From contig JAUXTT010000044.1 in assembly GCA_030684395.1 (NCBI GenBank), forward strand, positions 1-64,000: a stretch of DNA of 64,000 bases, in the 5' to 3' direction. Below, piece by piece: positions 1 to 64,000 of this stretch. The notes below the pieces were generated by a model. The model worked only from the letters and a program-made list of their open reading frames with translations, was not told the DNA's origin and made no database searches. Both the position numbers and the translations under genes were made by a program. The stretch comes from Bacteroidota bacterium (GTDB taxonomy: Bacteria > Bacteroidota > Bacteroidia > B-17B0 > Aurantibacillaceae). Numbering within the stretch: position 1 is the stretch's first letter; every line of letters starts with the position of its first letter.

Positions 1-659
1 TAGTTGCTCTCCAGCAGAGCTAATGTCCTCTTCTGATCTACGTTGCTATAATAACAATTGTTTTTTAGAAAAACACCAACTATTTTTTGCACCATTACCT
101 TTAAAACAAAAGCTTTTTCCTCAGAGAGGTTCTCCCTGGCATCAGGAATTGCAACTGGTATTTCCTTGATCTCACTTGTTACAGCAGGCGTCTCTTTTAT
201 CTCCCGTATAACAACAGGTATCTTTTTAATCTCCTTTTCTACTTCATCATGCACCGTTTTATTTCCTTTGCCCAACATGGCAGCTCTTACCGATTGTGGC
301 TCATCCAATTTCAACTGAGCTACTGTGTTGAATAACCAAAAGATACGACCTTTAAATTCTTTTTCAAGTTGAGATATGAATTCTTCAAAATCATCCGCCA
401 GCTTCCGCAGCATAATGTCTGTAAACGGTGTATTCACTCTGAAATAAAGGGAAGAATTCATATGCACCTCTATATGCCCCACCTTCACTTCATAAGAAAG
501 TAAAAATTCTATGATTCGTCCTTTAAGACCGGCAGCATACAGTTCAGCGCTTGATTCATAGATGAGTAAAAGCTGTCGTTGTGTACCTATTTCAGGTAAA
601 GACACCCTGTTTTCAACATCATCTTTTATTGCTGGTCTTTCGTTTATTAGTGGAGTCAT
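1..659 (-). CDS. Hypothetical protein, C-terminus beyond window
   Basis: An open frame runs on the minus strand from an ATG at 659 to the left edge without a stop, giving at least 219 residues. I do not recognise the family. There is no signal peptide or membrane segment, and the N-terminal 100 residues look like a soluble alpha/beta fold. Around residues 135-165 there are three imperfect 10-residue units beginning EIKKIPVV, EIKETPAV and EIKEIPVA, probably an extended charged linker. The visible C-terminal part is helical and Lys/Leu-rich. It starts 33 bases after the rimO stop and on the same strand, so it may be read through from rimO. A cytosolic location is inferred only from the lack of export signals. 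Confidence 0.7.
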   Translation of the reverse strand, partial: MTPLINERPAIKDDVENRVSLPEIGTQRQLLLIYESSAELYAAGLKGRIIEFLLSYEVKVGHIEVHMNSSLYFRVNTPFTDIMLRKLADDFEEFISQLEKEFKGRIFWLFNTVAQLKLDEPQSVRAAMLGKGNKTVHDEVEKEIKKIPVVIREIKETPAVTSEIKEIPVAIPDARENLSEEKAFVLKVMVQKIVGVFLKNNCYYSNVDQKRTLALLESN

Positions 660-691
660 TTAAGTTTTTGATTGAAAGAAAAAAATTATAA

Positions 692-2008
692 TTAACTAAC
701 AACTTCCCCATAAAGGTCAAAGTCATTCGCATCATTGATCTTAATGTTCGCAAAATCACCTTGTCTCAGGTAAGTATCCTTATCAGCTTTCACCAATACT
801 TCATTATCTACGTCAGGGCTATCGAACTCGGTACGACCGATAAAGTATTCACCTTCTTTTCTGTCGATAAGTGTTTTGAAAGTCTGACCAATTTTATCCT
901 GATTTAATCCGAAAGAAATTTCCTGTTGAATTTTCATTACTGCATCGGCACGCTCTTTCTTTACTTTTTCTTTCACATCATCTTTCAATAAATGTGCGTG
1001 TGTATTTTCTTCGTGTGAGTATGTAAAGATTCCTAAACGTTCAAATTTACTTTCTTCAACCCAACGTAGCATTTCTTCATGGTCTTTCTCTGTCTCACCA
1101 GGGTAACCTGCAATTAGTGTGGTACGCAATGCAATGCCCGGTACTTTATCACGAATCTGTTTTACAAGATCTAAACTCTTTTGTTTGGTAATTCCCCTGC
1201 GCATACTCTTCAGCATATTATCACTGATGTGCTGCAAAGGCATATCCAGGTAATTACACACATTCGGATATTTTTTCATTATATCCAATACTTCCATCGG
1301 AAAACCACTTGGAAATGCGTAATGCAAACGAATCCAGTCAATACCATCCACGTTTGCCAACTCCTCAACCAATCTTGCAAGTTCGCGTTTTTTATAAGTA
1401 TCCAAACCATAATAGGTAAGGTCCTGCGCTATCATCAATAACTCTTTTGTTCCGTTCGATGCTAATTTTTTAGCACGATTCACCAATTCTTCAATAGGAA
1501 CAGAAACGTGTGCGCCACGCATTAACGGGATTGCACAGAAACTACACGGGCGATCGCAACCCTCCGAAATTTTAAAATATGCATAATGATTTGGAGTAGT
1601 AAGCAAACGCTCTCCCACCAATTCATGTTTATAATCAGCTTTTAACGTTTTTAAGATCCTTGGAAGTTCACGTGTACCAAAGTATGCATCCACTTCCGGA
1701 ATTTCCTTTTCCAGATCGGCTTTGTATCTTTCGCTTAAACACCCTGTAACATAAATTTTTTCAACTTCACCTACTTTTTTTGCTTCCACATATTTCAGGA
1801 TCATATCAATACTTTCCTGTTTTGCATTATCTACAAATCCACAGGTGTTAATAATCACAATCTGGTTATCATCATCCTCACGTTCATGCGCCACATCAAA
1901 ATTATTTGCTTTTAACTGGCCCATCAGTACTTCACTATCAACCAGATTTTTGCTGCAACCCAATGTCACAACATTTACTTTGTTTTTCTTTAACGTCTTT
2001 GTTTTCAT
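692..2008 (-). CDS. rimO: Ribosomal protein uS12 methylthiotransferase RimO
   Basis: Radical-SAM enzyme that adds a methylthio group to the conserved aspartate of ribosomal protein S12. From the ATG at 2008 it is 438 residues, close to the E. coli length. The N-terminal MTTase domain shows TLGCSKNLVDSE with cysteines at about 18, 56 and 90, which ligate the auxiliary cluster. The radical-SAM motif CDRPCSFC lies at 151-158, and the C-terminal 65 residues fit a TRAM domain. The frame stays open upstream to a TTG at 2053, but a -7 promoter box (2017-2024) lies inside that extension, so the ATG at 2008 is the better start. RimO versus MiaB: the CSKNLVDSE signature favours RimO. Confidence 0.95.
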   Translation of the reverse strand: MKTKTLKKNKVNVVTLGCSKNLVDSEVLMGQLKANNFDVAHEREDDDNQIVIINTCGFVDNAKQESIDMILKYVEAKKVGEVEKIYVTGCLSERYKADLEKEIPEVDAYFGTRELPRILKTLKADYKHELVGERLLTTPNHYAYFKISEGCDRPCSFCAIPLMRGAHVSVPIEELVNRAKKLASNGTKELLMIAQDLTYYGLDTYKKRELARLVEELANVDGIDWIRLHYAFPSGFPMEVLDIMKKYPNVCNYLDMPLQHISDNMLKSMRRGITKQKSLDLVKQIRDKVPGIALRTTLIAGYPGETEKDHEEMLRWVEESKFERLGIFTYSHEENTHAHLLKDDVKEKVKKERADAVMKIQQEISFGLNQDKIGQTFKTLIDRKEGEYFIGRTEFDSPDVDNEVLVKADKDTYLRQGDFANIKINDANDFDLYGEVVS

Positions 2009-2016
2009 TTGCGCTG

Positions 2017-2024
2017 CAAAGATA
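2017..2024 (-). promoter_or_regulatory. rimO -7 box (TATCTTTG)
   Basis: On the minus strand TATCTTTG matches the Bacteroidota -7 consensus TAnnTTTG. It ends only 8 bases before the rimO ATG, so the transcript would have almost no leader. No convincing -33 TTG is seen at the usual distance. Confidence 0.55.
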
Positions 2025-2123
2025 CCAAATTTTTGAAGGACTTTATTGCACAACTATATAGTGATAGTTAATATGTTAAAATTACTTCTCTGATATACTT
2101 TATGGCAATTTGCACATTATAAA

Positions 2124-2131
2124 TACATTTG
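2124..2131 (+). promoter_or_regulatory. -7 box of first TPR histidine kinase
   Basis: TACATTTG matches TAnnTTTG and sits 43 bases before the ATG at 2175, in the divergent gap with rimO. No clear -33 element at standard spacing. Confidence 0.45.
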
Positions 2132-2174
2132 TGCAAATAATATTAAATCAAAGGCTAAAAATCAAAACAACATC

Positions 2175-4133
2175 ATGAAATTAAGGATTGTGGCTTTTTA
2201 TATCAGTTGTTTTTTTACTCTATTCGGGCTGAATGCTCAAAACAGGGCAATTGACAGTCTCAAAACACTTCTAAAAAAAACAAAAAGTGATTCTGCGAGG
2301 GTGGAGATCTTAAACTCACTTAGTTATAATCTTGGAACTATAGACCTTGAACAAGGGCAGAGTTATGGAAAACAAGCTGCTGTTCTGTCCGAAAAAATTG
2401 GTTTTAAAAAAGGTCTTTGTCATGCCTATAATAATATTGGGATTATATACGACCAAAAGGGGATGGGCGACTCAGCCATGTTCTATTATAACAAATCTCT
2501 GGAAATGTCGACAAAATTGGGAAACCATCACCTGCAAGCCAGCGGATTAAGTAACATAGGTTTTATACATTGGAGCCAGGGCGATTACGACAAAGCACTC
2601 GATTATACACTAAAAGCACTCGCCATACTTGATACCGGTACTAATTATATTGCAACAGCAAATGCCATTGAGCATGTGGCCATGATCTATTATGATTTGA
2701 GTGATTATAAAAATTCAATTAAATTCCATCGTCAGGCTATTAATATATATGCTAAGTCCAATGATGAAGCTCATATTGGAAATGTATATTGCAACCTGGC
2801 ACTTAATTACCTCGAATCGAGCAAGGATAGTATGATCTATTACCTAAAAAAAGGAGAAACGATTTTTTTGAAGTATAAGGATCATTGGGCTTTGGGACAC
2901 GTATATAACAATATTGGAGGTGTATACCTGGAAATGGATAATTTCGATCCTGCACTTACCTATTTATATAAGGCCCGACAGGAACATAATATAGTTGGAG
3001 ACGACAGAGGAATGTGTGCCACCCAAATGAGTTTGGGTGTAACATGGCTTTATAAAAACCGACCTGAGATTGCCAAAAACCATATAGATACTGCTATTGC
3101 CATGTCCTCTAAAATGGATATGAAAGAAAGTCTTGCCGAAGCCTACCACAATTATGCTCTTATTTATTCACACCTGGGCGTTCTCGATTCGGTAACCAAA
3201 TACCTAAGTAAGGAAAGTGAAATCAAAGACAGCATTTTCAGCATGGATAAAACACAAGCAATTGCGGATATACAAACCAAATACGATACAGAAAAAAAGG
3301 ACCTGGAAATTGCCAAACAAAAAGCAGAACTCGAGTCGAAAGAGAATGAAAAAAAACGCAGGGAAACACTCATTATTGCTTTGATAGTATTGGTTGTGTT
3401 AATTATAATACTTGGGTACTTTATTTATTCGCGCAATAAAATCAAACAGAGAGCTCAAATGGATAAGGAACTTGCTTTTCAACGTGAGGTTCGTTCAAAA
3501 GCAGTAATAGAAGCCGAAGAGAAAGAACGCAGGAGAATTGCACAAGACTTACACGACGGAGTAGGGCAGATTTTATCAGCAGCCAAACTTAATTTGAGTG
3601 GACTGGAAGATAAATTGAAGCTTGAAAACCCTGAACAATCTATTTTATTAAGTAATGCTCTCGAATTAGTTAATGACTCTGTAAAAGAAGTGCGTTCCGT
3701 ATCGCATAATATGATGCCTAACACTCTTATTAAGTTGGGACTTGCAAGTGCTATACGCGAGTTCATTACAAAAATAGGATCAGTTCCAAATTTAAAAATC
3801 GACTTACAAATTGTAGGCATGGAAGAACGGCTCCATTCCACAGTTGAAACTGTTCTTTATCGTGTGATACAGGAAGTTGTTGCCAACATTATAAAGCATG
3901 CTAAAGCCAATGAAATCAGTATGCAGCTCATCCGGCATGACAACGAACTTACTATTATGATTGAAGATAACGGTGTTGGATTCGATAAAAACAATGTTAC
4001 TCAATTTGAAGGAATCGGTTTAAAAAACATTATTTCAAGGGTCGAATTTTTAAACGGGAATGTAGATTTTGATTCTACTCCGGGTCAGGGAACTACCGTT
4101 GTAATTGAAATTCCTATACTCCCAACAACCTAA
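2175..4133 (+). CDS. TPR-containing sensor histidine kinase (HisKA_3 family)
   Basis: Membrane histidine kinase of 652 residues. Order: signal peptide (about 1-22, ending NAQ), a periplasmic array of TPR-like helical hairpins (about 40-350), a coiled-coil linker rich in K/E, one membrane helix (about 399-420), then a NarX/LytS-like HisKA_3 domain with the phospho-acceptor His near 460 (RIAQDLHDGVGQ) and a C-terminal HATPase domain (DNGVGFD, GIGLKNI). HisKA_3 kinases normally pair with LuxR-type response regulators, but none is adjacent. The next gene (4229) is a paralogue with an almost identical kinase half and a diverged TPR half. The stimulus is unknown; TPRs imply a protein or peptide signal (inference). 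Confidence 0.9.
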   Translation: MKLRIVAFYISCFFTLFGLNAQNRAIDSLKTLLKKTKSDSARVEILNSLSYNLGTIDLEQGQSYGKQAAVLSEKIGFKKGLCHAYNNIGIIYDQKGMGDSAMFYYNKSLEMSTKLGNHHLQASGLSNIGFIHWSQGDYDKALDYTLKALAILDTGTNYIATANAIEHVAMIYYDLSDYKNSIKFHRQAINIYAKSNDEAHIGNVYCNLALNYLESSKDSMIYYLKKGETIFLKYKDHWALGHVYNNIGGVYLEMDNFDPALTYLYKARQEHNIVGDDRGMCATQMSLGVTWLYKNRPEIAKNHIDTAIAMSSKMDMKESLAEAYHNYALIYSHLGVLDSVTKYLSKESEIKDSIFSMDKTQAIADIQTKYDTEKKDLEIAKQKAELESKENEKKRRETLIIALIVLVVLIIILGYFIYSRNKIKQRAQMDKELAFQREVRSKAVIEAEEKERRRIAQDLHDGVGQILSAAKLNLSGLEDKLKLENPEQSILLSNALELVNDSVKEVRSVSHNMMPNTLIKLGLASAIREFITKIGSVPNLKIDLQIVGMEERLHSTVETVLYRVIQEVVANIIKHAKANEISMQLIRHDNELTIMIEDNGVGFDKNNVTQFEGIGLKNIISRVEFLNGNVDFDSTPGQGTTVVIEIPILPTT

Positions 4134-4192
4134 TTCTGAAGGATAAATTTCCTTTCTCACTAATTGAGTATTTCACCTTTGAAGGAAAAGTG

Positions 4193-4200
4193 TACTTTTG
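4193..4200 (+). promoter_or_regulatory. -7 box of second TPR histidine kinase
   Basis: TACTTTTG matches TAnnTTTG and lies 28 bases before the ATG at 4229. It suggests the second kinase has its own promoter rather than depending only on read-through from the first. Confidence 0.45.
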
Positions 4201-4228
4201 CATGAAGTTTTTAAATTAATCACAAAAA

Positions 4229-6223
4229 ATGCGAAGCAAGTATTTTCTCGGTCTTATTATAGGGATATTCCTGATTTTATTACCTGCTATTTCTTCCTCG
4301 CAAAATACTTTTGTAGATAGTTTAATTAAAGCAGTTCAAAAACAGGGCATTCACGACACAGTTAAGATCAAATTATATGGTGATATTAGCTGGGAATTAA
4401 TTGGAAGTGATATTACTAAAGCCCTTGATTATGCTAATAAGGAACTTGAACTTGCCACAAAAACAAAACGTAAAGCAGACATCGCACAGGCAGAAAGCGA
4501 CATCGGGAATATCTACAACCGGAAAACCAGCTACGATACCGCACTTATTCACTACAACAAAGCACTTGATCTCCGGAAAGAACTAAAGCAGGATGTTAAA
4601 ATTGCCGGTGTTTACTCCAATATTGCCACGGTTTTGATGCGTCAGAGTAAATTTGAAAAAGCAATTGATATAAATTTTAAATCCCTTAAAATATTTGAAC
4701 AAATCGGAGACGAGGGAAAGCAAGCTACGATTTTAGGTAATATCGGCAATTTGTATTACGAACTTGAGCAGAACAAGTCGGCAGAAGTTTTTTTTAAGAA
4801 AGGATTAGTACTTGCCCGCAAAGCCAAATTTACAGTTATAGAAGGAAATATTTTGGTAAATCTTGGCGGACTAAAATTTGAAACCGGTGTCATAAACGAT
4901 TCTGTTGTAAATGCCCAACAATTAGATTCTGCACTCTATTATTTTCTTGAAGCAGAGAAGATTTTAAGTGCTAACAATGCTTTATATAATTTAGGAGTGG
5001 TTTACAATAACCTTGGGCGTATTTATACGGAGAAGAAAGACCTGAATAAAGCCCTTTCCTTTTATGAAGAAGGTTTAAAAAACCGCGAGGCACTTGAAGA
5101 CACTTATGGCATGGGTCTTTCTTATATGAATATAGGGGAAGTGGAAAAACAAAAAAAGAATTGGAATAAAAGCATTGAATATTTAAACAAAGCCGAAGCA
5201 ATCTTTCGTACTACAAATAATTTCCTCAACTTAAAACAAGCTTATGGTAAGCTTGCTGAAGCTTATGAAGGGAAACAGGATCTCACTTCATCTCTGAAAT
5301 ACTATCAATTATATTCCAACTATAAGGATTCTATCTATAACGAAACCAACTCTGAAAAATTTGCAGAGATGCAAACTAAATACGAAAGCGAAAAAAAAGA
5401 CCTGGAAATTGCCAAGCAAAATGCAGAATTGATAGCCAACGAAAATGAAAAAAAACGCAGAGAAACATTTATAATAGCGTTGGGTGCTTTGCTTGTACTC
5501 ACTATTGCCCTGGGTTATTTTATTTATTCGCGCAATAAGATCAAAGAAAAAGCACGCCTGTCCGCAGAAATTGCCAACCAAAAAGAGATCCGTTCAAAAG
5601 CCGTAATTGAAGCGGAAGAAAAAGAACGCAGACGTATTGCACAGGATTTGCACGATGGTGTAGGGCAAATTTTATCAGCAGCAAAACTTAATTTAAGCGG
5701 ACTCGAATCTAAACTAAAATTGGATAATGTAGAACAGTCATCCCTTCTTGCAAATGCTCTGGAATTAGTAAACGACTCGGTAAAAGAAGTACGTGCTGTA
5801 TCACATAATATGATGCCAAATACATTAATCAAGCTTGGTTTGGCAAGTGCTGTAAGAGAATTTATTACCAAAATTGGTACGATTCCTAATCTCAAAATTG
5901 ATTTACAAATTGTAGGTTTGGATGAACGTTTGGAAAATACCATTGAAACTGTTTTATATCGTGTGATACAGGAAGTGGTATCCAATATTATAAAACACGC
6001 AAAAGCCAATCACATTAGCATGCAATTAATCAAACATGATGGTGAGCTTACTATAATGATAGAGGATAATGGGGTTGGTTTTGACAAAAAAAACCTGGAT
6101 AAATTTGAAGGTATAGGTTTAAAAAACATCATTTCAAGGGTTGAATTTTTGAACGGGCATGTTGAGTTTGATTCCACTCCCGGGCAAGGAACTACTGTTG
6201 TGGTTGAAGTACCGCTCATCTAA
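4229..6223 (+). CDS. TPR-containing sensor histidine kinase, paralogue
   Basis: 664-residue paralogue of the preceding gene: signal peptide (1-25), TPR-like repeats (about 45-370), a coiled-coil linker, a membrane helix (about 412-434), HisKA_3 with the His near 475 (DLHDGVGQILSAAK) and HATPase (DNGVGFDKKN). Long stretches of the kinase half match the upstream copy residue for residue, and the shared DNA shows the same. The TPR half aligns only loosely. This pattern fits a tandem duplication followed by divergence of the sensor, or by gene conversion of the kinase half. The two could heterodimerise or phosphorylate the same distant regulator (inference). Its own -7 box lies at 4193. Confidence 0.9.
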   Translation: MRSKYFLGLIIGIFLILLPAISSSQNTFVDSLIKAVQKQGIHDTVKIKLYGDISWELIGSDITKALDYANKELELATKTKRKADIAQAESDIGNIYNRKTSYDTALIHYNKALDLRKELKQDVKIAGVYSNIATVLMRQSKFEKAIDINFKSLKIFEQIGDEGKQATILGNIGNLYYELEQNKSAEVFFKKGLVLARKAKFTVIEGNILVNLGGLKFETGVINDSVVNAQQLDSALYYFLEAEKILSANNALYNLGVVYNNLGRIYTEKKDLNKALSFYEEGLKNREALEDTYGMGLSYMNIGEVEKQKKNWNKSIEYLNKAEAIFRTTNNFLNLKQAYGKLAEAYEGKQDLTSSLKYYQLYSNYKDSIYNETNSEKFAEMQTKYESEKKDLEIAKQNAELIANENEKKRRETFIIALGALLVLTIALGYFIYSRNKIKEKARLSAEIANQKEIRSKAVIEAEEKERRRIAQDLHDGVGQILSAAKLNLSGLESKLKLDNVEQSSLLANALELVNDSVKEVRAVSHNMMPNTLIKLGLASAVREFITKIGTIPNLKIDLQIVGLDERLENTIETVLYRVIQEVVSNIIKHAKANHISMQLIKHDGELTIMIEDNGVGFDKKNLDKFEGIGLKNIISRVEFLNGHVEFDSTPGQGTTVVVEVPLI

Positions 6224-6253
6224 TTAATAATTATTAATTTAAAATTATTAATT
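6222..6253 (+). terminator. AT-only inverted repeat after second kinase
   Basis: AATTAATAATT at 6222-6232 and AATTATTAATT at 6243-6253 form 11-base arms that begin at the stop codon. The stem has no G or C, so a terminator role is weakly supported. Confidence 0.25.
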
Positions 6254-6321
6254 GTGTTTTTTGACCTAAATCAAAATAGGTTAACTTTCGAAAAATCTGT
6301 TTCAATTATCGCATTTATACT

Positions 6322-6329
6322 TATCTTTG
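6322..6329 (+). promoter_or_regulatory. -7 box of HTH gene (TATCTTTG)
   Basis: Exact TAnnTTTG match 16 bases before the ATG at 6346. It is followed by a small AT-rich dyad, TATC-TTTGATAAGATAA, at the presumed transcription start, a plausible operator for autoregulation. Confidence 0.5.
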
Positions 6330-6345
6330 ATAAGATAATTCGGAT

Positions 6346-6729
6346 ATGAACCTTAAGAATAAAATATTACGTCTTCTTCAGGAAAAGAAGTTTACGTACA
6401 AGCAACTCGCAGAACATCTTAATATTACTGAAAACCAGTTGGATCATGCTTTGGAAACCAAAACGTTGGAAGTAAGAACACTTGAGTTGATTTCCAAAGA
6501 ATTACGTATTCCACTTTATAGTTTTTTCAGGGATCCTTCTGCTATGCAACATTATATGGCTTCGTACACCGAACCTTATTACAACGTAAATATATGGAGC
6601 GATCAGGAGGTTAAATACAAATCTGAAATAGGCACTTTAAGAGAACAGATTGAAGAATTGAAAGCAGAACTTGTAAGAAAAGAGCAGTTGATTGAGGCGT
6701 TAGAGGGACAAATGAAAGGGCATAAATAA
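6346..6729 (+). CDS. Small helix-turn-helix protein with C-terminal coiled coil
   Basis: 127 residues, acidic-basic mixed, no export signal. Residues 1-60 look like an XRE-type helix-turn-helix: an ILRLLQEKKFTYKQLAEHLNI helix pair, a recognition segment around residues 27-35 (TENQLDHAL), then LELISKELRIPLYSFFR. Residues 90-125 are a heptad-like coiled coil (REQIEELKAELVRKEQ), probably for dimerisation. A tyrosine-rich stretch (YMASYTEPYYNVN) links the two. It is likely a DNA-binding regulator. It lies 122 bases after the second kinase with its own promoter box, so a functional link to the kinases is possible but not shown. Confidence 0.75.
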   Translation: MNLKNKILRLLQEKKFTYKQLAEHLNITENQLDHALETKTLEVRTLELISKELRIPLYSFFRDPSAMQHYMASYTEPYYNVNIWSDQEVKYKSEIGTLREQIEELKAELVRKEQLIEALEGQMKGHK

Positions 6730-6780
6730 TGTTTGCAAGAAAACACCAATTTCGTCGTTGAGCTCATAAAAAAATGTTTA

Positions 6781-6870
6781 TCCCAACGATTCTTTCGGGA
6801 CTGTGTTTTTTTATTTCACTCGCTTTGAACTTGACGATTTCTTATCAAACATTTTAGTTTTTGTAGACAT
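6781..6870 (-). other. Gap 6730-6921: palindrome-like repeat and possible 19-aa ORF
   Basis: This 192-base gap has two things of note. TCCCAACGATTCTTTCGGGA at 6781-6800 is a degenerate member of the TCCC...GGGA palindrome class seen elsewhere in the window. On the minus strand an ATG at 6870 opens a 19-codon frame (MSTKTKMFDKKSSSSKRVK) ending at 6811, preceded by a purine-rich AAAGGA. It is very basic. Nothing shows that it is translated. Confidence 0.2.
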
Positions 6871-6921
6871 TGTTTATTCCTTTATTTATTTTAAATTATA
6901 CTTAACCCAATTCGGAACACT

Positions 6922-9381
6922 ATGACTTCTGAAGAAAAGATCCAGTTGCTTGCCCAAAAACTTAATTTATTAAGTTCAAACCTCGAAAAACAAAAATCAG
7001 ATATTGAGTTTATCCGACAGCAGATAGCTCTGTTATCACAATCTCAACCACAGGAAAAAACAGTTCCTGTTATAGAACCGGTTAAACCGATTGTACCTCC
7101 GGTTCAGCAAGTAGTACCACCGGTTCAGCAAGTGGTTACTCCTGTTGAACATTTCGACAAGCCTAATGTGACAGTAGTACCTGAAACAAAACAAACACCT
7201 GCTACTCCGGTAATAGAACCGGTTAAACCAATTGTTCCGCCACCAAATGCTATTCCTCAACAACCTGCTAAGGCTGCAAAAGCTTTTAATATGGAAGAGT
7301 ATGTGGGTGGTAAACTTGCCGGAATCATTGGTATCATCATTTTAGTAATTGCAATTGCAATCGGAGTTAAGTATGCAATCGACAAAGACCTTATCAATCC
7401 ATTAACACGAATCATTTTCGGATTCCTTGCAGGTGGTATATTAATGACCTTTGCTATTATCTTAAAGAAAAAGTATCAGTTGTTCAGCGCTGTAATTTTA
7501 GGCGGGGCCGTCTCCACTCTATTCTTTACAGCATTTGCAGGAAACGCTTTTTATGAGATCTATCCACGTGGTTTTGCATTTGCACTGATGTTCGTTATTA
7601 CAGCTTTCACTGTTTTTGCTGCGCACATGTACAATTACGAAATTATTGCTGTTATTGGATTGGTTGGTGCATACGCTATTCCTCCTTTGCTGAGTGATGG
7701 AAGCGGTAAGATTGAATACATGTACACTTACATGGCAATCATCAATGCAGGTATTTTGGTTTTAAGTCTTTTCAAAAACTGGACATGGGTAAAATACTCT
7801 GCTTACGGATTAACCTGGATCTTAGTAGCAAGTTGGACATTGAATAAGTATACACTCGATAAATTGAACATGACAGTAATGTTCAGTACTATTTTCTTCC
7901 TTACTTTTTACGCAACCTTTATCGCTTACAAGATCATCAAGAAAATTCCTTTCCAAGCAATGGATATTATTACTCTTTTGAGTAATAGTACCATTTATTT
8001 TGGATTGGGGTATTATGCACTTAACAATGAGTTTACCGAAAAATACTTAGGATTGTTCTGTGTTTTTAATGCTTTGGTACACATGATAGTTGCTTATGCA
8101 GCTTATTCCAGAAAAGTTACAGATAAGAATATTTTGTATTTTATTCTCGCGCTTGTATTTACCTTTCTTACTATCGCTATTCCAATTCAGTTGGAAGGAA
8201 AAGTAGTTACACTTTGTTGGTTTGCTGAAATGGCTGTATTGTATTTTATCGGACGCAAATTCTCTGTTTCCTTCTTCAAACAAATTGCTTATACGGTTGC
8301 CGCGTTAGGATTCATCAGCTTGTGGCACGATTGGATGAAGTACTATTCGGAGATCTTCGACAAAGATGCTTACATCCCGGCAAAAATATTATTAAACAAA
8401 ATGTTCCTTACTTCCGGATTTGCCATTGTTGCTTTGGGAGCATTATGGTTTATGCTGAAAGAAAAATTCAATACGGAAAATAATCCCGATAGCCATCGGG
8501 ATGCCGCTTATCCTGCAATGAAAATAATTACTCCGGTTTTGTTTTTTATTACGGTATACTTCTCCTTCTTTTTTGAGATCATTCATCATTTCAAAAACTG
8601 GGAAAATGCAACTACTATAAGAGAAACAGGCTCTGTTTATATTGCACCAATAATGAACAAAGCTATACCCTTATTCCTTGTGCTTTGGTTAGTGATCTAC
8701 AATGCGGTGTTTGCTTCAGTGGTTTTATTCATCAATAGTAAAATCACTAAATCGAAAGGAATACACTGGGCTTTTTATATCATGAGTTTTTTAGCGTTGT
8801 TTATATTGATGGCGGCCGGTTTTACAGCTTTAACCCAGCTGAGAAATTTTTACAACTCTGCCAGCGAAGATTATTTCCCTTATGCATTTAAAACAAATTG
8901 GATGCTGAATTTCAGGTATGTGTTTATGCTTTTTACCTTCGGTATTTTGTTCCTTATGTTTTTCGCACAAAAAGCTTATGGCAATAAACTGGCACGTTCC
9001 ATCTTTATATGGGTTTTCCACCTTTCTGTATTGATCATTCTAAGTAGTGAATTAGTGAATCAAATGCGTTTGTCTCATGCCGATGATGCTGTACTTTATG
9101 AAAAAGTCGCGCGCAGAATGGGCTTCACTATTTTGTGGGCATTGTACTCTACCGTATTGATCGTTTTTGGGATTGCACGAAAAATCAAAATGCTCAGAAT
9201 AATGGGCTTCTCTCTTTTTGGAATTACACTCATTAAATTATTGATCGATTCTATCCATATGTCGATGGGCTATAAGTTTGTAGTTTACATTTCAGTTGGT
9301 GTTATACTTGTTACCATTGGATTTCTATATCAGCGTTTCAAAAAAATTCTATTCGAAGATGACAATGAAAATAAAAATTAA
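6922..9381 (+). CDS. DUF2339 polytopic membrane protein
   Basis: 819 residues. The N-terminal 30 residues form a short coiled coil. A Pro/Val-rich linker (about 45-115) holds two copies of PVIEPVKPIVPP, and about 20 hydrophobic helices follow from residue 130 to the end. This is the DUF2339 family of large inner-membrane proteins, whose biochemical role is unknown. The downstream gene overlaps its 3' end by 23 bases, and DUF2339-DUF3999 pairs recur in other bacteria, suggesting one complex. An oddity: codons for NPDSHRDA near residue 523-530 come from a palindromic repeat (8483-8502) lying in a loop between helices. Confidence 0.88.
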   Translation: MTSEEKIQLLAQKLNLLSSNLEKQKSDIEFIRQQIALLSQSQPQEKTVPVIEPVKPIVPPVQQVVPPVQQVVTPVEHFDKPNVTVVPETKQTPATPVIEPVKPIVPPPNAIPQQPAKAAKAFNMEEYVGGKLAGIIGIIILVIAIAIGVKYAIDKDLINPLTRIIFGFLAGGILMTFAIILKKKYQLFSAVILGGAVSTLFFTAFAGNAFYEIYPRGFAFALMFVITAFTVFAAHMYNYEIIAVIGLVGAYAIPPLLSDGSGKIEYMYTYMAIINAGILVLSLFKNWTWVKYSAYGLTWILVASWTLNKYTLDKLNMTVMFSTIFFLTFYATFIAYKIIKKIPFQAMDIITLLSNSTIYFGLGYYALNNEFTEKYLGLFCVFNALVHMIVAYAAYSRKVTDKNILYFILALVFTFLTIAIPIQLEGKVVTLCWFAEMAVLYFIGRKFSVSFFKQIAYTVAALGFISLWHDWMKYYSEIFDKDAYIPAKILLNKMFLTSGFAIVALGALWFMLKEKFNTENNPDSHRDAAYPAMKIITPVLFFITVYFSFFFEIIHHFKNWENATTIRETGSVYIAPIMNKAIPLFLVLWLVIYNAVFASVVLFINSKITKSKGIHWAFYIMSFLALFILMAAGFTALTQLRNFYNSASEDYFPYAFKTNWMLNFRYVFMLFTFGILFLMFFAQKAYGNKLARSIFIWVFHLSVLIILSSELVNQMRLSHADDAVLYEKVARRMGFTILWALYSTVLIVFGIARKIKMLRIMGFSLFGITLIKLLIDSIHMSMGYKFVVYISVGVILVTIGFLYQRFKKILFEDDNENKN
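8483..8502. repeat. Palindromic repeat inside DUF2339 coding sequence
   Basis: ATCCCGATAGCCATCGGGAT has 8-base perfect arms around AGCC. It keeps the reading frame and falls in a hydrophilic loop. It is near-identical to the intergenic palindrome at 29171-29188. Confidence 0.7.
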
Positions 9382-10627
9382 AACACTATTACTATTTGTA
9401 TTACTTGTTTCTTCAGTTCAGGTATTGAATGCTCAAAAGATGAGTGGCTTTACTTTTTACAAAGAAGTAGAACCGGTAAATACTGCCGGCTATTACAAAA
9501 TTCCGGTAAGTGCCGATATGCTGGCCAAAAGCAAAAGTGACTTTAATGACTTTCGTGTACTAAAAGTAGATGAGAACGACACCTCGGAAGTTCCTTACTT
9601 ACTTCAGTGGAATGAATCTTCCTGGTACAATACTTTTCAGAATGAAAGTATCATTGATGTATCTTATCGTAAAAATGCCGCTTCCTACATTACTGTAAAA
9701 CTAAAAGAAGAAAAAGAGATCAATGAAATTCAACTGAACATTGCTGAAAGGGATTTCGATAAACTGGTAACTATTGAAGGAAGTAATGATAACAAACACT
9801 GGAAAACCATTAAAGAAAACATTCGCATTGTTGGTTTTGGTCAGGAACAATTTAATTTTAGTAAACTCTATTTTCCTTCAAGTACCTACACTTATTACTT
9901 ACTGACCTTCAATGATAAAAATGCTAAACCTATTACAGTTAGCTCCGTTCAAACTTTTTTCAATAACGAATACAAAGCTGTGTACGAAAAAATAAAAGAT
10001 ATATACGTTGTAAAAAAAGAGATCAAAAAAGATCTAAAACCAACAAATGGAAAACCTGCTATCTACGAAAATTATACAGAGATAAAAGTTACTCTTCCTT
10101 ACCCTACTTGTTTAAGCACCATACATCTTAAGAACAGAAACAAGTCGGAAGATTTTTACAGAAGCATTTCTGTTTGTAATAACAAAGGTGCTGAGCTAAG
10201 CAGGGGTTCTTTTACTTCATTAGAAAAGGACGGTATTACCAGTATCTATTTAAACAAAGTAATAGGAACTAATTTCACTATTAAGGTATACAATAATGAT
10301 AATCCACCCATTGAAAGCATTGATGTAAACGTATTTGGAATGAATGCATTTTTAGTAAGCAGATTGGAACCGGAAGAAAAATATTTGATCGTTTATGGAA
10401 AAGCCAAAGTTCCTTTGGCAGAATACGACCTTGGTTATTTCTCTTCCAAAATTGGAAGCACTGCTAAAGATGTAAATTGCAGATCTGAAATGGTCATTAA
10501 AAACGCTCCTCCAAAAAAGAATGAACCAATGATCCAGCAACAAAAGTGGCTGTGGATCACCCTAGGCGGACTCGTATTACTTTTGGGAGGTTTTGCCTTT
10601 TCATTGATGAAAAAGATTGGAAAATAA
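9359..10627 (+). CDS. DUF3999-like exported protein with C-terminal membrane anchor
   Basis: 422 residues from the ATG at 9359 (a second ATG at 9365 is equally possible). A signal peptide ends near VLNAQ. The body is a beta-rich exported domain in which IEGSNDNKHWKTI and similar stretches resemble a discoidin (F5/8 type C) fold. The end is a Pro/Lys-rich linker, one membrane helix (WLWITLGGLVLLLGGFAF) and a short basic tail. Length, architecture and position directly after DUF2339 fit the DUF3999 family. The overlap with the DUF2339 stop implies translational coupling. Function is unknown; a periplasm-facing partner of the DUF2339 protein is an inference. Confidence 0.75.
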   Translation: MTMKIKIKTLLLFVLLVSSVQVLNAQKMSGFTFYKEVEPVNTAGYYKIPVSADMLAKSKSDFNDFRVLKVDENDTSEVPYLLQWNESSWYNTFQNESIIDVSYRKNAASYITVKLKEEKEINEIQLNIAERDFDKLVTIEGSNDNKHWKTIKENIRIVGFGQEQFNFSKLYFPSSTYTYYLLTFNDKNAKPITVSSVQTFFNNEYKAVYEKIKDIYVVKKEIKKDLKPTNGKPAIYENYTEIKVTLPYPTCLSTIHLKNRNKSEDFYRSISVCNNKGAELSRGSFTSLEKDGITSIYLNKVIGTNFTIKVYNNDNPPIESIDVNVFGMNAFLVSRLEPEEKYLIVYGKAKVPLAEYDLGYFSSKIGSTAKDVNCRSEMVIKNAPPKKNEPMIQQQKWLWITLGGLVLLLGGFAFSLMKKIGK

Positions 10628-10666
10628 ATTTTTCTCAATCAATATAAGATTTGTAATTTCGGCAAG

Positions 10667-11392
10667 ATGAATTCTCTATGCTTTGGCTTTAAACATGTGG
10701 CGGTTTTGCTTTTTGCAATTCCCTGTATTGCTTTAGCTCAAAAACCAACGAGTGAGTTCAGTGCATACAATTATAAACCCACTCCGCAAGACAGAATTAT
10801 ACTAGAAGTAAACCACACCGGTTGGTTGGGAATGCCTAAGGGACTAAAAGAAAAACCGGGTTCCTTAGGTGCAAATTTTCAGATCTTCTTTGATTACCCA
10901 ATAAAAAAATCAAGAGTAAGTTTTGCCTGGGGATTAGGCCTTAGTTCACATAATATTCATGGTCCTGTTAATTTAGTTTACCATGTTGATTCAGTAAGCG
11001 GCAGCATCAATTTTACATCTATTGATAAAAGATTTGAACCCTACAAAACAAATAAAATTGCTTTCAAATTAATTGAAATTCCTGTAGAATTCAGAATTCG
11101 TACCCGCTCAGAATATCAGTTTAAATTTATGGTAGGAGCTAAAGTTGGTTATGTGATGCAAACCTTCCGTACCATATTTGATAAAGACGGGAAAGTGAGA
11201 ATTTATGACATTTATGGAGTGAATCCAATAAGATACGGTGTAACCATGCGCATAGGATGGGAACAGGTACATTTAACCGCTTTTTATGCATTATCTGAGG
11301 TGTTTTTGAAAAATAAAGGGCAAAAAGGTGTAATTCCTTTTAGTTTCGGGATTGCTTATACTCCGAGGTTGGGGCTAGGAAGGACTCTTTAA
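10667..11392 (+). CDS. Outer-membrane beta-barrel protein, PorT-like
   Basis: 241 residues with a signal peptide (about 1-24, ending ALAQ). Alternating hydrophobic strands follow, with repeated aromatic girdles (NFQIFFDYPI, RVSFAWGLGLSS, YQFKFMVGAKVGYV, YGVTMRIGWEQVHLTAFYAL). This is a small outer-membrane barrel of the 8-stranded kind common in Bacteroidota. The general look recalls the PorT-like OMP_b-brl_2 family, but true PorT identity is not established. It follows the DUF3999-like gene by 39 bases on the same strand and may be co-transcribed. Confidence 0.7.
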   Translation: MNSLCFGFKHVAVLLFAIPCIALAQKPTSEFSAYNYKPTPQDRIILEVNHTGWLGMPKGLKEKPGSLGANFQIFFDYPIKKSRVSFAWGLGLSSHNIHGPVNLVYHVDSVSGSINFTSIDKRFEPYKTNKIAFKLIEIPVEFRIRTRSEYQFKFMVGAKVGYVMQTFRTIFDKDGKVRIYDIYGVNPIRYGVTMRIGWEQVHLTAFYALSEVFLKNKGQKGVIPFSFGIAYTPRLGLGRTL

Positions 11393-11581
11393 ATTCCGGG
11401 TTTCTGGTCGGTTTAGCACTAAACAAGGGGATTCCGGACCACAAAACAAGAAACCTGAAACTTGAAACAATAAACGTCATTTCGGTATTCGTAATTCGCT
11501 CAATTATAGATCATTAAGTCATCAAAAAACGTCCTGCCGATTTTTTTTCAAAAAACTCTTCCCCATTAAGCAAAAATGTTC

Positions 11582-11589
11582 TATATTTG
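11582..11589 (+). promoter_or_regulatory. rpsO -7 box (TATATTTG)
   Basis: Exact TAnnTTTG match followed by CAGCCC, the same context as the rplS promoter. It lies 36 bases before the rpsO ATG. Confidence 0.65.
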
Positions 11590-11625
11590 CAGCCCGATAT
11601 TGATAATATTAAAAGACACAATAAA

Positions 11626-11895
11626 ATGTATTTAACATCAGAAGTAAAAAAAGGAATTTTCAAAACACACGGTGGAACTGAAAAAAACACAGGTTCAACT
11701 GAAGGACAAGTTGCATTGTTTACTCACCGTATATCCCATTTAACCGGGCATTTGCAAAAAAACAAAAAAGATTTCAGCACTCAACGTTCTCTAATCAACT
11801 TAGTAGGTAAACGCAGAAGTTTATTAGACTATTTGAAAAAGAAAGACATCAACAAATACAGAGCGTTGATCAAAACATTAGATATTCGTAAATAA
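11626..11895 (+). CDS. rpsO: 30S ribosomal protein S15
   Basis: 89 residues, the standard S15 length, when started at the ATG at 11626 (MYLTSEVKKGIF). The conserved core is present: GSTEGQVALFTHRI, LTGHLQKNKKDFSTQRSL and LVGKRRSLLDYLKK, which bind 16S rRNA helices 20-22. An open frame continues 13 codons upstream to 11587, but that segment overlaps the leader just behind the -7 box and is not part of S15. The pnp gene follows on the same strand, as in E. coli and many other bacteria. A hairpin separates the two. Confidence 0.97.
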   Translation: MYLTSEVKKGIFKTHGGTEKNTGSTEGQVALFTHRISHLTGHLQKNKKDFSTQRSLINLVGKRRSLLDYLKKKDINKYRALIKTLDIRK

Positions 11896-11916
11896 TGTTT
11901 TACGGAAATTAAATTC

Positions 11917-11950
11917 ACAAAAGGCATCCTGTAACACGGTTGCCTTTTGT
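11917..11950 (+). terminator. Hairpin after rpsO
   Basis: ACAAAAGGCA (11917-11926) pairs perfectly with TGCCTTTTGT (11941-11950) over a 14-base loop, with a weak T-run after it. Probable rho-independent terminator or attenuator between rpsO and pnp. Confidence 0.65.
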
Positions 11951-11959
11951 TGTTTATGG

Positions 11960-12063
11960 GCTTCGACTCCGCTCAGCCTGACAAAAGGTTTAAACACCAT
12001 TTTGTCGCTCGGAAAGTTCGGGGCCAGTCTAAAGCAGGTGTCAGTTCGAGCGAAGTAGAGAAC
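11960..12063. repeat. Imperfect inverted repeat of CTTCGACTCCGCTCAG type
   Basis: The left arm reads GCTTCGACTCCGCTCAGC then CTGACA. The right arm reads TGTCAGTTCGAGCGAAGT then AGAGAAC (12039-12063). The reverse complement of the right arm matches the left arm with several mismatches. The element is GC-rich against its surroundings and fills most of the rpsO-pnp gap. Very similar words recur in intergenic DNA of many Bacteroidota (from memory). Confidence 0.6.
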
Positions 12064-12139
12064 AGCACCGGATAAAAAAGAAAAACAGATACAAATATAA
12101 ATCACCTCGGAAACGCCGGGGACAAAACAAAAACAAGTT

Positions 12140-14281
12140 ATGACACAATTAGGTACACAACACACATTCGACATCGGTGATGGAAGAATGATCACCCTAG
12201 AAACAGGAAAATTAGCGAAACAAGCAGATGGTGCGGTAGTTTTAAAAATGGGAAACACCATGCTATTAGCAACCATCGTTAGTAATAAAGAGGCGAAAGA
12301 AGGCGTTGACTTCTTACCTTTAACAGTTGATTACCAGGAAAAATATGCTTCTACAGGAAGATTTCCAGGTGGATTTTTAAAACGTGAAGCGCGTTTATCT
12401 GATACTGAAATTTTAATTTCACGTATCGTTGACCGTGCAATGCGTCCACTTTTCCCGGATGATTATCACGCTGACACACAATTAATGATCACACTAATTT
12501 CTTCAGACAAAAAAACATTGCCTGATGCTTTAGTTGGTTTAGCAGCTTCTGCAGCAGTTGCAGTTTCTGATATTCCTTTCAACGGACCGATCTCTGAAGT
12601 TCGTGTAGGTAAAATTGACGGTAAATTAGTATTGAACCCTGATGTTGACGCTTTGGCTTTATCAACTATTGATATGATTGTTGCTGCTTCTGCACACGAT
12701 ATTGTAATGGTGGAAGGTGAAATGAGCGAGATCAGCGAACATGAAATGTTGGAAGCTATTAAATTCGGGCACAACGCAATCAAAGTTCAGATCAATGCGA
12801 TTAACGAATTTGCTGTTAAAGCAGGTTTAAAACCAAAACGTGAATACAATCACGAAACAAACGATCTTGAATTAAAAGAAGCAGTTAGTAAAGCTACATA
12901 CCAAAAAGTTTATGACGTTGCTAAATCAGGTAACGCAAACAAAAACGAACGTAAAGCTGCTTTCAAAGCAATCCTCGACGAATACAAAACAACTTTTACT
13001 GAAGAGCAATTGAAAGAAAAAGCTGCTTTGATCGCAAAATATTATCACCATGTTGAGTACGATGCTATCCGCCGTGTTGCATTAGACGAAAAAATTCGTT
13101 TGGATGGCCGTAAAACAACTGATATCCGCCACATCTGGAGCGAGGTAAATTACTTACCTGCAGCTCACGGTTCAGCAGTATTTACACGTGGAGAAACTCA
13201 ATCTTTAACTTCGGTTACGTTAGGAACTAAGTTAGATCAGCAAATGATCGACGGTGCTTTCTTCAAAGGTGAAAACAGATTCTTATTACATTACAATTTC
13301 CCGGGATTCTCTACAGGTGAGGCAAAACCTAACCGTGGACCTGGACGTCGTGAAGTTGGACATGGTAACCTGGCATTGCGTGCTTTGAAAAAAGTATTGC
13401 CAATTGATTGTCCGTATACTATCCGTGTTGTTTCTGATATTTTAGAAAGTAACGGTTCTTCTTCAATGGCTACTGTTTGTGCAGGTACTCTTGCATTAAT
13501 GGATGCAGGTGTTAAGATCACTAAGCCTGTAACAGGTATTGCAATGGGATTGATTACTGACGACAAAGGGAAATATGCTATTCTATCTGATATCTTAGGT
13601 GATGAAGATCATTTGGGCGATATGGATTTTAAAGTGTGTGGAACTAAAGACGGTATCACTGCTTGCCAGATGGATCTTAAAGTAAATGGTTTACCATTCG
13701 AAGTAATGGAACAAGCATTGAACCAGGCTAAAGAAGGACGTTTGCATATCTTAGGTGAAATCAACAAAACATTGTCTGCACCTCGTGAAGATTACAAAGA
13801 ACATGCTCCGCGTTTATTACAAATTGTTATACCTGGAGAATTCATTGGTGCGGTAATAGGGCCAGGTGGAAAAATCATTCAGGAAATCCAGAAAACTACA
13901 CAAACAACTATCACTATCACGGAGCAACCGGGAGAAAAAGGTTTGGTGGAAATTTTCGGAGCAAACGATACCGATGCACAGGCAGCTTTAATGCGTATCA
14001 AAGGCATTGTAGCAGTTCCTGAAGTTGGTGAGATCTATGATGCAAAAGTAAAATCAATTATGCCATACGGAGCTTTTGTTGAGTTCCTTCCGGGTAAAGA
14101 TGGTTTATTACACATCTCTGAAGTTGATTGGAAACGCCTTGATACATTAGAAGGTGTGCTTAAAGAAGGTGAAATGATCCAGGTAAAATACATGGGCATC
14201 GATCCAAAAACTAACAAACATAAATTATCAAGAAAAGTTTTATTGCCAAAGCCGGAAGGTGCTGAAGCAAAACAGAACTAA
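12140..14281 (+). CDS. pnp: Polyribonucleotide nucleotidyltransferase (PNPase)
   Basis: 713-residue 3'-5' phosphorolytic exoribonuclease of RNA turnover; length is standard. Order: RNase PH domain 1 (from about 10, [22 protein letters not shown]), a helical linker, RNase PH domain 2 (from about 310, [17 protein letters not shown] and [17 protein letters not shown]; catalytic acidic cluster [15 protein letters not shown]), a KH domain ([13 protein letters not shown], near 574) and a C-terminal S1 domain ([17 protein letters not shown]). The ATG at 12140 gives the expected N-terminus. Its leader holds a GC-rich repeat element, so regulation may differ from the E. coli RNase III-dependent autoregulation. 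Confidence 0.98.
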
Positions 14282-14305
14282 ATTGTGATTTGAGAATAAT
14301 GAAGG

Positions 14306-14334
14306 AAGCCCTGCAGGAATGTGGGGCTTTTTTG
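14306..14334 (+). terminator. pnp terminator
   Basis: AAGCCC (14306-14311) pairs with GGGCTT (14324-14329) and is followed by T-rich sequence (TTTTTTGTTTTT). The stem is short but GC-rich and well placed 25 bases after the pnp stop. Confidence 0.75.
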
Positions 14335-14507
14335 TTTTTGGGAAAAGGAAAACATATATTTGGTTAGAAAAGCTGAAGAGATACAACAAGTATTTCCAAT
14401 TAATTACAAACGAAAAAATTGCGCTTAACGGGAGTTATGGGCAAAATTATAAAAAGGCCACTCTATAATAAAAAGAAGTATTTTTATAGATATTTAAAAG
14501 GAAAAAT

Positions 14508-15728
14508 ATGATTGAGAATTTAAAAGTTGACGGTTTTAAATCATTGAGAAATTTTGAAATAAAATTTCAAAAAGGGATTAATGTTATTGTTGGACCTAAT
14601 GGAGTTGGTAAAACAAATATATGCCAAGCCCTCACGATATTATCTTCCTTAACGAATAATTCACTAAACGATGCTTTTACACAATTTGGTGGAGTTCGCT
14701 CGACTTTTAATTTGGTAGATTGCGAACAAGAAAACAAAAAAATAACTGTTGAAGCTAGTGGAAGAACCATTGGGACATTCAAAAATCAAGAGTATGATTT
14801 GGAATTTAAATACTCTATTGAGCTTGGACTATCAGAAGAATTATTAGTTAATTCTGAAGTTCTTGAGGTAAAGAGAAAATCTAAGCAAGGTACTTATAAA
14901 AAAGTACTCTCTATTAAACAAGATAAAAAAACACTAGTAGCTAAAATCCTGGACAATGAACTCATTGGAGATTTTAGCGTAATTAAAAAAGGGGAAAAAC
15001 AATTTAAATTAGAACTTAATGAATCTGAATATGAAAGCAAAAGCTTTCTCCCCCTTATATCAAGATTCATTTTTGTTTGCCATTTAGTTGCAAGAGAATT
15101 TTCTAAAATAAAATCTTTAAATATAGACCCTCACATCGCTAGACAAGCTTGTGACATAACTGAACCAAAAGAAATGCTAGGAAATGGAAAGTATTTAGCG
15201 AATACTCTTCATTTACTTTCTAAAAAACCTGATGACCTAATTGAAATTAACTCAATACTTGAGCAACTTTTGCCAAATTTTAAAGAGATAAAACCAGAAA
15301 TATCTGAAATTAGTTTAAAGAGATTTTTCTCTCTTATAGATAAAAGGAGGCACGGATTTTCATCAAATAGCCTTTCTGATGGCACGATAAAGCTGCTAGC
15401 TCTACTAGTTGGTATTGTTAGACAAAAAGAAAAAACAACAATAATAGAGGAACCCGAAAATTATCTACACCCATACGCAAATCGACTATTAATTAATTAT
15501 TTGCGAGATACATTTGACAATGGAGTTTGTATTCTGACGAGCCATTCGGAAACAATATTAAATTTAATCCAACCAGAAGAACTCATTATTTGTGAGTTAG
15601 ATGGAAGCTTTACAACTTGTAAAAGGCTTGACAACATTGAGAGTATAAAAAGAGTAATTGAATCTTCAGGATTTGGCTGTGGGTATCATTACATAGCCGG
15701 CAATCTTGGAGGTACGCCACAATTTTAA
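14508..15728 (+). CDS. AAA family ATPase (AAA_21/OLD-like), candidate defence gene
   Basis: 406-residue RecF/SMC-like ATPase. The N-terminus MIENLKVDGFKSLRNFEI is typical of the OLD/AAA_15/AAA_21 group. Walker A is GPNGVGKT (29-36); the ABC-type signature region is SLSDGTIKLLALL (about 290-302); Walker B is TIIEEPENYLHP (about 311-322); the switch histidine is in SHSETIL (about 344). The middle is a helical insertion. It ends without the C-terminal TOPRIM nuclease of full-length OLD proteins. The next gene starts 4 bases later and may supply a TOPRIM-like fold. Codons are strikingly A/T-rich beside pnp, suggesting acquisition. Substrate and trigger are unknown; anti-phage defence is inferred from architecture. 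Confidence 0.85.
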   Translation: MIENLKVDGFKSLRNFEIKFQKGINVIVGPNGVGKTNICQALTILSSLTNNSLNDAFTQFGGVRSTFNLVDCEQENKKITVEASGRTIGTFKNQEYDLEFKYSIELGLSEELLVNSEVLEVKRKSKQGTYKKVLSIKQDKKTLVAKILDNELIGDFSVIKKGEKQFKLELNESEYESKSFLPLISRFIFVCHLVAREFSKIKSLNIDPHIARQACDITEPKEMLGNGKYLANTLHLLSKKPDDLIEINSILEQLLPNFKEIKPEISEISLKRFFSLIDKRRHGFSSNSLSDGTIKLLALLVGIVRQKEKTTIIEEPENYLHPYANRLLINYLRDTFDNGVCILTSHSETILNLIQPEELIICELDGSFTTCKRLDNIESIKRVIESSGFGCGYHYIAGNLGGTPQF

Positions 15729-15732
15729 TTTT

Positions 15733-16347
15733 ATGAGTTTAAAAAACATTGCACTAATTGTTGACGGACCAACCGAGGAAGGTTCGTTGAGATTAAAATT
15801 TCAAATGAAATATTGTGATTGCCCAAATTTAAGAATTGGACCAGGAAACGGTATTACATACACAACTGAAGGTTATGCAAAAGGAGTACTACCTACCTTA
15901 ATATACTTATTAAATTCTTCTGTTCGAGCAATCATATTAATTCCTGACTTAGAAAAACGCAAAGTAACACCTGCAGACTTTGCAAATAATCTAAAAAAAA
16001 CAATTGTTGATTTTCTATTGGCTGAAACTTCATTTCTAAAGCCTCATTTAGAAGAAACAATACACATTTGTCCCCCAGACATAATGTTTGAGAATTGGAT
16101 AGTTTCGGACGTTGAAGGTATTAAAGATGGTAATAGTTTAATTCATGCTGGCGCAGTACAAAAAGATTTTGATGGAAAGAATGGGACTTCGGAGTTGCAA
16201 AAATTGATGACAACGAAATATAAAAAAACTGTACACGCCAAATTATTGTACAAAAAGACAGACGATGAAAGAAGTGCTAATAATTCAAGCAGTTTTAAAT
16301 CATTTATTGACAGCTTTCATCAATTGTATACTAAACATTGTCTTTAG
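15733..16347 (+). CDS. DUF4276-like (TOPRIM-fold) partner of the AAA ATPase
   Basis: 204 residues from the ATG at 15733; a TTG at 15706 in the same frame would overlap the ATPase and is less likely. The N-terminus NIALIVDGPTEEGSLRLKF matches the VEGxTEE signature of DUF4276/TOPRIM-like proteins. Acidic residues follow at IILIPDLEKRK (Asp72, Glu74), and PPDIMFENWIVSD (about 114-126) fits the FE-[ST/N]-W/L block of the family. In TOPRIM nucleases the first Glu and the DxD/E pair bind metal. Together with the upstream ATPase it forms a two-gene unit like PARIS (AAA_15 + DUF4435), but the family differs. Nuclease activity is not proven; the second acidic motif is D-x-E rather than D-x-D. Confidence 0.72.
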   Translation: MSLKNIALIVDGPTEEGSLRLKFQMKYCDCPNLRIGPGNGITYTTEGYAKGVLPTLIYLLNSSVRAIILIPDLEKRKVTPADFANNLKKTIVDFLLAETSFLKPHLEETIHICPPDIMFENWIVSDVEGIKDGNSLIHAGAVQKDFDGKNGTSELQKLMTTKYKKTVHAKLLYKKTDDERSANNSSSFKSFIDSFHQLYTKHCL

Positions 16348-16378
16348 TAATAAACTTTACAGTCTCTATTCCAGTTAA

Positions 16379-16423
16379 CGCGGATTTGTAATCTTTGTTA
16401 CCCCAATCTCCCTCGCTCCGCAG
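16379..16423. repeat. Repeat fragment left of the HipA/DUF3037 pair
   Basis: This carries CGCGGATTTGTAATC and, 20 bases on, CGCTCCGCAG followed by GATG. The same two words (ATTTGTAATC, CGCTCCGCAG) occur at 18259-18357 on the other side of the HipA/DUF3037 genes, in reversed order. Confidence 0.45.
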
Positions 16424-16471
16424 GATGAATAGAAGAGCAATACTACCTGATCTAAAAGGATTGGAATTAAT

Positions 16472-16501
16472 AAAAAAAGCTCCTGATTTCTCAAGAGCTT
16501 T
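16472..16501 (-). terminator. Terminator of DUF3037 gene
   Basis: AAAGCTC (16476-16482) pairs with GAGCTTT (16495-16501). Read on the minus strand the hairpin is followed by seven T. It sits 20 bases after the DUF3037 stop. The gene arriving from the left would also meet the hairpin. Confidence 0.7.
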
Positions 16502-16521
16502 CATTCAAAATATTTAGTTGA

Positions 16522-17370
16522 TTAATCTTGAAATTCGATTTCCTTAACAACCTTATCCGTGTAGGTTTCAATTTGGCTTTCTTCAATCACAGCTGCATTT
16601 GCACCTGTCTTATCAAGAATTTGCTTAGCATAATTATAAGAATCAAGAAAGCTAGGAACCTGAGGTTTAATTAACAATAGGTCTATTCTGGAATTCTGCT
16701 TACTAATAATACCTGATAGGTGGTTTAATTGATTTTGAATAAGTAAAGCCTTGTTTACAATACCTTCCTCTTCACTCAAATCAAATGTAACTCCCTTGAT
16801 TAAATTACAAGTTCCATTCTGCCAGCTTAAGTCATATTTAAAAACAACTTTATCGCTTGCTAATGGTTGCTTAGCAACATGCAAGGCTTTTTCAATTTCT
16901 GGTCTTTTGCCAAGAATTATTTTCTTACACTCGTTAACTATTAACTTATCTGATTTATGTTTAACCTCGCTATGAGCTACTTCATAAGAGTCGAGATACA
17001 AATCAAAATACATCTTCTTTGTATACTCTATGCTATTTACCGACAAAGCATGGCTAAAATTTGTGAATTGAAGTGATGAGCCATCGGTTACAAGAAACTG
17101 CTCATTAATTAACTCATCATATCCAAAAACATAGTTCTTCAAACTACTAACCATTTTAGGAGCTTTAACTTTGAAGGAATGTAGATATGATTTAAGCAAC
17201 TCTATGGAAACATTTGGGTACGCTTTTTTTATCCTTTGAATCGAACTTGGATACACAAATTCCACATGACCATCTTCGGGGAATACAAATAAAATTCCCA
17301 CATTCAATTCCTCACCAATGAGTTTTGAATGGGTATATTTTAATATGCTATATGAAACGGTTCCGCTCAC
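16522..17370 (-). CDS. DUF3037 family protein, partner of HipA-like kinase
   Basis: 282 residues starting at GTG 17370, which overlaps the TGA of the upstream HipA-like gene (GTGA), so translation is probably coupled. The N-terminal half has the DUF3037 signature: VSYSILKYTHSKLIGEELNVGILFVFPEDG, seen here in short blocks, followed by FVYPSSIQRIKKAYPN. The C-terminal half is a separate alpha/beta region ending IETYTDKVVKEIEFQD. There is no membrane segment or known catalytic motif. DUF3037 genes are often found beside HipA-like kinases (family knowledge), but their joint function is not known to me. It could be the antitoxin, regulator or substrate of the kinase. Confidence 0.8.
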   Translation of the reverse strand: MSGTVSYSILKYTHSKLIGEELNVGILFVFPEDGHVEFVYPSSIQRIKKAYPNVSIELLKSYLHSFKVKAPKMVSSLKNYVFGYDELINEQFLVTDGSSLQFTNFSHALSVNSIEYTKKMYFDLYLDSYEVAHSEVKHKSDKLIVNECKKIILGKRPEIEKALHVAKQPLASDKVVFKYDLSWQNGTCNLIKGVTFDLSEEEGIVNKALLIQNQLNHLSGIISKQNSRIDLLLIKPQVPSFLDSYNYAKQILDKTGANAAVIEESQIETYTDKVVKEIEFQD

Positions 17371-18200
17371 AGTAATGATTCCTTTAAAATGGACACAAAG
17401 TTAGTACGATTTTGCTTAATATCATAAAGATAAGCTTTCCAAGCCTTACATTCACTAATATCATAGTCAAATTCAGTTAATTGGGCGTTAAGAATATCTA
17501 AATTTCCCAAGTTCAGTGAGTTAAAATATTCTCTGAACGTCTCAAATTTTTGGTCTATTCCACTTTTCTTGGCTCGCCTTTTTAACATTTCATAGAACAA
17601 ATGATACTTGTTATAAGGGCATAATCTATTGTTTGCAATCTCCCGTAAAGCATAATCCACACTACCAAAAGCCTTATCATGGTCAATTAGGCAATAACCA
17701 TCGGCTGTCTTAAGCATATTAGGTTTCACCCGCTTTCTGTCATCATTTAGAATTAAAGTATCGAAAGCATAAATCGTCTCAATATCGTGCGACTCAATAT
17801 ATTTTTTATGAAGCGCAGGAGAGAATATAGGCAGATCTCCGAGGTATACAGTGGCAAAACACGGTCTTGTATAATCTTTTTGCAGAAGCAGTTTATGTAA
17901 AGCTGGGTTAGTCTTTTTGTAAAGCTTAATTAATTCTTTAGGAATGCTAATAAAGGCGGCTTCAGGTGTATTTAATTCAAACTGCTTCGCTAAGTAGTGT
18001 GCATAAACCTCTGCACCTGTGTAACACCTTTGGTTTGCATGTTTCTTCCCAAACAGTTTTAATACATACGTCTTCTTATTTTCAGCAACGGAAAGCAACG
18101 GAAGTGTTGTACCTCCTTGTATAGGCTTCTCTCTAATTTCAATAGCTCTGTATAAAGGCAATTTGCTCACTTCTCTCAATCTGAATAGTACGGATAACAA
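17367..18200 (-). CDS. HipA-like kinase (HipA_2 type)
   Basis: Up to 277 residues, shorter than classical HipA (440). It lacks the HipA N-terminal subdomain and has no HipB-like partner. Kinase marks: TYVLKLFGKK with the candidate ATP lysine Lys48, Glu64 in TGAEVYAHYL, the catalytic loop LILNDDRKRVKPNML (Asp153/154, Asn161) and the metal-binding LIDHDKAFG (Asp173). So it is probably an active Ser/Thr kinase-fold enzyme. There is no ATG at the N-terminus. The first candidate, TTG at 18200, overlaps a -7 promoter box (18198-18205), so translation more likely starts at TTG 18179 or GTG 18170. It overlaps the DUF3037 gene by 4 bases. Classical HipA phosphorylates GltX; the target here is unknown. 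Confidence 0.82.
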   Translation of the reverse strand: MLSVLFRLREVSKLPLYRAIEIREKPIQGGTTLPLLSVAENKKTYVLKLFGKKHANQRCYTGAEVYAHYLAKQFELNTPEAAFISIPKELIKLYKKTNPALHKLLLQKDYTRPCFATVYLGDLPIFSPALHKKYIESHDIETIYAFDTLILNDDRKRVKPNMLKTADGYCLIDHDKAFGSVDYALREIANNRLCPYNKYHLFYEMLKRRAKKSGIDQKFETFREYFNSLNLGNLDILNAQLTEFDYDISECKAWKAYLYDIKQNRTNFVSILKESLL

Positions 18201-18205
18201 ATGTA
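18198..18205 (-). promoter_or_regulatory. -7 box of HipA-like/DUF3037 operon
   Basis: TACATTTG on the minus strand matches TAnnTTTG. It overlaps the first possible start codon, implying a start further downstream and a short leader. Confidence 0.5.
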
Positions 18206-18258
18206 CATAAATCTATTCTTTACTTTCATTTTATATTTCTGAAATATTCAAATGCTCC

Positions 18259-18357
18259 CGCTCCGCAGTATGTCCCGAAGGGCATCCGCCGCCGCGGACT
18301 GCGGAATATGAAATATACTGGAGTTTATAACTCCTCCACTCTTACGAATTTGTAATC
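18259..18357. repeat. GC-rich inverted repeat right of the HipA/DUF3037 pair
   Basis: CCGCAGT (18263-18269) pairs with ACTGCGG (18298-18304) around a GC-rich core (CCCGAAGGG, CGCCGCCGCGG). A second hairpin GGAGTTTATAACTCC lies at 18320-18334, and ATTTGTAATC at 18348-18357. It stands out in an A/T-rich region and shares words with 16379-16423. Confidence 0.55.
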
Positions 18358-18388
18358 AGTATGGATTTTATATATCTTAGATACTTAT

Positions 18389-18964
18389 ATGGAGCGATCA
18401 GGAGAAAATGTACATCTATTTACGCAAAGCTATGAATCTGAAAGAAGGATTGAAATAAGTCTTGCTACAAAGTTGGGGCTTAGCGACCTTAAGGCTGGAA
18501 ATATGGTGATCCGTGATGAACGAGGCTGGCGACAAAATGAAAAGTATATTGACCATGTTTGGATCGTTTATATTGCCAGATCCTTTGTTGGTTGGTGCGG
18601 AATATTTTCCATTAAATTCAATGAACATAAATTCCGTGAACATTCAAATCCTGAAGAGTTGGTGCAAGGCGTTTTTTCCCTCGATAATAATGGTGTCACC
18701 AACATATATTCGGAAATTTCAGAAAACAAGCAGGATACAATCATTGATCATTTCAAACTTGATTTATTTAATGCTAATAAAGGAATTGCTTTAGATGGTA
18801 TTTCATATAGGCTTAGAATTATTTCCAGTAATATAGACACATTTATTTCTGTTCACAATCCAACCTCTAGTAATTGGCAGAAGTGGGAAAATGAAATCCA
18901 TAGCTTAGGTAAGCAACTCGCGAGTAAATCAGACATTCCTGAAATTATTCAGGTATTTAAATAA
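18389..18964 (+). CDS. Hypothetical protein
   Basis: 191 residues starting at an ATG at 18389, with no signal peptide or membrane helix and no family I recognise. It looks like a mixed alpha/beta cytosolic protein. Notable stretches are HVWIVYIARSFVGWCGIFSIKF (in short blocks, beta-rich) near 50-75 and a C-terminal helical segment WQKWENEIHSLGKQLASKS. It lies just right of a GC-rich repeat element and points away from the HipA/DUF3037 operon, so it belongs to the accessory stretch by position. No partner gene is evident: the next gene is a lipoprotein 56 bases further on the same strand. Confidence 0.6.
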   Translation: MERSGENVHLFTQSYESERRIEISLATKLGLSDLKAGNMVIRDERGWRQNEKYIDHVWIVYIARSFVGWCGIFSIKFNEHKFREHSNPEELVQGVFSLDNNGVTNIYSEISENKQDTIIDHFKLDLFNANKGIALDGISYRLRIISSNIDTFISVHNPTSSNWQKWENEIHSLGKQLASKSDIPEIIQVFK

Positions 18965-19020
18965 ACTCCACAACTTGTCTTGTCCTATAAAACATGAACT
19001 GATACACAAATCAAACACAA

Positions 19021-19557
19021 ATGACCAAAACACTTCAAGTCCTTCTAATTATTATCATTTTCAACACTGCATGTCGTAGCACTAAAGTAGTAGAGCAAGC
19101 CCAATATACAGTTCAGGAAAAATTAAGTCATCCCTTTGGAACTGTCTTAAAAATGAAGGTGGAAGTTGTTGATGGTGATACAAGGGGTAGTAAAGGTTAC
19201 AATTCCAGTTTCTATTTCAAAATAAAAAGTGTGGAAGGAAAATCTATTGGCGGCAATGTAATTATGGACTTTCAAAATAGCTTCAATATCAATTTGCCAA
19301 GGAATGAAGAAGAACTTTATGAATACATTTATAATAAAAAACAAGAGTCATCAAACAGAACGGAATTAGATTCCTTAAAAAAAGAGTACGTTGGAAGTAC
19401 TTTTGAGATTATAGCCTATGAAACAGGACGATTTTCAGGCATCCCTAATGGGCCGAAAGAATATGACAAATGTTGGGAAGCCTGGCAAGATCAAGGCTTC
19501 CATTTTGAAAATTACCTTTTGATACTATGTGACTTAAACAAGAAAAAAGAGAAGTAG
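19021..19557 (+). CDS. Hypothetical lipoprotein
   Basis: 178 residues. The N-terminus MTKTLQVLLIIIIFNTACRS is a hydrophobic signal with a cysteine at 19. The residues before it (NTA) are a relaxed form of the lipobox, as tolerated in Bacteroidota. The mature part contains FGTVLKMKVEVVDGDTRGSKG and FKIKSVEGKSIGG, suggesting a beta-barrel-like OB or lipocalin-type core, but I recognise no family. The C-terminus has an aromatic YDKCWEAWQDQGFHFENYLLIL segment (in short blocks). It is likely anchored in the periplasmic or outer face of the envelope. Function is unknown. Confidence 0.6.
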   Translation: MTKTLQVLLIIIIFNTACRSTKVVEQAQYTVQEKLSHPFGTVLKMKVEVVDGDTRGSKGYNSSFYFKIKSVEGKSIGGNVIMDFQNSFNINLPRNEEELYEYIYNKKQESSNRTELDSLKKEYVGSTFEIIAYETGRFSGIPNGPKEYDKCWEAWQDQGFHFENYLLILCDLNKKKEK

Positions 19558-19610
19558 AACCCCGCTCTCACGATCCCGAAGCTAAGAGAAGTAACCAATA
19601 ACTTAACCAC

Positions 19611-20054
19611 ATGGCAAAGAAAAACAAAACAGCAGAAACAGAAATAAGTGTGATCGACTTCATTAATTCCTTTGTGGAAGATGAGCAAAAGAAACTGGAT
19701 AGCCTGGAGTTGATAAAACTCATGAGCAAATGGTCGGGCTTTGCTGCTAAAATGTGGGGGCCAAGCATTATTGGATTTGGTAGCTACCATTATAAATATG
19801 CCAGCGGTCACGAGGGAGACGCTCCTATCATTGGCTTCTCTCCACGTAAAGCTGCGTTCTCATTGTATGTTTACTCTGCAACCAAAGACAACGAACATTT
19901 GTTGAACGACCTGGGTAAATTCAAAATCGCAAAAGCTTGCATTTATATTAAAAAACTTTCCGACATCAATATTCCGGCATTGGAGAAAATCTGCAAGGAT
20001 TCCATTGCTTATATCAACAAGCATCATGAATGTGCTTGCCATGATAAGAAATAA
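19611..20054 (+). CDS. DUF1801 (YdhG-like) family protein
   Basis: 147 residues, typical length. The family core is clear: KLMSKWSGFAAKMWGPSIIGFG, SYHYKYASGHEGDAP and IIGFSPRKAAFSLYVY (cited in blocks), then KACIYIKKLSDINIPALEKI. DUF1801/YdhG proteins share the YjbR-like fold with unknown molecular function. A second member of the broader fold, the MmcQ/YjbR protein at 29658, is in the same window. Cytosolic. The C-terminus ends in a His/Cys cluster (KHHECACHDKK) that could bind metal, a feature I cannot place in the family. Confidence 0.88.
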   Translation: MAKKNKTAETEISVIDFINSFVEDEQKKLDSLELIKLMSKWSGFAAKMWGPSIIGFGSYHYKYASGHEGDAPIIGFSPRKAAFSLYVYSATKDNEHLLNDLGKFKIAKACIYIKKLSDINIPALEKICKDSIAYINKHHECACHDKK

Positions 20055-20134
20055 GGGAAATTTGTTAAACCCGTGCGTAACCAAACCATTAAGCCCTGCC
20101 AAGATACGGGGCCTTTTGTTTTGAACAGAAATAG

Positions 20135-20142
20135 TATATTTG
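20135..20142 (+). promoter_or_regulatory. -7 box of hydrolase gene
   Basis: TATATTTG with a TTG at 20116-20118 (16-base spacing) upstream. It lies 26 bases before the ATG at 20169 and inside the longer open frame that begins at 20073, so it supports the downstream start. Confidence 0.6.
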
Positions 20143-20168
20143 AACGGGTTTCCAAAAGTCCCCAAAGA

Positions 20169-21740
20169 ATGAAAAAAGACATCAAAGCAGCAAATCTTGT
20201 AAACCTGAAATTCATTTTTTGCTTGTCTATACTCTTTGCTTATGTTTCTGTGATTGCACAAAAAAAAGTATTGTATCCTAAGCTGGAAAAGAGCCAATAC
20301 AACATTGGCTACAAAACAATTATTGATTTTGATAGTTCAAGAACCTACAAGCTAAACTACCCGAATGATACAAGTTCTTTAACTCACGATCCACGACCCA
20401 TTATTACCTCTATCTGGTATCCTGCAAACATAAGCAAAGCAGACAAAGCCATGTTGTATGGAGATTATATAAAGGTTCAATCAAAAGATCCCAAATTAAA
20501 AACGTTTTTAAAAAGAATTGAGGACTATAATGCACTGAGTTCATCTCAATGTATGTTTGATGTGGATGATCCGGATGAAGAGCAAAAGAAAATGGTTCCA
20601 AAACACTTAAAACAACCAATAGAAGTTTTTAAAAACGCTACTCCTGTAAATATGAAATTTCCGCTTGTCATTTATCATCCCGGTTTGGGCGGAACACTGA
20701 ACGACAATACCGTTTTATGCGAATACCTGGCCAGTAATGGTTTTGTGGTAATGTCAGGAGCTTTTCAGGCTAATGATTATAAATATGTTGATTTAGATTG
20801 GGACCTGGAGCGTTCTACAAAAGATATTGGTTTTATGTTGAATGCAATTAAGAACCTGCCCTTCGTTGATTTTTCAAAAATAGCTGCTATTGGTCACAGT
20901 TTTGGAGCACAGGCAGTTTTAGGATACAAAACACAAAATGCTTTGCCCATATCGTGTCTTATCATTCTCGACAGTACTGTTGATTATGCATTTGACGCAA
21001 AGCCTGAAAATTTTAAACGGTTAACCGACAAGTTGTATAAGAAAATTGATAACATGAATGTACCCATGCTGGTTTTTGCAGCTCCTGATGCTACATTTAA
21101 AGTAATGGATTCACTCTCACATGCTGAGAGAATATACGCCACGATTGAATTAGAGCACAACGAATACACTTCACTAACATCGTATGCAATATTGAACGGG
21201 TTGCAGGAAAGGGACGATAATGAAACTGTATGGGCTAAATATACATTGATAAATAAGTATTGTTTAAATTATTTAAAGCACACTCTTTTCAATGATACAT
21301 CTGCTAAGAATTTTATTTTATCAAAACACACGCAATTGGTTAAGGTTTACGAAATACCTAAAGGTAGCTCACTTTACACACTGACTCCTGAATATTCAGA
21401 TTATTCAAAGCCGCCCTCCTACTTACAATTTCAAAAATTATTGACAGGAAGAAAAAAAGAAGTAATAGATAAAATAATTCAGACAAATCCTGATCATTTG
21501 AGTGAAGATGTAATTAATTCGGCCGGATACACATTCTTAAAAAGAGACATTGATTTTGCATTTTATTTATTTCAAAAAAATGTTGAATCACATCCGAAAT
21601 CTTCTAATGTATACGACAGCATGGGAGAAGCTTATATGATAAAAGGAAAAAAGGAATTGGCAATTAAGAGCTATGAAAAATCTATTGAGCTAAATCCGAA
21701 CAACAAAAATGCATTAAAAATGCTTGAAGGACTTAAGTAG
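20169..21740 (+). CDS. Exported alpha/beta hydrolase with C-terminal TPR
   Basis: 523 residues from the ATG at 20169 (the frame is open from 20073, but a promoter box lies between). An N-terminal signal peptide ends near VIAQ. The hydrolase core is related to platelet-activating-factor acetylhydrolase/dienelactone hydrolase-like enzymes: oxyanion region VIYHPGLGGTLND, nucleophile elbow AIGHSFGAQAV with the catalytic Ser, a candidate acid in LILDSTVDY or PMLVFAAPDATF, and a candidate His in IELEHNEYTS. The last 80 residues form TPR-like helices (YDSMGEAYMIKGKKELAIKSYEK, in blocks). Periplasmic or secreted esterase/lipase is likely; the substrate is unknown. A hydrolase-TPR fusion occurs in Bacteroidota esterases. 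Confidence 0.82.
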   Translation: MKKDIKAANLVNLKFIFCLSILFAYVSVIAQKKVLYPKLEKSQYNIGYKTIIDFDSSRTYKLNYPNDTSSLTHDPRPIITSIWYPANISKADKAMLYGDYIKVQSKDPKLKTFLKRIEDYNALSSSQCMFDVDDPDEEQKKMVPKHLKQPIEVFKNATPVNMKFPLVIYHPGLGGTLNDNTVLCEYLASNGFVVMSGAFQANDYKYVDLDWDLERSTKDIGFMLNAIKNLPFVDFSKIAAIGHSFGAQAVLGYKTQNALPISCLIILDSTVDYAFDAKPENFKRLTDKLYKKIDNMNVPMLVFAAPDATFKVMDSLSHAERIYATIELEHNEYTSLTSYAILNGLQERDDNETVWAKYTLINKYCLNYLKHTLFNDTSAKNFILSKHTQLVKVYEIPKGSSLYTLTPEYSDYSKPPSYLQFQKLLTGRKKEVIDKIIQTNPDHLSEDVINSAGYTFLKRDIDFAFYLFQKNVESHPKSSNVYDSMGEAYMIKGKKELAIKSYEKSIELNPNNKNALKMLEGLK

Positions 21741-21898
21741 TCTTGGCAGAAAAGGTATTGTTAGCAAGGTCACGAAGCTTCGGGATGTAAACCTATTTTA
21801 GGACAAAACATTTATATTATCCTCCGATTACAAAGACTCGCCGTAAAATAGTGCTAAACTAAGCGGACAGGTTTCAGGGGCTTCTCATTTAATTCATC

Positions 21899-21906
21899 TA
21901 TCTTTG
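21899..21906 (+). promoter_or_regulatory. -7 box of first T9SS cargo gene
   Basis: TATCTTTG, 24 bases before the ATG at 21931. It overlaps the TTG that opens the frame at 21904, so that TTG is not the start. Confidence 0.5.
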
Positions 21907-21930
21907 GTAGCTAAACACAAATTAAAACAT

Positions 21931-23823
21931 ATGCAAAAAACTTACAAATTTAAACTTTCGGTATTTTTAGGTATGCTTTGTCTCTTTCTTGGCACAAACA
22001 TTTCCGCACAATCTCTTATTTATGACAACGGTCCTTATTACAATGCAGTAGGCACGGGAGCCGGTGGGGCCAACGAAAGTGTGCTTTACACCACTACCTT
22101 TGGAATGGGAACCATAGGATTCGGACACCAGAGCAATACATTCAACCGTGTGGCCGATGATTTTACTATCACCGATTGTTACTGGCGAATTGACTCTATT
22201 GCTTTTTTCGGATACCAGACAGGCTCAACAACAACATCTACCTTTACCTCTTATAACTTCAGAATATGGGACAGTGTGCCCGACGCGCCGGGTTCAAATG
22301 TGGTATTTGGCGATACAACTACTAATCGTTTGATTAACACCGGGTGGAGTGGTGCTTACAGGGTTACGGAAACCACCATGGGTAATTCAACAAGGCCGAT
22401 CATGCGCAATGTATGTACAGCAGAAGGAAAACTCTTGCCGGCAGCAACTTATTGGATCGATTGGTCAACAACAGGAAGTCTTGCTTCGGGTCCTTGGGCT
22501 TGTCCATTAACACCTCCGGGTGTTGCAATAACAGGAAATGCAAAACAACGAACAAGTGGAACCTGGAATAATATGTTAGATGGAGGCACTGGTACTCCCG
22601 CTCAGGGACTTCCTTTTATCATTTATGGAACAATAATAAACCTCGCAGCTGATGCAGGTCTTAACACACTTACATGTGTTGGAGCAAATGTTATGCTTGG
22701 TGGAACACCTGCGGCTACGGGCGGGCAAGGGACAATAAGCTATGCCTGGTCTCCTTCCGGAGTTATTGTAGATACTACTGTTGCCAACCCAACTTTCACT
22801 GTGACTGATTCGATGACATTCTTTCTTACTGTTACCGACACATTAGGTTGTGTAGGTATGGATACTGTTGTAGTAGATACAATGTCCATACAGGTATCGA
22901 TCAGCGTAAACGGAGATACTGTTTTCTGTGCAGGAGACAGTGCTCAACTTATTGCAAGCAATAGCTTAGGATATACTTACTTATGGAACACTACTTCTAC
23001 CGATTCAGCGATCACCGTTTATAACGGAGGATTATATGATGTAAGCGTTTCAAATGGTTTGGGTTGTCAGAGCGCCGCTTCTGTAAACATCACCGTAAAT
23101 GCGGTTCCAATCGTTACTATCAGTTCATTGGGCTTAACCGCCGTTGAATGTGAAGGATCGTTGGATACATTAGTTGCCACTGGAGCTGATACTTATACAT
23201 GGAATACATTTGAAACCAATGACACGCTTGCAGTAGTTCAAACATCAGGAGTGACATCGTGGACAGTGATTGGTACAGATGTGAACGGATGTTCAGACAC
23301 AACTGAAACAACTATTACCAATGTGAGTACACCATTTACTGTTAGTCTTGATTTAACAGCAATTGATACTAACTGCGTAAACGCAAGCGCATTTCCTTTA
23401 GCAACAGCAACTCCTTCCGGAGGTACCTGGAGTGGAACAGGTGTTAGCGGTTCTGATTTTGACCCGGCAACAGCTGGTGTAGGAACTCATTTCCTAACCT
23501 ATACTGTACTGAATAGCGACAATTGTGTGAGTTCCGCAACCGACAGTATTTTTGTTTCAGGATGTGTTGGTTTAGAAAATTACTCAGCACAAGCAAACTT
23601 ACTTGCATTTCCAAATCCATCAACCGGAAACTTTACTCTCCAATATAATCATGATGCTTCATTTGTGCTGGTAAACGAACTGGGACAAACTATTAGCAAT
23701 ATTATTTTAAACAGTAACAATAATTACTCCCACACATTCACCAATCTTGATAATGGAATTTATTTTATTAAAGGAATGATGAACGGTCAGTTAATGACTA
23801 AAAAGATAGTCGTTACTAAATAA
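21931..23823 (+). CDS. Secreted protein with T9SS type A sorting domain
   Basis: 630 residues from the ATG at 21931. Signal peptide (about 1-28, ending NISAQ), an N-terminal beta-sandwich-like domain rich in G/T/S (about 30-225), immunoglobulin/PKD-like repeats with paired cysteines (about 230-540), and a C-terminal type A sorting domain from about 560: LLAFPNPSTGNFTLQY, FVLVNELGQ, LDNGIYFIKGMMNGQ and the final KKIVVTK. T9SS carries such proteins across the outer membrane and removes the C-terminal domain. The catalytic or binding role of the N-terminal domain is unknown. The last 250 residues are closely similar to the downstream gene at 24139, as are the two terminators. Confidence 0.88.
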   Translation: MQKTYKFKLSVFLGMLCLFLGTNISAQSLIYDNGPYYNAVGTGAGGANESVLYTTTFGMGTIGFGHQSNTFNRVADDFTITDCYWRIDSIAFFGYQTGSTTTSTFTSYNFRIWDSVPDAPGSNVVFGDTTTNRLINTGWSGAYRVTETTMGNSTRPIMRNVCTAEGKLLPAATYWIDWSTTGSLASGPWACPLTPPGVAITGNAKQRTSGTWNNMLDGGTGTPAQGLPFIIYGTIINLAADAGLNTLTCVGANVMLGGTPAATGGQGTISYAWSPSGVIVDTTVANPTFTVTDSMTFFLTVTDTLGCVGMDTVVVDTMSIQVSISVNGDTVFCAGDSAQLIASNSLGYTYLWNTTSTDSAITVYNGGLYDVSVSNGLGCQSAASVNITVNAVPIVTISSLGLTAVECEGSLDTLVATGADTYTWNTFETNDTLAVVQTSGVTSWTVIGTDVNGCSDTTETTITNVSTPFTVSLDLTAIDTNCVNASAFPLATATPSGGTWSGTGVSGSDFDPATAGVGTHFLTYTVLNSDNCVSSATDSIFVSGCVGLENYSAQANLLAFPNPSTGNFTLQYNHDASFVLVNELGQTISNIILNSNNNYSHTFTNLDNGIYFIKGMMNGQLMTKKIVVTK

Positions 23824-23843
23824 AGGAACACTCAAAACGATTA

Positions 23844-23877
23844 AACGGCTGCAATATATTTGCGGCCGTTTTTTTAT
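23844..23877 (+). terminator. Terminator of first T9SS cargo gene
   Basis: AACGGCTGCAA (23844-23854) pairs with TTGCGGCCGTT (23860-23870) with one mismatch, followed by seven T. Nearly the same hairpin follows the paralogue at 26051. Confidence 0.9.
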
Positions 23878-24103
23878 CCTGCTAAGCGATATGTTCTTTA
23901 CCGGTTTTTTTCATGTGTTCATTTTATTTAGCCACCAATTTATAGAATCAGAAATGATTTTCTTCATAAAGGATGCATTCAATCATGAAAAAGGAATCTT
24001 TAAAAAATAACCGTTTCCTCATTCTCTGTCATCAATACACTCATTTGTTCTTAACTCCCCATTTTCTTAACAAAAAACAAAGATTTCTTCCCCAATGATT
24101 TAG
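23878..24103. other. Gene-free stretch between the two T9SS genes
   Basis: The 315 bases between 23823 and 24139 hold the terminator above, the promoter box below and A/T-rich sequence between them. A 37-codon frame at 23985-24098 has no supporting signal. I see nothing else. Confidence 0.5.
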
Positions 24104-24111
24104 TATCTTTG
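24104..24111 (+). promoter_or_regulatory. -7 box of second T9SS cargo gene
   Basis: TATCTTTG followed by CAGCCG, 27 bases before the ATG at 24139. It overlaps the TTG at 24109 that opens the frame, arguing for the ATG start. Confidence 0.55.
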
Positions 24112-24138
24112 CAGCCGTTAAAACAAAAAAATAAATCC

Positions 24139-26028
24139 ATGAAAAAACACATTACTTTTTACTTATTGATGCTAATTGCTCCTTTAGCGGGGTTTTCTCA
24201 AGCCTGTGACCTTTTCTTTTCCGAATACCTGGAAGGGGCATCAAACAACAAAGCGATAGAGATATACAACCCTACTTCTTCAACCATTAACCTAACAGAT
24301 TATATAATGTTCAGGTATAACAATGGCTCACCGATTCCAACCGACTCATTATACATGCAGGGCACACTGGCTCCCGGAGCTGTTTATGTGGCAGGTAATC
24401 CTTCTGCCGTAGCCGGTATATTGGCAGTGTCAGATACCTTACATACCATTACCTTTTTCAACGGAGATGATGCCATGGCATTGTGTTACAAACCTACCCG
24501 CACCATGATCGATGTTGTTGGTCTTATTGGTAACGATCCGGGAACAAACTGGCCGGTAGGAACTGGCGCTACAAGCGAATTTACTCTTGTAAGAATGGCA
24601 GGTGTGACCTACGGTAATACCAATTGGGCGACTGGTGCTACCGAATGGGACGTTTATCCTCAGAATACCACTACATTTCTTGGTAACCATACAAGCTTGG
24701 GTTGTTGCCCTGCCACTACTGCTACAATAAGTCCGATAGCTTGCGGAACTTACACTTCACCATCAGGAAATGTATGGACAGTATCAAACACGTATAACGA
24801 TACAATTCCAAACGTTGCAGGTTGTGATTCTATCATCACCATCAATCTTACTGTTCTTGCCGCTACAGCAAATTCTTTTTCAGTAACTGCTTGCGGAATG
24901 TACACTTCTCCTTCAGGAAATGTATGGACAGTATCAAACACGTATAACGATACAATTCCAAACGTTGCAGGTTGCGATTCTGTTATCACGATTGATCTTA
25001 CCATCAATGCTCCAACGGCAAATTCTTTTTCAGCAACTGCTTGCGGTTCTTATACTTCTCCATCCGGAAATGTATGGACAGTATCAAACACTTATAACGA
25101 TACTATTCCAAACGCTGTCGGTTGTGATTCTATTATTACTATTAATCTTACTATCAACGATCCTACTGCCAATTCTTTTTCAGTAACTGCTTGTGGAAGC
25201 TATACTTCACCTTCAGGGAATGTATGGACAGTATCAAACACTTATAACGATACTATTCCAAATGCTGCAGGTTGTGATTCTGTTATCACCATCAATCTAA
25301 CGATTAACACATTACCATCAGTAACAGTAAGTGGTTCTCTTGCTTCTAATGAGTGTGAAGGCTCAATAGATACATTAATTGCCAACGGTGCATTAACTTA
25401 CCTATGGAATACCACAGAAACAAACGACACACTGATTATTACACATGCACCGGGAGTTTTATCATGGGAAGTTGTTGGGACAGATGTAAACGGTTGTACT
25501 GACACCATAATGGCTACTGTAGTAAATGTGTATCCTCTTGATCCGGTTAGTATTGACCTGGGAGTTATAGATAGTCTTTGTGTAAACAATTCACTTGTTG
25601 CATTGGCAACTTCTTCTCCGGCAGGAGGAACATGGAGCGGAACAGGTGTAACTGGTTCTGATTTTGACCCGGCAATTGCAGGTATTGGAGTTCATACTAT
25701 TGTTTACACCATCATAGGAACCGGAAACTGTACAAATACAGCAACCGACAGTATCTTTGTTTCAGGATGTATTGGATTGGAAGATTATAAAGCGAATGCA
25801 AACCTGGTTGTTTTTCCAAATCCTTCAACCGGAAACTTTACTCTCCACTATAACAATGATGCTTCATTTGTATTGATCAATGAATTTGGACAATCAATTC
25901 AACATATACTTTTAAACGCCGCTAACAATTACTCCTATACATTCTCAAACCTTGATAACGGTATCTATTTTATCACCGGAATGATGAACGGACATTTTGT
26001 AACTCAGAAAATTGTTATTACAAAATAA
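24139..26028 (+). CDS. Secreted protein: lamin-tail domain, 4 repeats, T9SS sorting domain
   Basis: 629 residues from the ATG at 24139. Signal peptide (about 1-21, ending GFSQ). A lamin-tail-like domain (about 23-190) follows: CDLFFSEYLEGASNNKAIEIYNP, GAVYVAGNPSA and FNGDDAMALCYKP in blocks. Then come four 50-residue repeats (about 200-395), each CGxYTSPSGNVWTVSNTYND then TIPN..GCDS.ITI.LT with two cysteines. A PKD-like segment and a type A sorting domain follow (LVVFPNPSTGNFTLHY, QKIVITK). It is exported by T9SS and probably displayed on the cell surface. The C-terminal half is homologous to the upstream gene. The repeats suggest a stalk or adhesin; no ligand can be named. Confidence 0.9.
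   Translation: MKKHITFYLLMLIAPLAGFSQACDLFFSEYLEGASNNKAIEIYNPTSSTINLTDYIMFRYNNGSPIPTDSLYMQGTLAPGAVYVAGNPSAVAGILAVSDTLHTITFFNGDDAMALCYKPTRTMIDVVGLIGNDPGTNWPVGTGATSEFTLVRMAGVTYGNTNWATGATEWDVYPQNTTTFLGNHTSLGCCPATTATISPIACGTYTSPSGNVWTVSNTYNDTIPNVAGCDSIITINLTVLAATANSFSVTACGMYTSPSGNVWTVSNTYNDTIPNVAGCDSVITIDLTINAPTANSFSATACGSYTSPSGNVWTVSNTYNDTIPNAVGCDSIITINLTINDPTANSFSVTACGSYTSPSGNVWTVSNTYNDTIPNAAGCDSVITINLTINTLPSVTVSGSLASNECEGSIDTLIANGALTYLWNTTETNDTLIITHAPGVLSWEVVGTDVNGCTDTIMATVVNVYPLDPVSIDLGVIDSLCVNNSLVALATSSPAGGTWSGTGVTGSDFDPAIAGIGVHTIVYTIIGTGNCTNTATDSIFVSGCIGLEDYKANANLVVFPNPSTGNFTLHYNNDASFVLINEFGQSIQHILLNAANNYSYTFSNLDNGIYFITGMMNGHFVTQKIVITK
24741..25313 (+). repeat. Four 150-bp in-frame tandem repeats
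   Basis: Units begin at about 24741, 24891, 25041 and 25191, an exact 150-base period. GGAAATGTATGGACAGTATC and ACTATTCCAAACG-type words are conserved. The last unit is slightly truncated. The repeats encode the 50-residue stalk units of the T9SS protein. Confidence 0.92.
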
Positions 26029-26050
26029 AATAAGAACCTTGATCAAATTA

Positions 26051-26085
26051 AAACGGCTGTAATTATTTGCAGCCGTTTTTTTATG
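26051..26085 (+). terminator. Terminator of second T9SS cargo gene
   Basis: AAACGGCTG (26051-26059) pairs with CAGCCGTTT (26070-26078), with a T-run immediately after. Near-copy of the hairpin at 23844. Confidence 0.9.
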
Positions 26086-26121
26086 TTCTTTTATCTACTT
26101 ATGATGATCTTCGCTCCGTGC

Positions 26122-26409
26122 CTAAGCCATTCTCCACCTGACAATATACCAAACCACTACCCCATTCATCACAATCAACAAAGGAATTCCCCACTTAAAG
26201 GTTGCTTTGGCAGACTTATGATGTACCGGTGCCAGCATTCCTAAATAAATTCCGGGAGCTCCCAATAAAAATGCAATGAGGAATAAGGTATTCTCCGGTA
26301 TTCGCCTTCCCTTTGTTTTTGAAAGGTATTTATCTATCAGCATGCACAAATACGCAATAGTGTTTATGGCAACACAATAAATGATCATTAACCGGAGTTC
26401 AATATGCAT
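26122..26409 (-). CDS. DUF1294 small membrane protein
   Basis: 95 residues from the ATG at 26409, the usual length for DUF1294. There are three hydrophobic segments. Between the first two lies the family signature DKYLSKTKGRRIPENTLFLIAF (in blocks), and the loop MLAPVHHKSAKATFKWGIP corresponds to the G..L.RHK..K..F motif, here with HHKSAKATF. It is an inner-membrane protein of unknown function. The frame is open to 26514, but a -7 box at 26430-26437 lies inside that extension. It is transcribed divergently from the methyltransferase-like gene at 26495. Confidence 0.85.
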   Translation of the reverse strand: MHIELRLMIIYCVAINTIAYLCMLIDKYLSKTKGRRIPENTLFLIAFLLGAPGIYLGMLAPVHHKSAKATFKWGIPLLIVMNGVVVWYIVRWRMA

Positions 26410-26429
26410 ACAATAACTATTCAAAAAAA

Positions 26430-26437
26430 CAAAGCTA
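26430..26437 (-). promoter_or_regulatory. -7 box of DUF1294 gene
   Basis: TAGCTTTG on the minus strand matches TAnnTTTG, 20 bases before the ATG at 26409. Confidence 0.5.
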
Positions 26438-26474
26438 TAAAATTTGCTTTTACATTCACGCATTAATAAAACGG

Positions 26475-26482
26475 TATATTTG
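26475..26482 (+). promoter_or_regulatory. -7 box of methyltransferase-like gene
   Basis: TATATTTG 12 bases before the ATG at 26495. The predicted leader is only a few bases long. Confidence 0.5.
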
Positions 26483-26494
26483 AACATTAGAAAC

Positions 26495-27157
26495 ATGAAG
26501 GGTTTTCGAAACACCGCAATTTATCTTTTCATCCTATTGTCTGTTTCCTGCTGTACAGGATTAAAAACAGTTAATGGGTATATTGGATTTTTCTGTAAAA
26601 CTCCTGAGGTGGCAACTAAACTATACGCGGATCGCATTAAATTTTACGAATTACAAAAGAATGAAACGGTTGTATCCATTGGAGCTGATAACTGCACCAA
26701 TGAAGCGGTTTATGGTTCATCGACAGATAGTGTCCATTTTATTTTAGAAAACATTTCCGCAAAATACCTTAATCAAAAGCAGCTTGATTTTACGGTGGGC
26801 TATTATGAAAAATTATTTCAAAAAAAGAACGCCGGCACTTATACCATACAAATTGGGAATGAAAGTAGTACGTTGCTCCCTTCATCCAGTGCAGATAAAG
26901 TTCTTATTGAAAACTCCTTTCATGAATTTTCGGAGCCTCAAAATATGCTGAAAGAAGTTTACAGGATTTTAAAAAACGGCGGGAGCCTTTATTTATGTGA
27001 AGCTTTAGTTACTGAAAAAAGAACTATCCACAAAGGGTGTGGCATGCCTCTGTATACAAAAGAGAAATTAATTGAAGCTGTAAAAAAGGAAAATTTTCAT
27101 TTTGTATCTATCAGTGAAACTCAAAAGGCTCCTTTGCTTAAATTCAGTAAAGAATAG
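26495..27157 (+). CDS. Membrane-targeted methyltransferase-like protein
   Basis: 220 residues from the ATG at 26495. The N-terminus MKGFRNTAIYLFILLSVSCC is a signal peptide or possible lipoprotein signal, unusual for this fold. The rest resembles a class I methyltransferase (Methyltransf_11 type): motif I region ETVVSIGADNC, a later block SADKVLIENSFHEFSEPQNMLKEVYRILKNGG (in short blocks) and YLCEALV. The SAM loop, normally GxGxG, is degraded to GADNC, so activity is doubtful. Four further cysteines lie in the chain. It is divergent from the DUF1294 gene. It could be a periplasmic pseudo-enzyme, or cytosolic if the N-terminus is only an anchor. Confidence 0.65.
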   Translation: MKGFRNTAIYLFILLSVSCCTGLKTVNGYIGFFCKTPEVATKLYADRIKFYELQKNETVVSIGADNCTNEAVYGSSTDSVHFILENISAKYLNQKQLDFTVGYYEKLFQKKNAGTYTIQIGNESSTLLPSSSADKVLIENSFHEFSEPQNMLKEVYRILKNGGSLYLCEALVTEKRTIHKGCGMPLYTKEKLIEAVKKENFHFVSISETQKAPLLKFSKE

Positions 27158-27173
27158 AATTTACCCATTTCTT

Positions 27174-27611
27174 CTAAACCCTCCTATTATCTTCATTCCA
27201 ATTCTTAACCGCTCTTTTGATTGCATCCGGCGAGAGTTGTTCATTCAATGTACGTTCAAGTAGTGGCAAAAACTCTTCATCAGGAGCAAAACGTAAAGCT
27301 GCAATCTGTTTGAAAGAGAGTTTGTTTTCCTTTTCCTCAAAACGCTTACCTGTAAGTATAAAATAACGAACACGCATTTCCAATAGTACAATTCTGTTTT
27401 GATTACTTAAGGCATAATGTTGTCGCATCATAAAAGAAAGCCAGACGACACATGTACAAAGTGCAGCAATTACAGCCCAAATCATCATATTTTCGGAATA
27501 CTTAAAACAACAGTACAAACTGAAAAGCAGAAGTATTCCGAGTGAAGGATAAAACAAAAAATGATGTGGAAAATAATAACGTTTGTGATTGGAATAATTT
27601 TGTTTGCTCAT
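27174..27611 (-). CDS. DUF6526 family membrane protein
   Basis: 145 residues. The family pattern is NYSNHKRYYFPHHFLFYP at the N-terminus, two membrane helices (about 20-60), then RIVLLEMRVRYFILTGKRFEE and a C-terminal helical domain ILRFAPDEEFLPLLERTL-like (here IAALRFAPDEEFLPLLERT) ending with DAIKRAVKNW. DUF6526 is a small inner-membrane family of Bacteroidota with unknown function. It has its own promoter box at 27632. It converges with the methyltransferase-like gene, with 16 bases between the stops. Confidence 0.85.
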   Translation of the reverse strand: MSKQNYSNHKRYYFPHHFLFYPSLGILLLFSLYCCFKYSENMMIWAVIAALCTCVVWLSFMMRQHYALSNQNRIVLLEMRVRYFILTGKRFEEKENKLSFKQIAALRFAPDEEFLPLLERTLNEQLSPDAIKRAVKNWNEDNRRV

Positions 27612-27631
27612 GATTACCTTTATTGAAGAAA

Positions 27632-27639
27632 CAAAGATA
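27632..27639 (-). promoter_or_regulatory. -7 box of DUF6526 gene (TATCTTTG)
   Basis: Exact TAnnTTTG match on the minus strand, 20 bases before the ATG at 27611. Confidence 0.55.
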
Positions 27640-27675
27640 AGAAAGGATCAACCCTAAATACAGAAAGTAAAAGAG

Positions 27676-28413
27676 TTACTTAAATTTCAATAACTTTTTA
27701 AAATCGATCTCATCAAACTTAAACTCCATTTGTTTCTGGAGCTCACAGTGATTTACCACCATATCAAAATTGGGAGCAGCGGCAACAGGTATATATAATC
27801 TATAATAGGCAGGACCTCCGTCGTTACTTGGGTATTCCCATACAGCCAGTTTAATTTTAGGATCTATGATGTGAATAACTAGTGTTTGATCTTCTTTCCC
27901 TTCCTCATTGTCTTTGTATTTAATAACAAATGTTGACGCATTTTCTTTAGTTACCGATTGCAACAATTCAGGATAAGGCCCATCCATGTACCAATTGATC
28001 AACAATGAATCAGACAGTATTCTCTTGCCCGCATTTCCCCAATCGGATGGGGCATAGAGATAATAATTTTTATGGTACTGATAAACAGGAAGCCAGTTTT
28101 TAGGCAAGCCCTGTAAATTGTGTTTCTTCAATTTTTTTACAGCAGCCTCTTCCTTCTGAGATTTTAAATTTTCCAGCAAGGCTTCTTTATCTGACTTATC
28201 AAATATGAAATCCATTAACCATTTACTTTTTTTCGCTTTACTGCTCTTTTCAATATAAATAGCATGGTAAATTTTACTCTCTCCCTGAAACTCCCGCAGT
28301 ATAAAAGTAGTATCGTTGATCACTTTCAAAGTAGAATCCTTTTTAGGCATCAGGAACTGGCAATTTCCTTCAGAGAAGTAAAATATTGCTACAAGGCATA
28401 GTATGAGTTTCAT
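27676..28413 (-). CDS. Hypothetical exported protein
   Basis: 245 residues from the ATG at 28413. The signal peptide ends near EGNCQF. The mature protein is beta-rich with a Lys/Glu-rich helical patch (LLENLKSQKEEAAVKKLKKHN, in blocks, about 75-95). The phrase LPKNWLPVYQYHKNYYLYAPSDWGN suggests a substrate- or ligand-facing beta region, but I recognise no family. It is probably periplasmic. The frame is open to 28440, but the -7 box at 28438-28445 excludes the longer start. It has its own promoter and converges on nothing close. Function unknown. Confidence 0.65.
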   Translation of the reverse strand: MKLILCLVAIFYFSEGNCQFLMPKKDSTLKVINDTTFILREFQGESKIYHAIYIEKSSKAKKSKWLMDFIFDKSDKEALLENLKSQKEEAAVKKLKKHNLQGLPKNWLPVYQYHKNYYLYAPSDWGNAGKRILSDSLLINWYMDGPYPELLQSVTKENASTFVIKYKDNEEGKEDQTLVIHIIDPKIKLAVWEYPSNDGGPAYYRLYIPVAAAPNFDMVVNHCELQKQMEFKFDEIDFKKLLKFK

Positions 28414-28437
28414 ATTGTTTGTATTAATAAGCCAATT

Positions 28438-28466
28438 CAAATTTATCTGTTTTAAAATTATTGCAA
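28438..28466 (-). promoter_or_regulatory. Promoter of hypothetical exported protein
   Basis: On the minus strand TTG (28464-28466) is followed after 18 bases by TAAATTTG (28438-28445), the spacing expected for Bacteroidota -33/-7 promoters. Confidence 0.6.
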
Positions 28467-28493
28467 CAATACTACTGGAAAATCTTATCTTAG

Positions 28494-29102
28494 ATGGAAG
28501 TATTACAATCAGCTTCAGTGCCCAAAAAGATAATCTACATACTTATTTTGTGCTGCATTACATTTACCCAAATATATGGGAAATTCGGTTATCGCTCAAA
28601 AACTATTGGAATAATTGGTGGAGCAAACTACTACCTCACTTCCCCTTTATATAATACCGGAGTCTATTTCGATCGTTTTTATAAAAATTGTCTTAGCAAC
28701 AGAACTTACGAAAGCATAGCATTAGAGTATAGCTTTAAAAGAAAAGAATACAATTTTAATACTGTATCCCTAAAATTATCAAAGGGAATTTTAAAGCCTT
28801 TCTTGCTTGGTAGAATCCTATGTTTACATTCGGTGGCCTCCTTAAACTCATCGTACATAATAAACAGCAATCAGAACAATTTAACATTAAGGCCCGAACT
28901 TGGATTTGTGCTCACGGGATCAATAGTAAAACCAATTGCTACAAGGCTTGCCTTATCTTACGGATATAATTTCGCTTTAAAAGAGCAACAAAAAAACACA
29001 TTAAGCGGACATTATGCAGGTATCAAACTTTTTGTAGGATTGGATCTTTCCAAACTTAAAAAGCAGAAAACACCAGAGCCATCAGAAGAAGACCAAATGT
29101 AA
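28494..29102 (+). CDS. Hypothetical outer-membrane beta-barrel-like protein
   Basis: 202 residues. A signal-like hydrophobic stretch (about 12-28, IIYILILCCITFTQIYG) is followed by alternating strands: TIGIIGGANYYLTSP, YNTGVYFDRFY, SIALEYSFKRKEYNFNTVSLKLS, RPELGFVLTGSIVKPIATRLALSYGYNFAL (in blocks) and HYAGIKLFVGLDL. The tail is charged (KKQKTPEPSEEDQM) instead of ending in an aromatic residue. The pattern fits a small outer-membrane barrel, but no family is recognised. It stands alone between a divergent exported protein and the ferredoxin. Confidence 0.55.
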   Translation: MEVLQSASVPKKIIYILILCCITFTQIYGKFGYRSKTIGIIGGANYYLTSPLYNTGVYFDRFYKNCLSNRTYESIALEYSFKRKEYNFNTVSLKLSKGILKPFLLGRILCLHSVASLNSSYIINSNQNNLTLRPELGFVLTGSIVKPIATRLALSYGYNFALKEQQKNTLSGHYAGIKLFVGLDLSKLKKQKTPEPSEEDQM

Positions 29103-29170
29103 TTCCTCAATCCCATTTTATTTTTACCTTTGTACAACTCTGATAAAGGAATTATATTTCATAAATCAGC

Positions 29171-29188
29171 TCCCGATAGCTATCGGGA
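29171..29188. repeat. Perfect 18-bp palindrome before ferredoxin gene
   Basis: TCCCGATAGCTATCGGGA is fully self-complementary and ends 17 bases before the ferredoxin ATG, so a transcript would carry a hairpin next to the ribosome site. It is a near-copy of 8483-8502. Confidence 0.75.
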
Positions 29189-29205
29189 CAAAAATCACCT
29201 ATTTC

Positions 29206-29529
29206 ATGCAAGACATTAAAATAAACATTCAAAACAGCGACGGTAGCATTACAACTCTTGACGCTCCAACCGATATGGGTTTAAGCCTGATGGAATTTTT
29301 AAAGGGGAACGATTACGACATTCTTGCTACCTGTGGTGGCATGGCTTTATGCGCTACCTGCCATGTGTGTGTTGTTGAAGGTTTTGATAAACTGTCTGAG
29401 ATAAGTGCAGATGAATACGCCATGCTGGATACTCTTCCGAATATTACCGATACATCGCGGTTGGCTTGTCAGTTAAGATTGAATGATGCTTTGGATGGTG
29501 TTGTGGTGAAGATCCTTGGGGATTCCTAA
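29206..29529 (+). CDS. 2Fe-2S ferredoxin
   Basis: 107-residue plant/adrenodoxin-type ferredoxin, an electron carrier. Cluster cysteines are in the C-x5-C-x2-C pattern CGGMALCATC (about 46-55), with the fourth at about 92 in RLACQLRLND. MGLSLMEFLKGNDYDI before the first Cys and ALDGVVVKI at the end are typical. It lacks a nearby iron-sulphur assembly or redox partner gene: neighbours are unrelated envelope and YjbR genes. The extended loop around CHVCVVEGFDKL fits the vertebrate-like/adrenodoxin class used with P450 or Fe-S biogenesis partners (family knowledge). A palindromic hairpin sits 17 bases upstream of the start. Confidence 0.93.
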   Translation: MQDIKINIQNSDGSITTLDAPTDMGLSLMEFLKGNDYDILATCGGMALCATCHVCVVEGFDKLSEISADEYAMLDTLPNITDTSRLACQLRLNDALDGVVVKILGDS

Positions 29530-29535
29530 AATTTC

Positions 29536-29652
29536 ACCACTAAGATTAGTGCACTGAGTTGCACCAAGGATTAAATTGATTTGATCCTTATAATTACCGC
29601 CAAGTAAACCCCAACTTAGTGTACCTCTTAGTGACCTGAGTGCCTTAGTGGT
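29536..29652. repeat. Inverted repeat with CACTAAG arms
   Basis: ACCACTAAG (29536-29544) is the inverse of CTTAGTGGT (29644-29652). The right arm, read in reverse, is a quasi-tandem array of 11-13-base units around CACTAAG. An inner hairpin AAGGAT...ATCCTT spans 29567-29590. It fills the gap between the ferredoxin and YjbR genes. Confidence 0.65.
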
Positions 29653-29657
29653 AAAAA

Positions 29658-29969
29658 CTATTTCTTACTCACATTTTCATAAGCAGCTTTCAAAGCATCC
29701 TTCAATACCGTTTTCTTTACTTTTTTCAAATCGATATAAGTCCAGCCTTGTTTGCCCCAGGCATTGGGAACAGGATAAATAACTGTTGGGTCGTAAGCAA
29801 AAACCGATTGCTCCATTTCGGTGAACTTTACGCACAACAAGTGTTTTTTCAGGTCCAGGGTTGCAAAAATCTTCTTCCTTACGCGAAAAGAAGTCTTTTC
29901 GAAATGTGGCTCCTCGGCTGTTCCCGGAAGGGAAAGCGCTATTTCTTTAAAAGAAATTAATGAGATCAT
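29658..29969 (-). CDS. MmcQ/YjbR family protein
   Basis: 103 residues, cytosolic. The family hallmarks are clear: EIALSLPGTAEEPHFEKTSFRVRKKIFATL at the N-terminus (in blocks), LCVKFTEMEQSVFA in the middle, NAWGKQGWTYIDLKKV near residue 70 and a C-terminal helix KDALKAAYENV. The CyaY-like fold is proposed to bind DNA. No functional partner is evident. It converges with the ferredoxin gene across an inverted-repeat element and is divergent from pruA. Length and motif order are standard for the family. Confidence 0.92.
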   Translation of the reverse strand: MISLISFKEIALSLPGTAEEPHFEKTSFRVRKKIFATLDLKKHLLCVKFTEMEQSVFAYDPTVIYPVPNAWGKQGWTYIDLKKVKKTVLKDALKAAYENVSKK

Positions 29970-30083
29970 ATTACCAAATTAAGTTTTTTACCCAAGAATC
30001 TGTGAATAATGCAAAAAAAGACTCATTTTCCGCTTTTAAGCACCCATTAAAATTAGTAATTTAGCGCTTCATTTCGAAATCAC

Positions 30084-30101
30084 TCCCAAAATTTATTGGG
30101 A
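30084..30101. repeat. Short inverted repeat before pruA
   Basis: TCCCAAAATTTATTGGGA (arms TCCCAA/TTGGGA) lies 14 bases before the pruA ATG, the same type of position as the ferredoxin palindrome. Confidence 0.5.
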
Positions 30102-30115
30102 CTAAAAAATAAACT

Positions 30116-31747
30116 ATGCCAAAAGGAATTTACAAAGTACCCGCTCCGCATAACGAACCAATTAAAAACTATGCACCGGGAAGCCCTGAGCGTAAAGAGC
30201 TTCAGGCAATGCTAAAAGAATTAAGAAGTAAAGAATTAGATATTCCCATGTACATTGGTGCAGAAGAGGTTCGCAGCGGCAACAAAACCCGCCTCGCCCC
30301 ACCGCACGATCACAAACACACATTAGGCTTTTTTCATAAAAGTGATAAAACTCATATAACACAAGCTATTGATGCTGCATTGGCTGCTAAAACAAAATGG
30401 GCCGCATTGAGCTGGGAACAACGCGCTTCTATCTTTTTGAAAGCTGCCGAGTTAATTGCAGGGCCTTACCGTGCAAAGTTGAATGCTGCTACTATGTTAG
30501 GGCAAAGTAAAAGCGCATTTCAGGCTGAGATTGATAGCGCATGCGAGATCATTGATTTCCTTCGTTACAATGTAAAATACATGACCGAAATCTATTCGGA
30601 TCAACCTGAAAGCGGTCCAGGAATCTGGAATCGTTTGGAATGGAGACCATTGGAAGGATTTATTTATGCATTAACACCTTTCAACTTTACAGCTATTGCA
30701 GGTAATTTGCCTACAAGTTGTGCTATGATGGGTAATGTGGTTGTTTGGAAACCAAGCAACACACAGGTTTACAGCGCAAATGTATTGATGGAGATTTTCA
30801 AAAAGGCAGGTGTTCCTGATGGTGTGATCAATTTGATTTACCCAAGCGGACCTGATGCTGCCGAAGTAATTTTTAATCACAGAGATTTTGCAGGTATTCA
30901 CTTCACAGGAAGTACAGAAGTATTCCAAAGTATCTGGCAAACTATCGGAAATAACATTCACAAATACCGTTCTTATCCACGCATAGTAGGTGAGACAGGT
31001 GGTAAAGATTTTATTCTTGCTCACAAATCTGCAGAAGCTAAATCATTAGCAGTTGCAATTAGTCGTGGTGCATTTGAATATCAGGGACAAAAATGTTCAG
31101 CAGCATCGCGTGCATACATTCCTTCTAATTTATGGCCGGAGGTAAAAGAATTGGTATCAGCTGATTTGAAATCCATGAAAATGGGGCCCACTGAGGATTT
31201 CACCAATTTCATCAATGCTGTTATTGACGAAAAATCTTATGATAAATTAGCCGGTTATATTGAAGCTGCTAAGAAAGATCCTGGTGTTGAAATTATTGCA
31301 GGTGGACATCATGATAAAACAAACGGATATTTTATTGAACCAACTATTATTCAGGTAAAAGACCCTAAGTATGTTACTATGTGCGAAGAGTTATTCGGGC
31401 CAGTGCTTACTTTGTATGTGTATGATGAAAGTAAATTTGAAGAAACCTGCGAATTAGTTGACAGTACTTCTATCTACGCATTAACGGGAGCAATCCTTGC
31501 ACAAGACAGATACGCAATTGAACTCGCAACAAAAAAACTGGTTCACAGTGCAGGTAATTTCTATATTAACGATAAACCAACAGGAGCAGTTGTAGGTCAA
31601 CAGCCGTTTGGTGGAGCAAGAGGTTCGGGAACTAATGATAAGGCCGGTGCCAAAATTAATTTATTACGTTGGGTTTCTCCGCGTACTATTAAGGAAACAT
31701 TTGTACCACCTGTTGATTATAAATATCCGTTTTTACAGGCGGATTAG
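30116..31747 (+). CDS. pruA: L-glutamate gamma-semialdehyde (P5C) dehydrogenase
   Basis: 543-residue ALDH4-type enzyme that oxidises 1-pyrroline-5-carboxylate/glutamate semialdehyde to glutamate with NAD in proline catabolism. The N-terminus MPKGIYKVPAPHNEPIKNYAPGSPER matches this branch (in blocks). ALDH motifs: TPFNFTAIAGNLPTSCAMMGN, the substrate-binding HFTGSTEVF, the general base in VGETGGKDF, the catalytic Cys327 in QGQKCSAASR and EELFGPVLT. No PutA-type proline dehydrogenase domain is fused and none is adjacent; in Bacteroidota it is commonly a separate gene. A small palindrome lies in the leader. Confidence 0.95.
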   Translation: MPKGIYKVPAPHNEPIKNYAPGSPERKELQAMLKELRSKELDIPMYIGAEEVRSGNKTRLAPPHDHKHTLGFFHKSDKTHITQAIDAALAAKTKWAALSWEQRASIFLKAAELIAGPYRAKLNAATMLGQSKSAFQAEIDSACEIIDFLRYNVKYMTEIYSDQPESGPGIWNRLEWRPLEGFIYALTPFNFTAIAGNLPTSCAMMGNVVVWKPSNTQVYSANVLMEIFKKAGVPDGVINLIYPSGPDAAEVIFNHRDFAGIHFTGSTEVFQSIWQTIGNNIHKYRSYPRIVGETGGKDFILAHKSAEAKSLAVAISRGAFEYQGQKCSAASRAYIPSNLWPEVKELVSADLKSMKMGPTEDFTNFINAVIDEKSYDKLAGYIEAAKKDPGVEIIAGGHHDKTNGYFIEPTIIQVKDPKYVTMCEELFGPVLTLYVYDESKFEETCELVDSTSIYALTGAILAQDRYAIELATKKLVHSAGNFYINDKPTGAVVGQQPFGGARGSGTNDKAGAKINLLRWVSPRTIKETFVPPVDYKYPFLQAD

Positions 31748-31822
31748 GCAGGACGCGGGTTACGCGGATAATTAGAGTAGTATAATTTACGCAGAATTTG
31801 AAACAATAAATACAAAAAGAAA

Positions 31823-32296
31823 ATGAATAAACTAGTTTTAGTAATAGCATTATTAATTTCTGCAATTGTAATGAACGCTCAGGCACCAAAAGGAAAAGCG
31901 ATGCCGGGTGAAACTTACGGAGCAAAGATCAATGACAAAAACGCGATTAATATTGCTGAACTTCCTGCACAATTAACGGAAAAGGACACTGTATTTGAAA
32001 AACTAAAGGGCAAAGTAGTAGCTTCCTGTGAAAGTAAAGGTTGCTGGATGACCCTACAGGTGAACGACAGCACAACTGCCTTTGTAAAAATGAAAGACTA
32101 CGGCTTTTTTGTTCCAACTGCAATTGCTGGTAAAACTGTTGTAGTAGAAGGAGCTTCTTACATCAAAACAACTTCAGTAGATGAGTTAAAACATTATGCT
32201 GAAGATGCTAAAAAATCTAAGAAAGAAATTGCGGCGATTACAAAACCTAAAAAAGAAATTCGAGTAATGGCGAATGGTATTTTGGTTGTTGAATAA
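31823..32296 (+). CDS. DUF4920 exported protein
   Basis: 157 residues with a signal peptide (about 1-20, ending MNAQ). The family core is GAKINDKNAI at 35-44, LKGKVVASCESKGCWMTLQV with the conserved CESKGCWM pair of cysteines, and KDYGFFVPTAIAGKTVVVEGASY. The mature protein resembles an OB-fold-like barrel with a candidate metal site at the cysteines. It is periplasmic; molecular function unknown. It follows pruA by 75 bases and precedes a strong terminator, so they may share a transcript (inference). Confidence 0.92.
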   Translation: MNKLVLVIALLISAIVMNAQAPKGKAMPGETYGAKINDKNAINIAELPAQLTEKDTVFEKLKGKVVASCESKGCWMTLQVNDSTTAFVKMKDYGFFVPTAIAGKTVVVEGASYIKTTSVDELKHYAEDAKKSKKEIAAITKPKKEIRVMANGILVVE

Positions 32297-32319
32297 AAAG
32301 AAGAGGAATTATGTATAAA

Positions 32320-32353
32320 AACTCCACCGATTTTTTCCGGTGGAGTTTTTTGT
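32320..32353 (+). terminator. Terminator of DUF4920 gene
   Basis: AACTCCACCG (32320-32329) pairs with CGGTGGAGTT (32338-32347), followed by TTTTTTG. The convergent response-regulator gene ends 24 bases further on. Confidence 0.92.
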
Positions 32354-32370
32354 TTCCGTAAACAGATAGG

Positions 32371-33528
32371 CTATTTCACCGTATACTGTTTCACGTCTTT
32401 ATCTGTAATAGTTTTATCACAAAGGATCACTAAACGCTCTATTACGTTCCTGAATTCACGAATGTTACCCGTCCAGTTAACTCCCTGTAATGCTTTGATC
32501 GCTTCCTTGGTAAGTGTTTTTTTAGGCATACCGTAATCGGTACAGATTTGCGTTAAAAAATGCTCAGCCAACATTGGAATATCATCAACCCTTTCGTTTA
32601 AAGATGGAACGTGCAAAACAATAACGCTTAACCGATGATACAAATCTTCCCTGAAATTTCCTTCTGCTATTTCTTTTTGCAGATTTTTATTAGTTGCTGC
32701 AACAATTCTCACATTCACTTTAATTTCTTTATCTCCGCCTACACGTGTAATCTTGCTCTCCTGCAAAGCTCTTAATACTTTGGCTTGTGCAGATAAGCTC
32801 ATATCGCCTATCTCATCCATAAACAAAGTACCGCCCTCCGCCAACTCAAATTTACCCTTTCGTGTAGCAACGGCCGATGTAAATGCACCCTTTTCATGCC
32901 CGAATAATTCGCTTTCTATTAACTCGGATGGAATAGCTGCACAATTAACTTCCACTAATGCACCATTGGCCCGTGCGCTGCCTTCATGAATTCTTCTTGC
33001 AACCAGTTCCTTCCCGCTCCCATTACTCCCTGTTATTAAAACACGTGCTTCAGTTGGTGCTACCTTGTCGATCATTTCTTTGATCAGCATAATAGGTTTG
33101 GACTCGCCTATCATCTCAAAATTTTTGTTCACTTTCTTTTTCAATACCTTTGTTTCTGTAACAAGGCCTGAATGCTCAATAGCATTACGAACTGTAACCA
33201 GCAAACGATTTAAGTCAATAGGTTTTGCCAAAAAATCGTAAGCTCCCTTTTTAACCGCCTCTACCGCTGTTTCAATATTACCGTGCCCGCTCATCATCAC
33301 AATAGGGGAATCAATTTCCTGTTCATTCAGTTTATTAAGAAATTCCATCCCATCCAGTTTCGGCATTTTTATATCGCAGAGAATAAGATCGTAATTATCG
33401 GATGTGGCTGCCGCTAACCCACTCACACCGTCTTCCGCTTCATCAATTTTATATTTTTCGAATTCCAGTATTTCACGCAATGATTTACGGATACTTTTTT
33501 CATCGTCAACAATTAATATTTTTGCCAT
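32371..33528 (-). CDS. NtrC-like response regulator lacking a DNA-binding domain
   Basis: 385 residues. A receiver domain (1-120, phospho-acceptor Asp52 in LILCDIKMPK) is joined to an AAA+ domain (about 135-370). Walker A is TGSNGSGKE (166-174), Walker B is GTLFMDEIGD, and the loop that contacts sigma-54 reads GAFTSA (214-219) instead of GAFTGA. The protein stops after the AAA+ lid (NWTGNIREFRNVIERL) and has no C-terminal Fis-type HTH. Similar Bacteroidota regulators with G[AS]FTSA are known to me, so this is a lineage type, not damage. How it finds promoters is unclear. No kinase is adjacent. Confidence 0.92.
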   Translation of the reverse strand: MAKILIVDDEKSIRKSLREILEFEKYKIDEAEDGVSGLAAATSDNYDLILCDIKMPKLDGMEFLNKLNEQEIDSPIVMMSGHGNIETAVEAVKKGAYDFLAKPIDLNRLLVTVRNAIEHSGLVTETKVLKKKVNKNFEMIGESKPIMLIKEMIDKVAPTEARVLITGSNGSGKELVARRIHEGSARANGALVEVNCAAIPSELIESELFGHEKGAFTSAVATRKGKFELAEGGTLFMDEIGDMSLSAQAKVLRALQESKITRVGGDKEIKVNVRIVAATNKNLQKEIAEGNFREDLYHRLSVIVLHVPSLNERVDDIPMLAEHFLTQICTDYGMPKKTLTKEAIKALQGVNWTGNIREFRNVIERLVILCDKTITDKDVKQYTVK

Positions 33529-33588
33529 TTTTATTTTATTCTTTTTGAATTGTAAATTTACTAAATCCCATTTCGAATTTAAAGTCCT

Positions 33589-36500
33589 TTAAAAATAACT
33601 ATTCGAATAACTTGCTCTTTTTCTGTTTCTATAACGCGCTTGTTGCAACATTTCATCAATAAGTTCTTTTTCCCTATCACCTTTTTCAATTTCCTTTGTA
33701 TCCAGATAGAGGTCATCAGAAGTTACCACTTGTTTACTGTTATCCGGGAAAAGTCCGGCAGCATGGATGGTGTAATTATTATCTTTTTTTTGTTTTAGTT
33801 TATAAAAATAAACACTCCCTTTTCTGTTCTTAATTGTGATATCACGTTTTTCAACAAACACAACAGTGTCTTCTTTTTTATCCAGTTTCATATTTCCAAA
33901 AATAAGTGCGTAAGCAAAATCTTTTTGGTTCAGATACTTTTTATCAAAAATATTTTCTTTCTCATACTTTTTTAAGCGTTTGTAAAAATAAGTTCTGGAT
34001 TCTTCAGAAGAACTCAATTTATTAAGCACTGAATCAGGAAATGTATGCCCCTTACTTAACATGTAGGTCAAAATACTGCTTCTGGTACGTAAACCATTAA
34101 TGTTTTGCATTTTTGTAATTATTTGTTTTGCACCTGTTTCATTCAGAAATGGCTCTATCAATATTGCCAGAGCATACAAATGATCGTTACCAAAATATGA
34201 TTGTTGTTTATTGCTTTCTTCTCTAAATACATTCTTTTCTGCAGGCTTACTTTTCGAATCAACAAACATATCATTGTCGATGCTTTTACTGAAATAAGAA
34301 ATTTCCTCTTTTTCCATACTGAACTGCCGTTTCAATTCGTCTTTACATTCTTTGAATAAAATGGGCTTGTATGATGCATATATCTCCTTAGTCAATACAT
34401 TTTCATAAACCGCATAAGCCAGCAGTTTGTGAATAGCGTACTTATATTCCGAATAACGGGTAAGGTCGAGAATTTTCGGATATAAATGTTTGGTAAGGGC
34501 CAACGAATCAAAATACGGGTATAAAATATCCATTGCTTCCTGCTGGGTTTCTAAAGGGGGTGTATCGTTAATCAACAACTCCAGTAAAATTTTGGTTGAT
34601 GCTGCCGTTTTCAAATCAGCCAAAGTTTGCAATAGCACTAATTGAATTTCGGTAGAGTCTGTATAATCTTCATATAACTTTTTTAACTCAGCAGCAACGG
34701 TTTCATTCTTTGTATTTGTTAAACCTCTTATAATGTTTACTTTCGACCGTAAAGTGAGTGAGTGAAAATCAGGCTTGCGAATGTTTCTTAATATAATAGT
34801 ATCATCCTCAGCGAAAAAATCAACATCATTATTCTCAACCGCATCCTGTGCTCCCAATTGTGTTGATTTATCTTTACTATAAATATCTTCAAAAAAGTCG
34901 TTCGCTTTGGAAACAAAAATTCCCTTTCCGATAAAGGTATCTGTTGGAGTAAATGTTCTGAAGAATTCTGTAACAAATTTACTACGCTGTGTTAAACTAT
35001 CGGAGTTAGTTCTAATAATGTAAATTACTTCCCCCTTCAATATTGCACGAACATTGATACACTGATTGGTATTTGTATCCGCATATACAAAATATGCCTC
35101 CTGCCAATAATCTTTTTTCTCTATCTGCTTCGATTTCAGAATAAGATCTTTCCCATAGGTATACTTTTCAGCCCTTCTAACCCAAAACGTGTCGGCATTT
35201 TCCACATTGCTGTACTTTGAAAACCTGTTCACATCAATCATCACACATTCATTTGTATTTACTGATGAGTAATAATGTGAGCGGGAGAAATAATATTTTT
35301 TTGCCTCCGGTTCTTTCTTGCCGTTTTTAGGTTTTTTTTCTTCATATGGAGAAAGGTGCTTTTTTTCCTTATTCATCATAGTTATGGTATTAACCCGAAA
35401 AAACAAAGTGCTGTCAACAAACTCCTGAAACGATTCCTTTACCTTTATCTCATTTAACTGAAGGGAAGTAATGAATTTTTCCGCATTCTTGTCTTTTGCA
35501 TTGGTGAGTTGCAAGTAATAAAAAGGTTGGGAAATTGTGATCCTCCCCTGAAATTCACTATTTTGATAAGTAGCTGTAAAACGCAAAGATGGGTACCTGG
35601 TTTTATCCATTATTTTTTTTGAAATCAATTTCATGCTTTGTTCCTTACAAAAATTTTCAGCAAGTACATTTAATTCAAAAGTATCTTCTTCCATGTATTT
35701 AAAATCATGATAAGCGGACCGTATAAAGGTGTATTGTTTTTGATTTTCATCCAGGCCATTTGCAATAAAATGCGCAAAGGTTCTGTAATTATAATCCCTG
35801 TTGCTTTGTTTATGTAATCTTTCAGGCATATACACAGAAGCTCCATACTCAGGAAACTCATGCACCTTGAACAACTTTGTTTTTGGATCCAGAAATTTCA
35901 ATGAATTGAGAAAATGCTGAGCTTCTTTTCCTTTGGCATATTCTGCATTTCCGTTTACTTTTACCACAATCAATTGCGTTGGAGAAAAAATAATTTTGTA
36001 ATACTGATAATCTCCGCGTTTTGTTTGATTCTCAATATCGTAGCCGCTCCAACCGTTATTGGTAAGCAAGGGTGTTTTTTTCAATATCTTTCCCGGAATA
36101 TTCTCAAACAATAAGCTATCTACTTTCTTCATATAATCCGAAGGTTTCATTCCCAGCAAGGCCGCATAATTTTGAACGGTCATTACCATGTAAAAGCATC
36201 CGTTGGCCATATCTGGATGCAAATAGTATTTGTACGATTTTGTTTTTGCTACCTCATACATCTTACCCGGAACTTCTATAGAAAACAAACTATCAACATC
36301 AGTATAGGTTTCAAAATTTACCGGATAATTTATTTTTTCTACTTCTTCTTTAAACTTGCTCTCTAATCCGCTATTTAAAAAAATGGGCCGAACTTTATAT
36401 CCTTTTTGTATCAATAAGTAGATCACACCTTTATCTCCGGGTAAATGAGCAGCTCCCACTCCCGTAAACAAACTCTGCAAACGCATAATGCTATCCATAT

Positions 36501-37257
36501 TTTTCACCATAATCTCATTACGGATTTCGAGCATGTATTTCGTGTAGTTCTTTGAGGGATAAAATATCTTGGAAATAGAATCCATGAAGTCAAGATCACC
36601 TCTTCTGTAAGCATCCTCGATGAGATCTGTATAACTCATGCCTTTTAGTAATTTACTTTTTTTAGCATAACTGATTTGATCCTCTTCATTTTCATCAATA
36701 CTCTCCTGCGCCTTATCGACCAACATTTGTGACTGTCTATAATTTTCCAGACTTGCAATTTGTTTCCCGTACTTTCTGCCGCTTTGTAAAATAAAAAGAT
36801 CGAGATAAGTATTCTCTTCAAAATTATCCTGTCCCTCACGTTTACGATAGAGTAAACTATTTACAATTTGAGGGTAATATTTAAGGACACCTTTTAACTC
36901 CCTGTTAGTTGGAATATTAAGGTAAAAGCAATTTTTATAAAACGAATTTGTGCTCTGCGGATTGTTTTTGGTAATTTCTACATCATTTCTCTTTTCTGCA
37001 TACAGCTCTTCCATCCACTTTTCCGGATTGGTTTCCACACCAACCACATCCACGTTTTTAATGGCAATAAAAAACGAATCGCTTAAATGAAAAGCAACCT
37101 TGTTACTTACGTGCATAGTACCGTATAAATAACTTGGCTTAGAAAGCCCGTTCCCGCTTATCTCCCAAAAAAGCGAATTGTACTTCTTAGTTGATTGCGC
37201 AACAGAAAAAACGGAAATTAAAAGGGCAATATATAATAATATAAACTTGCTAAACAT
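33589..37257 (-). CDS. Very large TraB/GumN family protein
   Basis: 1222 residues with a signal peptide (1-20, ending SVAQ). Residues about 30-290 form the TraB/GumN domain: KPSYLYGTMHVSNKVAF at the start and LFTGVGAAHLPGDKGVIYLLIQKGYKVRPI at the end (in blocks), including the conserved GTxH and GxxHL motifs of the EreA/ChaN-like superfamily. The middle (about 300-800) is beta-rich with repeated phrases of the type YLQLTNAKDKN. The C-terminal third (about 850-1100) is helical, HEAT-like (ETVAAELKKLYEDYTD, AASTKILLELLINDTPP). Typical TraB/GumN proteins are about 290 residues. It is likely periplasmic; function unknown. A short upstream gap holds no clear promoter. Confidence 0.85.
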   Translation of the reverse strand: MFSKFILLYIALLISVFSVAQSTKKYNSLFWEISGNGLSKPSYLYGTMHVSNKVAFHLSDSFFIAIKNVDVVGVETNPEKWMEELYAEKRNDVEITKNNPQSTNSFYKNCFYLNIPTNRELKGVLKYYPQIVNSLLYRKREGQDNFEENTYLDLFILQSGRKYGKQIASLENYRQSQMLVDKAQESIDENEEDQISYAKKSKLLKGMSYTDLIEDAYRRGDLDFMDSISKIFYPSKNYTKYMLEIRNEIMVKNMDSIMRLQSLFTGVGAAHLPGDKGVIYLLIQKGYKVRPIFLNSGLESKFKEEVEKINYPVNFETYTDVDSLFSIEVPGKMYEVAKTKSYKYYLHPDMANGCFYMVMTVQNYAALLGMKPSDYMKKVDSLLFENIPGKILKKTPLLTNNGWSGYDIENQTKRGDYQYYKIIFSPTQLIVVKVNGNAEYAKGKEAQHFLNSLKFLDPKTKLFKVHEFPEYGASVYMPERLHKQSNRDYNYRTFAHFIANGLDENQKQYTFIRSAYHDFKYMEEDTFELNVLAENFCKEQSMKLISKKIMDKTRYPSLRFTATYQNSEFQGRITISQPFYYLQLTNAKDKNAEKFITSLQLNEIKVKESFQEFVDSTLFFRVNTITMMNKEKKHLSPYEEKKPKNGKKEPEAKKYYFSRSHYYSSVNTNECVMIDVNRFSKYSNVENADTFWVRRAEKYTYGKDLILKSKQIEKKDYWQEAYFVYADTNTNQCINVRAILKGEVIYIIRTNSDSLTQRSKFVTEFFRTFTPTDTFIGKGIFVSKANDFFEDIYSKDKSTQLGAQDAVENNDVDFFAEDDTIILRNIRKPDFHSLTLRSKVNIIRGLTNTKNETVAAELKKLYEDYTDSTEIQLVLLQTLADLKTAASTKILLELLINDTPPLETQQEAMDILYPYFDSLALTKHLYPKILDLTRYSEYKYAIHKLLAYAVYENVLTKEIYASYKPILFKECKDELKRQFSMEKEEISYFSKSIDNDMFVDSKSKPAEKNVFREESNKQQSYFGNDHLYALAILIEPFLNETGAKQIITKMQNINGLRTRSSILTYMLSKGHTFPDSVLNKLSSSEESRTYFYKRLKKYEKENIFDKKYLNQKDFAYALIFGNMKLDKKEDTVVFVEKRDITIKNRKGSVYFYKLKQKKDNNYTIHAAGLFPDNSKQVVTSDDLYLDTKEIEKGDREKELIDEMLQQARYRNRKRASYSNSYF

Positions 37258-37313
37258 AAGCGTATCCCAATAAACAGGTAAGGTAAAGGTAATAAATGAG
37301 ATTAAAAAACCAC

Positions 37314-37802
37314 TTATTTCACCTTTTTTAACTGCTCAACAATATCCAATACCGCAGGACAAACAAGGGTGTTTTTATAAGTGAGGTCCAGCAACTGAAA
37401 CATCTTTTTTCTATTGGTATGCGGGTACCCGCGGCAAGCTGTAGGGCGCGATTCGTAAATCAAACAATAATTGTCTCCATCCAAAAACGGGCAGGGCGCA
37501 GAATTCAAAACGTAATCATTATCCTTATCAAGATGTAAATATTTATCTATGAATTGTGAAGGTGAAATACGAATGTGTTTAGCCACATTTTCTATATCCT
37601 TTTGCTTAAAAATGGGGGAAGTAGTTTTGCAACAATTGGCACAAGTCAAACAATCTATCCGGTCAAAAGCATTACTGTGAGCCTCATGAAAATCGCTATC
37701 CAGCTTGCGGGGATTGGCTTTTTTCAGACGTGACAAAAACTGTTTGTTTTGATCCTTTAAAGTTTGCGATTGTTTTCTGAATTCTTCGAGGTTCATTTTC
37801 AT
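37314..37802 (-). CDS. YkgJ family cysteine-cluster protein
   Basis: 162 residues with the eight-cysteine YkgJ pattern: DCLTCANCCKT (about 49-59), SAPCPFLDGDNYCLIYESRPTACRGYP (in blocks, about 105-131) and CPAVLDIVE near the end. This cluster is proposed to coordinate zinc or an Fe-S centre. It is cytosolic, of unknown reaction. An additional N-terminal helix (QSQTLKDQNKQFLSRLKK) precedes the cluster. It lies between the large TraB gene and a repeat element, on the same strand as both neighbours but without clear operon signals. Confidence 0.9.
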   Translation of the reverse strand: MKMNLEEFRKQSQTLKDQNKQFLSRLKKANPRKLDSDFHEAHSNAFDRIDCLTCANCCKTTSPIFKQKDIENVAKHIRISPSQFIDKYLHLDKDNDYVLNSAPCPFLDGDNYCLIYESRPTACRGYPHTNRKKMFQLLDLTYKNTLVCPAVLDIVEQLKKVK

Positions 37803-37831
37803 CTAACATTAAAGAACAATAATACGAAATA

Positions 37832-37925
37832 CCGCCTCAGATTTTCACAGATTTCTTATCTATATTTTTTTACTCAATTCAACCTTCCTAAAACAAGGAT
37901 CGGCGTAATCTGTGAAAATCTGCGG
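37832..37925. repeat. Inverted repeat with CAGATTTTCACAGATT arms
   Basis: CAGATTTTCACAGATT (37838-37853) is matched in inverse by AATCTGTGAAAATCTG (37907-37922), with CCGC/GCGG outside each arm. A 53-base A/T-rich spacer separates them. It occupies the YkgJ to FtsB-like gap. Confidence 0.8.
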
Positions 37926-37944
37926 CTAAATTAGATTACGAAAA

Positions 37945-38232
37945 TCATTTCTTTACGATCACGAACACATCCTCGTTATCCCTTTTCATCAAATAAGTCT
38001 CACGGGCAAATTTTTCCAAATTATTGGAATCCGTTTCCAGTTCTTTAATTTGTCTTTTATTATCCTCGATTGCTTTAATGTAATAATCGCGTTCACCTTG
38101 CAGTTTAGCTACTTTATTACTTAAATCACGTTGAGTAGAAAAATCGTTCTTGTCGAAAAAGATCAGCCAGACCAATAAAGCCACAACTGTGATCAGGTAT
38201 TTGTTTTTTATGACAGCGAAGACTTTTTTCAT
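37945..38232 (-). CDS. Septum formation initiator (FtsB/DivIC-like)
   Basis: 95 residues from the ATG at 38232: a short cytosolic N-terminus, one membrane helix (YLITVVALLVWLIFFD, about 12-28) and a coiled coil (about 32-75, NKVAKLQGERDYYIKAIEDN) ending in the family signature LEKFARETYLMKRDNEDVFVI. FtsB/DivIC proteins are bitopic divisome subunits that work with FtsL/FtsQ. The frame is open to 38280, but a -7 box at 38267 excludes that. It is divergent from the L,D-transpeptidase gene, so a cell-wall theme is shared across the promoter region. Confidence 0.9.
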   Translation of the reverse strand: MKKVFAVIKNKYLITVVALLVWLIFFDKNDFSTQRDLSNKVAKLQGERDYYIKAIEDNKRQIKELETDSNNLEKFARETYLMKRDNEDVFVIVKK

Positions 38233-38266
38233 TAATTTAGTGGTACTAATATTGTTATTACCTCTG

Positions 38267-38274
38267 CAAAAATA
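38267..38274 (-). promoter_or_regulatory. -7 box of FtsB-like gene
   Basis: TATTTTTG on the minus strand matches TAnnTTTG, 34 bases before the ATG at 38232 in the divergent gap with the L,D-transpeptidase gene. Confidence 0.55.
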
Positions 38275-38283
38275 TTTCATATT

Positions 38284-39063
38284 ATGACACCTCCGACCAA
38301 TTCATTTTCAAAGTTATTCAACCTTTTTGTGTTCAAATCTATTTTAATTGGCTCTTTACTTGCCTCAAGCGGAGTTTATGCTCAGGCAAGCCTGAAAACG
38401 ACACAAATGAAAAACAAAAGGGTAAAAGGCGCTTATACCGAAAAATGGGCGGGAATGAAGGCTAAACTGGAAGCACAAAAGATCAACAGTGCTAATTATG
38501 ATGTATTGATCCGCGCTTTTAAATTGGAGAAAAAATTGGAGATCTGGGTAAAAAACAAAGCAGACAATGTTTACACTCACCTACTCGATTATGATATTTG
38601 TGAAACATCAGGCGAATTGGGTCCGAAAAGGCAGGAAGGCGACGGGCAGGTTCCTGAAGGATTTTATTCGATCGATCTTTGGAATCCTACCAGCAGCTAC
38701 TATTTATCCATGCGGGTAAATTATCCCAATTTATCGGACACAAAAAAAGGTAAAAAACCTTTGGGCGGGGCAATTATGATCCATGGAAACTGCGTAACAA
38801 TTGGTTGTATCCCAATTACAGATGATAAAATAAAAGAATTATACATTTTATGTTTGGAAAGTAAATCACAAGGAAATAATGTGAAAGTAGATTCTTATCC
38901 ATGCAAACTCACAGAAGAGAACATGAAAAAATTAAATGCTACTTACCCAAAAGAGCAAGTAGAGTTTTGGACAAATCTAAAAACAGGTTACGATCTTTTT
39001 GAGAAGAACAAAAGTAAATTCTCGGTGAGTGTGGATGCTAAAGGGAATTACGTGTTTAAATAG
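38284..39063 (+). CDS. L,D-transpeptidase family protein (YkuD-like)
   Basis: 259 residues with a signal peptide (about 1-34, ending VYAQ). The catalytic domain (about 75-215) carries His167 and Cys175 in HGNCVTIGCIPITDD, the YkuD HxxxxxxxC arrangement, and the upstream GDGQVPEGFYSI that precedes the active site. L,D-transpeptidases make 3-3 peptidoglycan cross-links or attach lipoproteins to the wall. The usual Ser/Thr-x-Gly-Cys motif reads TIGC here. It is the short periplasmic class without LysM. The N-terminal segment of the ORF contains several possible ATGs; 38284 leaves a signal peptide of reasonable length. Confidence 0.88.
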   Translation: MTPPTNSFSKLFNLFVFKSILIGSLLASSGVYAQASLKTTQMKNKRVKGAYTEKWAGMKAKLEAQKINSANYDVLIRAFKLEKKLEIWVKNKADNVYTHLLDYDICETSGELGPKRQEGDGQVPEGFYSIDLWNPTSSYYLSMRVNYPNLSDTKKGKKPLGGAIMIHGNCVTIGCIPITDDKIKELYILCLESKSQGNNVKVDSYPCKLTEENMKKLNATYPKEQVEFWTNLKTGYDLFEKNKSKFSVSVDAKGNYVFK

Positions 39064-39073
39064 GGGCTTCGAG

Positions 39074-39119
39074 TTTTTTTCAACACAGAGGGCACGGAGA
39101 GTGCAGAGTTACACGGAGA
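39074..39119. repeat. Left arm flanking phosphatase gene
   Basis: TTTTTTCAACACAGAG (39075-39090) is the exact inverse of 39526-39541 on the far side of the phosphatase gene. It continues into GGCACGGAGAGTGCAGAGTT, a run of short CAGAG-like units. Confidence 0.8.
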
Positions 39120-39147
39120 AATTATTTTAAGCTTTTCTAGTTTGAGG

Positions 39148-39483
39148 TTATAAAAGTCCTCTTATATAAACATCTTCCACTCGAGTTTTTAGTAATTCCA
39201 TTAGTTCCAATTGCATGTAATCATATTCGTCCGGAATATAAAGACACACAATTTTTTTTGTCTCATATACTTTAGGAAATTTCTTTCTGATTTCGTTTCG
39301 ATGATGCTTTTCCATAACAATAATTGTATCAGCCCATGTTACCAACTCAAGGCTAATAACTGTGGCAGCACTTTTATCAGTTCCAGCAGACTTAACACTA
39401 AATCGTTCATCATTCTCAAATATTTTGTGAGCAGTAGCACTCCTCATTCTGTTTATAGTGCAAACAAATAATATTTTTTTCAT
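39148..39483 (-). CDS. Small predicted protein tyrosine phosphatase (COG4551-like)
   Basis: 111 residues. The P-loop is CTINRMRS (8-15), i.e. C-x5-R-S with Cys8 and Arg14, near the N-terminus as in low-molecular-weight phosphatases. KILFVCTINRMRSATAHKIF and ADTIIVMEKHHRNEIRKKFP match the COG4551 type, which is shorter than classical LMW-PTPs and lacks their usual DPY loop. Here an Asp in YIPDEYDYM may act as the acid. It is one of two phosphatase genes of the superfamily in the window (the other is 61190). It is enclosed by a 16-base perfect inverted repeat, which suggests that it moves or is a repeat passenger. Substrate unknown. Confidence 0.85.
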   Translation of the reverse strand: MKKILFVCTINRMRSATAHKIFENDERFSVKSAGTDKSAATVISLELVTWADTIIVMEKHHRNEIRKKFPKVYETKKIVCLYIPDEYDYMQLELMELLKTRVEDVYIRGLL

Positions 39484-39541
39484 TATACTCTGTGCAACTC
39501 TCCGCGGCGGCGGATAACTCTGTAACTCTGTGTTGAAAAAA
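39484..39541. repeat. Right arm flanking phosphatase gene
   Basis: CTCTGTGTTGAAAAAA (39526-39541) is the inverse of the left arm. Between it and the gene start lies TCCGCGGCGGCGGATAACTC (39501-39520), a GC-rich core like that at 18290. The arm lies directly in the promoter region of the phosphatase gene. Confidence 0.8.
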
Positions 39542-39544
39542 GAT

Positions 39545-40744
39545 TTAGCCCACCACGGCCAACCAGGCCATTAAACCACTTCCCACCTCTAATGCTTTTG
39601 GATCAATATCAAAAGTTGGAGTATGAACTCCCGAGGTGATGTTTTTTTCTTTGTTGCCTGTTCCAAGGCGGTAAAAACAGCTTGGCACTTTTTGAGAGAA
39701 AAAGGCGAAGTCTTCGGCAGTCATGCGAAGTGGAAGTTCTTCTACATTTTCCTTTCCTAAATAATCTTGCGCAGCTTTAATACATGAATCAGTTAGAACC
39801 TCATCGTTCACCAAAAAGGGATAACCCTTTTCAATTCTAACACTTATTTGAGCGTTCCATTTAGATGCGATCTCATCAGCCGTTTTCTGAAGTAAAGTAT
39901 GTACTTCGTTTCTCCAGTTTTCATCCATAGTACGGAATGTACCTGCAATAGCAACCTCATCAGGAATTACATTGGTTGCTCCTTTACCTTCAATTTTACC
40001 GAATGCTAAAACAGTTGGAGCATCCTTGTATTTATCCTGCTGGTACTTTTTATCCAGCATAAATTCCTGATGCAATTTAGAGATCAATTCAGATGCAACT
40101 AACAATGGATTAATATAATCTGCAGGCATAGCAGCATGTCCGCCTTTGCCTTTTACGGTAATATATATTTCATCTGTACTTGCCATGTACATTCCTTTTC
40201 TGAAACCTACTTTACCGGTTTCCATACTTGGAAAAACATGTTGCGCAATGGCATTACTTACTTTTGGATTTTCTAACACTCCTTCTTTTATCATGATAGA
40301 GGCACCACCAGGTAATACTTCTTCTCCGGGTTGGAAAATAAATTTAATACTTCCTTCCCAGTCGTTTTTTAATTCATTTAAGATCATGAGTGCCCCTAAC
40401 ACAGATGCAGAATGCACATCATGTCCGCAAGCGTGCATCACACCTTCATTACACGATTTATAAGAAACATTGTTTAATTCTGTTATTGGTAATGCGTCCA
40501 TATCGGCACGCAACAAAAGCATTCTTTTTTCTTTGTTCATGCCTTCCAATACTCCAACAATTCCGGTTCCTGCAATTCCTCTTGTGTACGATAAACCAAT
40601 TTCATCCAGTGCAGAAGCTATGTAATCTGATGTTTTAAATTCTTTGAAAGACAGTTCAGGATTGGCGTGCAGGTGCTCGCGTATTTTTTTTACACGTTCA
40701 TAATTGGTTGAGGCCAGTGCTTTTATTTTCTCTTTCAATTCCAT
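39545..40744 (-). CDS. M20 family amidohydrolase (peptidase M20D)
   Basis: 399 residues from the ATG at 40744. M20D marks: IREHLHANPELSFKEFKT at the N-terminus, the metal-binding ACGHDVHSA, QPGEEVLPGGASIM with the catalytic Glu and LRMTAEDFAFFSQ with the last His/Glu region. The dimerisation domain includes GKGGHAAMP. It resembles N-acyl-amino-acid/hippurate amidohydrolases; E. coli AbgB-like substrate preference is possible but cannot be read from sequence. It overlaps the TauE gene by one base (TAATG), so the two are co-translated. Cytosolic: no signal peptide. Confidence 0.93.
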   Translation of the reverse strand: MELKEKIKALASTNYERVKKIREHLHANPELSFKEFKTSDYIASALDEIGLSYTRGIAGTGIVGVLEGMNKEKRMLLLRADMDALPITELNNVSYKSCNEGVMHACGHDVHSASVLGALMILNELKNDWEGSIKFIFQPGEEVLPGGASIMIKEGVLENPKVSNAIAQHVFPSMETGKVGFRKGMYMASTDEIYITVKGKGGHAAMPADYINPLLVASELISKLHQEFMLDKKYQQDKYKDAPTVLAFGKIEGKGATNVIPDEVAIAGTFRTMDENWRNEVHTLLQKTADEIASKWNAQISVRIEKGYPFLVNDEVLTDSCIKAAQDYLGKENVEELPLRMTAEDFAFFSQKVPSCFYRLGTGNKEKNITSGVHTPTFDIDPKALEVGSGLMAWLAVVG

Positions 40745-41106
40745 TATTTCCAAAACACCATTTTTGCGCCCAACAAAATTATAATAACGCCAAATATTTT
40801 TTTAATGGTTGTTTGATCCAATTTAATGGCGAATTTAGATCCGAAGTAACTTCCTATAATAAAAGTAGTAGCCATGATACAAGCTGTTTTCCAATCAACA
40901 TGCCCGGCCTTGTAATAATTAAAAACACCCAAAACACCAATGGGCAATAAAAACATAAAAAGCGTGGTTCCCTGTGCCTGATGTTGTGTAAAACCAAGAA
41001 AATAAACCAGTACCGGCACAATGATAATTCCACCACCAATACCTACCATACCACTGAGCAAGCCTGCCACCAGGCCAACCAGCAGCAGAATTATTATTTC
41101 GTTCAT
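40744..41106 (-). CDS. TauE/SafE family small membrane protein
   Basis: 120 residues from the ATG at 41106, about half the length of typical TauE/SafE (250), so it is a single repeat unit with four membrane helices. The signature is GLVAGLLSGMVGIGGGIIIVPVLVYFLG (in blocks) and later IIGSYFGSKFAIKLD. It may dimerise to make a transporter (inference). The family exports sulphite, sulphoacetate or other small anions. Its stop overlaps the ATG of the amidohydrolase (TAATG), suggesting that import/export of the amidohydrolase product is coupled. The N-terminal 9 codons before 41106 are unlikely to be coding. Confidence 0.85.
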   Translation of the reverse strand: MNEIIILLLVGLVAGLLSGMVGIGGGIIIVPVLVYFLGFTQHQAQGTTLFMFLLPIGVLGVFNYYKAGHVDWKTACIMATTFIIGSYFGSKFAIKLDQTTIKKIFGVIIILLGAKMVFWK

Positions 41107-41136
41107 ATTTTTTGATTTGTGCAGATCCGACATTTC

Positions 41137-44100
41137 TTAGAAATCTGTTGTGAAGGAAAGATAAGTCATTTTTGATTGCTTCACTTTATTATCAACTCCC
41201 TGAGCAATATCTACACGGAAGAAATATCCAAATAAACGAGAGCGAAATCCAACTCCATAACCTGCAATAAGTGGTTGCTTATATTCTATCAACACCACAT
41301 TTACCGGATTACCATAAACGTAAGTTTTGTTCTCTGTGTTTTCTGCACTGTATGGATTCCATCCGTACCAAGCCATTCCCAGGTCAGTGAAACCAACGAT
41401 TTGGAAATTATTAATGAAGTCGGAACGAATAGGCCTATTAATTAAATAATTAAATATTGGGAAACGAAGTTCAGAATTAAACACTACAAAATTATTTCCG
41501 TTACGTACATTTTGCTTAAAACCACGCATATTAGTTGCGATGGTTTGAAATTGATATTGCTCCGGATGCAGGATATTTATATTACCGTCAAATTTAGGTG
41601 CAAACCAATTATCTACACCTCCCAAATAATAAAGCAAACGATCGGTCCCTAAAGATGTGCTTCCTGCAAGTCGGTTAGCCCAGATAAAATTACGATGAAT
41701 ACGTGTGTAATTTCTAAGGTCAAATCCAAGCACAATAAGATCGTTACGCTTCTTAAGGTCTTTAATGTCAATTCTTTTTAAATACTCGGCAAATAGCTTA
41801 GAGCGGTTTCCTCTATATAAATTCAGTCCCAGGTTTTTAGTATTATCAAAAATAAGTTCAGCCTTGGCGCCTACATAATTATCATATTCATTTGCTTTTA
41901 TCAGTGTTGCATCATCTGTAGCGGTATAAACTCTTCTATCGTTACGATAAGTGAAAGTTCCTTTGATGGCCAGCACTTCACTAAATGGATACTTAATTTT
42001 ATACTGAGCATCATGAATATTCATTTTCATCAAAGCATTCCCTGCAGAGTTGATATTGTAAAATGACTGGCGATGCAAGATCAATTGTTTATCCCATAGT
42101 TTTTTTCTGTTTTCTACACTCACAAACATTTCTGTATTCAAACCTGTTGTAAGACGGAAACCACCTATAATCCGGTAATCCTCAAACAAATCGCTCATGG
42201 CAATTTTAAAGAACCCGTTAAACCCAGGGTTTATATATGAACCTGTAAAACGCTGGTAGGTTTGATTCAGGAAAGAATTATCCAATTGTGTAACCACATT
42301 ATCGACTGAAAAATTAACATAGTAATTTCTTTGTTGTGGCAATTTGAACTCGGTTGGTAATTTTGGTTTGTTCTTCAGTGAGTCATCATCATCTATCTCC
42401 TCACCTATTTTTGTAGGTTCCTTTCTTATTTCTTCTTTTTTGAAAGTATAATCTTCCACATTAATTTTTCCCGGATCGTTTCCTGTTCCATCATCCGGAT
42501 TCACACTAACCTGGGACGGATTTTTCTTAACTGAAAACAAAAGGCTTCTTCTGTAATGTGTATTTTGCAATTCAATATTCGGAGATTTTTCAACCTCAAC
42601 CAATGGGCTTACATGCATATATTGTTTACCGTTCACATAAAAAACTTCCGCAACTTTTTTCCCTTTAACGCTAATATCCTGTTCCTGAATATTTCTCTTG
42701 TAATTAGTCATTGCCTTTGGGTAAAAAGTGTATCTGTAATGCTCAGTAGTATCTACATAAGATATCACACTGTCCCATTTGGTAACAAAACGATTACGGA
42801 TTCCATTACTCTCACTTAAATAAGCAAAATAACCATTCTCATAATCTACAGGATACGACTCATTTATTTCAGGTGTGTTGGTAACACGCAAAAGCACCTT
42901 CGATTTCTTATGAAGATCATACATAAAAATATCATTGAACTTACTTTGCTTATAATCGTAACGGGCATTATCAGCATCCTTAATAGTATCATTTTGCCTA
43001 TTGGATGAGAAAAGGATCTGATTTCCCTTATTTACGAAGCGCGGGTAGTTATCATCCCAAATATCATTCGTGATCTGCTCAAGACCTCCTGCATTAATTG
43101 TGAAAACAAAAATATCAGCTTGTCCCTTTGCTTTTTTTACTCCGCTAAACACAATTTTTTTTCCATCCGGAGAATAACCAAAATCAATTACCTTCTCTAT
43201 GCCTGTCATTGGTTTGGTAAATGTTTCCTTTTCATCAAGATTATAAGTTGAAAAATAGATCACTCCTTTTTTCTCAGTAATCATAGCCAATGCATTTCCT
43301 TTAGGATTCCATGCAAGCAAAGGATAAGTAACATCGTTTAAACGTTCGATCTTAGGTCCCCATTTTGCTATGCGTTTTGCTTTTTCGTCGCCACTTACTT
43401 TTTTAATATAAACTCTGTATTGACTCAATTCGTTTGCCACATAAGCTACATATTTTCCATCGCTGTTTATTTTCAGTTGGTAATAGTTTTTAAATGATTT
43501 TGGTTTTTCTATTACCGGCTTTGTTGTAGGAAGGTTCTGTGAAGTATCAATTCCCATGTTTCTTCTCGCAAAAGCATCTATCCACTCGTAAGTAATTGTT
43601 TGCACAGTAGTTCCCAATACAAAAGTAAAAGCGCTTTCTACACTTCTGCTTACTTTGGTCATGTACAATATATTTGGAATAGAAGCTTCTCCGTATGTAT
43701 CTGCAATATAGTTCCACAATGCGTGACCTGCCTGCGTTGCTTCGTCTCCCGATAATTTATTAAAACTATAATACTTATCATTAACAACTGCATCCATCAC
43801 ATTGTTGTCAACGTCCACATTCCAGTCTTCCGCTAAATAAGACACCAATCCTTTTTTATACCAATCAGGTAAAACAAGTAGAGTAGAGTTTTTCACCATG
43901 TCCCTTGCCCTGCCACCATACATCATATCATTAATTAATACCTCAGCAATTCCTGCACGAATTTGTTTATCGAGATCAGCATGACTGCCTTTAAAATAAA
44001 CAGCCAGTTTTGTCCCGGCTATTTTTGTAACACCACCCAAATTTCCGGTTTCCTCTGAAGAAAGCCCTACGTTTGATTGCCTGAAATCTCCCTGATTGGT

Positions 44101-44376
44101 ATAAACTAAGATCTGCAATTTATTATCAAACTGAAAGTCAAGTTTTTTCTCAATGTCTTTTAGATGATGTTCTGATTGTTTGGCTACGTATTTTGCAAGC
44201 TCCTGTCCGCCTTCGTATAGAAAAACCTGATACCTATCGAAACCATAATATGTCCAGTTGAAAGGTTGGTATTGAACCCTGTTTTTTCCGAACTCTTGTT
44301 GTGATCCATAATAGAATTGTGCACGTGAATGCAACACGGAAATTAAGAATATATAAACAAGAAATATTCGCTTCAT
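41137..44376 (-). CDS. Exported protein: peptidase-MA-like, PD40 propeller, outer-membrane barrel
   Basis: 1079 residues from the ATG at 44376 (a GTG at 44382 is in frame). Signal peptide ends near SRAQ. Order: an N-terminal region (about 30-280) that resembles the gluzincin/peptidase-MA fold without an HExxH motif (LPDWYKKGLVSYLAEDW, TYGEASIPNILYM); WD40/PD40-type blades (about 300-560: FGYSPDGKKIVFSG, DNYPRFVNKGNQILFSS); and a C-terminal beta-barrel (about 690-1081) ending in Phe as outer-membrane proteins do. This composition suggests a secretion or assembly factor of the outer membrane; Bacteroidota homologues are often annotated as TolB-like. Two downstream genes follow within 31 bases, so it is probably operon-leading. 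Confidence 0.75.
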   Translation of the reverse strand: MKRIFLVYIFLISVLHSRAQFYYGSQQEFGKNRVQYQPFNWTYYGFDRYQVFLYEGGQELAKYVAKQSEHHLKDIEKKLDFQFDNKLQILVYTNQGDFRQSNVGLSSEETGNLGGVTKIAGTKLAVYFKGSHADLDKQIRAGIAEVLINDMMYGGRARDMVKNSTLLVLPDWYKKGLVSYLAEDWNVDVDNNVMDAVVNDKYYSFNKLSGDEATQAGHALWNYIADTYGEASIPNILYMTKVSRSVESAFTFVLGTTVQTITYEWIDAFARRNMGIDTSQNLPTTKPVIEKPKSFKNYYQLKINSDGKYVAYVANELSQYRVYIKKVSGDEKAKRIAKWGPKIERLNDVTYPLLAWNPKGNALAMITEKKGVIYFSTYNLDEKETFTKPMTGIEKVIDFGYSPDGKKIVFSGVKKAKGQADIFVFTINAGGLEQITNDIWDDNYPRFVNKGNQILFSSNRQNDTIKDADNARYDYKQSKFNDIFMYDLHKKSKVLLRVTNTPEINESYPVDYENGYFAYLSESNGIRNRFVTKWDSVISYVDTTEHYRYTFYPKAMTNYKRNIQEQDISVKGKKVAEVFYVNGKQYMHVSPLVEVEKSPNIELQNTHYRRSLLFSVKKNPSQVSVNPDDGTGNDPGKINVEDYTFKKEEIRKEPTKIGEEIDDDDSLKNKPKLPTEFKLPQQRNYYVNFSVDNVVTQLDNSFLNQTYQRFTGSYINPGFNGFFKIAMSDLFEDYRIIGGFRLTTGLNTEMFVSVENRKKLWDKQLILHRQSFYNINSAGNALMKMNIHDAQYKIKYPFSEVLAIKGTFTYRNDRRVYTATDDATLIKANEYDNYVGAKAELIFDNTKNLGLNLYRGNRSKLFAEYLKRIDIKDLKKRNDLIVLGFDLRNYTRIHRNFIWANRLAGSTSLGTDRLLYYLGGVDNWFAPKFDGNINILHPEQYQFQTIATNMRGFKQNVRNGNNFVVFNSELRFPIFNYLINRPIRSDFINNFQIVGFTDLGMAWYGWNPYSAENTENKTYVYGNPVNVVLIEYKQPLIAGYGVGFRSRLFGYFFRVDIAQGVDNKVKQSKMTYLSFTTDF

Positions 44377-44483
44377 AAACACCTGTAAAAAAGGTTCACT
44401 AATGTAGTGATTTTATCCTACAAAGGAAACAAAAAACGTTAATTATCAATGATCTTCCCTTCACGAAATTTATGAATTAAATA

Positions 44484-44594
44484 GAACACAGATGACGCGG
44501 ATGCAAGGGATTGCCACAGATAAAAAGAAGGAGCAATAAAAAATAATAAAACCCGATTTAATCTGCTAAATCAGTGTCATCTGCGTGCTATTCC
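44484..44594. repeat. Imperfect inverted repeat with ACACAGATGAC arms
   Basis: GAACACAGATGACGCGGATG (44485-44504) is related in inverse to ATCAGTGTCATCTGCGTG (44570-44587). The 65 bases between contain ACAGATAAAAAG and ATCTGCT, further half-copies. It fills the 230-base gap between two minus-strand genes. Confidence 0.65.
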
Positions 44595-44613
44595 TCCCAC
44601 TCCAGGTCTTAAT

Positions 44614-45963
44614 TTAAAAATCGATTCCCGTATAATTATGAGGTGAGATTTTTCTTAACTCAACTTTAATTTCCTCAGTCACATTTAAGGTTTCAATAAA
44701 CTCTTTAATGCTTGATTCGGTAATGGCTGAATTAGTTCGCGTAAGAGCCTTTAAAGCTTCATAAGGTTTTGGATATCCTTCTCTGCGCAACACGGTTTGA
44801 ACAGCTTCTGCCACTACAGCCCAATTATCATCAAGGTCAGCTTTCAGAGCCGATTCATTTAGTATCAATTTACCCAATCCCTTCAATGCTGATTCATAAG
44901 CTATCAATGCATGAGCAACCGGAACACCAACGTTTCTGAGTACGGTAGAGTCGGTAAGGTCTCTTTGTAAACGGCTGATTGGCAATTTCGCCGATAAATG
45001 TTCCAGTATTGCATTGGCTATTCCCAGGTTTCCTTCCGCGTTTTCAAAATCAATGGGGTTTACTTTATGTGGCATAGCTGATGAACCTATTTCTCCTTCT
45101 TTCAACTTTTGTTTAAAATATTCCATGGAAATGTAAGTCCAAAGATCTCTGCACAAATCAACCAAAATTGTATTGATACGTTTTAAGGCGTCGAACCATG
45201 CAGCGAGGTTATCGTAGTGTTCAATTTGAGTAGTGTATTTACTTCTACTTAAACCAAGTGTATTGTTAACGAATTTATCTGCAAATTTTACCCAATCGAT
45301 AGCAGGATAAGCTACAAAATGTGCGTTAAAATTCCCGGTTGCCCCGCCAAACTTAGCTGCAAATGGAACCTGCTGTAATTGTTGTAATTGTTTTTCCAAA
45401 CGTTCCACAAACACCATGATCTCTTTACCTAAACGGGTTGGAGAAGCAGGCTGTCCATGAGTTTTAGCAAGCATTGAAACATTCTTCCAATCATTTGCAA
45501 AACCAGTTAAAATTTTACTAATTTCCTGCACTTTTGGCACCACTACCTCACCAGCAGCTTCTTTTAATGAAAGCGGTATCGATGTATTATTAATATCCTG
45601 AGAAGTAAGTCCGAAATGAATAAACTCCTCGTATTTACTTAAACCCAATGCAGCAATCTTTTCTTTAATAAAATACTCTACTGCCTTAACATCATGGTTA
45701 GTTGTTTTTTCTATTTCCTTGATCTTTTGCGCATCTTCCAAAGAAAAGTTAGAGTAGATCAACCGTAAAGAAGCAAAAACGCTTTTGTCAACCGTTGTTA
45801 GCTGCGGTAAAGGCAATTCACAAAGAGCGATAAAATACTCGGTTTCTACCCTTACCCTGTATTTTATTAGAGCGAACTCCGAAAAATAATTATCGAGTGT
45901 GTGTGTTACCCTTCTGTAACGTCCGTCAATCGGAGAAATAGCTGTAAGTGCGTTTAATTCCAT
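44614..45963 (-). CDS. purB: Adenylosuccinate lyase
   Basis: 449 residues from the ATG at 45963. The enzyme acts twice in purine synthesis, on SAICAR and adenylosuccinate. The superfamily signature GSSAMPHKVNPIDFENAEGN (at about 280-299) is exact; also HFGLTSQDINNTSIPL (about 115-130, His region), MLAKTHGQPASPTR and VPVAHALIAYES. Length fits the PurB class with MELNALTAISPIDGRYRR at the N-terminus. The open frame to 46002 is excluded by the -7 box at 45982. It stands alone: no other purine gene is in the window. Confidence 0.97.
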   Translation of the reverse strand: MELNALTAISPIDGRYRRVTHTLDNYFSEFALIKYRVRVETEYFIALCELPLPQLTTVDKSVFASLRLIYSNFSLEDAQKIKEIEKTTNHDVKAVEYFIKEKIAALGLSKYEEFIHFGLTSQDINNTSIPLSLKEAAGEVVVPKVQEISKILTGFANDWKNVSMLAKTHGQPASPTRLGKEIMVFVERLEKQLQQLQQVPFAAKFGGATGNFNAHFVAYPAIDWVKFADKFVNNTLGLSRSKYTTQIEHYDNLAAWFDALKRINTILVDLCRDLWTYISMEYFKQKLKEGEIGSSAMPHKVNPIDFENAEGNLGIANAILEHLSAKLPISRLQRDLTDSTVLRNVGVPVAHALIAYESALKGLGKLILNESALKADLDDNWAVVAEAVQTVLRREGYPKPYEALKALTRTNSAITESSIKEFIETLNVTEEIKVELRKISPHNYTGIDF

Positions 45964-45981
45964 AGTGTAAATAGCAAAGGG

Positions 45982-45989
45982 CAAAAATA
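45982..45989 (-). promoter_or_regulatory. purB -7 box (TATTTTTG)
   Basis: TAnnTTTG match on the minus strand, 18 bases before the ATG at 45963. Confidence 0.5.
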
Positions 45990-46111
45990 GGTTTATTTTC
46001 AAAACGAAAAAGGCTAATTTTTATTCACATAGCTCTTCTCATAAAATTAGCCCTATCTCCTTGTATTTAAGCCCAAAAAACCTTAAATTCGTGAATCTAT
46101 TATTAATATTA

Positions 46112-48001
46112 ATGTCATTTTTAAAGAAAGCCATACTATTCTTAAGTATTACTGTTTTTGTTCAGTCAAAAGCGCAAACAGTAGTTGGCTTTATTACCTG
46201 CCCTAATGATGACACGGTTTGCGTAGGAACTACAGGTTTGATGACGTTGAATGGGGGTATAAGTCCAATCGTAAGATGGGAACTTTCAACAGATGGAGGA
46301 GTCAATTGGAATCCACTTACCACTGTTACCTCTACCCAATATTCTTATTTCTCTATTCCCAATAGTACCTGCTATAGGGTTGTTCATGATGGAGGTAATG
46401 CAGTTTCTCAGATTTATTGTATTACAACTGATGAGCCTAGTGATGCCGGTACTATTACAGGCGGGGGACAGCAATGTGGTATAGCAAACGATACCATGGT
46501 GGTTACTTCGGGTGTTGGAGCTCCTCTTGGATGGTATTATTCAACTGGTGGTACGTATATAAGTATTGGAGATACAAACGATTCTTTAGCTTACAATGTT
46601 ACCGGAACTACTTATTATGCCTACGTTGTAAAAAATGGTGTTTGCCCTGCAGATACAGCAAGAGATACTATTTCCATTACGCCATACTCTAACGCAGGTA
46701 TCGCAAGTACTGATTCCTTAACGGTTTGTATTACATCCAACGCTGTTACAGTATCCGTGCCTAACGGATCAACTACAGGAACGAACATGGGCTGGCAAAC
46801 TGCCACTTCTTTAAGCGGACCGTGGACAACTGTTGGAGACAGTACCGACTCATATTCTGTAATAAATTTATCTACCCCAACGTATTACCATTTGCTCGTA
46901 AAAAGTGGGATTTGCCCTTCCGATACAAGTAATGATATTCTTATTAATGTTGATGCCGCTCCTGTTGGCGGATCGCTTTCGGGAGCTACCTACCATTGTG
47001 GGGCACCGCCCGCAACAGGAACATTAAATTTAAGCGGGCACAGTGGAACAGTATTAAATTGGTGGTTAGATAGCGGTTCAGGATGGATTGCTAGCCCCTG
47101 CTCAGGAACTTCTTGTAATTATAGTGTAACAACAAATACACTCTATAGGGTGGAGATAGGAAATGGTGTTTGCCCTTCCGTTTTTTCGACATACGATACA
47201 ATTACAATCAGCCCTTTAAGTGTAGCCGGAACTTTAACTCAAACTGAAGATACTATTTGTGCATTTTCCAGTGGTGGTGTGCTTTCCTTAAACGGTTATA
47301 CAGCTAATGATTTTAACTGGGAAATTTCTAATGACGGAAGTACCTGGCTTCCTTTAGCTGCTTTTACAGGCCCTAACGCTGCTTACTCCAATCTTCCCAG
47401 TGGAACACTTTATTTTCATTGTATTGTAACAAATAATTTATGTCCACCTGTTACATCCAATTCAGCTACTGTAGTTGTAAGCCCAAGCCCTACTGTTACT
47501 ATTTTAACAAATGATACAACTATTGACCAGGGAGAAACAATTAGTGTTGTTGCTACCGGAACAGGTACCCCAAGCTGGTCTCCGGCAATTGATGTTTCAA
47601 ACCCAAATTCGTTTATTACTGACATTACAGCTTATGCACCCGAAAGCTATGTTATAACCGTTGATGATGGTTCGGGATGTACCGGTACAGATACTTTGCA
47701 CATATACATGACAGTAAAACCATTCAGCGGATTTATTGCTAATTCGCTTACACCTAACAACGACGGGATTAACGATGCATTTTATGTGGAGAACATAGAA
47801 GTATACAAAACCTCTTCGGTAAAAATATTTAATGAGTACGGGCAATTAATTTATAGTGCTGCTCCCTACACAAATGATTGGAAAGGAACATATAATAATG
47901 CCCGGGTTGCTGATGGAACATATTACTATGTGCTTACATTAAAAGATATTGATAAAGAAAAAGAGTTTAAAGGTTACATATCCATTTTAGGAGGAAAATG
48001 A
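46112..48001 (+). CDS. Secreted protein with T9SS type B (gliding-associated) sorting domain
   Basis: 629 residues from the ATG at 46112; upstream in-frame starts reach 46061. The signal peptide ends near QSKAQ. It is composed of repeated immunoglobulin-like segments with a regular C.P...D motif (VCPADTARDTI, ICPSDTSNDIL, VCPSVFSTYDTI), each closing with a one-cysteine pair. The C-terminal 90 residues are a type B domain (FIANSLTPNNDGINDAFYVENI, VKIFNEYGQLIY, DGTYYYVLTLKD, FKGYISILGGK). Type B proteins are exported by T9SS but need a SprF/PorP partner. Here the next gene overlaps it by 4 bases and is PorP/SprF-like, as in SprB-SprF. Confidence 0.9.
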   Translation: MSFLKKAILFLSITVFVQSKAQTVVGFITCPNDDTVCVGTTGLMTLNGGISPIVRWELSTDGGVNWNPLTTVTSTQYSYFSIPNSTCYRVVHDGGNAVSQIYCITTDEPSDAGTITGGGQQCGIANDTMVVTSGVGAPLGWYYSTGGTYISIGDTNDSLAYNVTGTTYYAYVVKNGVCPADTARDTISITPYSNAGIASTDSLTVCITSNAVTVSVPNGSTTGTNMGWQTATSLSGPWTTVGDSTDSYSVINLSTPTYYHLLVKSGICPSDTSNDILINVDAAPVGGSLSGATYHCGAPPATGTLNLSGHSGTVLNWWLDSGSGWIASPCSGTSCNYSVTTNTLYRVEIGNGVCPSVFSTYDTITISPLSVAGTLTQTEDTICAFSSGGVLSLNGYTANDFNWEISNDGSTWLPLAAFTGPNAAYSNLPSGTLYFHCIVTNNLCPPVTSNSATVVVSPSPTVTILTNDTTIDQGETISVVATGTGTPSWSPAIDVSNPNSFITDITAYAPESYVITVDDGSGCTGTDTLHIYMTVKPFSGFIANSLTPNNDGINDAFYVENIEVYKTSSVKIFNEYGQLIYSAAPYTNDWKGTYNNARVADGTYYYVLTLKDIDKEKEFKGYISILGGK

Positions 48002-49380
48002 TAAATAGAATACTAATAGCAATTGCCTGTTTACCCTTTCTTAGTTTGGAAGCGCAGCAGTTGCCCATGTTCTCTACTTATTTTTATAAACCATTTGTGT
48101 ACAATCCGGCTTTAGCGGGAGACAAAGATGTAACTGAAGTATTTGCAATTAATCGTAACATGTTCAACGATTTTCAGGGCTCTCCTGTTTTTAATGTAGC
48201 AGCTGTTGACGGGGTTTTGAAAAAGAAAAAGGCTTATGCAGGATTTTTAGTAGCCAATCAAAGAAAAGGTTTAATGAATAATACCAATGCATTTGGAACC
48301 TATTCTTACAGGGCAAATTTTGCAGATGATATTTACCTGAAACTAGGAATGAGTATAGGCATTTCTGACCAATCAATTAATTATTCTAAACTGTTAGTTG
48401 CAAATTATGCCGATCCTTTCTTATTTACTTCTAATCAGCGAAAAACTGCCCTGGATGGGAATGCAGGTCTTTCTTTTCATCTGATGGGGTTAACACTTGG
48501 ATTTTCAACACCTCAGGTATTTGGCAGTAAATTAAAATATAGCGACGGGCAATCAACCCGCGCATTCTATCAACAATCCCGTCACTTTTTAGGATCACTG
48601 CAATATGAAATTCCTCTAACCGAAGAAAAAGAAATGTTTGTTGTTCCATACGGTTTGGTTCGGTTTGTAGCAAATGCTCCTCTTCAATATGATGGTGGAA
48701 TTAACTTTAACTGGAAGGATATGTTTTGGGTTGGTGGAAGTTATAGAAGTGATTACGCTGTTGGAATCAACGCAGGTGTTACACTTAACCGAAGATTTTC
48801 TGTTGGTTACAGTTATGATTATATGATTGGTGATATTGCGAAGTATGCGGGCATTTCACACGAAATTATGCTAGCAATTAAACTGGGTAAATTAAAATAC
48901 AAAAAAGGTGACGATACACTTACCCCGCAAGACAAAAAAATCATGCAGCTTCAAAAAGAAGTGGATGAATTAAAGAAAAGTGGGGTAAAGATTGCGGACA
49001 ATTCGACAAACAATACTGTACCTAACACAAACACTACTGCTAAAAACCCTAAGTTTCAGGGCAAAAATGCAGTTAACGAAAATGGTATTTATATCTTAAC
49101 AAACAAAGCAAGCGATTTTGAATACAGTACCGGAACTATGACCCAAAAAGGTTATTATGTGGTGGTTGAATCCGTTTTTTATAAAGATTATGCCATTCAG
49201 GAAGTAAAACGTTATACCAGTTTTGGGTTTCCTGATGCGGATTATATTGTTGACAAAACAATCAAATTTCATTATGTGTACGTGAATTATGCTACTACAA
49301 AAGAAGAAGCTATGCTGTACCTGAAAGATGCAAAAGCAGCCGGTGTGCCCGATGTTTGGTTACAAATATTAACTGAATAA
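47998..49380 (+). CDS. PorP/SprF-like outer-membrane protein fused to a SPOR-like domain
   Basis: 460 residues; its ATG overlaps the upstream TGA (ATGA), so translation is coupled. Residues 1-300 are the PorP/SprF barrel: QQLPMFSTYFYKPFVYNPALAG, KAYAGFLVANQRKG, YLKLGMSIGISDQ and RRFSVGYSYDYMIGDIAKY. Typical members are about 310-340 residues. Here a coiled coil (KIMQLQKEVDELKKSG, about 315-335), an N/T-rich linker and a C-terminal domain (about 375-460, GYYVVVESVFYKDYAIQEV, DADYIVDKTIKFHYVYV, EEAMLYLKDAKAAGVPDVWLQIL) that looks SPOR-like are added. It should help secrete or anchor the type B partner, with an extra link to peptidoglycan (inference). Confidence 0.85.
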   Translation: MINRILIAIACLPFLSLEAQQLPMFSTYFYKPFVYNPALAGDKDVTEVFAINRNMFNDFQGSPVFNVAAVDGVLKKKKAYAGFLVANQRKGLMNNTNAFGTYSYRANFADDIYLKLGMSIGISDQSINYSKLLVANYADPFLFTSNQRKTALDGNAGLSFHLMGLTLGFSTPQVFGSKLKYSDGQSTRAFYQQSRHFLGSLQYEIPLTEEKEMFVVPYGLVRFVANAPLQYDGGINFNWKDMFWVGGSYRSDYAVGINAGVTLNRRFSVGYSYDYMIGDIAKYAGISHEIMLAIKLGKLKYKKGDDTLTPQDKKIMQLQKEVDELKKSGVKIADNSTNNTVPNTNTTAKNPKFQGKNAVNENGIYILTNKASDFEYSTGTMTQKGYYVVVESVFYKDYAIQEVKRYTSFGFPDADYIVDKTIKFHYVYVNYATTKEEAMLYLKDAKAAGVPDVWLQILTE

Positions 49381-49393
49381 GCTTCCGAAAAAA

Positions 49394-50770
49394 ATGCCTG
49401 CTTCTACAAATTTTGATTTTCCTGTATCACTTCTTGATTCTATAAAAACTGTTTGTTCTGTAGATGGAGATGCACTTGCCCATTCTCACAATGCCACACA
49501 ACCTGTTTCTATAAGATTGAACCCCTTCAAATTTACTAACGGGTTTAATGATCTTAAACCGGTTTTATGGTGTGATAAAAGTTATTATTTACCCGAACGG
49601 ATTTCCTTTATAAAAGACCCATTATTTCACGCGGGTTGTTATTATGTACAGGAAGCCTCTTCAATGTTTTTGGAAACTGTTCTGAAACAAACAGTAGATC
49701 TTAGTAAAGACATTTCAGTTTTAGATCTTTGTGCTGCGCCCGGAGGAAAATCTACTCTCATTAGCTCGTTATTAACTGAAAACAGCTTGCTTATTTCCAA
49801 TGAAGTTATAAAAACAAGAGTTGGTGCATTAGCTGAAAACATGAGTAAATGGGGAAGATCAAATGTGCTGGTTACAAATAATGACCCGAAACATTTCAGT
49901 TCCTTACACGAATATTTTGATGTAATAGTAGTTGATGCCCCGTGTTCAGGTTCAGGTTTATTCAGAAAACAAACGGATGCTATTGAACATTGGAGTGAAG
50001 AAAATGTTATTCATTGCAGTCAAAGGCAACAACGAATTTTGGAAGACATTATACCTGCTCTAAAACCGGGAGGTACACTCATTTATTCTACCTGTTCCTA
50101 CTCTGCAGAAGAAAATGAACAAATTGGTGATTACTTATTGGAAAAAGAACTAGAACCCATCCAATTGAATCCCGAAAAGCAATGGGGGATTATAGAAACA
50201 CAAAGCAATAACAAAGCTTGGGGCTATCGTTTTTTTCCACATTTGGTAAACGGGGAAGGTTTTTTTATTTCTGTATTTAGGAAAAGAATTGGCGATGGAG
50301 AAACAGAATATCATAGATCAAAAAAAAAATTAATTGACAAACCCAATAAGGAAGAGCTTTCCATTATTTCAAACTTTGTTGAAGAAGTTCAATTGCCACA
50401 TATTCTCAAACAAAAGGAATTTTTCTTTTTAATAAACTCAAAAATTGAAACAGATCTTAGGTTATTGGGTGAACATTTAACTATCCGAAAAAAAGGAACT
50501 CTTTTAGGTGAAATAAAAGGTAAAGATTTTATTCCTCATCATGAGTTGGCCCTAAGCAATTATTTGAACAATGATATTTCCGCTATTGAAGTGGATAAAG
50601 AAACCGCTTTAAAATTCTTAAAAAAATCAGACATCAAATGCCCTGATGAAAGCCCGCGCGGGTTTTGTGTGGTTAAATTTGATACTCACCCAATCGGGTG
50701 GATAAAAAATTTAGGAAACCGTACTAACAATTACCTTCCAAAAGAGTGGCGCATTTTAACAGAAATTTAA
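49394..50770 (+). CDS. RsmF-like 16S rRNA m5C methyltransferase (RsmB/NOP family)
   Basis: 458 residues. The SAM domain (about 85-300) has LDLCAAPGGKSTLIS (motif I), the two catalytic-motif regions DAPCSGSGLFRK and STCSYSAEENEQ, whose cysteines form the m5C active site, and DEVIKTRV. The C-terminal part (about 310-458) ends with the RsmF-type PUA-like FDTHPIGWIKNLGNRTNNYLPKEWRI (in blocks). E. coli RsmF modifies C1407 of 16S rRNA; the same role is likely here but the target base cannot be read off. It starts 14 bases after the PorP stop but has no thematic link. Confidence 0.9.
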   Translation: MPASTNFDFPVSLLDSIKTVCSVDGDALAHSHNATQPVSIRLNPFKFTNGFNDLKPVLWCDKSYYLPERISFIKDPLFHAGCYYVQEASSMFLETVLKQTVDLSKDISVLDLCAAPGGKSTLISSLLTENSLLISNEVIKTRVGALAENMSKWGRSNVLVTNNDPKHFSSLHEYFDVIVVDAPCSGSGLFRKQTDAIEHWSEENVIHCSQRQQRILEDIIPALKPGGTLIYSTCSYSAEENEQIGDYLLEKELEPIQLNPEKQWGIIETQSNNKAWGYRFFPHLVNGEGFFISVFRKRIGDGETEYHRSKKKLIDKPNKEELSIISNFVEEVQLPHILKQKEFFFLINSKIETDLRLLGEHLTIRKKGTLLGEIKGKDFIPHHELALSNYLNNDISAIEVDKETALKFLKKSDIKCPDESPRGFCVVKFDTHPIGWIKNLGNRTNNYLPKEWRILTEI

Positions 50771-50858
50771 AATTTAACTTTTCTATTTACACTTTTTAAC
50801 TTTTCAAACCTCCGCTTTCATACTAAATCTCTTAAATTTAGTCTAAGAAAACTTATAA

Positions 50859-51662
50859 ATGAAAAAACTACTACTACTTACTTCAGCATTTATCTGTTCC
50901 TTGGTGTTGAATGCCCAAAAACTGGATATTGGTTTTAACTATACAGCAGATATCCCTTTCAAAGAAACTATGCCTAAAATGAATACCGCTCACGGAGCCG
51001 GTTTGTTTATTGGATATAAAGTATTGGAAAAAACACCGCTTTATTTTACTACAGATTTGAGTACCGGTATGTATGCTTATAAAAGCAGAAAAGAGCAGTA
51101 TGTATTTTCAGATGGAACCCAAACCGATACCTGGGTAAATTACTCCAGCAATCTTCACAAATTTTTATTTGGGTTTAATTATGATATTGGGAAAAGGGAG
51201 AATCTTTTTTCGGGTTATTTAACTGCGCAGGGTGGTTATGCTATTATGAACTCCAAAATTTATATCGAAGACCCAAATGATCTGGAAGGCTGTAAAGCTT
51301 TAGTCAACAAAAATACTTTTATATACGGAGGGGGAATTTATGCCGCCGGGGGAGGAATTAGAATAAATATTCAGCAAATTAAAAAATCGCAAAGCAATAG
51401 CTGTTTTTCTCATTATATCGACATTGGTGTTAAATACATTGGAGGCGGTGATTTTAATTATGTAAACATTAATCACATGCAGGAAGCAAGTCACGGAATA
51501 GCCCATTCGGGTTCAGGAAATCCGGATAGCGATACCCGTGACCTTACAGTAAAATTTGTTAATGTAACAACCAACGATGTGCATGAACATAAGGTTGCGG
51601 AAGTTTACACATCTCCATTTAAAGTAATGAACCTTAAACTGAGTTATTTGTTAAGGTTTTAA
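50859..51662 (+). CDS. Outer-membrane beta-barrel protein, family not recognised
   Basis: 267 residues, signal peptide (1-19, ending LNAQ). Alternating strands follow (LDIGFNYTADIPF, GLFIGYKVLEKTPLYFTTDLS, KFLFGFNYDIG, YLTAQGGYAIMN, IYAAGGGIRINIQQI, YIDIGVKYIGGGDFNYV) and the chain ends with KLSYLLRF, a terminal Phe as in outer-membrane barrels. An internal loop contains HIEDPNDLEGCKA-like sequence. Function unknown. It stands 88 bases after the methyltransferase gene and ahead of a small membrane protein, with no shared theme. Confidence 0.7.
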   Translation: MKKLLLLTSAFICSLVLNAQKLDIGFNYTADIPFKETMPKMNTAHGAGLFIGYKVLEKTPLYFTTDLSTGMYAYKSRKEQYVFSDGTQTDTWVNYSSNLHKFLFGFNYDIGKRENLFSGYLTAQGGYAIMNSKIYIEDPNDLEGCKALVNKNTFIYGGGIYAAGGGIRINIQQIKKSQSNSCFSHYIDIGVKYIGGGDFNYVNINHMQEASHGIAHSGSGNPDSDTRDLTVKFVNVTTNDVHEHKVAEVYTSPFKVMNLKLSYLLRF

Positions 51663-51794
51663 CCGATTAAATGAATGGATTCACCCACTTATTTAAAAAA
51701 TGTTACCACTTACCAAGTTGCATTAACCTTATAAAAGAAACACCGTAGAACCATATAGATAAGAGATTAATTTTAACTCTAAATATATACTACT

Positions 51795-52115
51795 ATGGAA
51801 ACGAAAAACTCAACTAATGCTTATGTCAGAAAAAGTATTCTGATTTGCATTTTACTGATGACGGCAGTGGCTCCTACTTTCTCGCAAACAAATTCATTTT
51901 TAATAGTTCCTATTCCCACCTTTAATCTTGAGGTTGTTTTTACTGTATTAGGAGTGGTTGCTTTAGCTTTGTTTATGTTTATTGCTTTTATCCGACAAAG
52001 AAACAAAGAAAACAAAGAGATGAGAGATACCAGACATGAAAGAAGAAGACCGCAAGTGAATCAGGGCTCACACACTCAACGGAAACATTCAAATATGGGG
52101 CATTTTAAGTATTAA
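51795..52115 (+). CDS. Small membrane protein, hypothetical
   Basis: 106 residues. There are two hydrophobic helices: SILICILLMTAVAPTFSQ (about 14-31), probably a signal peptide, and LEVVFTVLGVVALALFMFIAFI (about 48-69, in blocks). A highly basic cytosolic tail follows (QRNKENKEMRDTRHERRRPQVNQG) ending in a His/Lys-rich segment. No family is recognised. The tail composition suggests interaction with nucleic acid or membrane lipids, though that is only inference. It has its own leader and lies between an outer-membrane protein gene and the RRM gene. Confidence 0.55.
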   Translation: METKNSTNAYVRKSILICILLMTAVAPTFSQTNSFLIVPIPTFNLEVVFTVLGVVALALFMFIAFIRQRNKENKEMRDTRHERRRPQVNQGSHTQRKHSNMGHFKY

Positions 52116-52244
52116 AAACTTAATTACCGGCATGCCCTTTTTTATTTCGACGGGTTATAATTTTTGACAGGTTTAAAGATTTTTGCAAAAAAATTTGTTT
52201 TATTCGAAAATATTATAACCTTTGTCGAAATAAAATTTTTCACA

Positions 52245-52505
52245 ATGACAATTTACGTAGGAAACCTCAGCTATAAAGCGAGTGAAAGTGAGTTAAACAG
52301 TTTGTTTGGCTCTTATGGAGAAGTATCATCGGTTAAAATCATGACCGATAAGTTTACCGGAAGATCAAAAGGCTTTGGCTTTATTGAAATGCCTGACAAT
52401 GCTTCTGCTACAAAAGCGATTGAATCGTTACACCAAACTGATTTCAAAGAAAGAAAGTTAATCGTTAACGAAGCTCGTCCAAGAGAAGAAAGACCAAGAA
52501 GCTAG
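52245..52505 (+). CDS. RRM-domain RNA-binding protein
   Basis: 86 residues from the ATG at 52245: one complete RNA recognition motif. RNP2 is IYVGNLSY (3-10), RNP1 is SKGFGFIEM (about 47-55), and the tail is a short basic PREERPRS. It is the small single-RRM class common in Bacteroidota and cyanobacteria, related to Rbp proteins that bind U-rich RNA and often respond to cold or stress (family knowledge). The upstream frame to 52164 is A/T-rich leader and should not be coded. A strong terminator follows at 52541. Confidence 0.93.
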   Translation: MTIYVGNLSYKASESELNSLFGSYGEVSSVKIMTDKFTGRSKGFGFIEMPDNASATKAIESLHQTDFKERKLIVNEARPREERPRS

Positions 52506-52540
52506 TAATATATAGATATATTGGTAGTAAACCACTCTAA

Positions 52541-52567
52541 AATGCCGCCTTTTTGGCGGCATTTTTA
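52541..52567 (+). terminator. Terminator of RRM gene
   Basis: AATGCCGCC (52541-52549) pairs with GGCGGCATT (52555-52563) over a 5-T loop, followed by TTTATTT. Near-perfect rho-independent terminator. Confidence 0.95.
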
Positions 52568-52619
52568 TTTCAAATCCAATAAGAATATGTAAATCAGCAG
52601 TTTACCCTAAAAAATATTC

Positions 52620-52649
52620 TTGCAGATTGAAAATAATTACCTATATTTG
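52620..52649 (+). promoter_or_regulatory. rplS promoter (TTG-N19-TATATTTG)
   Basis: TTG at 52620-52622 and TATATTTG at 52642-52649 have the 19-base spacing expected for Bacteroidota. Transcription would begin near 52656. Confidence 0.75.
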
Positions 52650-52655
52650 CAGCCC

Positions 52656-52723
52656 TATTCAAGCCTCTGGATGCATGGTGCAACGAAAGCCTGACTGGTG
52701 TATAACAAAAAATCAAAAGAGTC
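52656..52723 (+). promoter_or_regulatory. rplS leader, possible structured regulator
   Basis: About 68 bases of leader contain GCCTCTGGATGCATGGTGCA and GAAAGCCTGACTGGTG with partial self-complementarity. It is less A/T-rich than other leaders here. Ribosomal-protein leaders often carry autoregulatory folds, but I cannot demonstrate one. Confidence 0.3.
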
Positions 52724-53089
52724 ATGAGTTTATTATTAGACTACGTAAATCAACAATTGAACCCAACTGTACAACACCCTAGCTTCAGAGCAGGTGATAC
52801 TGTTACTGTGCATTACAAAATTAAAGAGGGTGATAAAGAGCGTATTCAGCAGTACCAGGGTATTGTTATTATGCGTCAAAACCATCCTGCAACCGCATCT
52901 TTTACAGTTCGTAAAATATCAAACGCTGTTGGTGTAGAAAGAATTTTCCCTGTTAACTCTCCTTTCATTGAGAAAATTGAGGTTAACAAACATGGTATCG
53001 TTCGTAGAGCGAAATTATTCTACTTACGTGAGAGAACAGGTAAATCTGCCCGTATCCGTGAGAAAATCATAAAAAACACAAAAGCTTAA
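52724..53089 (+). CDS. rplS: 50S ribosomal protein L19
   Basis: 121 residues, standard length. The family core is [29 protein letters not shown], then [29 protein letters not shown] and [23 protein letters not shown] (in blocks). L19 sits at the 30S-50S interface. In many bacteria rplS follows rpsP-rimM-trmD; here it stands alone with its own promoter, 68-base leader and terminator. That is common in Bacteroidota. The start at 52724 is fixed by the conserved N-terminus [12 protein letters not shown]. Confidence 0.98.
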
Positions 53090-53116
53090 TCTTTTTTTTA
53101 TATACTTTAAAAAAAC

Positions 53117-53141
53117 CCAAATCTGCAGATTTGGTTTTTTT
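53117..53141 (+). terminator. rplS terminator
   Basis: CCAAATCTGCAGATTTGG (53117-53134) is a perfect 18-base palindrome flanked by A-run and T-run, so it can terminate on both strands. The convergent gene ends 21 bases further on. Confidence 0.9.
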
Positions 53142-53161
53142 ATTGTCCGGATTTTACACTT

Positions 53162-54277
53162 TTAATACTCTACAAAATATACGTACGAAATTTTCAGGTT
53201 ATTATCCCTGTCGAAAGCCAGTAAAAAATTATCGTGAAAAGTTCTTGCTTGGTTCTCGCTTCTCACTATCATCATAAATTTATTCAAATCGCTATAGTTC
53301 TTATTTCTGGAAAATATCTGGGATACTGTTTCGTGCTTTTTATGTTTGCCTGCTACTGATTTGATCTCTACCATTAACTTTGACATATCGTTAATAGATC
53401 TTATCTCCAAAAGATCAGGATGCAAAATCGAAGATAGTTTGTCGTAAGCCCCAGTTTCCATTATAAAGTAAAACTGGTCAATTAACTCCTCAGCTGTTTT
53501 CATATCACTAAGATTATTTATTTCATAGTTTTCGTAAATCTGAAAACGGGTTAAAAAAAATGTTCCGCTTTGGTTAGCTGCAACTGTGCCATTAAATATC
53601 AGGTCAGTTTTAGTTCCTTTTAAACGAACTGCAAACAAACCCATACTTTCATCAAAATTGTAATAGTTTAAAGCACCGCAGGTATCAATAAACTCAATTG
53701 ATTTAAGTTCCCCCAGGCTTTCATTAACAGTAGCGCACATTTTTTCAAATCCGGCAAGATCAACTGTTTTCCTGAGATCGTTACTAAAAATCAAGTAAGC
53801 CTCTTCCGTTTTACCTGTAGTAACATAATCAATAAAAACTTTTGGGACATTTATTAAACCATAGTTGAGATAGGGATCATCATAACTTCCTTTGTACTCA
53901 TTATAAGTTACAGAAGCCAGCTTAAATTCACCTTTTTCCTCCACCATAATAAACTCATACTTGAGTATCTTAGTTTCATAATATCCATTGTATTTAAATG
54001 CATAGTATTTTTTTGGAGCAGACTTAGAAGTTTTGTAAATACTGTCGGTTTGTAAAAAATAACTGGTTTCGCCCAAATTTTCGCGAACATCGTGCAGGGT
54101 TTTAATAACGTCCTCTTTATTTGCCTTTGTCCATAAATATTTGCCCAACAATTCTGTATGATTGCTATTTACATCGTTCATTATGGACTTTAATACTGCG
54201 GAAGGCGATTCCTTTGCAGAAAGAAAGGATATGCTGATGAAACATATCAGAAAAGAAAGAAAAAATCTCATAGGCAT
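53162..54277 (-). CDS. Exported protein with three NTF2-like domains
   Basis: 371 residues with a signal peptide (1-21, ending FLSAK). Three consecutive modules of about 110 residues follow: about 25-135 (LLGKYLWTKANKEDVIKTLHDV ... FIMVEEKGEFKLASVTY, in blocks), about 140-255 (FIDYVTTGKTEEAYLIFSND ... GTFFLTRFQIYENY) and about 260-371 (LIDQFYFIMETGAYDKLSSIL ... LAFDRDNNLKISYVYFVEY). Each opens with a helix, passes a Y/F...L pattern and closes with beta strands, as in the NTF2/DUF3887-DUF4864 fold. They bind unknown small ligands or modulate partners. It is periplasmic or surface-exposed. Triplication by internal duplication is likely; sequence identity between units is low. Confidence 0.7.
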   Translation of the reverse strand: MPMRFFLSFLICFISISFLSAKESPSAVLKSIMNDVNSNHTELLGKYLWTKANKEDVIKTLHDVRENLGETSYFLQTDSIYKTSKSAPKKYYAFKYNGYYETKILKYEFIMVEEKGEFKLASVTYNEYKGSYDDPYLNYGLINVPKVFIDYVTTGKTEEAYLIFSNDLRKTVDLAGFEKMCATVNESLGELKSIEFIDTCGALNYYNFDESMGLFAVRLKGTKTDLIFNGTVAANQSGTFFLTRFQIYENYEINNLSDMKTAEELIDQFYFIMETGAYDKLSSILHPDLLEIRSINDMSKLMVEIKSVAGKHKKHETVSQIFSRNKNYSDLNKFMMIVRSENQARTFHDNFLLAFDRDNNLKISYVYFVEY

Positions 54278-54364
54278 AACTCAATTAATTCATGGGACAA
54301 TTTAGGCATTTTACATGAGTTTTTTTATTCAAAGAATAAAATTTACTTTTATAAAAAAAACATT

Positions 54365-54868
54365 ATGATCAAGATCAATTTTTTAATTTTATTAGCAGCC
54401 ACAGTTGTGCCTCTCATTATTGGCTTTGTGTGGTACAATCCAAAAGTATTTGGAACAGCCTGGATGAAGGCAAGCGGCATGACCGAAGAGAAAGCAAAAG
54501 GAGCAAATATGGCGGTAGTTTTCGGGCTTACTTTTGTATTCAGCTTTCTTATTGCGTTTGGTCTACAGTTTATGGTTATACATCAATTTTCTGTGTTTTC
54601 TATTCTTGCCAACGAGCCGGGCATAATGGATCCTACATCCGAAATGGGATTGTGGCTGGCCGATTTTATGGCTAAATACGGGAATAACTTCCGCACTTTT
54701 AAACATGGTGTGTTACATGGCATTATAATTGGAATTATGTTTGTAATGCCTATTATTGCTATTAACGCATTGTTTGAGCGCAAAGGTTTCAAATACATTG
54801 CAATTAATTCAGGTTACTTTACCGTAAGCCTTGCTTTAATGGGTGGTGTTATCTGCGCTTTTTCATAA
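54365..54868 (+). CDS. DUF1761 membrane protein
   Basis: 167 residues, four membrane helices (about 5-25, 55-80, 112-135 and 140-167). The family pattern NFLILLAATVVPLIIGFVWYNPKVFGTAWMKASGM is at the N-terminus (in blocks), with KHGVLHGIIIGIMFVMPIIAINALFERKGFKYIAINSGYFTVSLALMGG following. DUF1761 is a family of small inner-membrane proteins whose function is unknown. It is divergent from the NTF2-like gene and converges with gapN through a shared bidirectional hairpin. Confidence 0.9.
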   Translation: MIKINFLILLAATVVPLIIGFVWYNPKVFGTAWMKASGMTEEKAKGANMAVVFGLTFVFSFLIAFGLQFMVIHQFSVFSILANEPGIMDPTSEMGLWLADFMAKYGNNFRTFKHGVLHGIIIGIMFVMPIIAINALFERKGFKYIAINSGYFTVSLALMGGVICAFS

Positions 54869-54883
54869 ATAAAGATTATTGCT

Positions 54884-54928
54884 AAAAAAAAGGGGCTGTC
54901 TCAAATATAGAGAACAGCCTCTTTTTTT
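54884..54928. terminator. Bidirectional terminator between DUF1761 and gapN
   Basis: AAAAAAAGGGGCTGT pairs with ACAGCCTCTTTTTTT (one mismatch) around a CTCAAATATAGAGA loop. Both strands carry a T-run, so it serves the gene on either side. Confidence 0.9.
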
Positions 54929-54955
54929 ATTGAACAAATGTATCTTTAGAATGAG

Positions 54956-56581
54956 TTACAGTATATAATCCGTACTCAAAAAGTTGGACCTTCTTCCTTC
55001 AATTATTTCGGTGAGGATTTTTTTATTCAGGTCCATATCTTTACCTGCAACCATAGTACGAATAGAGAAAACACGTAAAGCATCTGTTACGCTTAATGTC
55101 CCCTCGGCCGAATCCTTTCTTCCGTTAAAAGGAAACATATCAGGGCCACGTTGACATTGACAATTGATATTTACCCTGCATACCTGGTTTACCAATGGAT
55201 CTATCAATCCCGCCAATTGAGCGGAATCCGTTCCAAAAATACTTACCTGCTGCCCGAAGTTAGAATCAACCATATACTGAATTGGTTCTGCAATACTTTT
55301 GAATGAACAAATTGGAACTACGGGACCAAATTGTTCCTCGTGATAAATACGCATCTCTGTATTCACTGGATATAAAACGGCCGGGTAAACAAACGATTCG
55401 TTTATGGCTCCACCATTTTTATTGATTACTGAAGCACCTTTTTTTGTTGCATCCTCAATCAATTCTTTCATATACTGAGGTTTATCCAATTCAGGCAAAG
55501 GCGTTATCATCACTCCATCTTCCCATGGCATGCCCATTTTCAAAGATTCCAATTTCTTTACATAACGTTTATTGAATTCGTCAGCAATTTGCTCATGAAC
55601 AAAAATTATTTTCAAAGCGGTACATCTTTGTCCGTTAAAAGAAAGGCTTCCCAAAATACATTCATTTACTGCCAGATCAAGATCCGCATCCGGTAATACA
55701 ATAGCAGGATTCTTAGCTTCTAAACCCATAACTGAACGTAAACGGTTTGGACGGGGATGAGATTTTTTTAAAATATTAGCAATCTTGCTCGAACCAATAA
55801 AAGAAAACACATCTATTTTTCCACTCTCCATTAATTTAGCAATAGTATCTTTTCCATGGCCATAAATTATATTAATCACACCTTTTGGAAAACACTCTTT
55901 GAAAGCATTTAATAAAGGATGAATAAGTAATACACCATGTTTCGCCGGTTTAAATATTACCACATTTCCCATAATCAATGCGGGAATTAATAATGCAAAA
56001 GTTTCGTTAAGCGGGTAGTTGTACGGTCCCATACAAACAGTTATCCCCAAAGGACCACGACGGATCTGCGCATAGATATCGCTTTTCATTTGTATTCTGG
56101 AAGAATCTCTATCCAGGTTTTTTAATGCGTCAATTGTATCAATAATATACTCAACAGTTCTGTCAAATTCCTTTTCAGAATCCTTATATGATTTACCAAT
56201 TTCCAACATCAATAGTTTCACCACTTCACTTCTTTGTTCCTTCATCATTTTGGTGAAACGAAGCATGTGTTCGATCCGTTTTTTTACCGGCATGGTAGGC
56301 CAGATTCCTCTACCTAAGTCGTATGCTTTTTGCGCTGCCTCCAACGCTTCAAATGATTCCTTTTCTCCTACTATTGGGAAAGAACCCAAACGCATTTTGG
56401 AATATCCATTAGTACCTTTTATTCTAACTGGTGAAAAAACCTCCTGTACAGTACCTGTCCACATTTTCAATTCTCCATTTATTAAATACTCTTTTTGTTC
56501 CAGTGGTGCTGCTAAAACCATGTTTGCAGGTATTTGCTCTTCAGTAGGAAAAACATCCATTCTCTTTTCTATTTCTATCAT
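54956..56581 (-). CDS. gapN: NADP-dependent glyceraldehyde-3-phosphate dehydrogenase
   Basis: 541 residues from the ATG at 56581 (GTG at 56608 in frame). A non-phosphorylating ALDH-family enzyme that oxidises glyceraldehyde-3-phosphate directly to 3-phosphoglycerate with NADP. ALDH motifs: [32 protein letters not shown], the general base Glu in [12 protein letters not shown] and the catalytic Cys in [11 protein letters not shown], and EEQFGPVVP. Length and the [16 protein letters not shown] block fit the GapN branch rather than the succinate-semialdehyde dehydrogenases. Its terminator is shared with the convergent DUF1761 gene. Confidence 0.88.
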
Positions 56582-56672
56582 AAAACTTTTATTATTTGTA
56601 GCCCACAAGCTAAATTCGAAAGCATTAAGGTACTAAGTTCTTGCGGCAAAAGCAAATGATAGCAACCCTCTT

Positions 56673-58613
56673 TTAATAAGTATAATACTTATCATGCACA
56701 AAAAAACGGGCAGCTTCCAAAATTGATTTGGCACCACTTTCCAGGCTATCTGCCAAAGATCTGTTTTTAGGATAATAATCAACCGGATCAAGGTTTTCGT
56801 ACTTACGTAAACGTTTAGTGTTTGTAGAAAGCAATTCATAAAAATAATTTCCTTTGTTATCTACACAACCTATTTTATCATCGGCTGTAATAAGTACAAA
56901 GGGATGTGATTGTTTGAAAAGATCTATTCCAAAACTTTCATTTGTGTAAGAAGTGTTAAGTAATCCCATCACTGTTGCATTTACATCCGGTTGGTAACCC
57001 AAATTATGCAATGTATCAGGTTTTAAAGATTCCGGATGGTGAACCACAAAAGGAATATGATGATAACTCAAAGGCATTTCGTAGGTGTGCCCCAACGACA
57101 AACCATGATCTCCCAAAAACAAAAAGATAGTATTATCATACCACTTTTCCTTCTTCGCTTTTTTCATAAAATATCCCAATGCCCAATCTGCATACTGGGT
57201 TGCTTTGTCTTTTTCGTCTGTTGCTGTTGGCTTAAACGGAACATCATCAGGAACCGTCCATGGTCCGTGGTCGGAGGCAGTCATAATATATGAAACAAAA
57301 GGGTCGTTGGTTTTTCTGTCATTGATGACATCAATAAATTTATCAAACAATACATGATCAGGAACGCCTAAAGAACTAATTGCTTTACCGGAAGGCATAT
57401 CGTATTGGCTATATACATTCTTAAAACCATTCAATTGAAAAAAACCGGACATGTTATCGAAATGAGGGTCGTGTGTCGTAAAAAAATAACCTTCATAGTT
57501 TTGTTTCTCCAGCATCCGGGGTAAAGATTGAAAAGATTGTTTCCTATAGTGCATTAAACTATGTTCATCCAAAATAGCAGGATATCCTGAAGAGGAAGAA
57601 AACAAACCATTGAATGTGTGAATGCCGGAAGAAAAGAATTTATCAAAAAACACCGATTCTTTGATAATGGAATTAAACTCAGGAGTTAATGATTTCCCGT
57701 TGTAATAACCCATTTTAAAGAGGCACATACTTTCCATAACCACAACTACCACATTGCATTTTTTTAAAGGCCCCTCAGCAATCACATTTCGCGAAATACT
57801 CTTTTGAAAAGGTGTTGTAATTCCGAAATAGTCGCGGGTAAATTGAATTTGCTTATTGATATCCGGGGGAACATTATATTTTTGGGTTCGTTTGGAAAGA
57901 ACAGAACGAATAAAAGTAAAATTGGGATTGAGCCCTAAATTATTTATGTAGGCATTATCGGATATAACGGCCAAACCTTCATGAGTTGTGCTTTTTGCAG
58001 ATAATCTTCCGCGGGCACCCACAACAAGTAAAGTTGCGATTACAATAAAATAAGAAAGGCGGAATGCAAATCTTTCTCTGAAAACGATCTCCTTTTGTAT
58101 CAAATATGTTTTAAAAAAGCGGTTAAGAAAATAATAAAGTGGCACTATGGAAATTATAAACACCACCAGATACCCCCAATACGAGAAATTTCCAAATACC
58201 ATCCCGATAATAAGTCCGGGGCTTGATTCCCATAAAAGAGCTTGTTTGTTTAAATGGTTTCCAAACTGCTTATAATATGGAATATCTGCCGCCCAAATAA
58301 ATTGAAACAATGCCATACTTAAAAACAGTAAAAAGAAAATGGTTTTTCTTAAGATCTTTAAATCGCCACTAAAAGAAGTGTGAATACTTAATAGTAAAAA
58401 TGCCGGAATCAACATATAACTACACACAACCATATCAAATTCAAACCCCATTCGAAAAGCACTTATCTTTTGAATGGTAGTAGATGTAAGTTCCGAATCA
58501 TTATTGGTAAAAAGAAAGAATACCAAACGTAACAGTGAAAATACCGTAAACTGAAGCAAAAACACTTTAAAGCAAAGTAAAATATAAGGAGGAATTCTTT
58601 TTACCCACTTCAT
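56673..58613 (-). CDS. LTA synthase-like membrane sulfatase
   Basis: 646 residues. Five membrane helices in the first 200 residues are followed by an extracellular sulfatase-type domain (about 270-600). Catalytic Thr is in SSGIHTFNGLFSSSSGYPAI (in blocks), metal ligands in VVMESMCLFKMG, HDPHFDN and FLGDHGLSLGH. It belongs to the LtaS/phosphoglycerol-transferase group. Gram-negative Bacteroidota do not make lipoteichoic acid, so here it is probably a phosphoglycerol or phosphoethanolamine transferase for a periplasmic glycan or lipid A (inference). Its ATG overlaps the recN stop (TAATG), so it is translated behind recN. Confidence 0.9.
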   Translation of the reverse strand: MKWVKRIPPYILLCFKVFLLQFTVFSLLRLVFFLFTNNDSELTSTTIQKISAFRMGFEFDMVVCSYMLIPAFLLLSIHTSFSGDLKILRKTIFFLLFLSMALFQFIWAADIPYYKQFGNHLNKQALLWESSPGLIIGMVFGNFSYWGYLVVFIISIVPLYYFLNRFFKTYLIQKEIVFRERFAFRLSYFIVIATLLVVGARGRLSAKSTTHEGLAVISDNAYINNLGLNPNFTFIRSVLSKRTQKYNVPPDINKQIQFTRDYFGITTPFQKSISRNVIAEGPLKKCNVVVVVMESMCLFKMGYYNGKSLTPEFNSIIKESVFFDKFFSSGIHTFNGLFSSSSGYPAILDEHSLMHYRKQSFQSLPRMLEKQNYEGYFFTTHDPHFDNMSGFFQLNGFKNVYSQYDMPSGKAISSLGVPDHVLFDKFIDVINDRKTNDPFVSYIMTASDHGPWTVPDDVPFKPTATDEKDKATQYADWALGYFMKKAKKEKWYDNTIFLFLGDHGLSLGHTYEMPLSYHHIPFVVHHPESLKPDTLHNLGYQPDVNATVMGLLNTSYTNESFGIDLFKQSHPFVLITADDKIGCVDNKGNYFYELLSTNTKRLRKYENLDPVDYYPKNRSLADSLESGAKSILEAARFFVHDKYYTY

Positions 58614-60265
58614 TAATTCAATAGTTCTTTTGCATTACTTAAGGCGGCTTCGGTAGGCTTGCCTGTGCTTAGCATTTTAGCGATCTCCACTACACGCTCT
58701 TCCTTGCTAAGTTGCTTAATGTTGGAAATGGTTTTTTCCTTTGTATCGGTTTTGTATACAAACAAATGATTTTGCCCCTTACTTGCCAATTGTGGCAAAT
58801 GTGTAATAGAGATCACCTGCATGTCGCTTCCCATCTGTTGAAGTATGGTCCCGATTTTATCGGCTACATCACCGGAAACACCTGTATCAATCTCATCAAA
58901 AATGATAGCGGGTAAAGCAGTTAATTTAGCAACCAATGCTTTTATACATAACATTAAACGTGAAAGTTCTCCGCCTGAGGCTACTTTGTGAAGCTCTTTA
59001 AATTCACTTCCCTTATTTGCCGAAAACACAAACCGAATATCATCCAAACCATTTGCATTAAATTCCTCTCTGGCTTTACATTCAACTTTGAACTGTGCAT
59101 TCGGCATAGAAAGGGTTTCCAGCATTTTTTTTATTTCCGTCTCAATTCCGGGAATTGATTTTTTTCGCTCCGCAGAAATTGCAGAAGCCTCTTTACTTAG
59201 TTGGGCTTGAATATCCTTCAATTGCTTTTGAAGTTTTGCCAGCTCTTCATCAAAATTTTCAATGCTTCCGATTTTATCTTCAAAATCGTTTCTTAATGCA
59301 ATAAGCTCTGCTTCCGTTTTAAGTCCGTGTTTTTTAAACAAACGATTGTATGAATCCAAACGCTCATTTACTGTTTGTAAACGTTCCTGGTTAAACACGG
59401 TTTTATCTTCCAGGGCAGCTGCTTCTTCCGCTATATCCTTTAATTCCAGTAAAGATGAATTAATGCGTCTACTGAGTTCTTCGAATTCTTCGCCGTATTT
59501 TGCCAATTGGTTTGCAATGGTTTTTACTGAATTTAATTGAGCAACAATATTTTCTGCATCTCCGTTAACAACATTAAAAATACTACTCAAATTGCCTTTG
59601 ATAGTTTCAGCATTTTCCAATGTTTCACTTTCTTTTTCTAATTGTTCCGATTCATTTTCTTTTGGGGAGAGAGCTTCCAGTTCGTTGAATTGAAACTTAA
59701 AATAATCGAGGTCCTTTTTTAATTGAGCTTCCTTTTCCTGTAACTCATTCAATTTCTTTTTGATTGTTTGATATTCAGAAAAAGCTGATCGGTAACCCGA
59801 AAGCTCCGTTTTAATTCCGGCAAAAGCATCCAGTACTCTAAATTGAAAAGAAGTTTGATTTAGCAACAATGTCTCGTGCTGAGAATGCACGTCAATCAAT
59901 CGCTCAGCCAATTCTTTTATTACAGAAAGATTTGCAGGGCTATCATTTATAAAGGCCCGGGACTTTCCTTCGGGGCTGATCTCTCTTCTAAGAGTAGTTT
60001 CATTTTCAAAATCAATATCGTTGGTGGTAAAAAAATCTTTCAGGTTGTAAGTACTGATATCAAAAGTTCCTTCAACAACACATTTTTTTGTTTTATCACT
60101 CAGTACATCAGTCTCTGCCCTGTTACCCAATACCAATCCTAATGCGCCCAATAAAATAGATTTACCGGCACCTGTTTCACCGGTAATTACAGTAAGCCCT
60201 TTCGGAAAGTAAATAGTACTTTCTTCTATAAGTGCATAATTTTTAATGCTTAGCTGCTTTAGCAT
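58613..60265 (-). CDS. recN: DNA repair protein RecN
   Basis: 550-residue SMC-like ATPase of double-strand-break repair. Walker A is GETGAGKSI (29-37), long coiled coils span about 150-350 (LNELQEKEAQLKKDLDYFKF and EEAAALEDKTVFNQERLQ), the ABC signature is ASGGELSRLMLC, Walker B is IIFDEIDTGVSG. LIDVHSQHETLLLNQ and VEIAKMLSTG at the end complete the family. Length is standard. Its stop overlaps the start of the sulfatase gene downstream (TAATG), a coupling with no obvious functional reason. No LexA-type box was identified upstream. Confidence 0.97.
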   Translation of the reverse strand: MLKQLSIKNYALIEESTIYFPKGLTVITGETGAGKSILLGALGLVLGNRAETDVLSDKTKKCVVEGTFDISTYNLKDFFTTNDIDFENETTLRREISPEGKSRAFINDSPANLSVIKELAERLIDVHSQHETLLLNQTSFQFRVLDAFAGIKTELSGYRSAFSEYQTIKKKLNELQEKEAQLKKDLDYFKFQFNELEALSPKENESEQLEKESETLENAETIKGNLSSIFNVVNGDAENIVAQLNSVKTIANQLAKYGEEFEELSRRINSSLLELKDIAEEAAALEDKTVFNQERLQTVNERLDSYNRLFKKHGLKTEAELIALRNDFEDKIGSIENFDEELAKLQKQLKDIQAQLSKEASAISAERKKSIPGIETEIKKMLETLSMPNAQFKVECKAREEFNANGLDDIRFVFSANKGSEFKELHKVASGGELSRLMLCIKALVAKLTALPAIIFDEIDTGVSGDVADKIGTILQQMGSDMQVISITHLPQLASKGQNHLFVYKTDTKEKTISNIKQLSKEERVVEIAKMLSTGKPTEAALSNAKELLN

Positions 60266-60357
60266 ATTTTTTTTAGTTGATCTTAAATAAAATGAAAGAA
60301 TAAATATACTACTTACCCAACCAAAGTCTTATAAAGACAAGTGTTACTTATTAATTT

Positions 60358-61188
60358 TTATGAAAAATTTAATTGTTTCATTATTCCTTTCATTTCCTGC
60401 TGCATATTTTTAGCTTCTTCTGCAGCCTTTTCTGCAAAATCAGTTCCCGAAGAAGCATAGAGTATTGAACGTGAAGCGTTAATCAAAAGCCCGCAATCCT
60501 TTGTGAACCCATATTTACAAACTTCCTGCAAACTTCCTCCCTGTGCTCCTACTCCCGGCACTAATAAAAAGTGATTAGGAACAATTTTCCGAATATCTGT
60601 TAATGATTCTGCTTTGGTTGCTCCTACCACATACATCATATTTTCATCAGAGCCCCAATTTTTAGAGGTTTCCAAAACATGTTCAAACAATTGTTTGTGA
60701 TCGTCACCTTTTATAAACTGAAAATCCAAAGCGCCTTCGTTTGATGTAAGTGCTAATACGATCACCCATTTATTTGCAACAGTCAAAAAAGGTTTTACCG
60801 AATCACTTCCCATGTATGGAGCAACAGTAATAGAATCAAACTTCATTTTCTCCAGAAAAGCTTTTGCATACATTGCACTTGTATTCCCAATATCACCACG
60901 TTTTGCATCAGCAATGGTGAAATGATTGGGGTATTTCTCGTTCAGGTAATTGATGGTTTTATCCAGACTCTTCCACCCTTCTAAACCTTGCGCTTCATAA
61001 AAAGCCATATTCGGCTTATACGAAACGCAATACTCATGTGTGGCATCAATGATTGCCTTATTGAATTCAAAAATAGGATCTTCAGACCCTAACAAATGGT
61101 TTGGAATTTTCGTGATATCAGGGTCTAAGCCAACACATAAAAATGACTTCTTCGATTTTATCTGAGCAACTAATGTTTGTTTGTTCAT
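60358..61188 (-). CDS. pyrF: Orotidine 5'-phosphate decarboxylase
   Basis: 276 residues, the longer type-2 form used by many Bacteroidota and Actinobacteria. It forms UMP. Key features: [16 protein letters not shown] at the N-terminus, the catalytic Lys and Asp in [17 protein letters not shown], substrate contacts in [11 protein letters not shown] and [14 protein letters not shown]. It lies one base after the phosphatase gene on the same strand, so they form an operon. No other pyrimidine gene is in the window. Confidence 0.97.
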
Positions 61189-61189
61189 T

Positions 61190-61654
61190 TTAATTTTCTT
61201 TTAATCTTTCTGTAAATTCATCACATGCTTTATGCACCAGCTCAAATACTTTTTCAAAATCTTTTTCCGTTCCGTAATAAGGATCCGGAACAGGTAAATT
61301 TTTATTTGGGTGAATGGTGTTTAATAAAAGTTCTACTTTTTGTTTATGCTCTTCATTTCTAGCCAACGTAAGTACATTCTTTAAATTGCTCTCATCCATT
61401 GCAAAAATATGATCGAATTCATCAAAATCCCTCACATGAAATTGTCGCCCTCTTAACATACTAATATCAACGCCATTTTTCTTTGCGTTTGCAACTGAGC
61501 GTTTATCAGGGCTTTCACCAACGTGGTAATTTGCGGTTCCTGCTGAATCAACCAGTAACTTCAACCCCTTTTTATCTGCAATATGTCGCAAAACTCCTTC
61601 CGCAACCGGAGAGCGGCAAATATTACCTAAACAAACCATTAATACTTTAGTCAT
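61190..61654 (-). CDS. Low-molecular-weight protein-tyrosine phosphatase
   Basis: 154 residues. P-loop CLGNICRSP (8-16) with Cys8 and Arg14; the acid Asp is in [11 protein letters not shown] (about 122-132) as usual for the family. It is the classical LMW-PTP length and motif order, unlike the short COG4551 protein at 39148. It shares an operon with pyrF (1-base gap). Substrates may include tyrosine kinases of capsule export, but none is near. Cytosolic. Confidence 0.95.
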
Positions 61655-61691
61655 GCTGAGAAACCAAAAAAATATTTAACTTTATCGGGTA

Positions 61692-61699
61692 CAAAACTA
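61692..61699 (-). promoter_or_regulatory. -7 box of phosphatase-pyrF operon
   Basis: TAGTTTTG on the minus strand matches TAnnTTTG, 37 bases before the ATG at 61654, in the divergent gap with the kinase gene. Confidence 0.45.
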
Positions 61700-61710
61700 A
61701 CAATTTCCTT

Positions 61711-62553
61711 ATGATTATTGCGGATAGCGGGAGTACAAAAACAACCTGGCGGATAGCGAAAGACTGCAAAGAGTTTTCAGATATATCAACAGAAGGCATT
61801 AATCCCTATTTTCAGTCGAAAGAAGACATTGAACAAATTCTCTATACGCAGCTTTTACCCTACATTCCCCTTGCGGCTATGGCAGAAAGTACTAAGATTC
61901 GTTATTATGGAGCAGGTTGTTCGGAACCGGAAAAGTGCGAAATGGTTGAGAGTGCAATAAAAAAATGCTTCCCTAAAGCAGATGTGGAAGTTCATCACGA
62001 TTTGTTGGCGTCGGCAAGGGCTTTATTAGGTAAACAAAAAGGGATTGCCTGCATTTTGGGGACCGGATCAAACAGTTGTGTTTACGATGGAAATGATGTG
62101 ATCGAAAATATTCCTTCATGGGGATATATGTTTGGCGATTTTGGAAGCGGTGCCTATATTGGTAAATCACTGGTACAGGCCTATGCAAACGGGGAACTTG
62201 AAATTGAATTAAGTAAACAATTGGAATTGCAGGGGGTTCAGCGTGAAATAATACTCCATAATGCATATAAAAGACCATTACCCAACAGATACCTTGCAAG
62301 TTTTGCAAAGCTGGCCGACACTTATATTGAACATCCGCAGGTAAAACAAATTGTAGAAAAATGTTTTCACGATTTTTTTGAGCAACAAATAGAAAAATAC
62401 AATAATTTTACTTCTTATGAGGTGAGTTTTGTTGGCTCCATTGCTTTCCATTTTTCCCGGCAATTGAAAGACGTAGCTGCTAAAAGAAACATCAATATTG
62501 GAAAGATTTTAAAAGAGCCTATCGATGGGCTTACCTCATACCATCTTTGCTAA
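61711..62553 (+). CDS. BadF/BcrA-type ATPase, N-acetylglucosamine-kinase-like
   Basis: 280 residues of the actin-like ASKHA fold. Phosphate-1 motif ADSGSTKTTWRI (4-15), phosphate-2 GTGSNSCVYDGNDV (about 116-129), and later DFGSGAYIGKSLV (adenosine motif) and SFVGSIAFHFSRQL. The pattern matches the eukaryote-like N-acetylglucosamine kinase branch in Bacteroidota, which recycles amino sugars. A BadF-type reductase activator would have a Fe-S cysteine cluster, which is not seen. It is divergent from the phosphatase-pyrF operon and directly followed by the spermidine-synthase-like gene (stop and start adjoining). Confidence 0.85.
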   Translation: MIIADSGSTKTTWRIAKDCKEFSDISTEGINPYFQSKEDIEQILYTQLLPYIPLAAMAESTKIRYYGAGCSEPEKCEMVESAIKKCFPKADVEVHHDLLASARALLGKQKGIACILGTGSNSCVYDGNDVIENIPSWGYMFGDFGSGAYIGKSLVQAYANGELEIELSKQLELQGVQREIILHNAYKRPLPNRYLASFAKLADTYIEHPQVKQIVEKCFHDFFEQQIEKYNNFTSYEVSFVGSIAFHFSRQLKDVAAKRNINIGKILKEPIDGLTSYHLC

Positions 62554-64000
62554 ATGAACCGCAAAAGTTTTTTTTATACCATAAGTTTTTTTGAAGGTGC
62601 CGCAGTTATGGCTACCGAAATTATCGGCGCAAAATTTTTAGCTCCATTATTCGGTTCATCGCTTTATGTTTGGAGTTCAGTAATGGCAATGACTTTGGGG
62701 GGCTTGGCAGGTGGTTACTTTTTTGGAGGTCGCTTATCACAGAAAGAAAATACAGAAAAAAAATTATTCGTTACCCTTTTTCTTGCCGGCCTGTTTGTTT
62801 TAGTAATGCCAATGATTATTCAATTTGCTTCACCTTTGGCTTTTAAAGCTCCTTTATTAGTTGCAGTTGTTGTTTGTTCATGCTTACTACTCATTCCTCC
62901 CGTGTTTTGTATGGGAATGATATCTCCACTCATTGTTCAACTCATCTCAGCGGGGAGTGCAGACAGCGGTAAACGTGCAGGTGAAGTTTATGCAATCTCT
63001 ACGGTTGGTGGGATTTTAGCGACTTTTTTAACCGGCTTTTACCTGATACCTGCTTTCGGATTAACACTTCCCCTTTTTGTTTTCGGAAGTATTTTACTAT
63101 TGTTTAGTGTATTCTATTTTGTAAAGCACAAAGACAAAACATTCATTTTTGTATTTCTTCTTTTAGGTGGTGCTTCGGTATTGAATATTATTAAAGAAAA
63201 TAAACCGGAACCCGGAATATTGTATAAAAACGAAGGAATGCTGGGAAAACTGGAAGTAATGGAAACTGCCTGGGATATGGATTCCCTGCAAAAGAAAGAA
63301 AAGCACCGGTTACTATTGATCAACAATATTATTCAAACCTGGGTGGAATGTGATTCCAATAAATCTTACTTACATTACATTGATAAAGTAGAACTCCTTG
63401 CTACAAAGATAAAATCACATCACCCCAAAGCATTGATATTGGGATTAGGTGGTGGAATGGCCGCCAACGTTTTATATAAAAGAGGTTTTGACGTAGATGT
63501 TATTGAATTGGATGAGCGTATGGTAAAAGTTGCGCACGATTACTTTAATTTATCTCCCAAAGTAAATGTTATCATTGACGATGCCCGGCATGGTGTTGAA
63601 AGGCTAAACAAACAATACGATATGATTTTGGTGGATCTTTTTAATGCAGAAGTTACTCCGTCTCATGCTTTAAGCGTAGAAGCCATTAGTAAAATAAAAA
63701 CTTTATTAAAAGACAGTGCTCTTCTGGTTTTTAATACCTACGGTTATATTCAACCACCAACCGGGCTAGGGAATCTTTCATTGTTAAAAACAATTTCGCA
63801 CTGTGGCTTGAATTATAAAATTGAAGTAGATGGTGAAAACCTTAGCGAAGATTATCGTAATTTTTTAATAGTTACTTCAAAAAGTAAAATTGGAGAAATA
63901 GATAATGAGTTAAAAGAACCTGTATTGATTGAAAAAGGATCGCTTATTACTGATAACCATCCTGTACTTGAATACCAAAACGCTGCTGCTGCAAAACGGT
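62554..64000 (+). CDS. Membrane-fused spermidine-synthase-like protein, 3' end beyond window
   Basis: An ATG directly after the kinase stop (62554) opens a frame of at least 482 residues reaching the right edge without a stop. Residues 1-200 hold about seven membrane helices (FFEGAAVMATEIIGAKFL, MAMTLGGLAGGYFFGGRL, FCMGMISPLIVQLIS). Residues about 280-460 form the spermidine-synthase Rossmann domain: KALILGLGGGMAANVLYKRG (about 290-309), DVIELDERMVKVAHDYF, VIIDDARHGVERL and MILVDLFNAE. Such fused proteins exist in many bacteria, and their aminopropyl-transfer activity is not established. The kinase gene upstream is adjacent, so both are probably one transcript. Confidence 0.88.
   Translation, partial: MNRKSFFYTISFFEGAAVMATEIIGAKFLAPLFGSSLYVWSSVMAMTLGGLAGGYFFGGRLSQKENTEKKLFVTLFLAGLFVLVMPMIIQFASPLAFKAPLLVAVVVCSCLLLIPPVFCMGMISPLIVQLISAGSADSGKRAGEVYAISTVGGILATFLTGFYLIPAFGLTLPLFVFGSILLLFSVFYFVKHKDKTFIFVFLLLGGASVLNIIKENKPEPGILYKNEGMLGKLEVMETAWDMDSLQKKEKHRLLLINNIIQTWVECDSNKSYLHYIDKVELLATKIKSHHPKALILGLGGGMAANVLYKRGFDVDVIELDERMVKVAHDYFNLSPKVNVIIDDARHGVERLNKQYDMILVDLFNAEVTPSHALSVEAISKIKTLLKDSALLVFNTYGYIQPPTGLGNLSLLKTISHCGLNYKIEVDGENLSEDYRNFLIVTSKSKIGEIDNELKEPVLIEKGSLITDNHPVLEYQNAAAAKR

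Follow-up and report, generated by a model that had tools for sequence, protein, structure and literature searches.

Gene pair and its surroundings

In the window, by which we mean the entire 64,000-nucleotide stretch of Bacteroidota DNA analyzed here, we observe a gene for an OLD-type ABC ATPase that is directly followed by a small gene for a DUF4276-like protein, a candidate Toprim-like nuclease (Table 1). The two open reading frames (ORFs) are separated by exactly 4 bases, the TAA stop codon of the first being followed by TTTT and then by the ATG of the second. Pfam families AAA_21 (E = 3e-24) and AAA_15 (E = 1e-21) match the ATPase along nearly its entire length, and the Pfam search finds no Toprim domain of its own in this protein. 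Aligned with 26 other partner ATPases, it displays a Walker A motif (GPNGVGKT), a signature motif (LSDGT), a Walker B motif (IIEEPENYLHP), and an H-loop (TSHS). A C-terminal tail is common to the partner ATPases, reading YSLGELWxKNxxGGxP in most of them and GFGCGYHYIAGNLGGTPQF in the window ATPase, and may plausibly serve as a contact site for the DUF4276-like partner. In the partner itself, VDGPTEE occupies residues 10 to 16, and the sequence PDLEK holds D72-x-E74. A preliminary description had reported the two-gene arrangement with its 4-base gap, the ATPase lacking a Toprim domain, and both partner motifs, all of which our analysis reproduces.

The same description placed the pair in A/T-rich DNA next to a second candidate pair, and this too is what we find. 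The GC content of the pair is 31.7% versus 36.1% for the window, which falls within the bottom 0.6% of stretches of this size. Upstream lies pnp, and on the other side a HipA_2 kinase-like gene and a DUF3037 gene, convergent with the ATPase/partner pair, correspond to PADLOC candidate PDC-M66 and form a candidate second defense pair adjoining the first. No restriction genes are found beside the window pair. In the closest genome compared, which is of the same genus, pnp (93% identical) is followed by a priA-like gene (read by eye from the sequence). Only short DNA matches to this genome are seen between window positions 14282 and about 26160, and longer matches resume beyond ~26160, in other contig regions. 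This pattern is consistent with an accessory insertion or with a rearrangement downstream of pnp; a clean empty site for the pair was not found in the same-genus genome. Positions 21931 to 26028 of the window encode two secreted proteins whose C-terminal ends resemble each other and are probably type IX secretion signals; several near-identical internal repeats are present in the second protein. Contig 20 of the window's genome carries AbiL (RloA and RloB; L138:7578-9442), a second split ATPase/Toprim-like system.

Table 1. Coordinates of the ATPase/partner pair, its putative motifs, the adjoining pair, and a prophage-borne relative (window positions unless a locus is named)
Feature	Position	Strand	Basis or remark
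OLD-type ABC ATPase, 406 aa, HEC-01A-like	14508..15728	+	ORF from ATG; AAA_21/AAA_15; PADLOC HEC-01A, E = 4.9e-45 over 2-376
Conserved ATPase C-terminal tail, SGFGCGYHYIAGNLGGTPQF	15666..15725	+	Resembles the tail of other DUF4276-paired ATPases
DUF4276-like, Toprim-like nuclease candidate, 204 aa, HEC-01B-like	15733..16347	+	ORF from ATG; weak DUF4276/HEC-01B matches, hhalign
Putative Toprim motif 1, D11-G-P-T-E15	15763..15777	+	Alignments; aligned with E400/E404 of Bp OLD (PMC6755086)
Putative Toprim motif 2, D72-L-E74	15946..15954	+	Aligned with DxD motif; invariant in 4/4 clade members
Motif 3, F119-E120-N-W	16087..16098	+	Aligned with HEFEALLF of canonical DUF4276 and E508 of Bp OLD
Motif 4, Y163-K-K165	16219..16227	+	Aligned with Y-x-K of DUF4276; compare K562 of Bp OLD
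HipA_2 kinase-like gene, then DUF3037 gene	16522-18200	-	PADLOC candidate PDC-M66A/B; convergent with the ATPase/partner pair
Canonical HEC-01 pair, Mu-like prophage	L072:4683-7194		Between CI-like repressor and endolysin/Rz lysis genes

Family of the partner protein

The partner was previously assigned to DUF4276 from its motifs. Pfam DUF4276 (PF14103) matches it with an E value of 2.9e-4 and 21.6 bits, which is under the gathering score of 30.2, and no other Pfam family matches at E ≤ 10. Profile-to-profile comparison is where the assignment holds: the window clade aligns with the canonical DUF4276 profile at 96.4% probability over 188 columns (hhalign), with reversed profiles near zero, which confirms at the level of sequence a common descent along the full domain, shared motifs included. 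The PADLOC HEC-01B model matches the partner with an E value of 4.8e-6 over about half of the profile. We place the window partner on a divergent HEC-01B branch, because it reaches 25 bits against this model while two canonical relatives reach 254 and 275 bits; by the same profile evidence, the window pair is a divergent branch of the DUF4276/HEC-01 group. DUF4276 proteins are common, with one present in 55 of 296 sampled Bacteroidota genomes. We found no paper naming them in the literature searched and, by sequence search, no solved structure.

Coupling of the ATPase and partner genes

The window pair recurs in Flectobacillus (ATPase 76% and partner 62% identical) and in Pontibacter (64% and 53%), in both cases with the two genes 2 bases apart and with all motif residues of the partner kept. 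A further copy of the window clade was found in a Desulfobacteraceae metagenome-assembled genome, where an IS21-type element truncates it at the 5' end. Since the hosts of these members belong to two phyla, the distribution points to horizontal transfer of the clade. We looked for further members by single sequence and by profile in 395 genomes sampled from the phylum, in 60 relatives, and in 395 genomes of the class (the last with a profile), and found none; the clade is rare and very patchy in its distribution.

Across the broader family, an ATPase gene lies directly upstream of the DUF4276/HEC-01B gene in 39 of 41 distinct loci; the two remaining loci are cut, one by the IS21-type element and one by a contig edge. 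The two genes overlap slightly or sit at most 4 bases apart in the 30 loci with placeable starts. Their products diverge together, with a Mantel r of 0.948 over 27 non-redundant pairs (p ≤ 5e-4; 2000 permutations, none above 0.335). We thus observe a strong genetic coupling of the OLD-type ATPase to its Toprim-like partner, and homologues of the two do co-occur. In viral contigs, no close relatives of the partner were found, and broader DUF4276 patterns recovered a single complete pair, located in a Mu-like prophage, together with a fragment; complete pairs are very rare among the contigs searched. The window partner alone gave no match to phage and plasmid records.

Putative active site of the partner

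The active site of Bp OLD comprises E400, E404, D455, D457, T506, E508, and K562 (PMC6755086). In our alignment, all of its metal ligands except T506, as well as the lysine, have counterparts in the window partner, with K165 as the candidate catalytic lysine. D72, E74, E120, and K165 are kept in four of four clade members; the positions of D11 and E15 are covered by three members, and all three keep both residues. The clade deviates in two respects, having an aspartate (D11) where the Toprim glutamate is invariant and D-x-E where canonical DUF4276 proteins have D-x-Y and Toprim domains D-x-D. Glu15, the residue that the preliminary description had singled out for mutation, needs to be reassigned: the invariant glutamate aligns with D11, and E15 corresponds to the second metal-site residue (E404 of Bp OLD).

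DUF4276 matches the OLD Toprim profile (hhalign 74.5%, E = 2.7e-5; reversed control, 0.2%), and for one DUF4276 protein (L067) there is also a match to GajA, at the start of its Toprim region (E = 4.9e-4). The window clade alone gave no match to OLD Toprim profiles (hhalign 2.7%). AlphaFold2 models of the partner, built from alignments of 3 and 4 sequences from which misaligned distant rows had been left out, are of low confidence (pLDDT, 56.7 and 60.8), and only a generic alpha/beta sandwich is visible in them. Searches of PDB and viral folds with these low-confidence models returned no significant match; the longest structural alignments covered 157 residues (6njv, Z = 5.6) and 162 residues (6nk8, Z = 5.0) of OLD C-terminal regions, with scores tied with those of unrelated chains. 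The absent fold match is no evidence against a Toprim domain in the partner. From the motifs and the match between the DUF4276 and OLD profiles, we consider the DUF4276-like partner likely to be a Toprim protein, as had been proposed before, with a fold that structure prediction leaves unconfirmed.

Genomic settings of related pairs

Several relatives sit among restriction genes. In a Bacteroidota genome (L148), a related pair lies between type III Mod (methylase) and Res genes, and upstream of it are a helicase fragment and a further candidate; at L139, a pair has a type II methylase and a GmrSD/NsnA gene as neighbors; and on Aeromonas and Ideonella plasmids, pairs are found within methylase/helicase operons. 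Because some relatives are embedded in restriction operons, we propose a backup role, this siting suggesting that the pair acts in a PARIS-like manner when restriction is inhibited. The role is directly testable with anti-restriction proteins. Other plasmid-borne copies come from Acinetobacter, Nostoc, and Piscirickettsia. On the 11-kb mobilizable Acinetobacter plasmid pTR11_2 (L152), a HEC-01 pair is accompanied by vapBC and by tet(39), a tetracycline efflux gene. The pair in the Mu-like prophage is flanked by the CI-like repressor and by endolysin/Rz genes, at a position where lysogen-expressed cargo is common.

The neighbors of related pairs are mixed. Restriction, plasmid, and prophage settings agree with an expectation of defense-related neighbors, whereas about half of the wider Bacteroidota neighborhoods (n = 11) contain housekeeping genes only, different ones each time. 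Such differing housekeeping neighbors are as expected for a mobile stand-alone module. At one locus (L143:3839-7837), a split transketolase has a HEC-01-like pair and a Uma2 gene inserted between the genes for its two subunits.

Proposed mechanism and alternatives

We propose that the pair is probably an anti-phage module of the split-OLD type, a divergent HEC-01 in which an ATPase sensor activates a two-metal Toprim-like nuclease and growth stops before phage release. This defense reading is favored because relatives occur in restriction operons, on plasmids, and in a prophage, and because the PDC-M66 candidate pair adjoins the window pair. The ATPase would dimerize on ATP and act as the infection sensor, holding or positioning the small DUF4276 protein in an inactive state. 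A phage trigger would cause it to release or activate this partner, which as a two-metal Toprim-like nuclease would cut nucleic acid, either host tRNA or DNA, and the cleavage would lead to growth arrest before phage release, i.e., abortive infection. We infer the Toprim fold and catalysis, the role of the ATPase as sensor or regulator, and the abortive outcome. A scheme of sensor ATPase and activated nuclease is likely by analogy with two precedents: in PARIS, the partner of the OLD-type ATPase is a Toprim tRNase, AriB, which becomes active upon infection (PMC9122126, PMC12409363), and AAA proteins neutralize TOPRIM_OLD toxins in toxicity assays (PMC10440598). A further-reaching idea, speculative and unlikely, is that the Toprim active site of the window clade is re-arranged (D11, D-x-E), has its own substrate or trigger, and would constitute a separate class of split-OLD immunity, with the conserved GG-x-P tail of the ATPase gating the nuclease.

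The second of these precedents would also suit a reading of the window pair as a toxin-antitoxin module kept by addiction without a part in phage defense, in which the ATPase would do no more than neutralize a constitutively toxic Toprim-like partner. Genes that overlap or nearly touch and the plasmid carriage of relatives would suit this reading as well. We consider it unlikely, as loss of either gene is non-toxic in the analogous PARIS (PMC9122126) and as siting between restriction genes or by a prophage repressor suits defense better.

Alternatively, the DUF4276 partner may be a Toprim-related or Rossmann-like binding subunit rather than a nuclease, with the effect coming from the ATPase or from another activity. 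The aspartate in place of the invariant Toprim glutamate, the D-x-Y of canonical DUF4276 proteins, and the generic alpha/beta sandwich of the models are all compatible with this, but the window clade keeps six acidic or lysine positions corresponding to the OLD active site, and we regard a non-nuclease partner as unlikely. OLD-family ATPases can also be non-defensive: the archaeal member Cran1 has been shown to work in cell-cycle or DNA maintenance functions (PMC12796447). A cellular role of this kind could draw on the housekeeping neighbors at several loci, but is highly improbable given the very patchy spread (searches of the relatives and a profile search of the 395 class genomes found no other match), the plasmid and prophage copies, and neighbors that differ at each locus. 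The split-OLD defense module that we favor lends itself to active-site and phage-protection tests.

Comparison with known systems

Several known systems resemble the window pair without accounting for it. Like PARIS (AriA and AriB/DUF4435), it joins an OLD-type ATPase of the AAA_15/AAA_21 kind to a separate small Toprim-like partner. This partner is DUF4276-like rather than DUF4435, and with no match to PF14491 and an hhalign value of 0.3% to DUF4435, we rejected an assignment to PARIS under its published criteria (PMC9122126). PARIS is further characterized by triggering through anti-restriction proteins and by tRNA cleavage. The preliminary description had called the architecture the same as that of PARIS, which stands only as an analogy, since the pair lacks DUF4435, the defining partner in PARIS. 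AbiL/RloAB (AbiLi ATPase with AbiLii/RloB) likewise combines an ATPase with a Toprim-like partner, and RloB shares an EG-TE-like start and D-x-D and FE.W motifs. Its profile is weakly related to that of DUF4276 (20%), with no relation detected for the window clade, and this candidate was rejected as well (no PF13707 match; hhalign to RloB, 0.1%).

OLD class 1/2 and the Gabija protein GajA unite an ABC ATPase and a Toprim domain with an EGxxE...DxD...E...K active site, but do so in one chain, whereas two ORFs are present here, which led us to reject both. Septu was rejected since its PtuB is an HNH nuclease and the window partner has no HNH family match, and MADS Mad3 since the NCBIfam MADS3 model gives the window ATPase 98 bits (6e-28) against a cut-off of 420, with no other MADS gene among the scanned neighbors.

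The architecture of an ATPase with a DUF4276 protein is already known as the PADLOC candidate HEC-01, HEC standing for "Hma-embedded candidate" (PMC10855318; PMC12988326), and the window pair is thus not a new kind of system. HEC-01 is listed as a predicted system in Desulfovibrio (PMC12724379), and no experimental test of it was found in the literature searched. The window pair shares with it the same two adjacent genes with the ATPase first, the C-terminal ATPase tail, and a DUF4276-type partner. It differs in the low HEC-01B score of that partner (25 bits versus about 250-275 in canonical members), in its D11 and D-x-E variants, and in lying outside Hma or restriction genes, among which relatives L148, H2, H11, and H12 are found; embedding among helicase and methylase genes was the criterion by which HEC candidates were discovered and is not needed at every locus. 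If DUF4276 is the nuclease half of a split OLD, this would provide a mechanism for the whole catalogued candidate HEC-01.

Follow-up and report, generated by a model that had tools for sequence, protein, structure and literature searches.

A divergent HipA_2-DUF3037 gene pair in a Bacteroidota genome as a probable HipAD-type toxin-antitoxin phage-defence module

Analysis of a 64,000-nucleotide stretch of DNA from a Bacteroidota bacterium (the window) identified a two-gene unit, a HipA_2 kinase gene followed by an overlapping DUF3037 gene, that is very likely a toxin-antitoxin phage-defence pair of the HipAD type (PDC-M66 / DS-6). The pairing of the two families is nearly strict and their order fixed, and the window pair is a divergent Bacteroidota copy of this recently described phage-defence system. 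The original prediction had suggested a toxin-antitoxin unit with a new antitoxin as one reading of the locus. The toxin-antitoxin part of that reading gains support from homology to tested pairs (PMC12548924, PMC13092281), but the antitoxin is no longer new, since the names PDC-M66, DS-6, and HipAD already exist for the pair. Both predicted open reading frames were confirmed with their coordinates unchanged (Table 1).

Table 1. Positions of the HipA_2-DUF3037 pair, its junction and surroundings, and a second pair in the same genome
Feature	Position	Strand	Remarks
HipA_2 kinase gene, putative toxin (HipAD "A" / PDC-M66A)	17367..18200	-	PF20613, PDC-M66A
DUF3037 gene, long form, putative antitoxin (HipD-like / PDC-M66B)	16522..17370	-	282 aa, GTG start
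GTGA overlap, kinase stop/DUF3037 start	17367..17370	-	read on the minus strand
Intrinsic-terminator-like hairpin	16475..16502	-	12-bp stem, T-rich tail; just past the DUF3037 stop
AAA_21 ATPase + DUF4276-like two-gene unit	14508..16347	+	overlapping genes; context, outside the pair
Short-class pair L077	kinase 7251-8045, DUF3037 6890-7273		G000:C35, ~68.9-70.0 kb; same genome

The kinase matched PF20613 (HipA_2) in the Pfam profile search (E value, 8.5e-19; residues 20 to 228) and PDC-M66A among the PADLOC models (E value, 1.9e-21; residues 14 to 273). Its start is probably the GTG at 18170, giving 267 amino acids, rather than the TTG at 18200, giving 277, because the kinase of the closest relative (L090) begins approximately 8 to 10 residues later. 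L090 shares 52% identity with the window pair in the kinase and 57% in the DUF3037 protein. The catalytic loop and the metal-binding Asp are retained, as originally predicted. The residues invariant across 18 HipA_2 kinases of both the long and the short class (see below) include K48, E64, D147, N152, D154, R155, N161, D173, and H174, and the catalytic set is therefore intact. By likeness to HipA, Asp154 would be the catalytic Asp, with Asn161 as the metal Asn and Asp173 as the metal Asp. The loop from the catalytic Asp to the Asn spans D+7 in the window kinase versus D+5 in the HipA proteins encoded by the same genome. A search of the kinase profile against solved structures returned no significant full-length match (best, PI4-kinase type II and HipA 4pu3, with E values of 0.07 to 0.3), and hhalign comparison of the kinase profiles with single HipA/HipT-like sequences of the same genome produced no alignment of value. 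Some relatives of the pair are broken, with the L092 kinase lying in two frames and the L057 and L093 kinases truncated, which would fit a decayed or inactive remnant. Such decay is very unlikely for the window pair, since both open reading frames are full length and all catalytic residues are kept. Further, codon positions 1, 2, and 3 differ by 38, 29, and 57% between the window and L090 kinase genes and by 35, 24, and 60% between their DUF3037 genes, a pattern that shows selection at the protein level on both.

The partner protein matched PF11236 (DUF3037) above the curated Pfam cut-off (E value, 1.8e-5) over residues 7 to 71 only; this short match and the divergence of both window proteins count against the HipAD assignment. 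The PADLOC model PDC-M66B covered residues 4 to 279 of the 282 (E value, 1.6e-33), and the profile of the window DUF3037 family aligned with HipD over 262 columns with a probability of 97.4%. Against solved structures, the DUF3037 profile gave no significant full-length match, and the matches returned look like chance. A DUF1829 domain is named in DS-6B (PMC13092281); in the profile search, DUF1829 was matched neither in the window DUF3037 protein nor in the HipD of Escherichia coli phage PhiR5_1.

The GTGA shared by the kinase stop and the DUF3037 start is present as predicted, and a Shine-Dalgarno-like stretch (AAAGGA) lies inside the kinase gene just upstream of the DUF3037 start. Translational coupling of the two genes is likely. 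Comparable 4-bp overlaps were observed in L090, L091, L094, the phage HipAD, and L103. The region holds three terminator-like sites versus 1.4 expected in shuffles, including the hairpin that follows the DUF3037 gene. Neither a HipB-like nor a HipS-like gene was found in the 188 bp upstream of the kinase, beyond which lies a gene of the opposite strand; the unit therefore includes no HipB or HipS. A GC-rich hairpin (18262-18305; TCCGCAGT...ACTGCGGA) is located between the kinase and this divergent gene. It is single copy in the genome, which rules out a genome repeat.

The catalytic motifs place the window kinase among the HipA-superfamily Ser/Thr kinases, and the pair would share the toxin logic of HipBA. 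It differs from HipBA in the absence of HipB and in a different antitoxin. The kinase itself is smaller, at 267 to 277 amino acids versus 406 for a HipA of the same genome, and the N-terminal HipA subdomain was not found in it, the HipA_2 match beginning near the N terminus. Both absences, of the subdomain and of a HipB-like gene, had been correctly anticipated. HipBST likewise possesses a short kinase that lacks the N-terminal subdomain, whereas the window pair has neither HipB nor the small HipS gene. The same genome also encodes three canonical HipA_C genes (L118, L119, and L120, on G000 contigs C6, C16, and C33). These loci hold one HipB and HipA pair, one HipB/HipS-like/HipT-like set (L119), and one HipS-like and HipT-like pair, and at L118 the full-length HipA adjoins a gene for a 95-amino-acid HTH protein.

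Pairing was surveyed in 392 Bacteroidota genomes, with the phylum read from named relatives (e.g., Bacteroides ihuae and other Bacteroidetes MAGs). A HipA_2 kinase lies beside DUF3037 on the same strand in 87 of the 91 DUF3037 matches, and the kinase comes first in all 87 pairs, which excludes chance pairing. The strict pairing inferred at first from the overlap is borne out, and the contrary expectation, that DUF3037 would mostly be found apart from HipA_2, fails in these genomes. Both families occur together in 84 genomes compared with 21.5 expected under independence, a figure that treats related genomes as independent although they are not. Conversely, 16 kinases have no partner that matches the Pfam DUF3037 model; 4 of these gain one with a broader profile, and approximately 12 look solitary.

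HipAD was reportedly described by Brenes and Laub in 2025 as a HipA toxin and HipD antitoxin from E. coli prophages. The PhiR5_1 record annotates its pair in the same way, as HipA toxin and HipD antitoxin. Like the window pair, HipAD consists of a HipA_2 kinase followed by DUF3037 with a 4-bp overlap and no HipB, and its proteins are of similar size (249 and 275 amino acids). The two differ in sequence: identity between the window kinase and the PhiR5_1 HipA is 29% over 171 columns (57% of the length), and the kinship of the DUF3037 proteins is clear only by profile. The A and B models of PDC-M66, a two-gene candidate in PADLOC, cover the window proteins nearly full length, but the sequence of the window pair departs from the phage copies nearest the model (114 bits versus 370 bits for L103).

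Phage defence, a role absent from the original prediction, is the published function of these relatives (PMC12548924, PMC13092281). DS-6 (DefensePredictor), since renamed HipAD, pairs a HipA-like kinase with a DUF3037 protein; its defence is lost when the kinase active site is mutated, and AlphaFold3 predicts a complex (PMC13092281). The HipA-DUF3037 pair found beside Retron-Sda1 works alone: deletion of the kinase abolishes defence against Bas51, deletion of DUF3037 renders the construct toxic, and the Sda1 reverse transcriptase and noncoding RNA (ncRNA) are dispensable for defence (PMC12548924). By analogy with these relatives, we infer the toxicity, neutralisation, defence, trigger, and target of the window pair. 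The free HipA_2 kinase would be the toxin, phosphorylating a host target and stopping growth. Translation from the overlapping start would supply the long DUF3037 protein alongside the kinase, to which it would bind as a silencing partner, and phage infection would release the kinase so that the infection is aborted. The pair could alternatively act as an effector within a retron or some other larger system, the view initially taken of Retron-Sda1, and six retron reverse transcriptases are indeed linked to HipA/DUF3037 pairs (PMC12548924). This is extremely unlikely for the window pair, given that the Sda1 retron components are dispensable, that retron genes were not found beside the pair, with no reverse transcriptase among the flanking genes scanned with Pfam, and that its close relatives stand alone amid unrelated genes. 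Rfam returned nothing above threshold at 14000-22000.

Kinase-DUF3037 pairs were also identified on 10 viral contigs, some of them nearly identical, as well as on phage PhiR5_1 and two plasmids; a viral scan with A3 returned no viral match. On nine viral contigs (L109 to L117), a HipA_2 kinase is followed 1 bp later by a gene for a 277-amino-acid protein that has no DUF3037 match and carries a similar N-terminal motif. It may be a diverged partner, possibly of a third kind. The families are distributed patchily among relatives, occurring in 5 of 31 genomes. The pnp gene is conserved in a genome of the same genus (G001) and in G009, and everything past it differs. A clean empty insertion site was not found in either of these two genomes, because the sequence beyond pnp varies between relatives. 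Other genes sit after pnp there, suggesting that in these genomes the window pair is not ancestral.

The DUF3037 matches of the 392 genomes fall into two classes, a short class of about 127 amino acids (71 matches, all paired) and a long class of approximately 280 to 310 amino acids (20 matches, 16 paired), to which the window pair belongs. The four matches with no adjoining kinase match are all of the long class; like the solitary kinases, they count against the HipAD assignment. The kinases share a mean identity of 60% within the short class versus 25% within the long class. In the kinase tree the short class groups as one clade, the exception being L098, a plasmid copy in which DUF3037 is divided between two open reading frames. 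Genomic context was compared through the PADLOC matches listed (best 25 families). Among these, type I restriction specificity subunits (at least 4 among 76 neighbours), methylases, and other defence genes occur in the neighbourhood of long-class pairs, while restriction genes are absent from the matches listed for short-class neighbours. In 20 short-class loci sampled, neighbouring genes are common only to a few close genomes. The long class tends to lie among defence genes, and no defence-island context is seen in the matches listed for the short class.

Both classes are represented in the window genome, each by a single pair. Its short pair (L077; 264 and 127 amino acids, with a 23-bp overlap) adjoins ordinary genes, one of them tRNA nucleotidyltransferase-like. 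The conservation of this class, its ordinary genomic surroundings, in which no defence gene is listed, and the occurrence of some HipA_2 kinases alone would suit a signalling unit of the kinase-regulator or kinase-substrate kind that has no toxin role, with the kinase controlling a cellular process by phosphorylating DUF3037 or another protein. We consider this unlikely for the window pair, a member of the diverse long class, copies of which occur on phage contigs and plasmids. Its relatives cause toxicity when DUF3037 is missing and confer defence when it is present (PMC12548924). A division of the family into two functional classes can be put forward tentatively: the fast-diverging long class would serve in phage defence, with its extra C-terminal region of approximately 150 amino acids making the pair a phage sensor, and the slowly evolving short class would have another, possibly physiological role. 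The main HipAD paper (Brenes and Laub 2025) left aside, the two-class split appears undescribed in the literature examined. A genome that combines a long pair, a short pair, and canonical HipA genes offers a favourable setting for probing the function of the antitoxin's additional C-terminal part.

The window pair is itself convergent to another two-gene unit (Table 1), which contains an AAA_21 ATPase (E value, 3.1e-24). This unit matched HEC-01A strongly (E value, 4.9e-45) and HEC-01B only at an E value of 5.4e-6, and by sequence it is a candidate HEC-01-like defence unit that also resembles other ATPase-based candidates.
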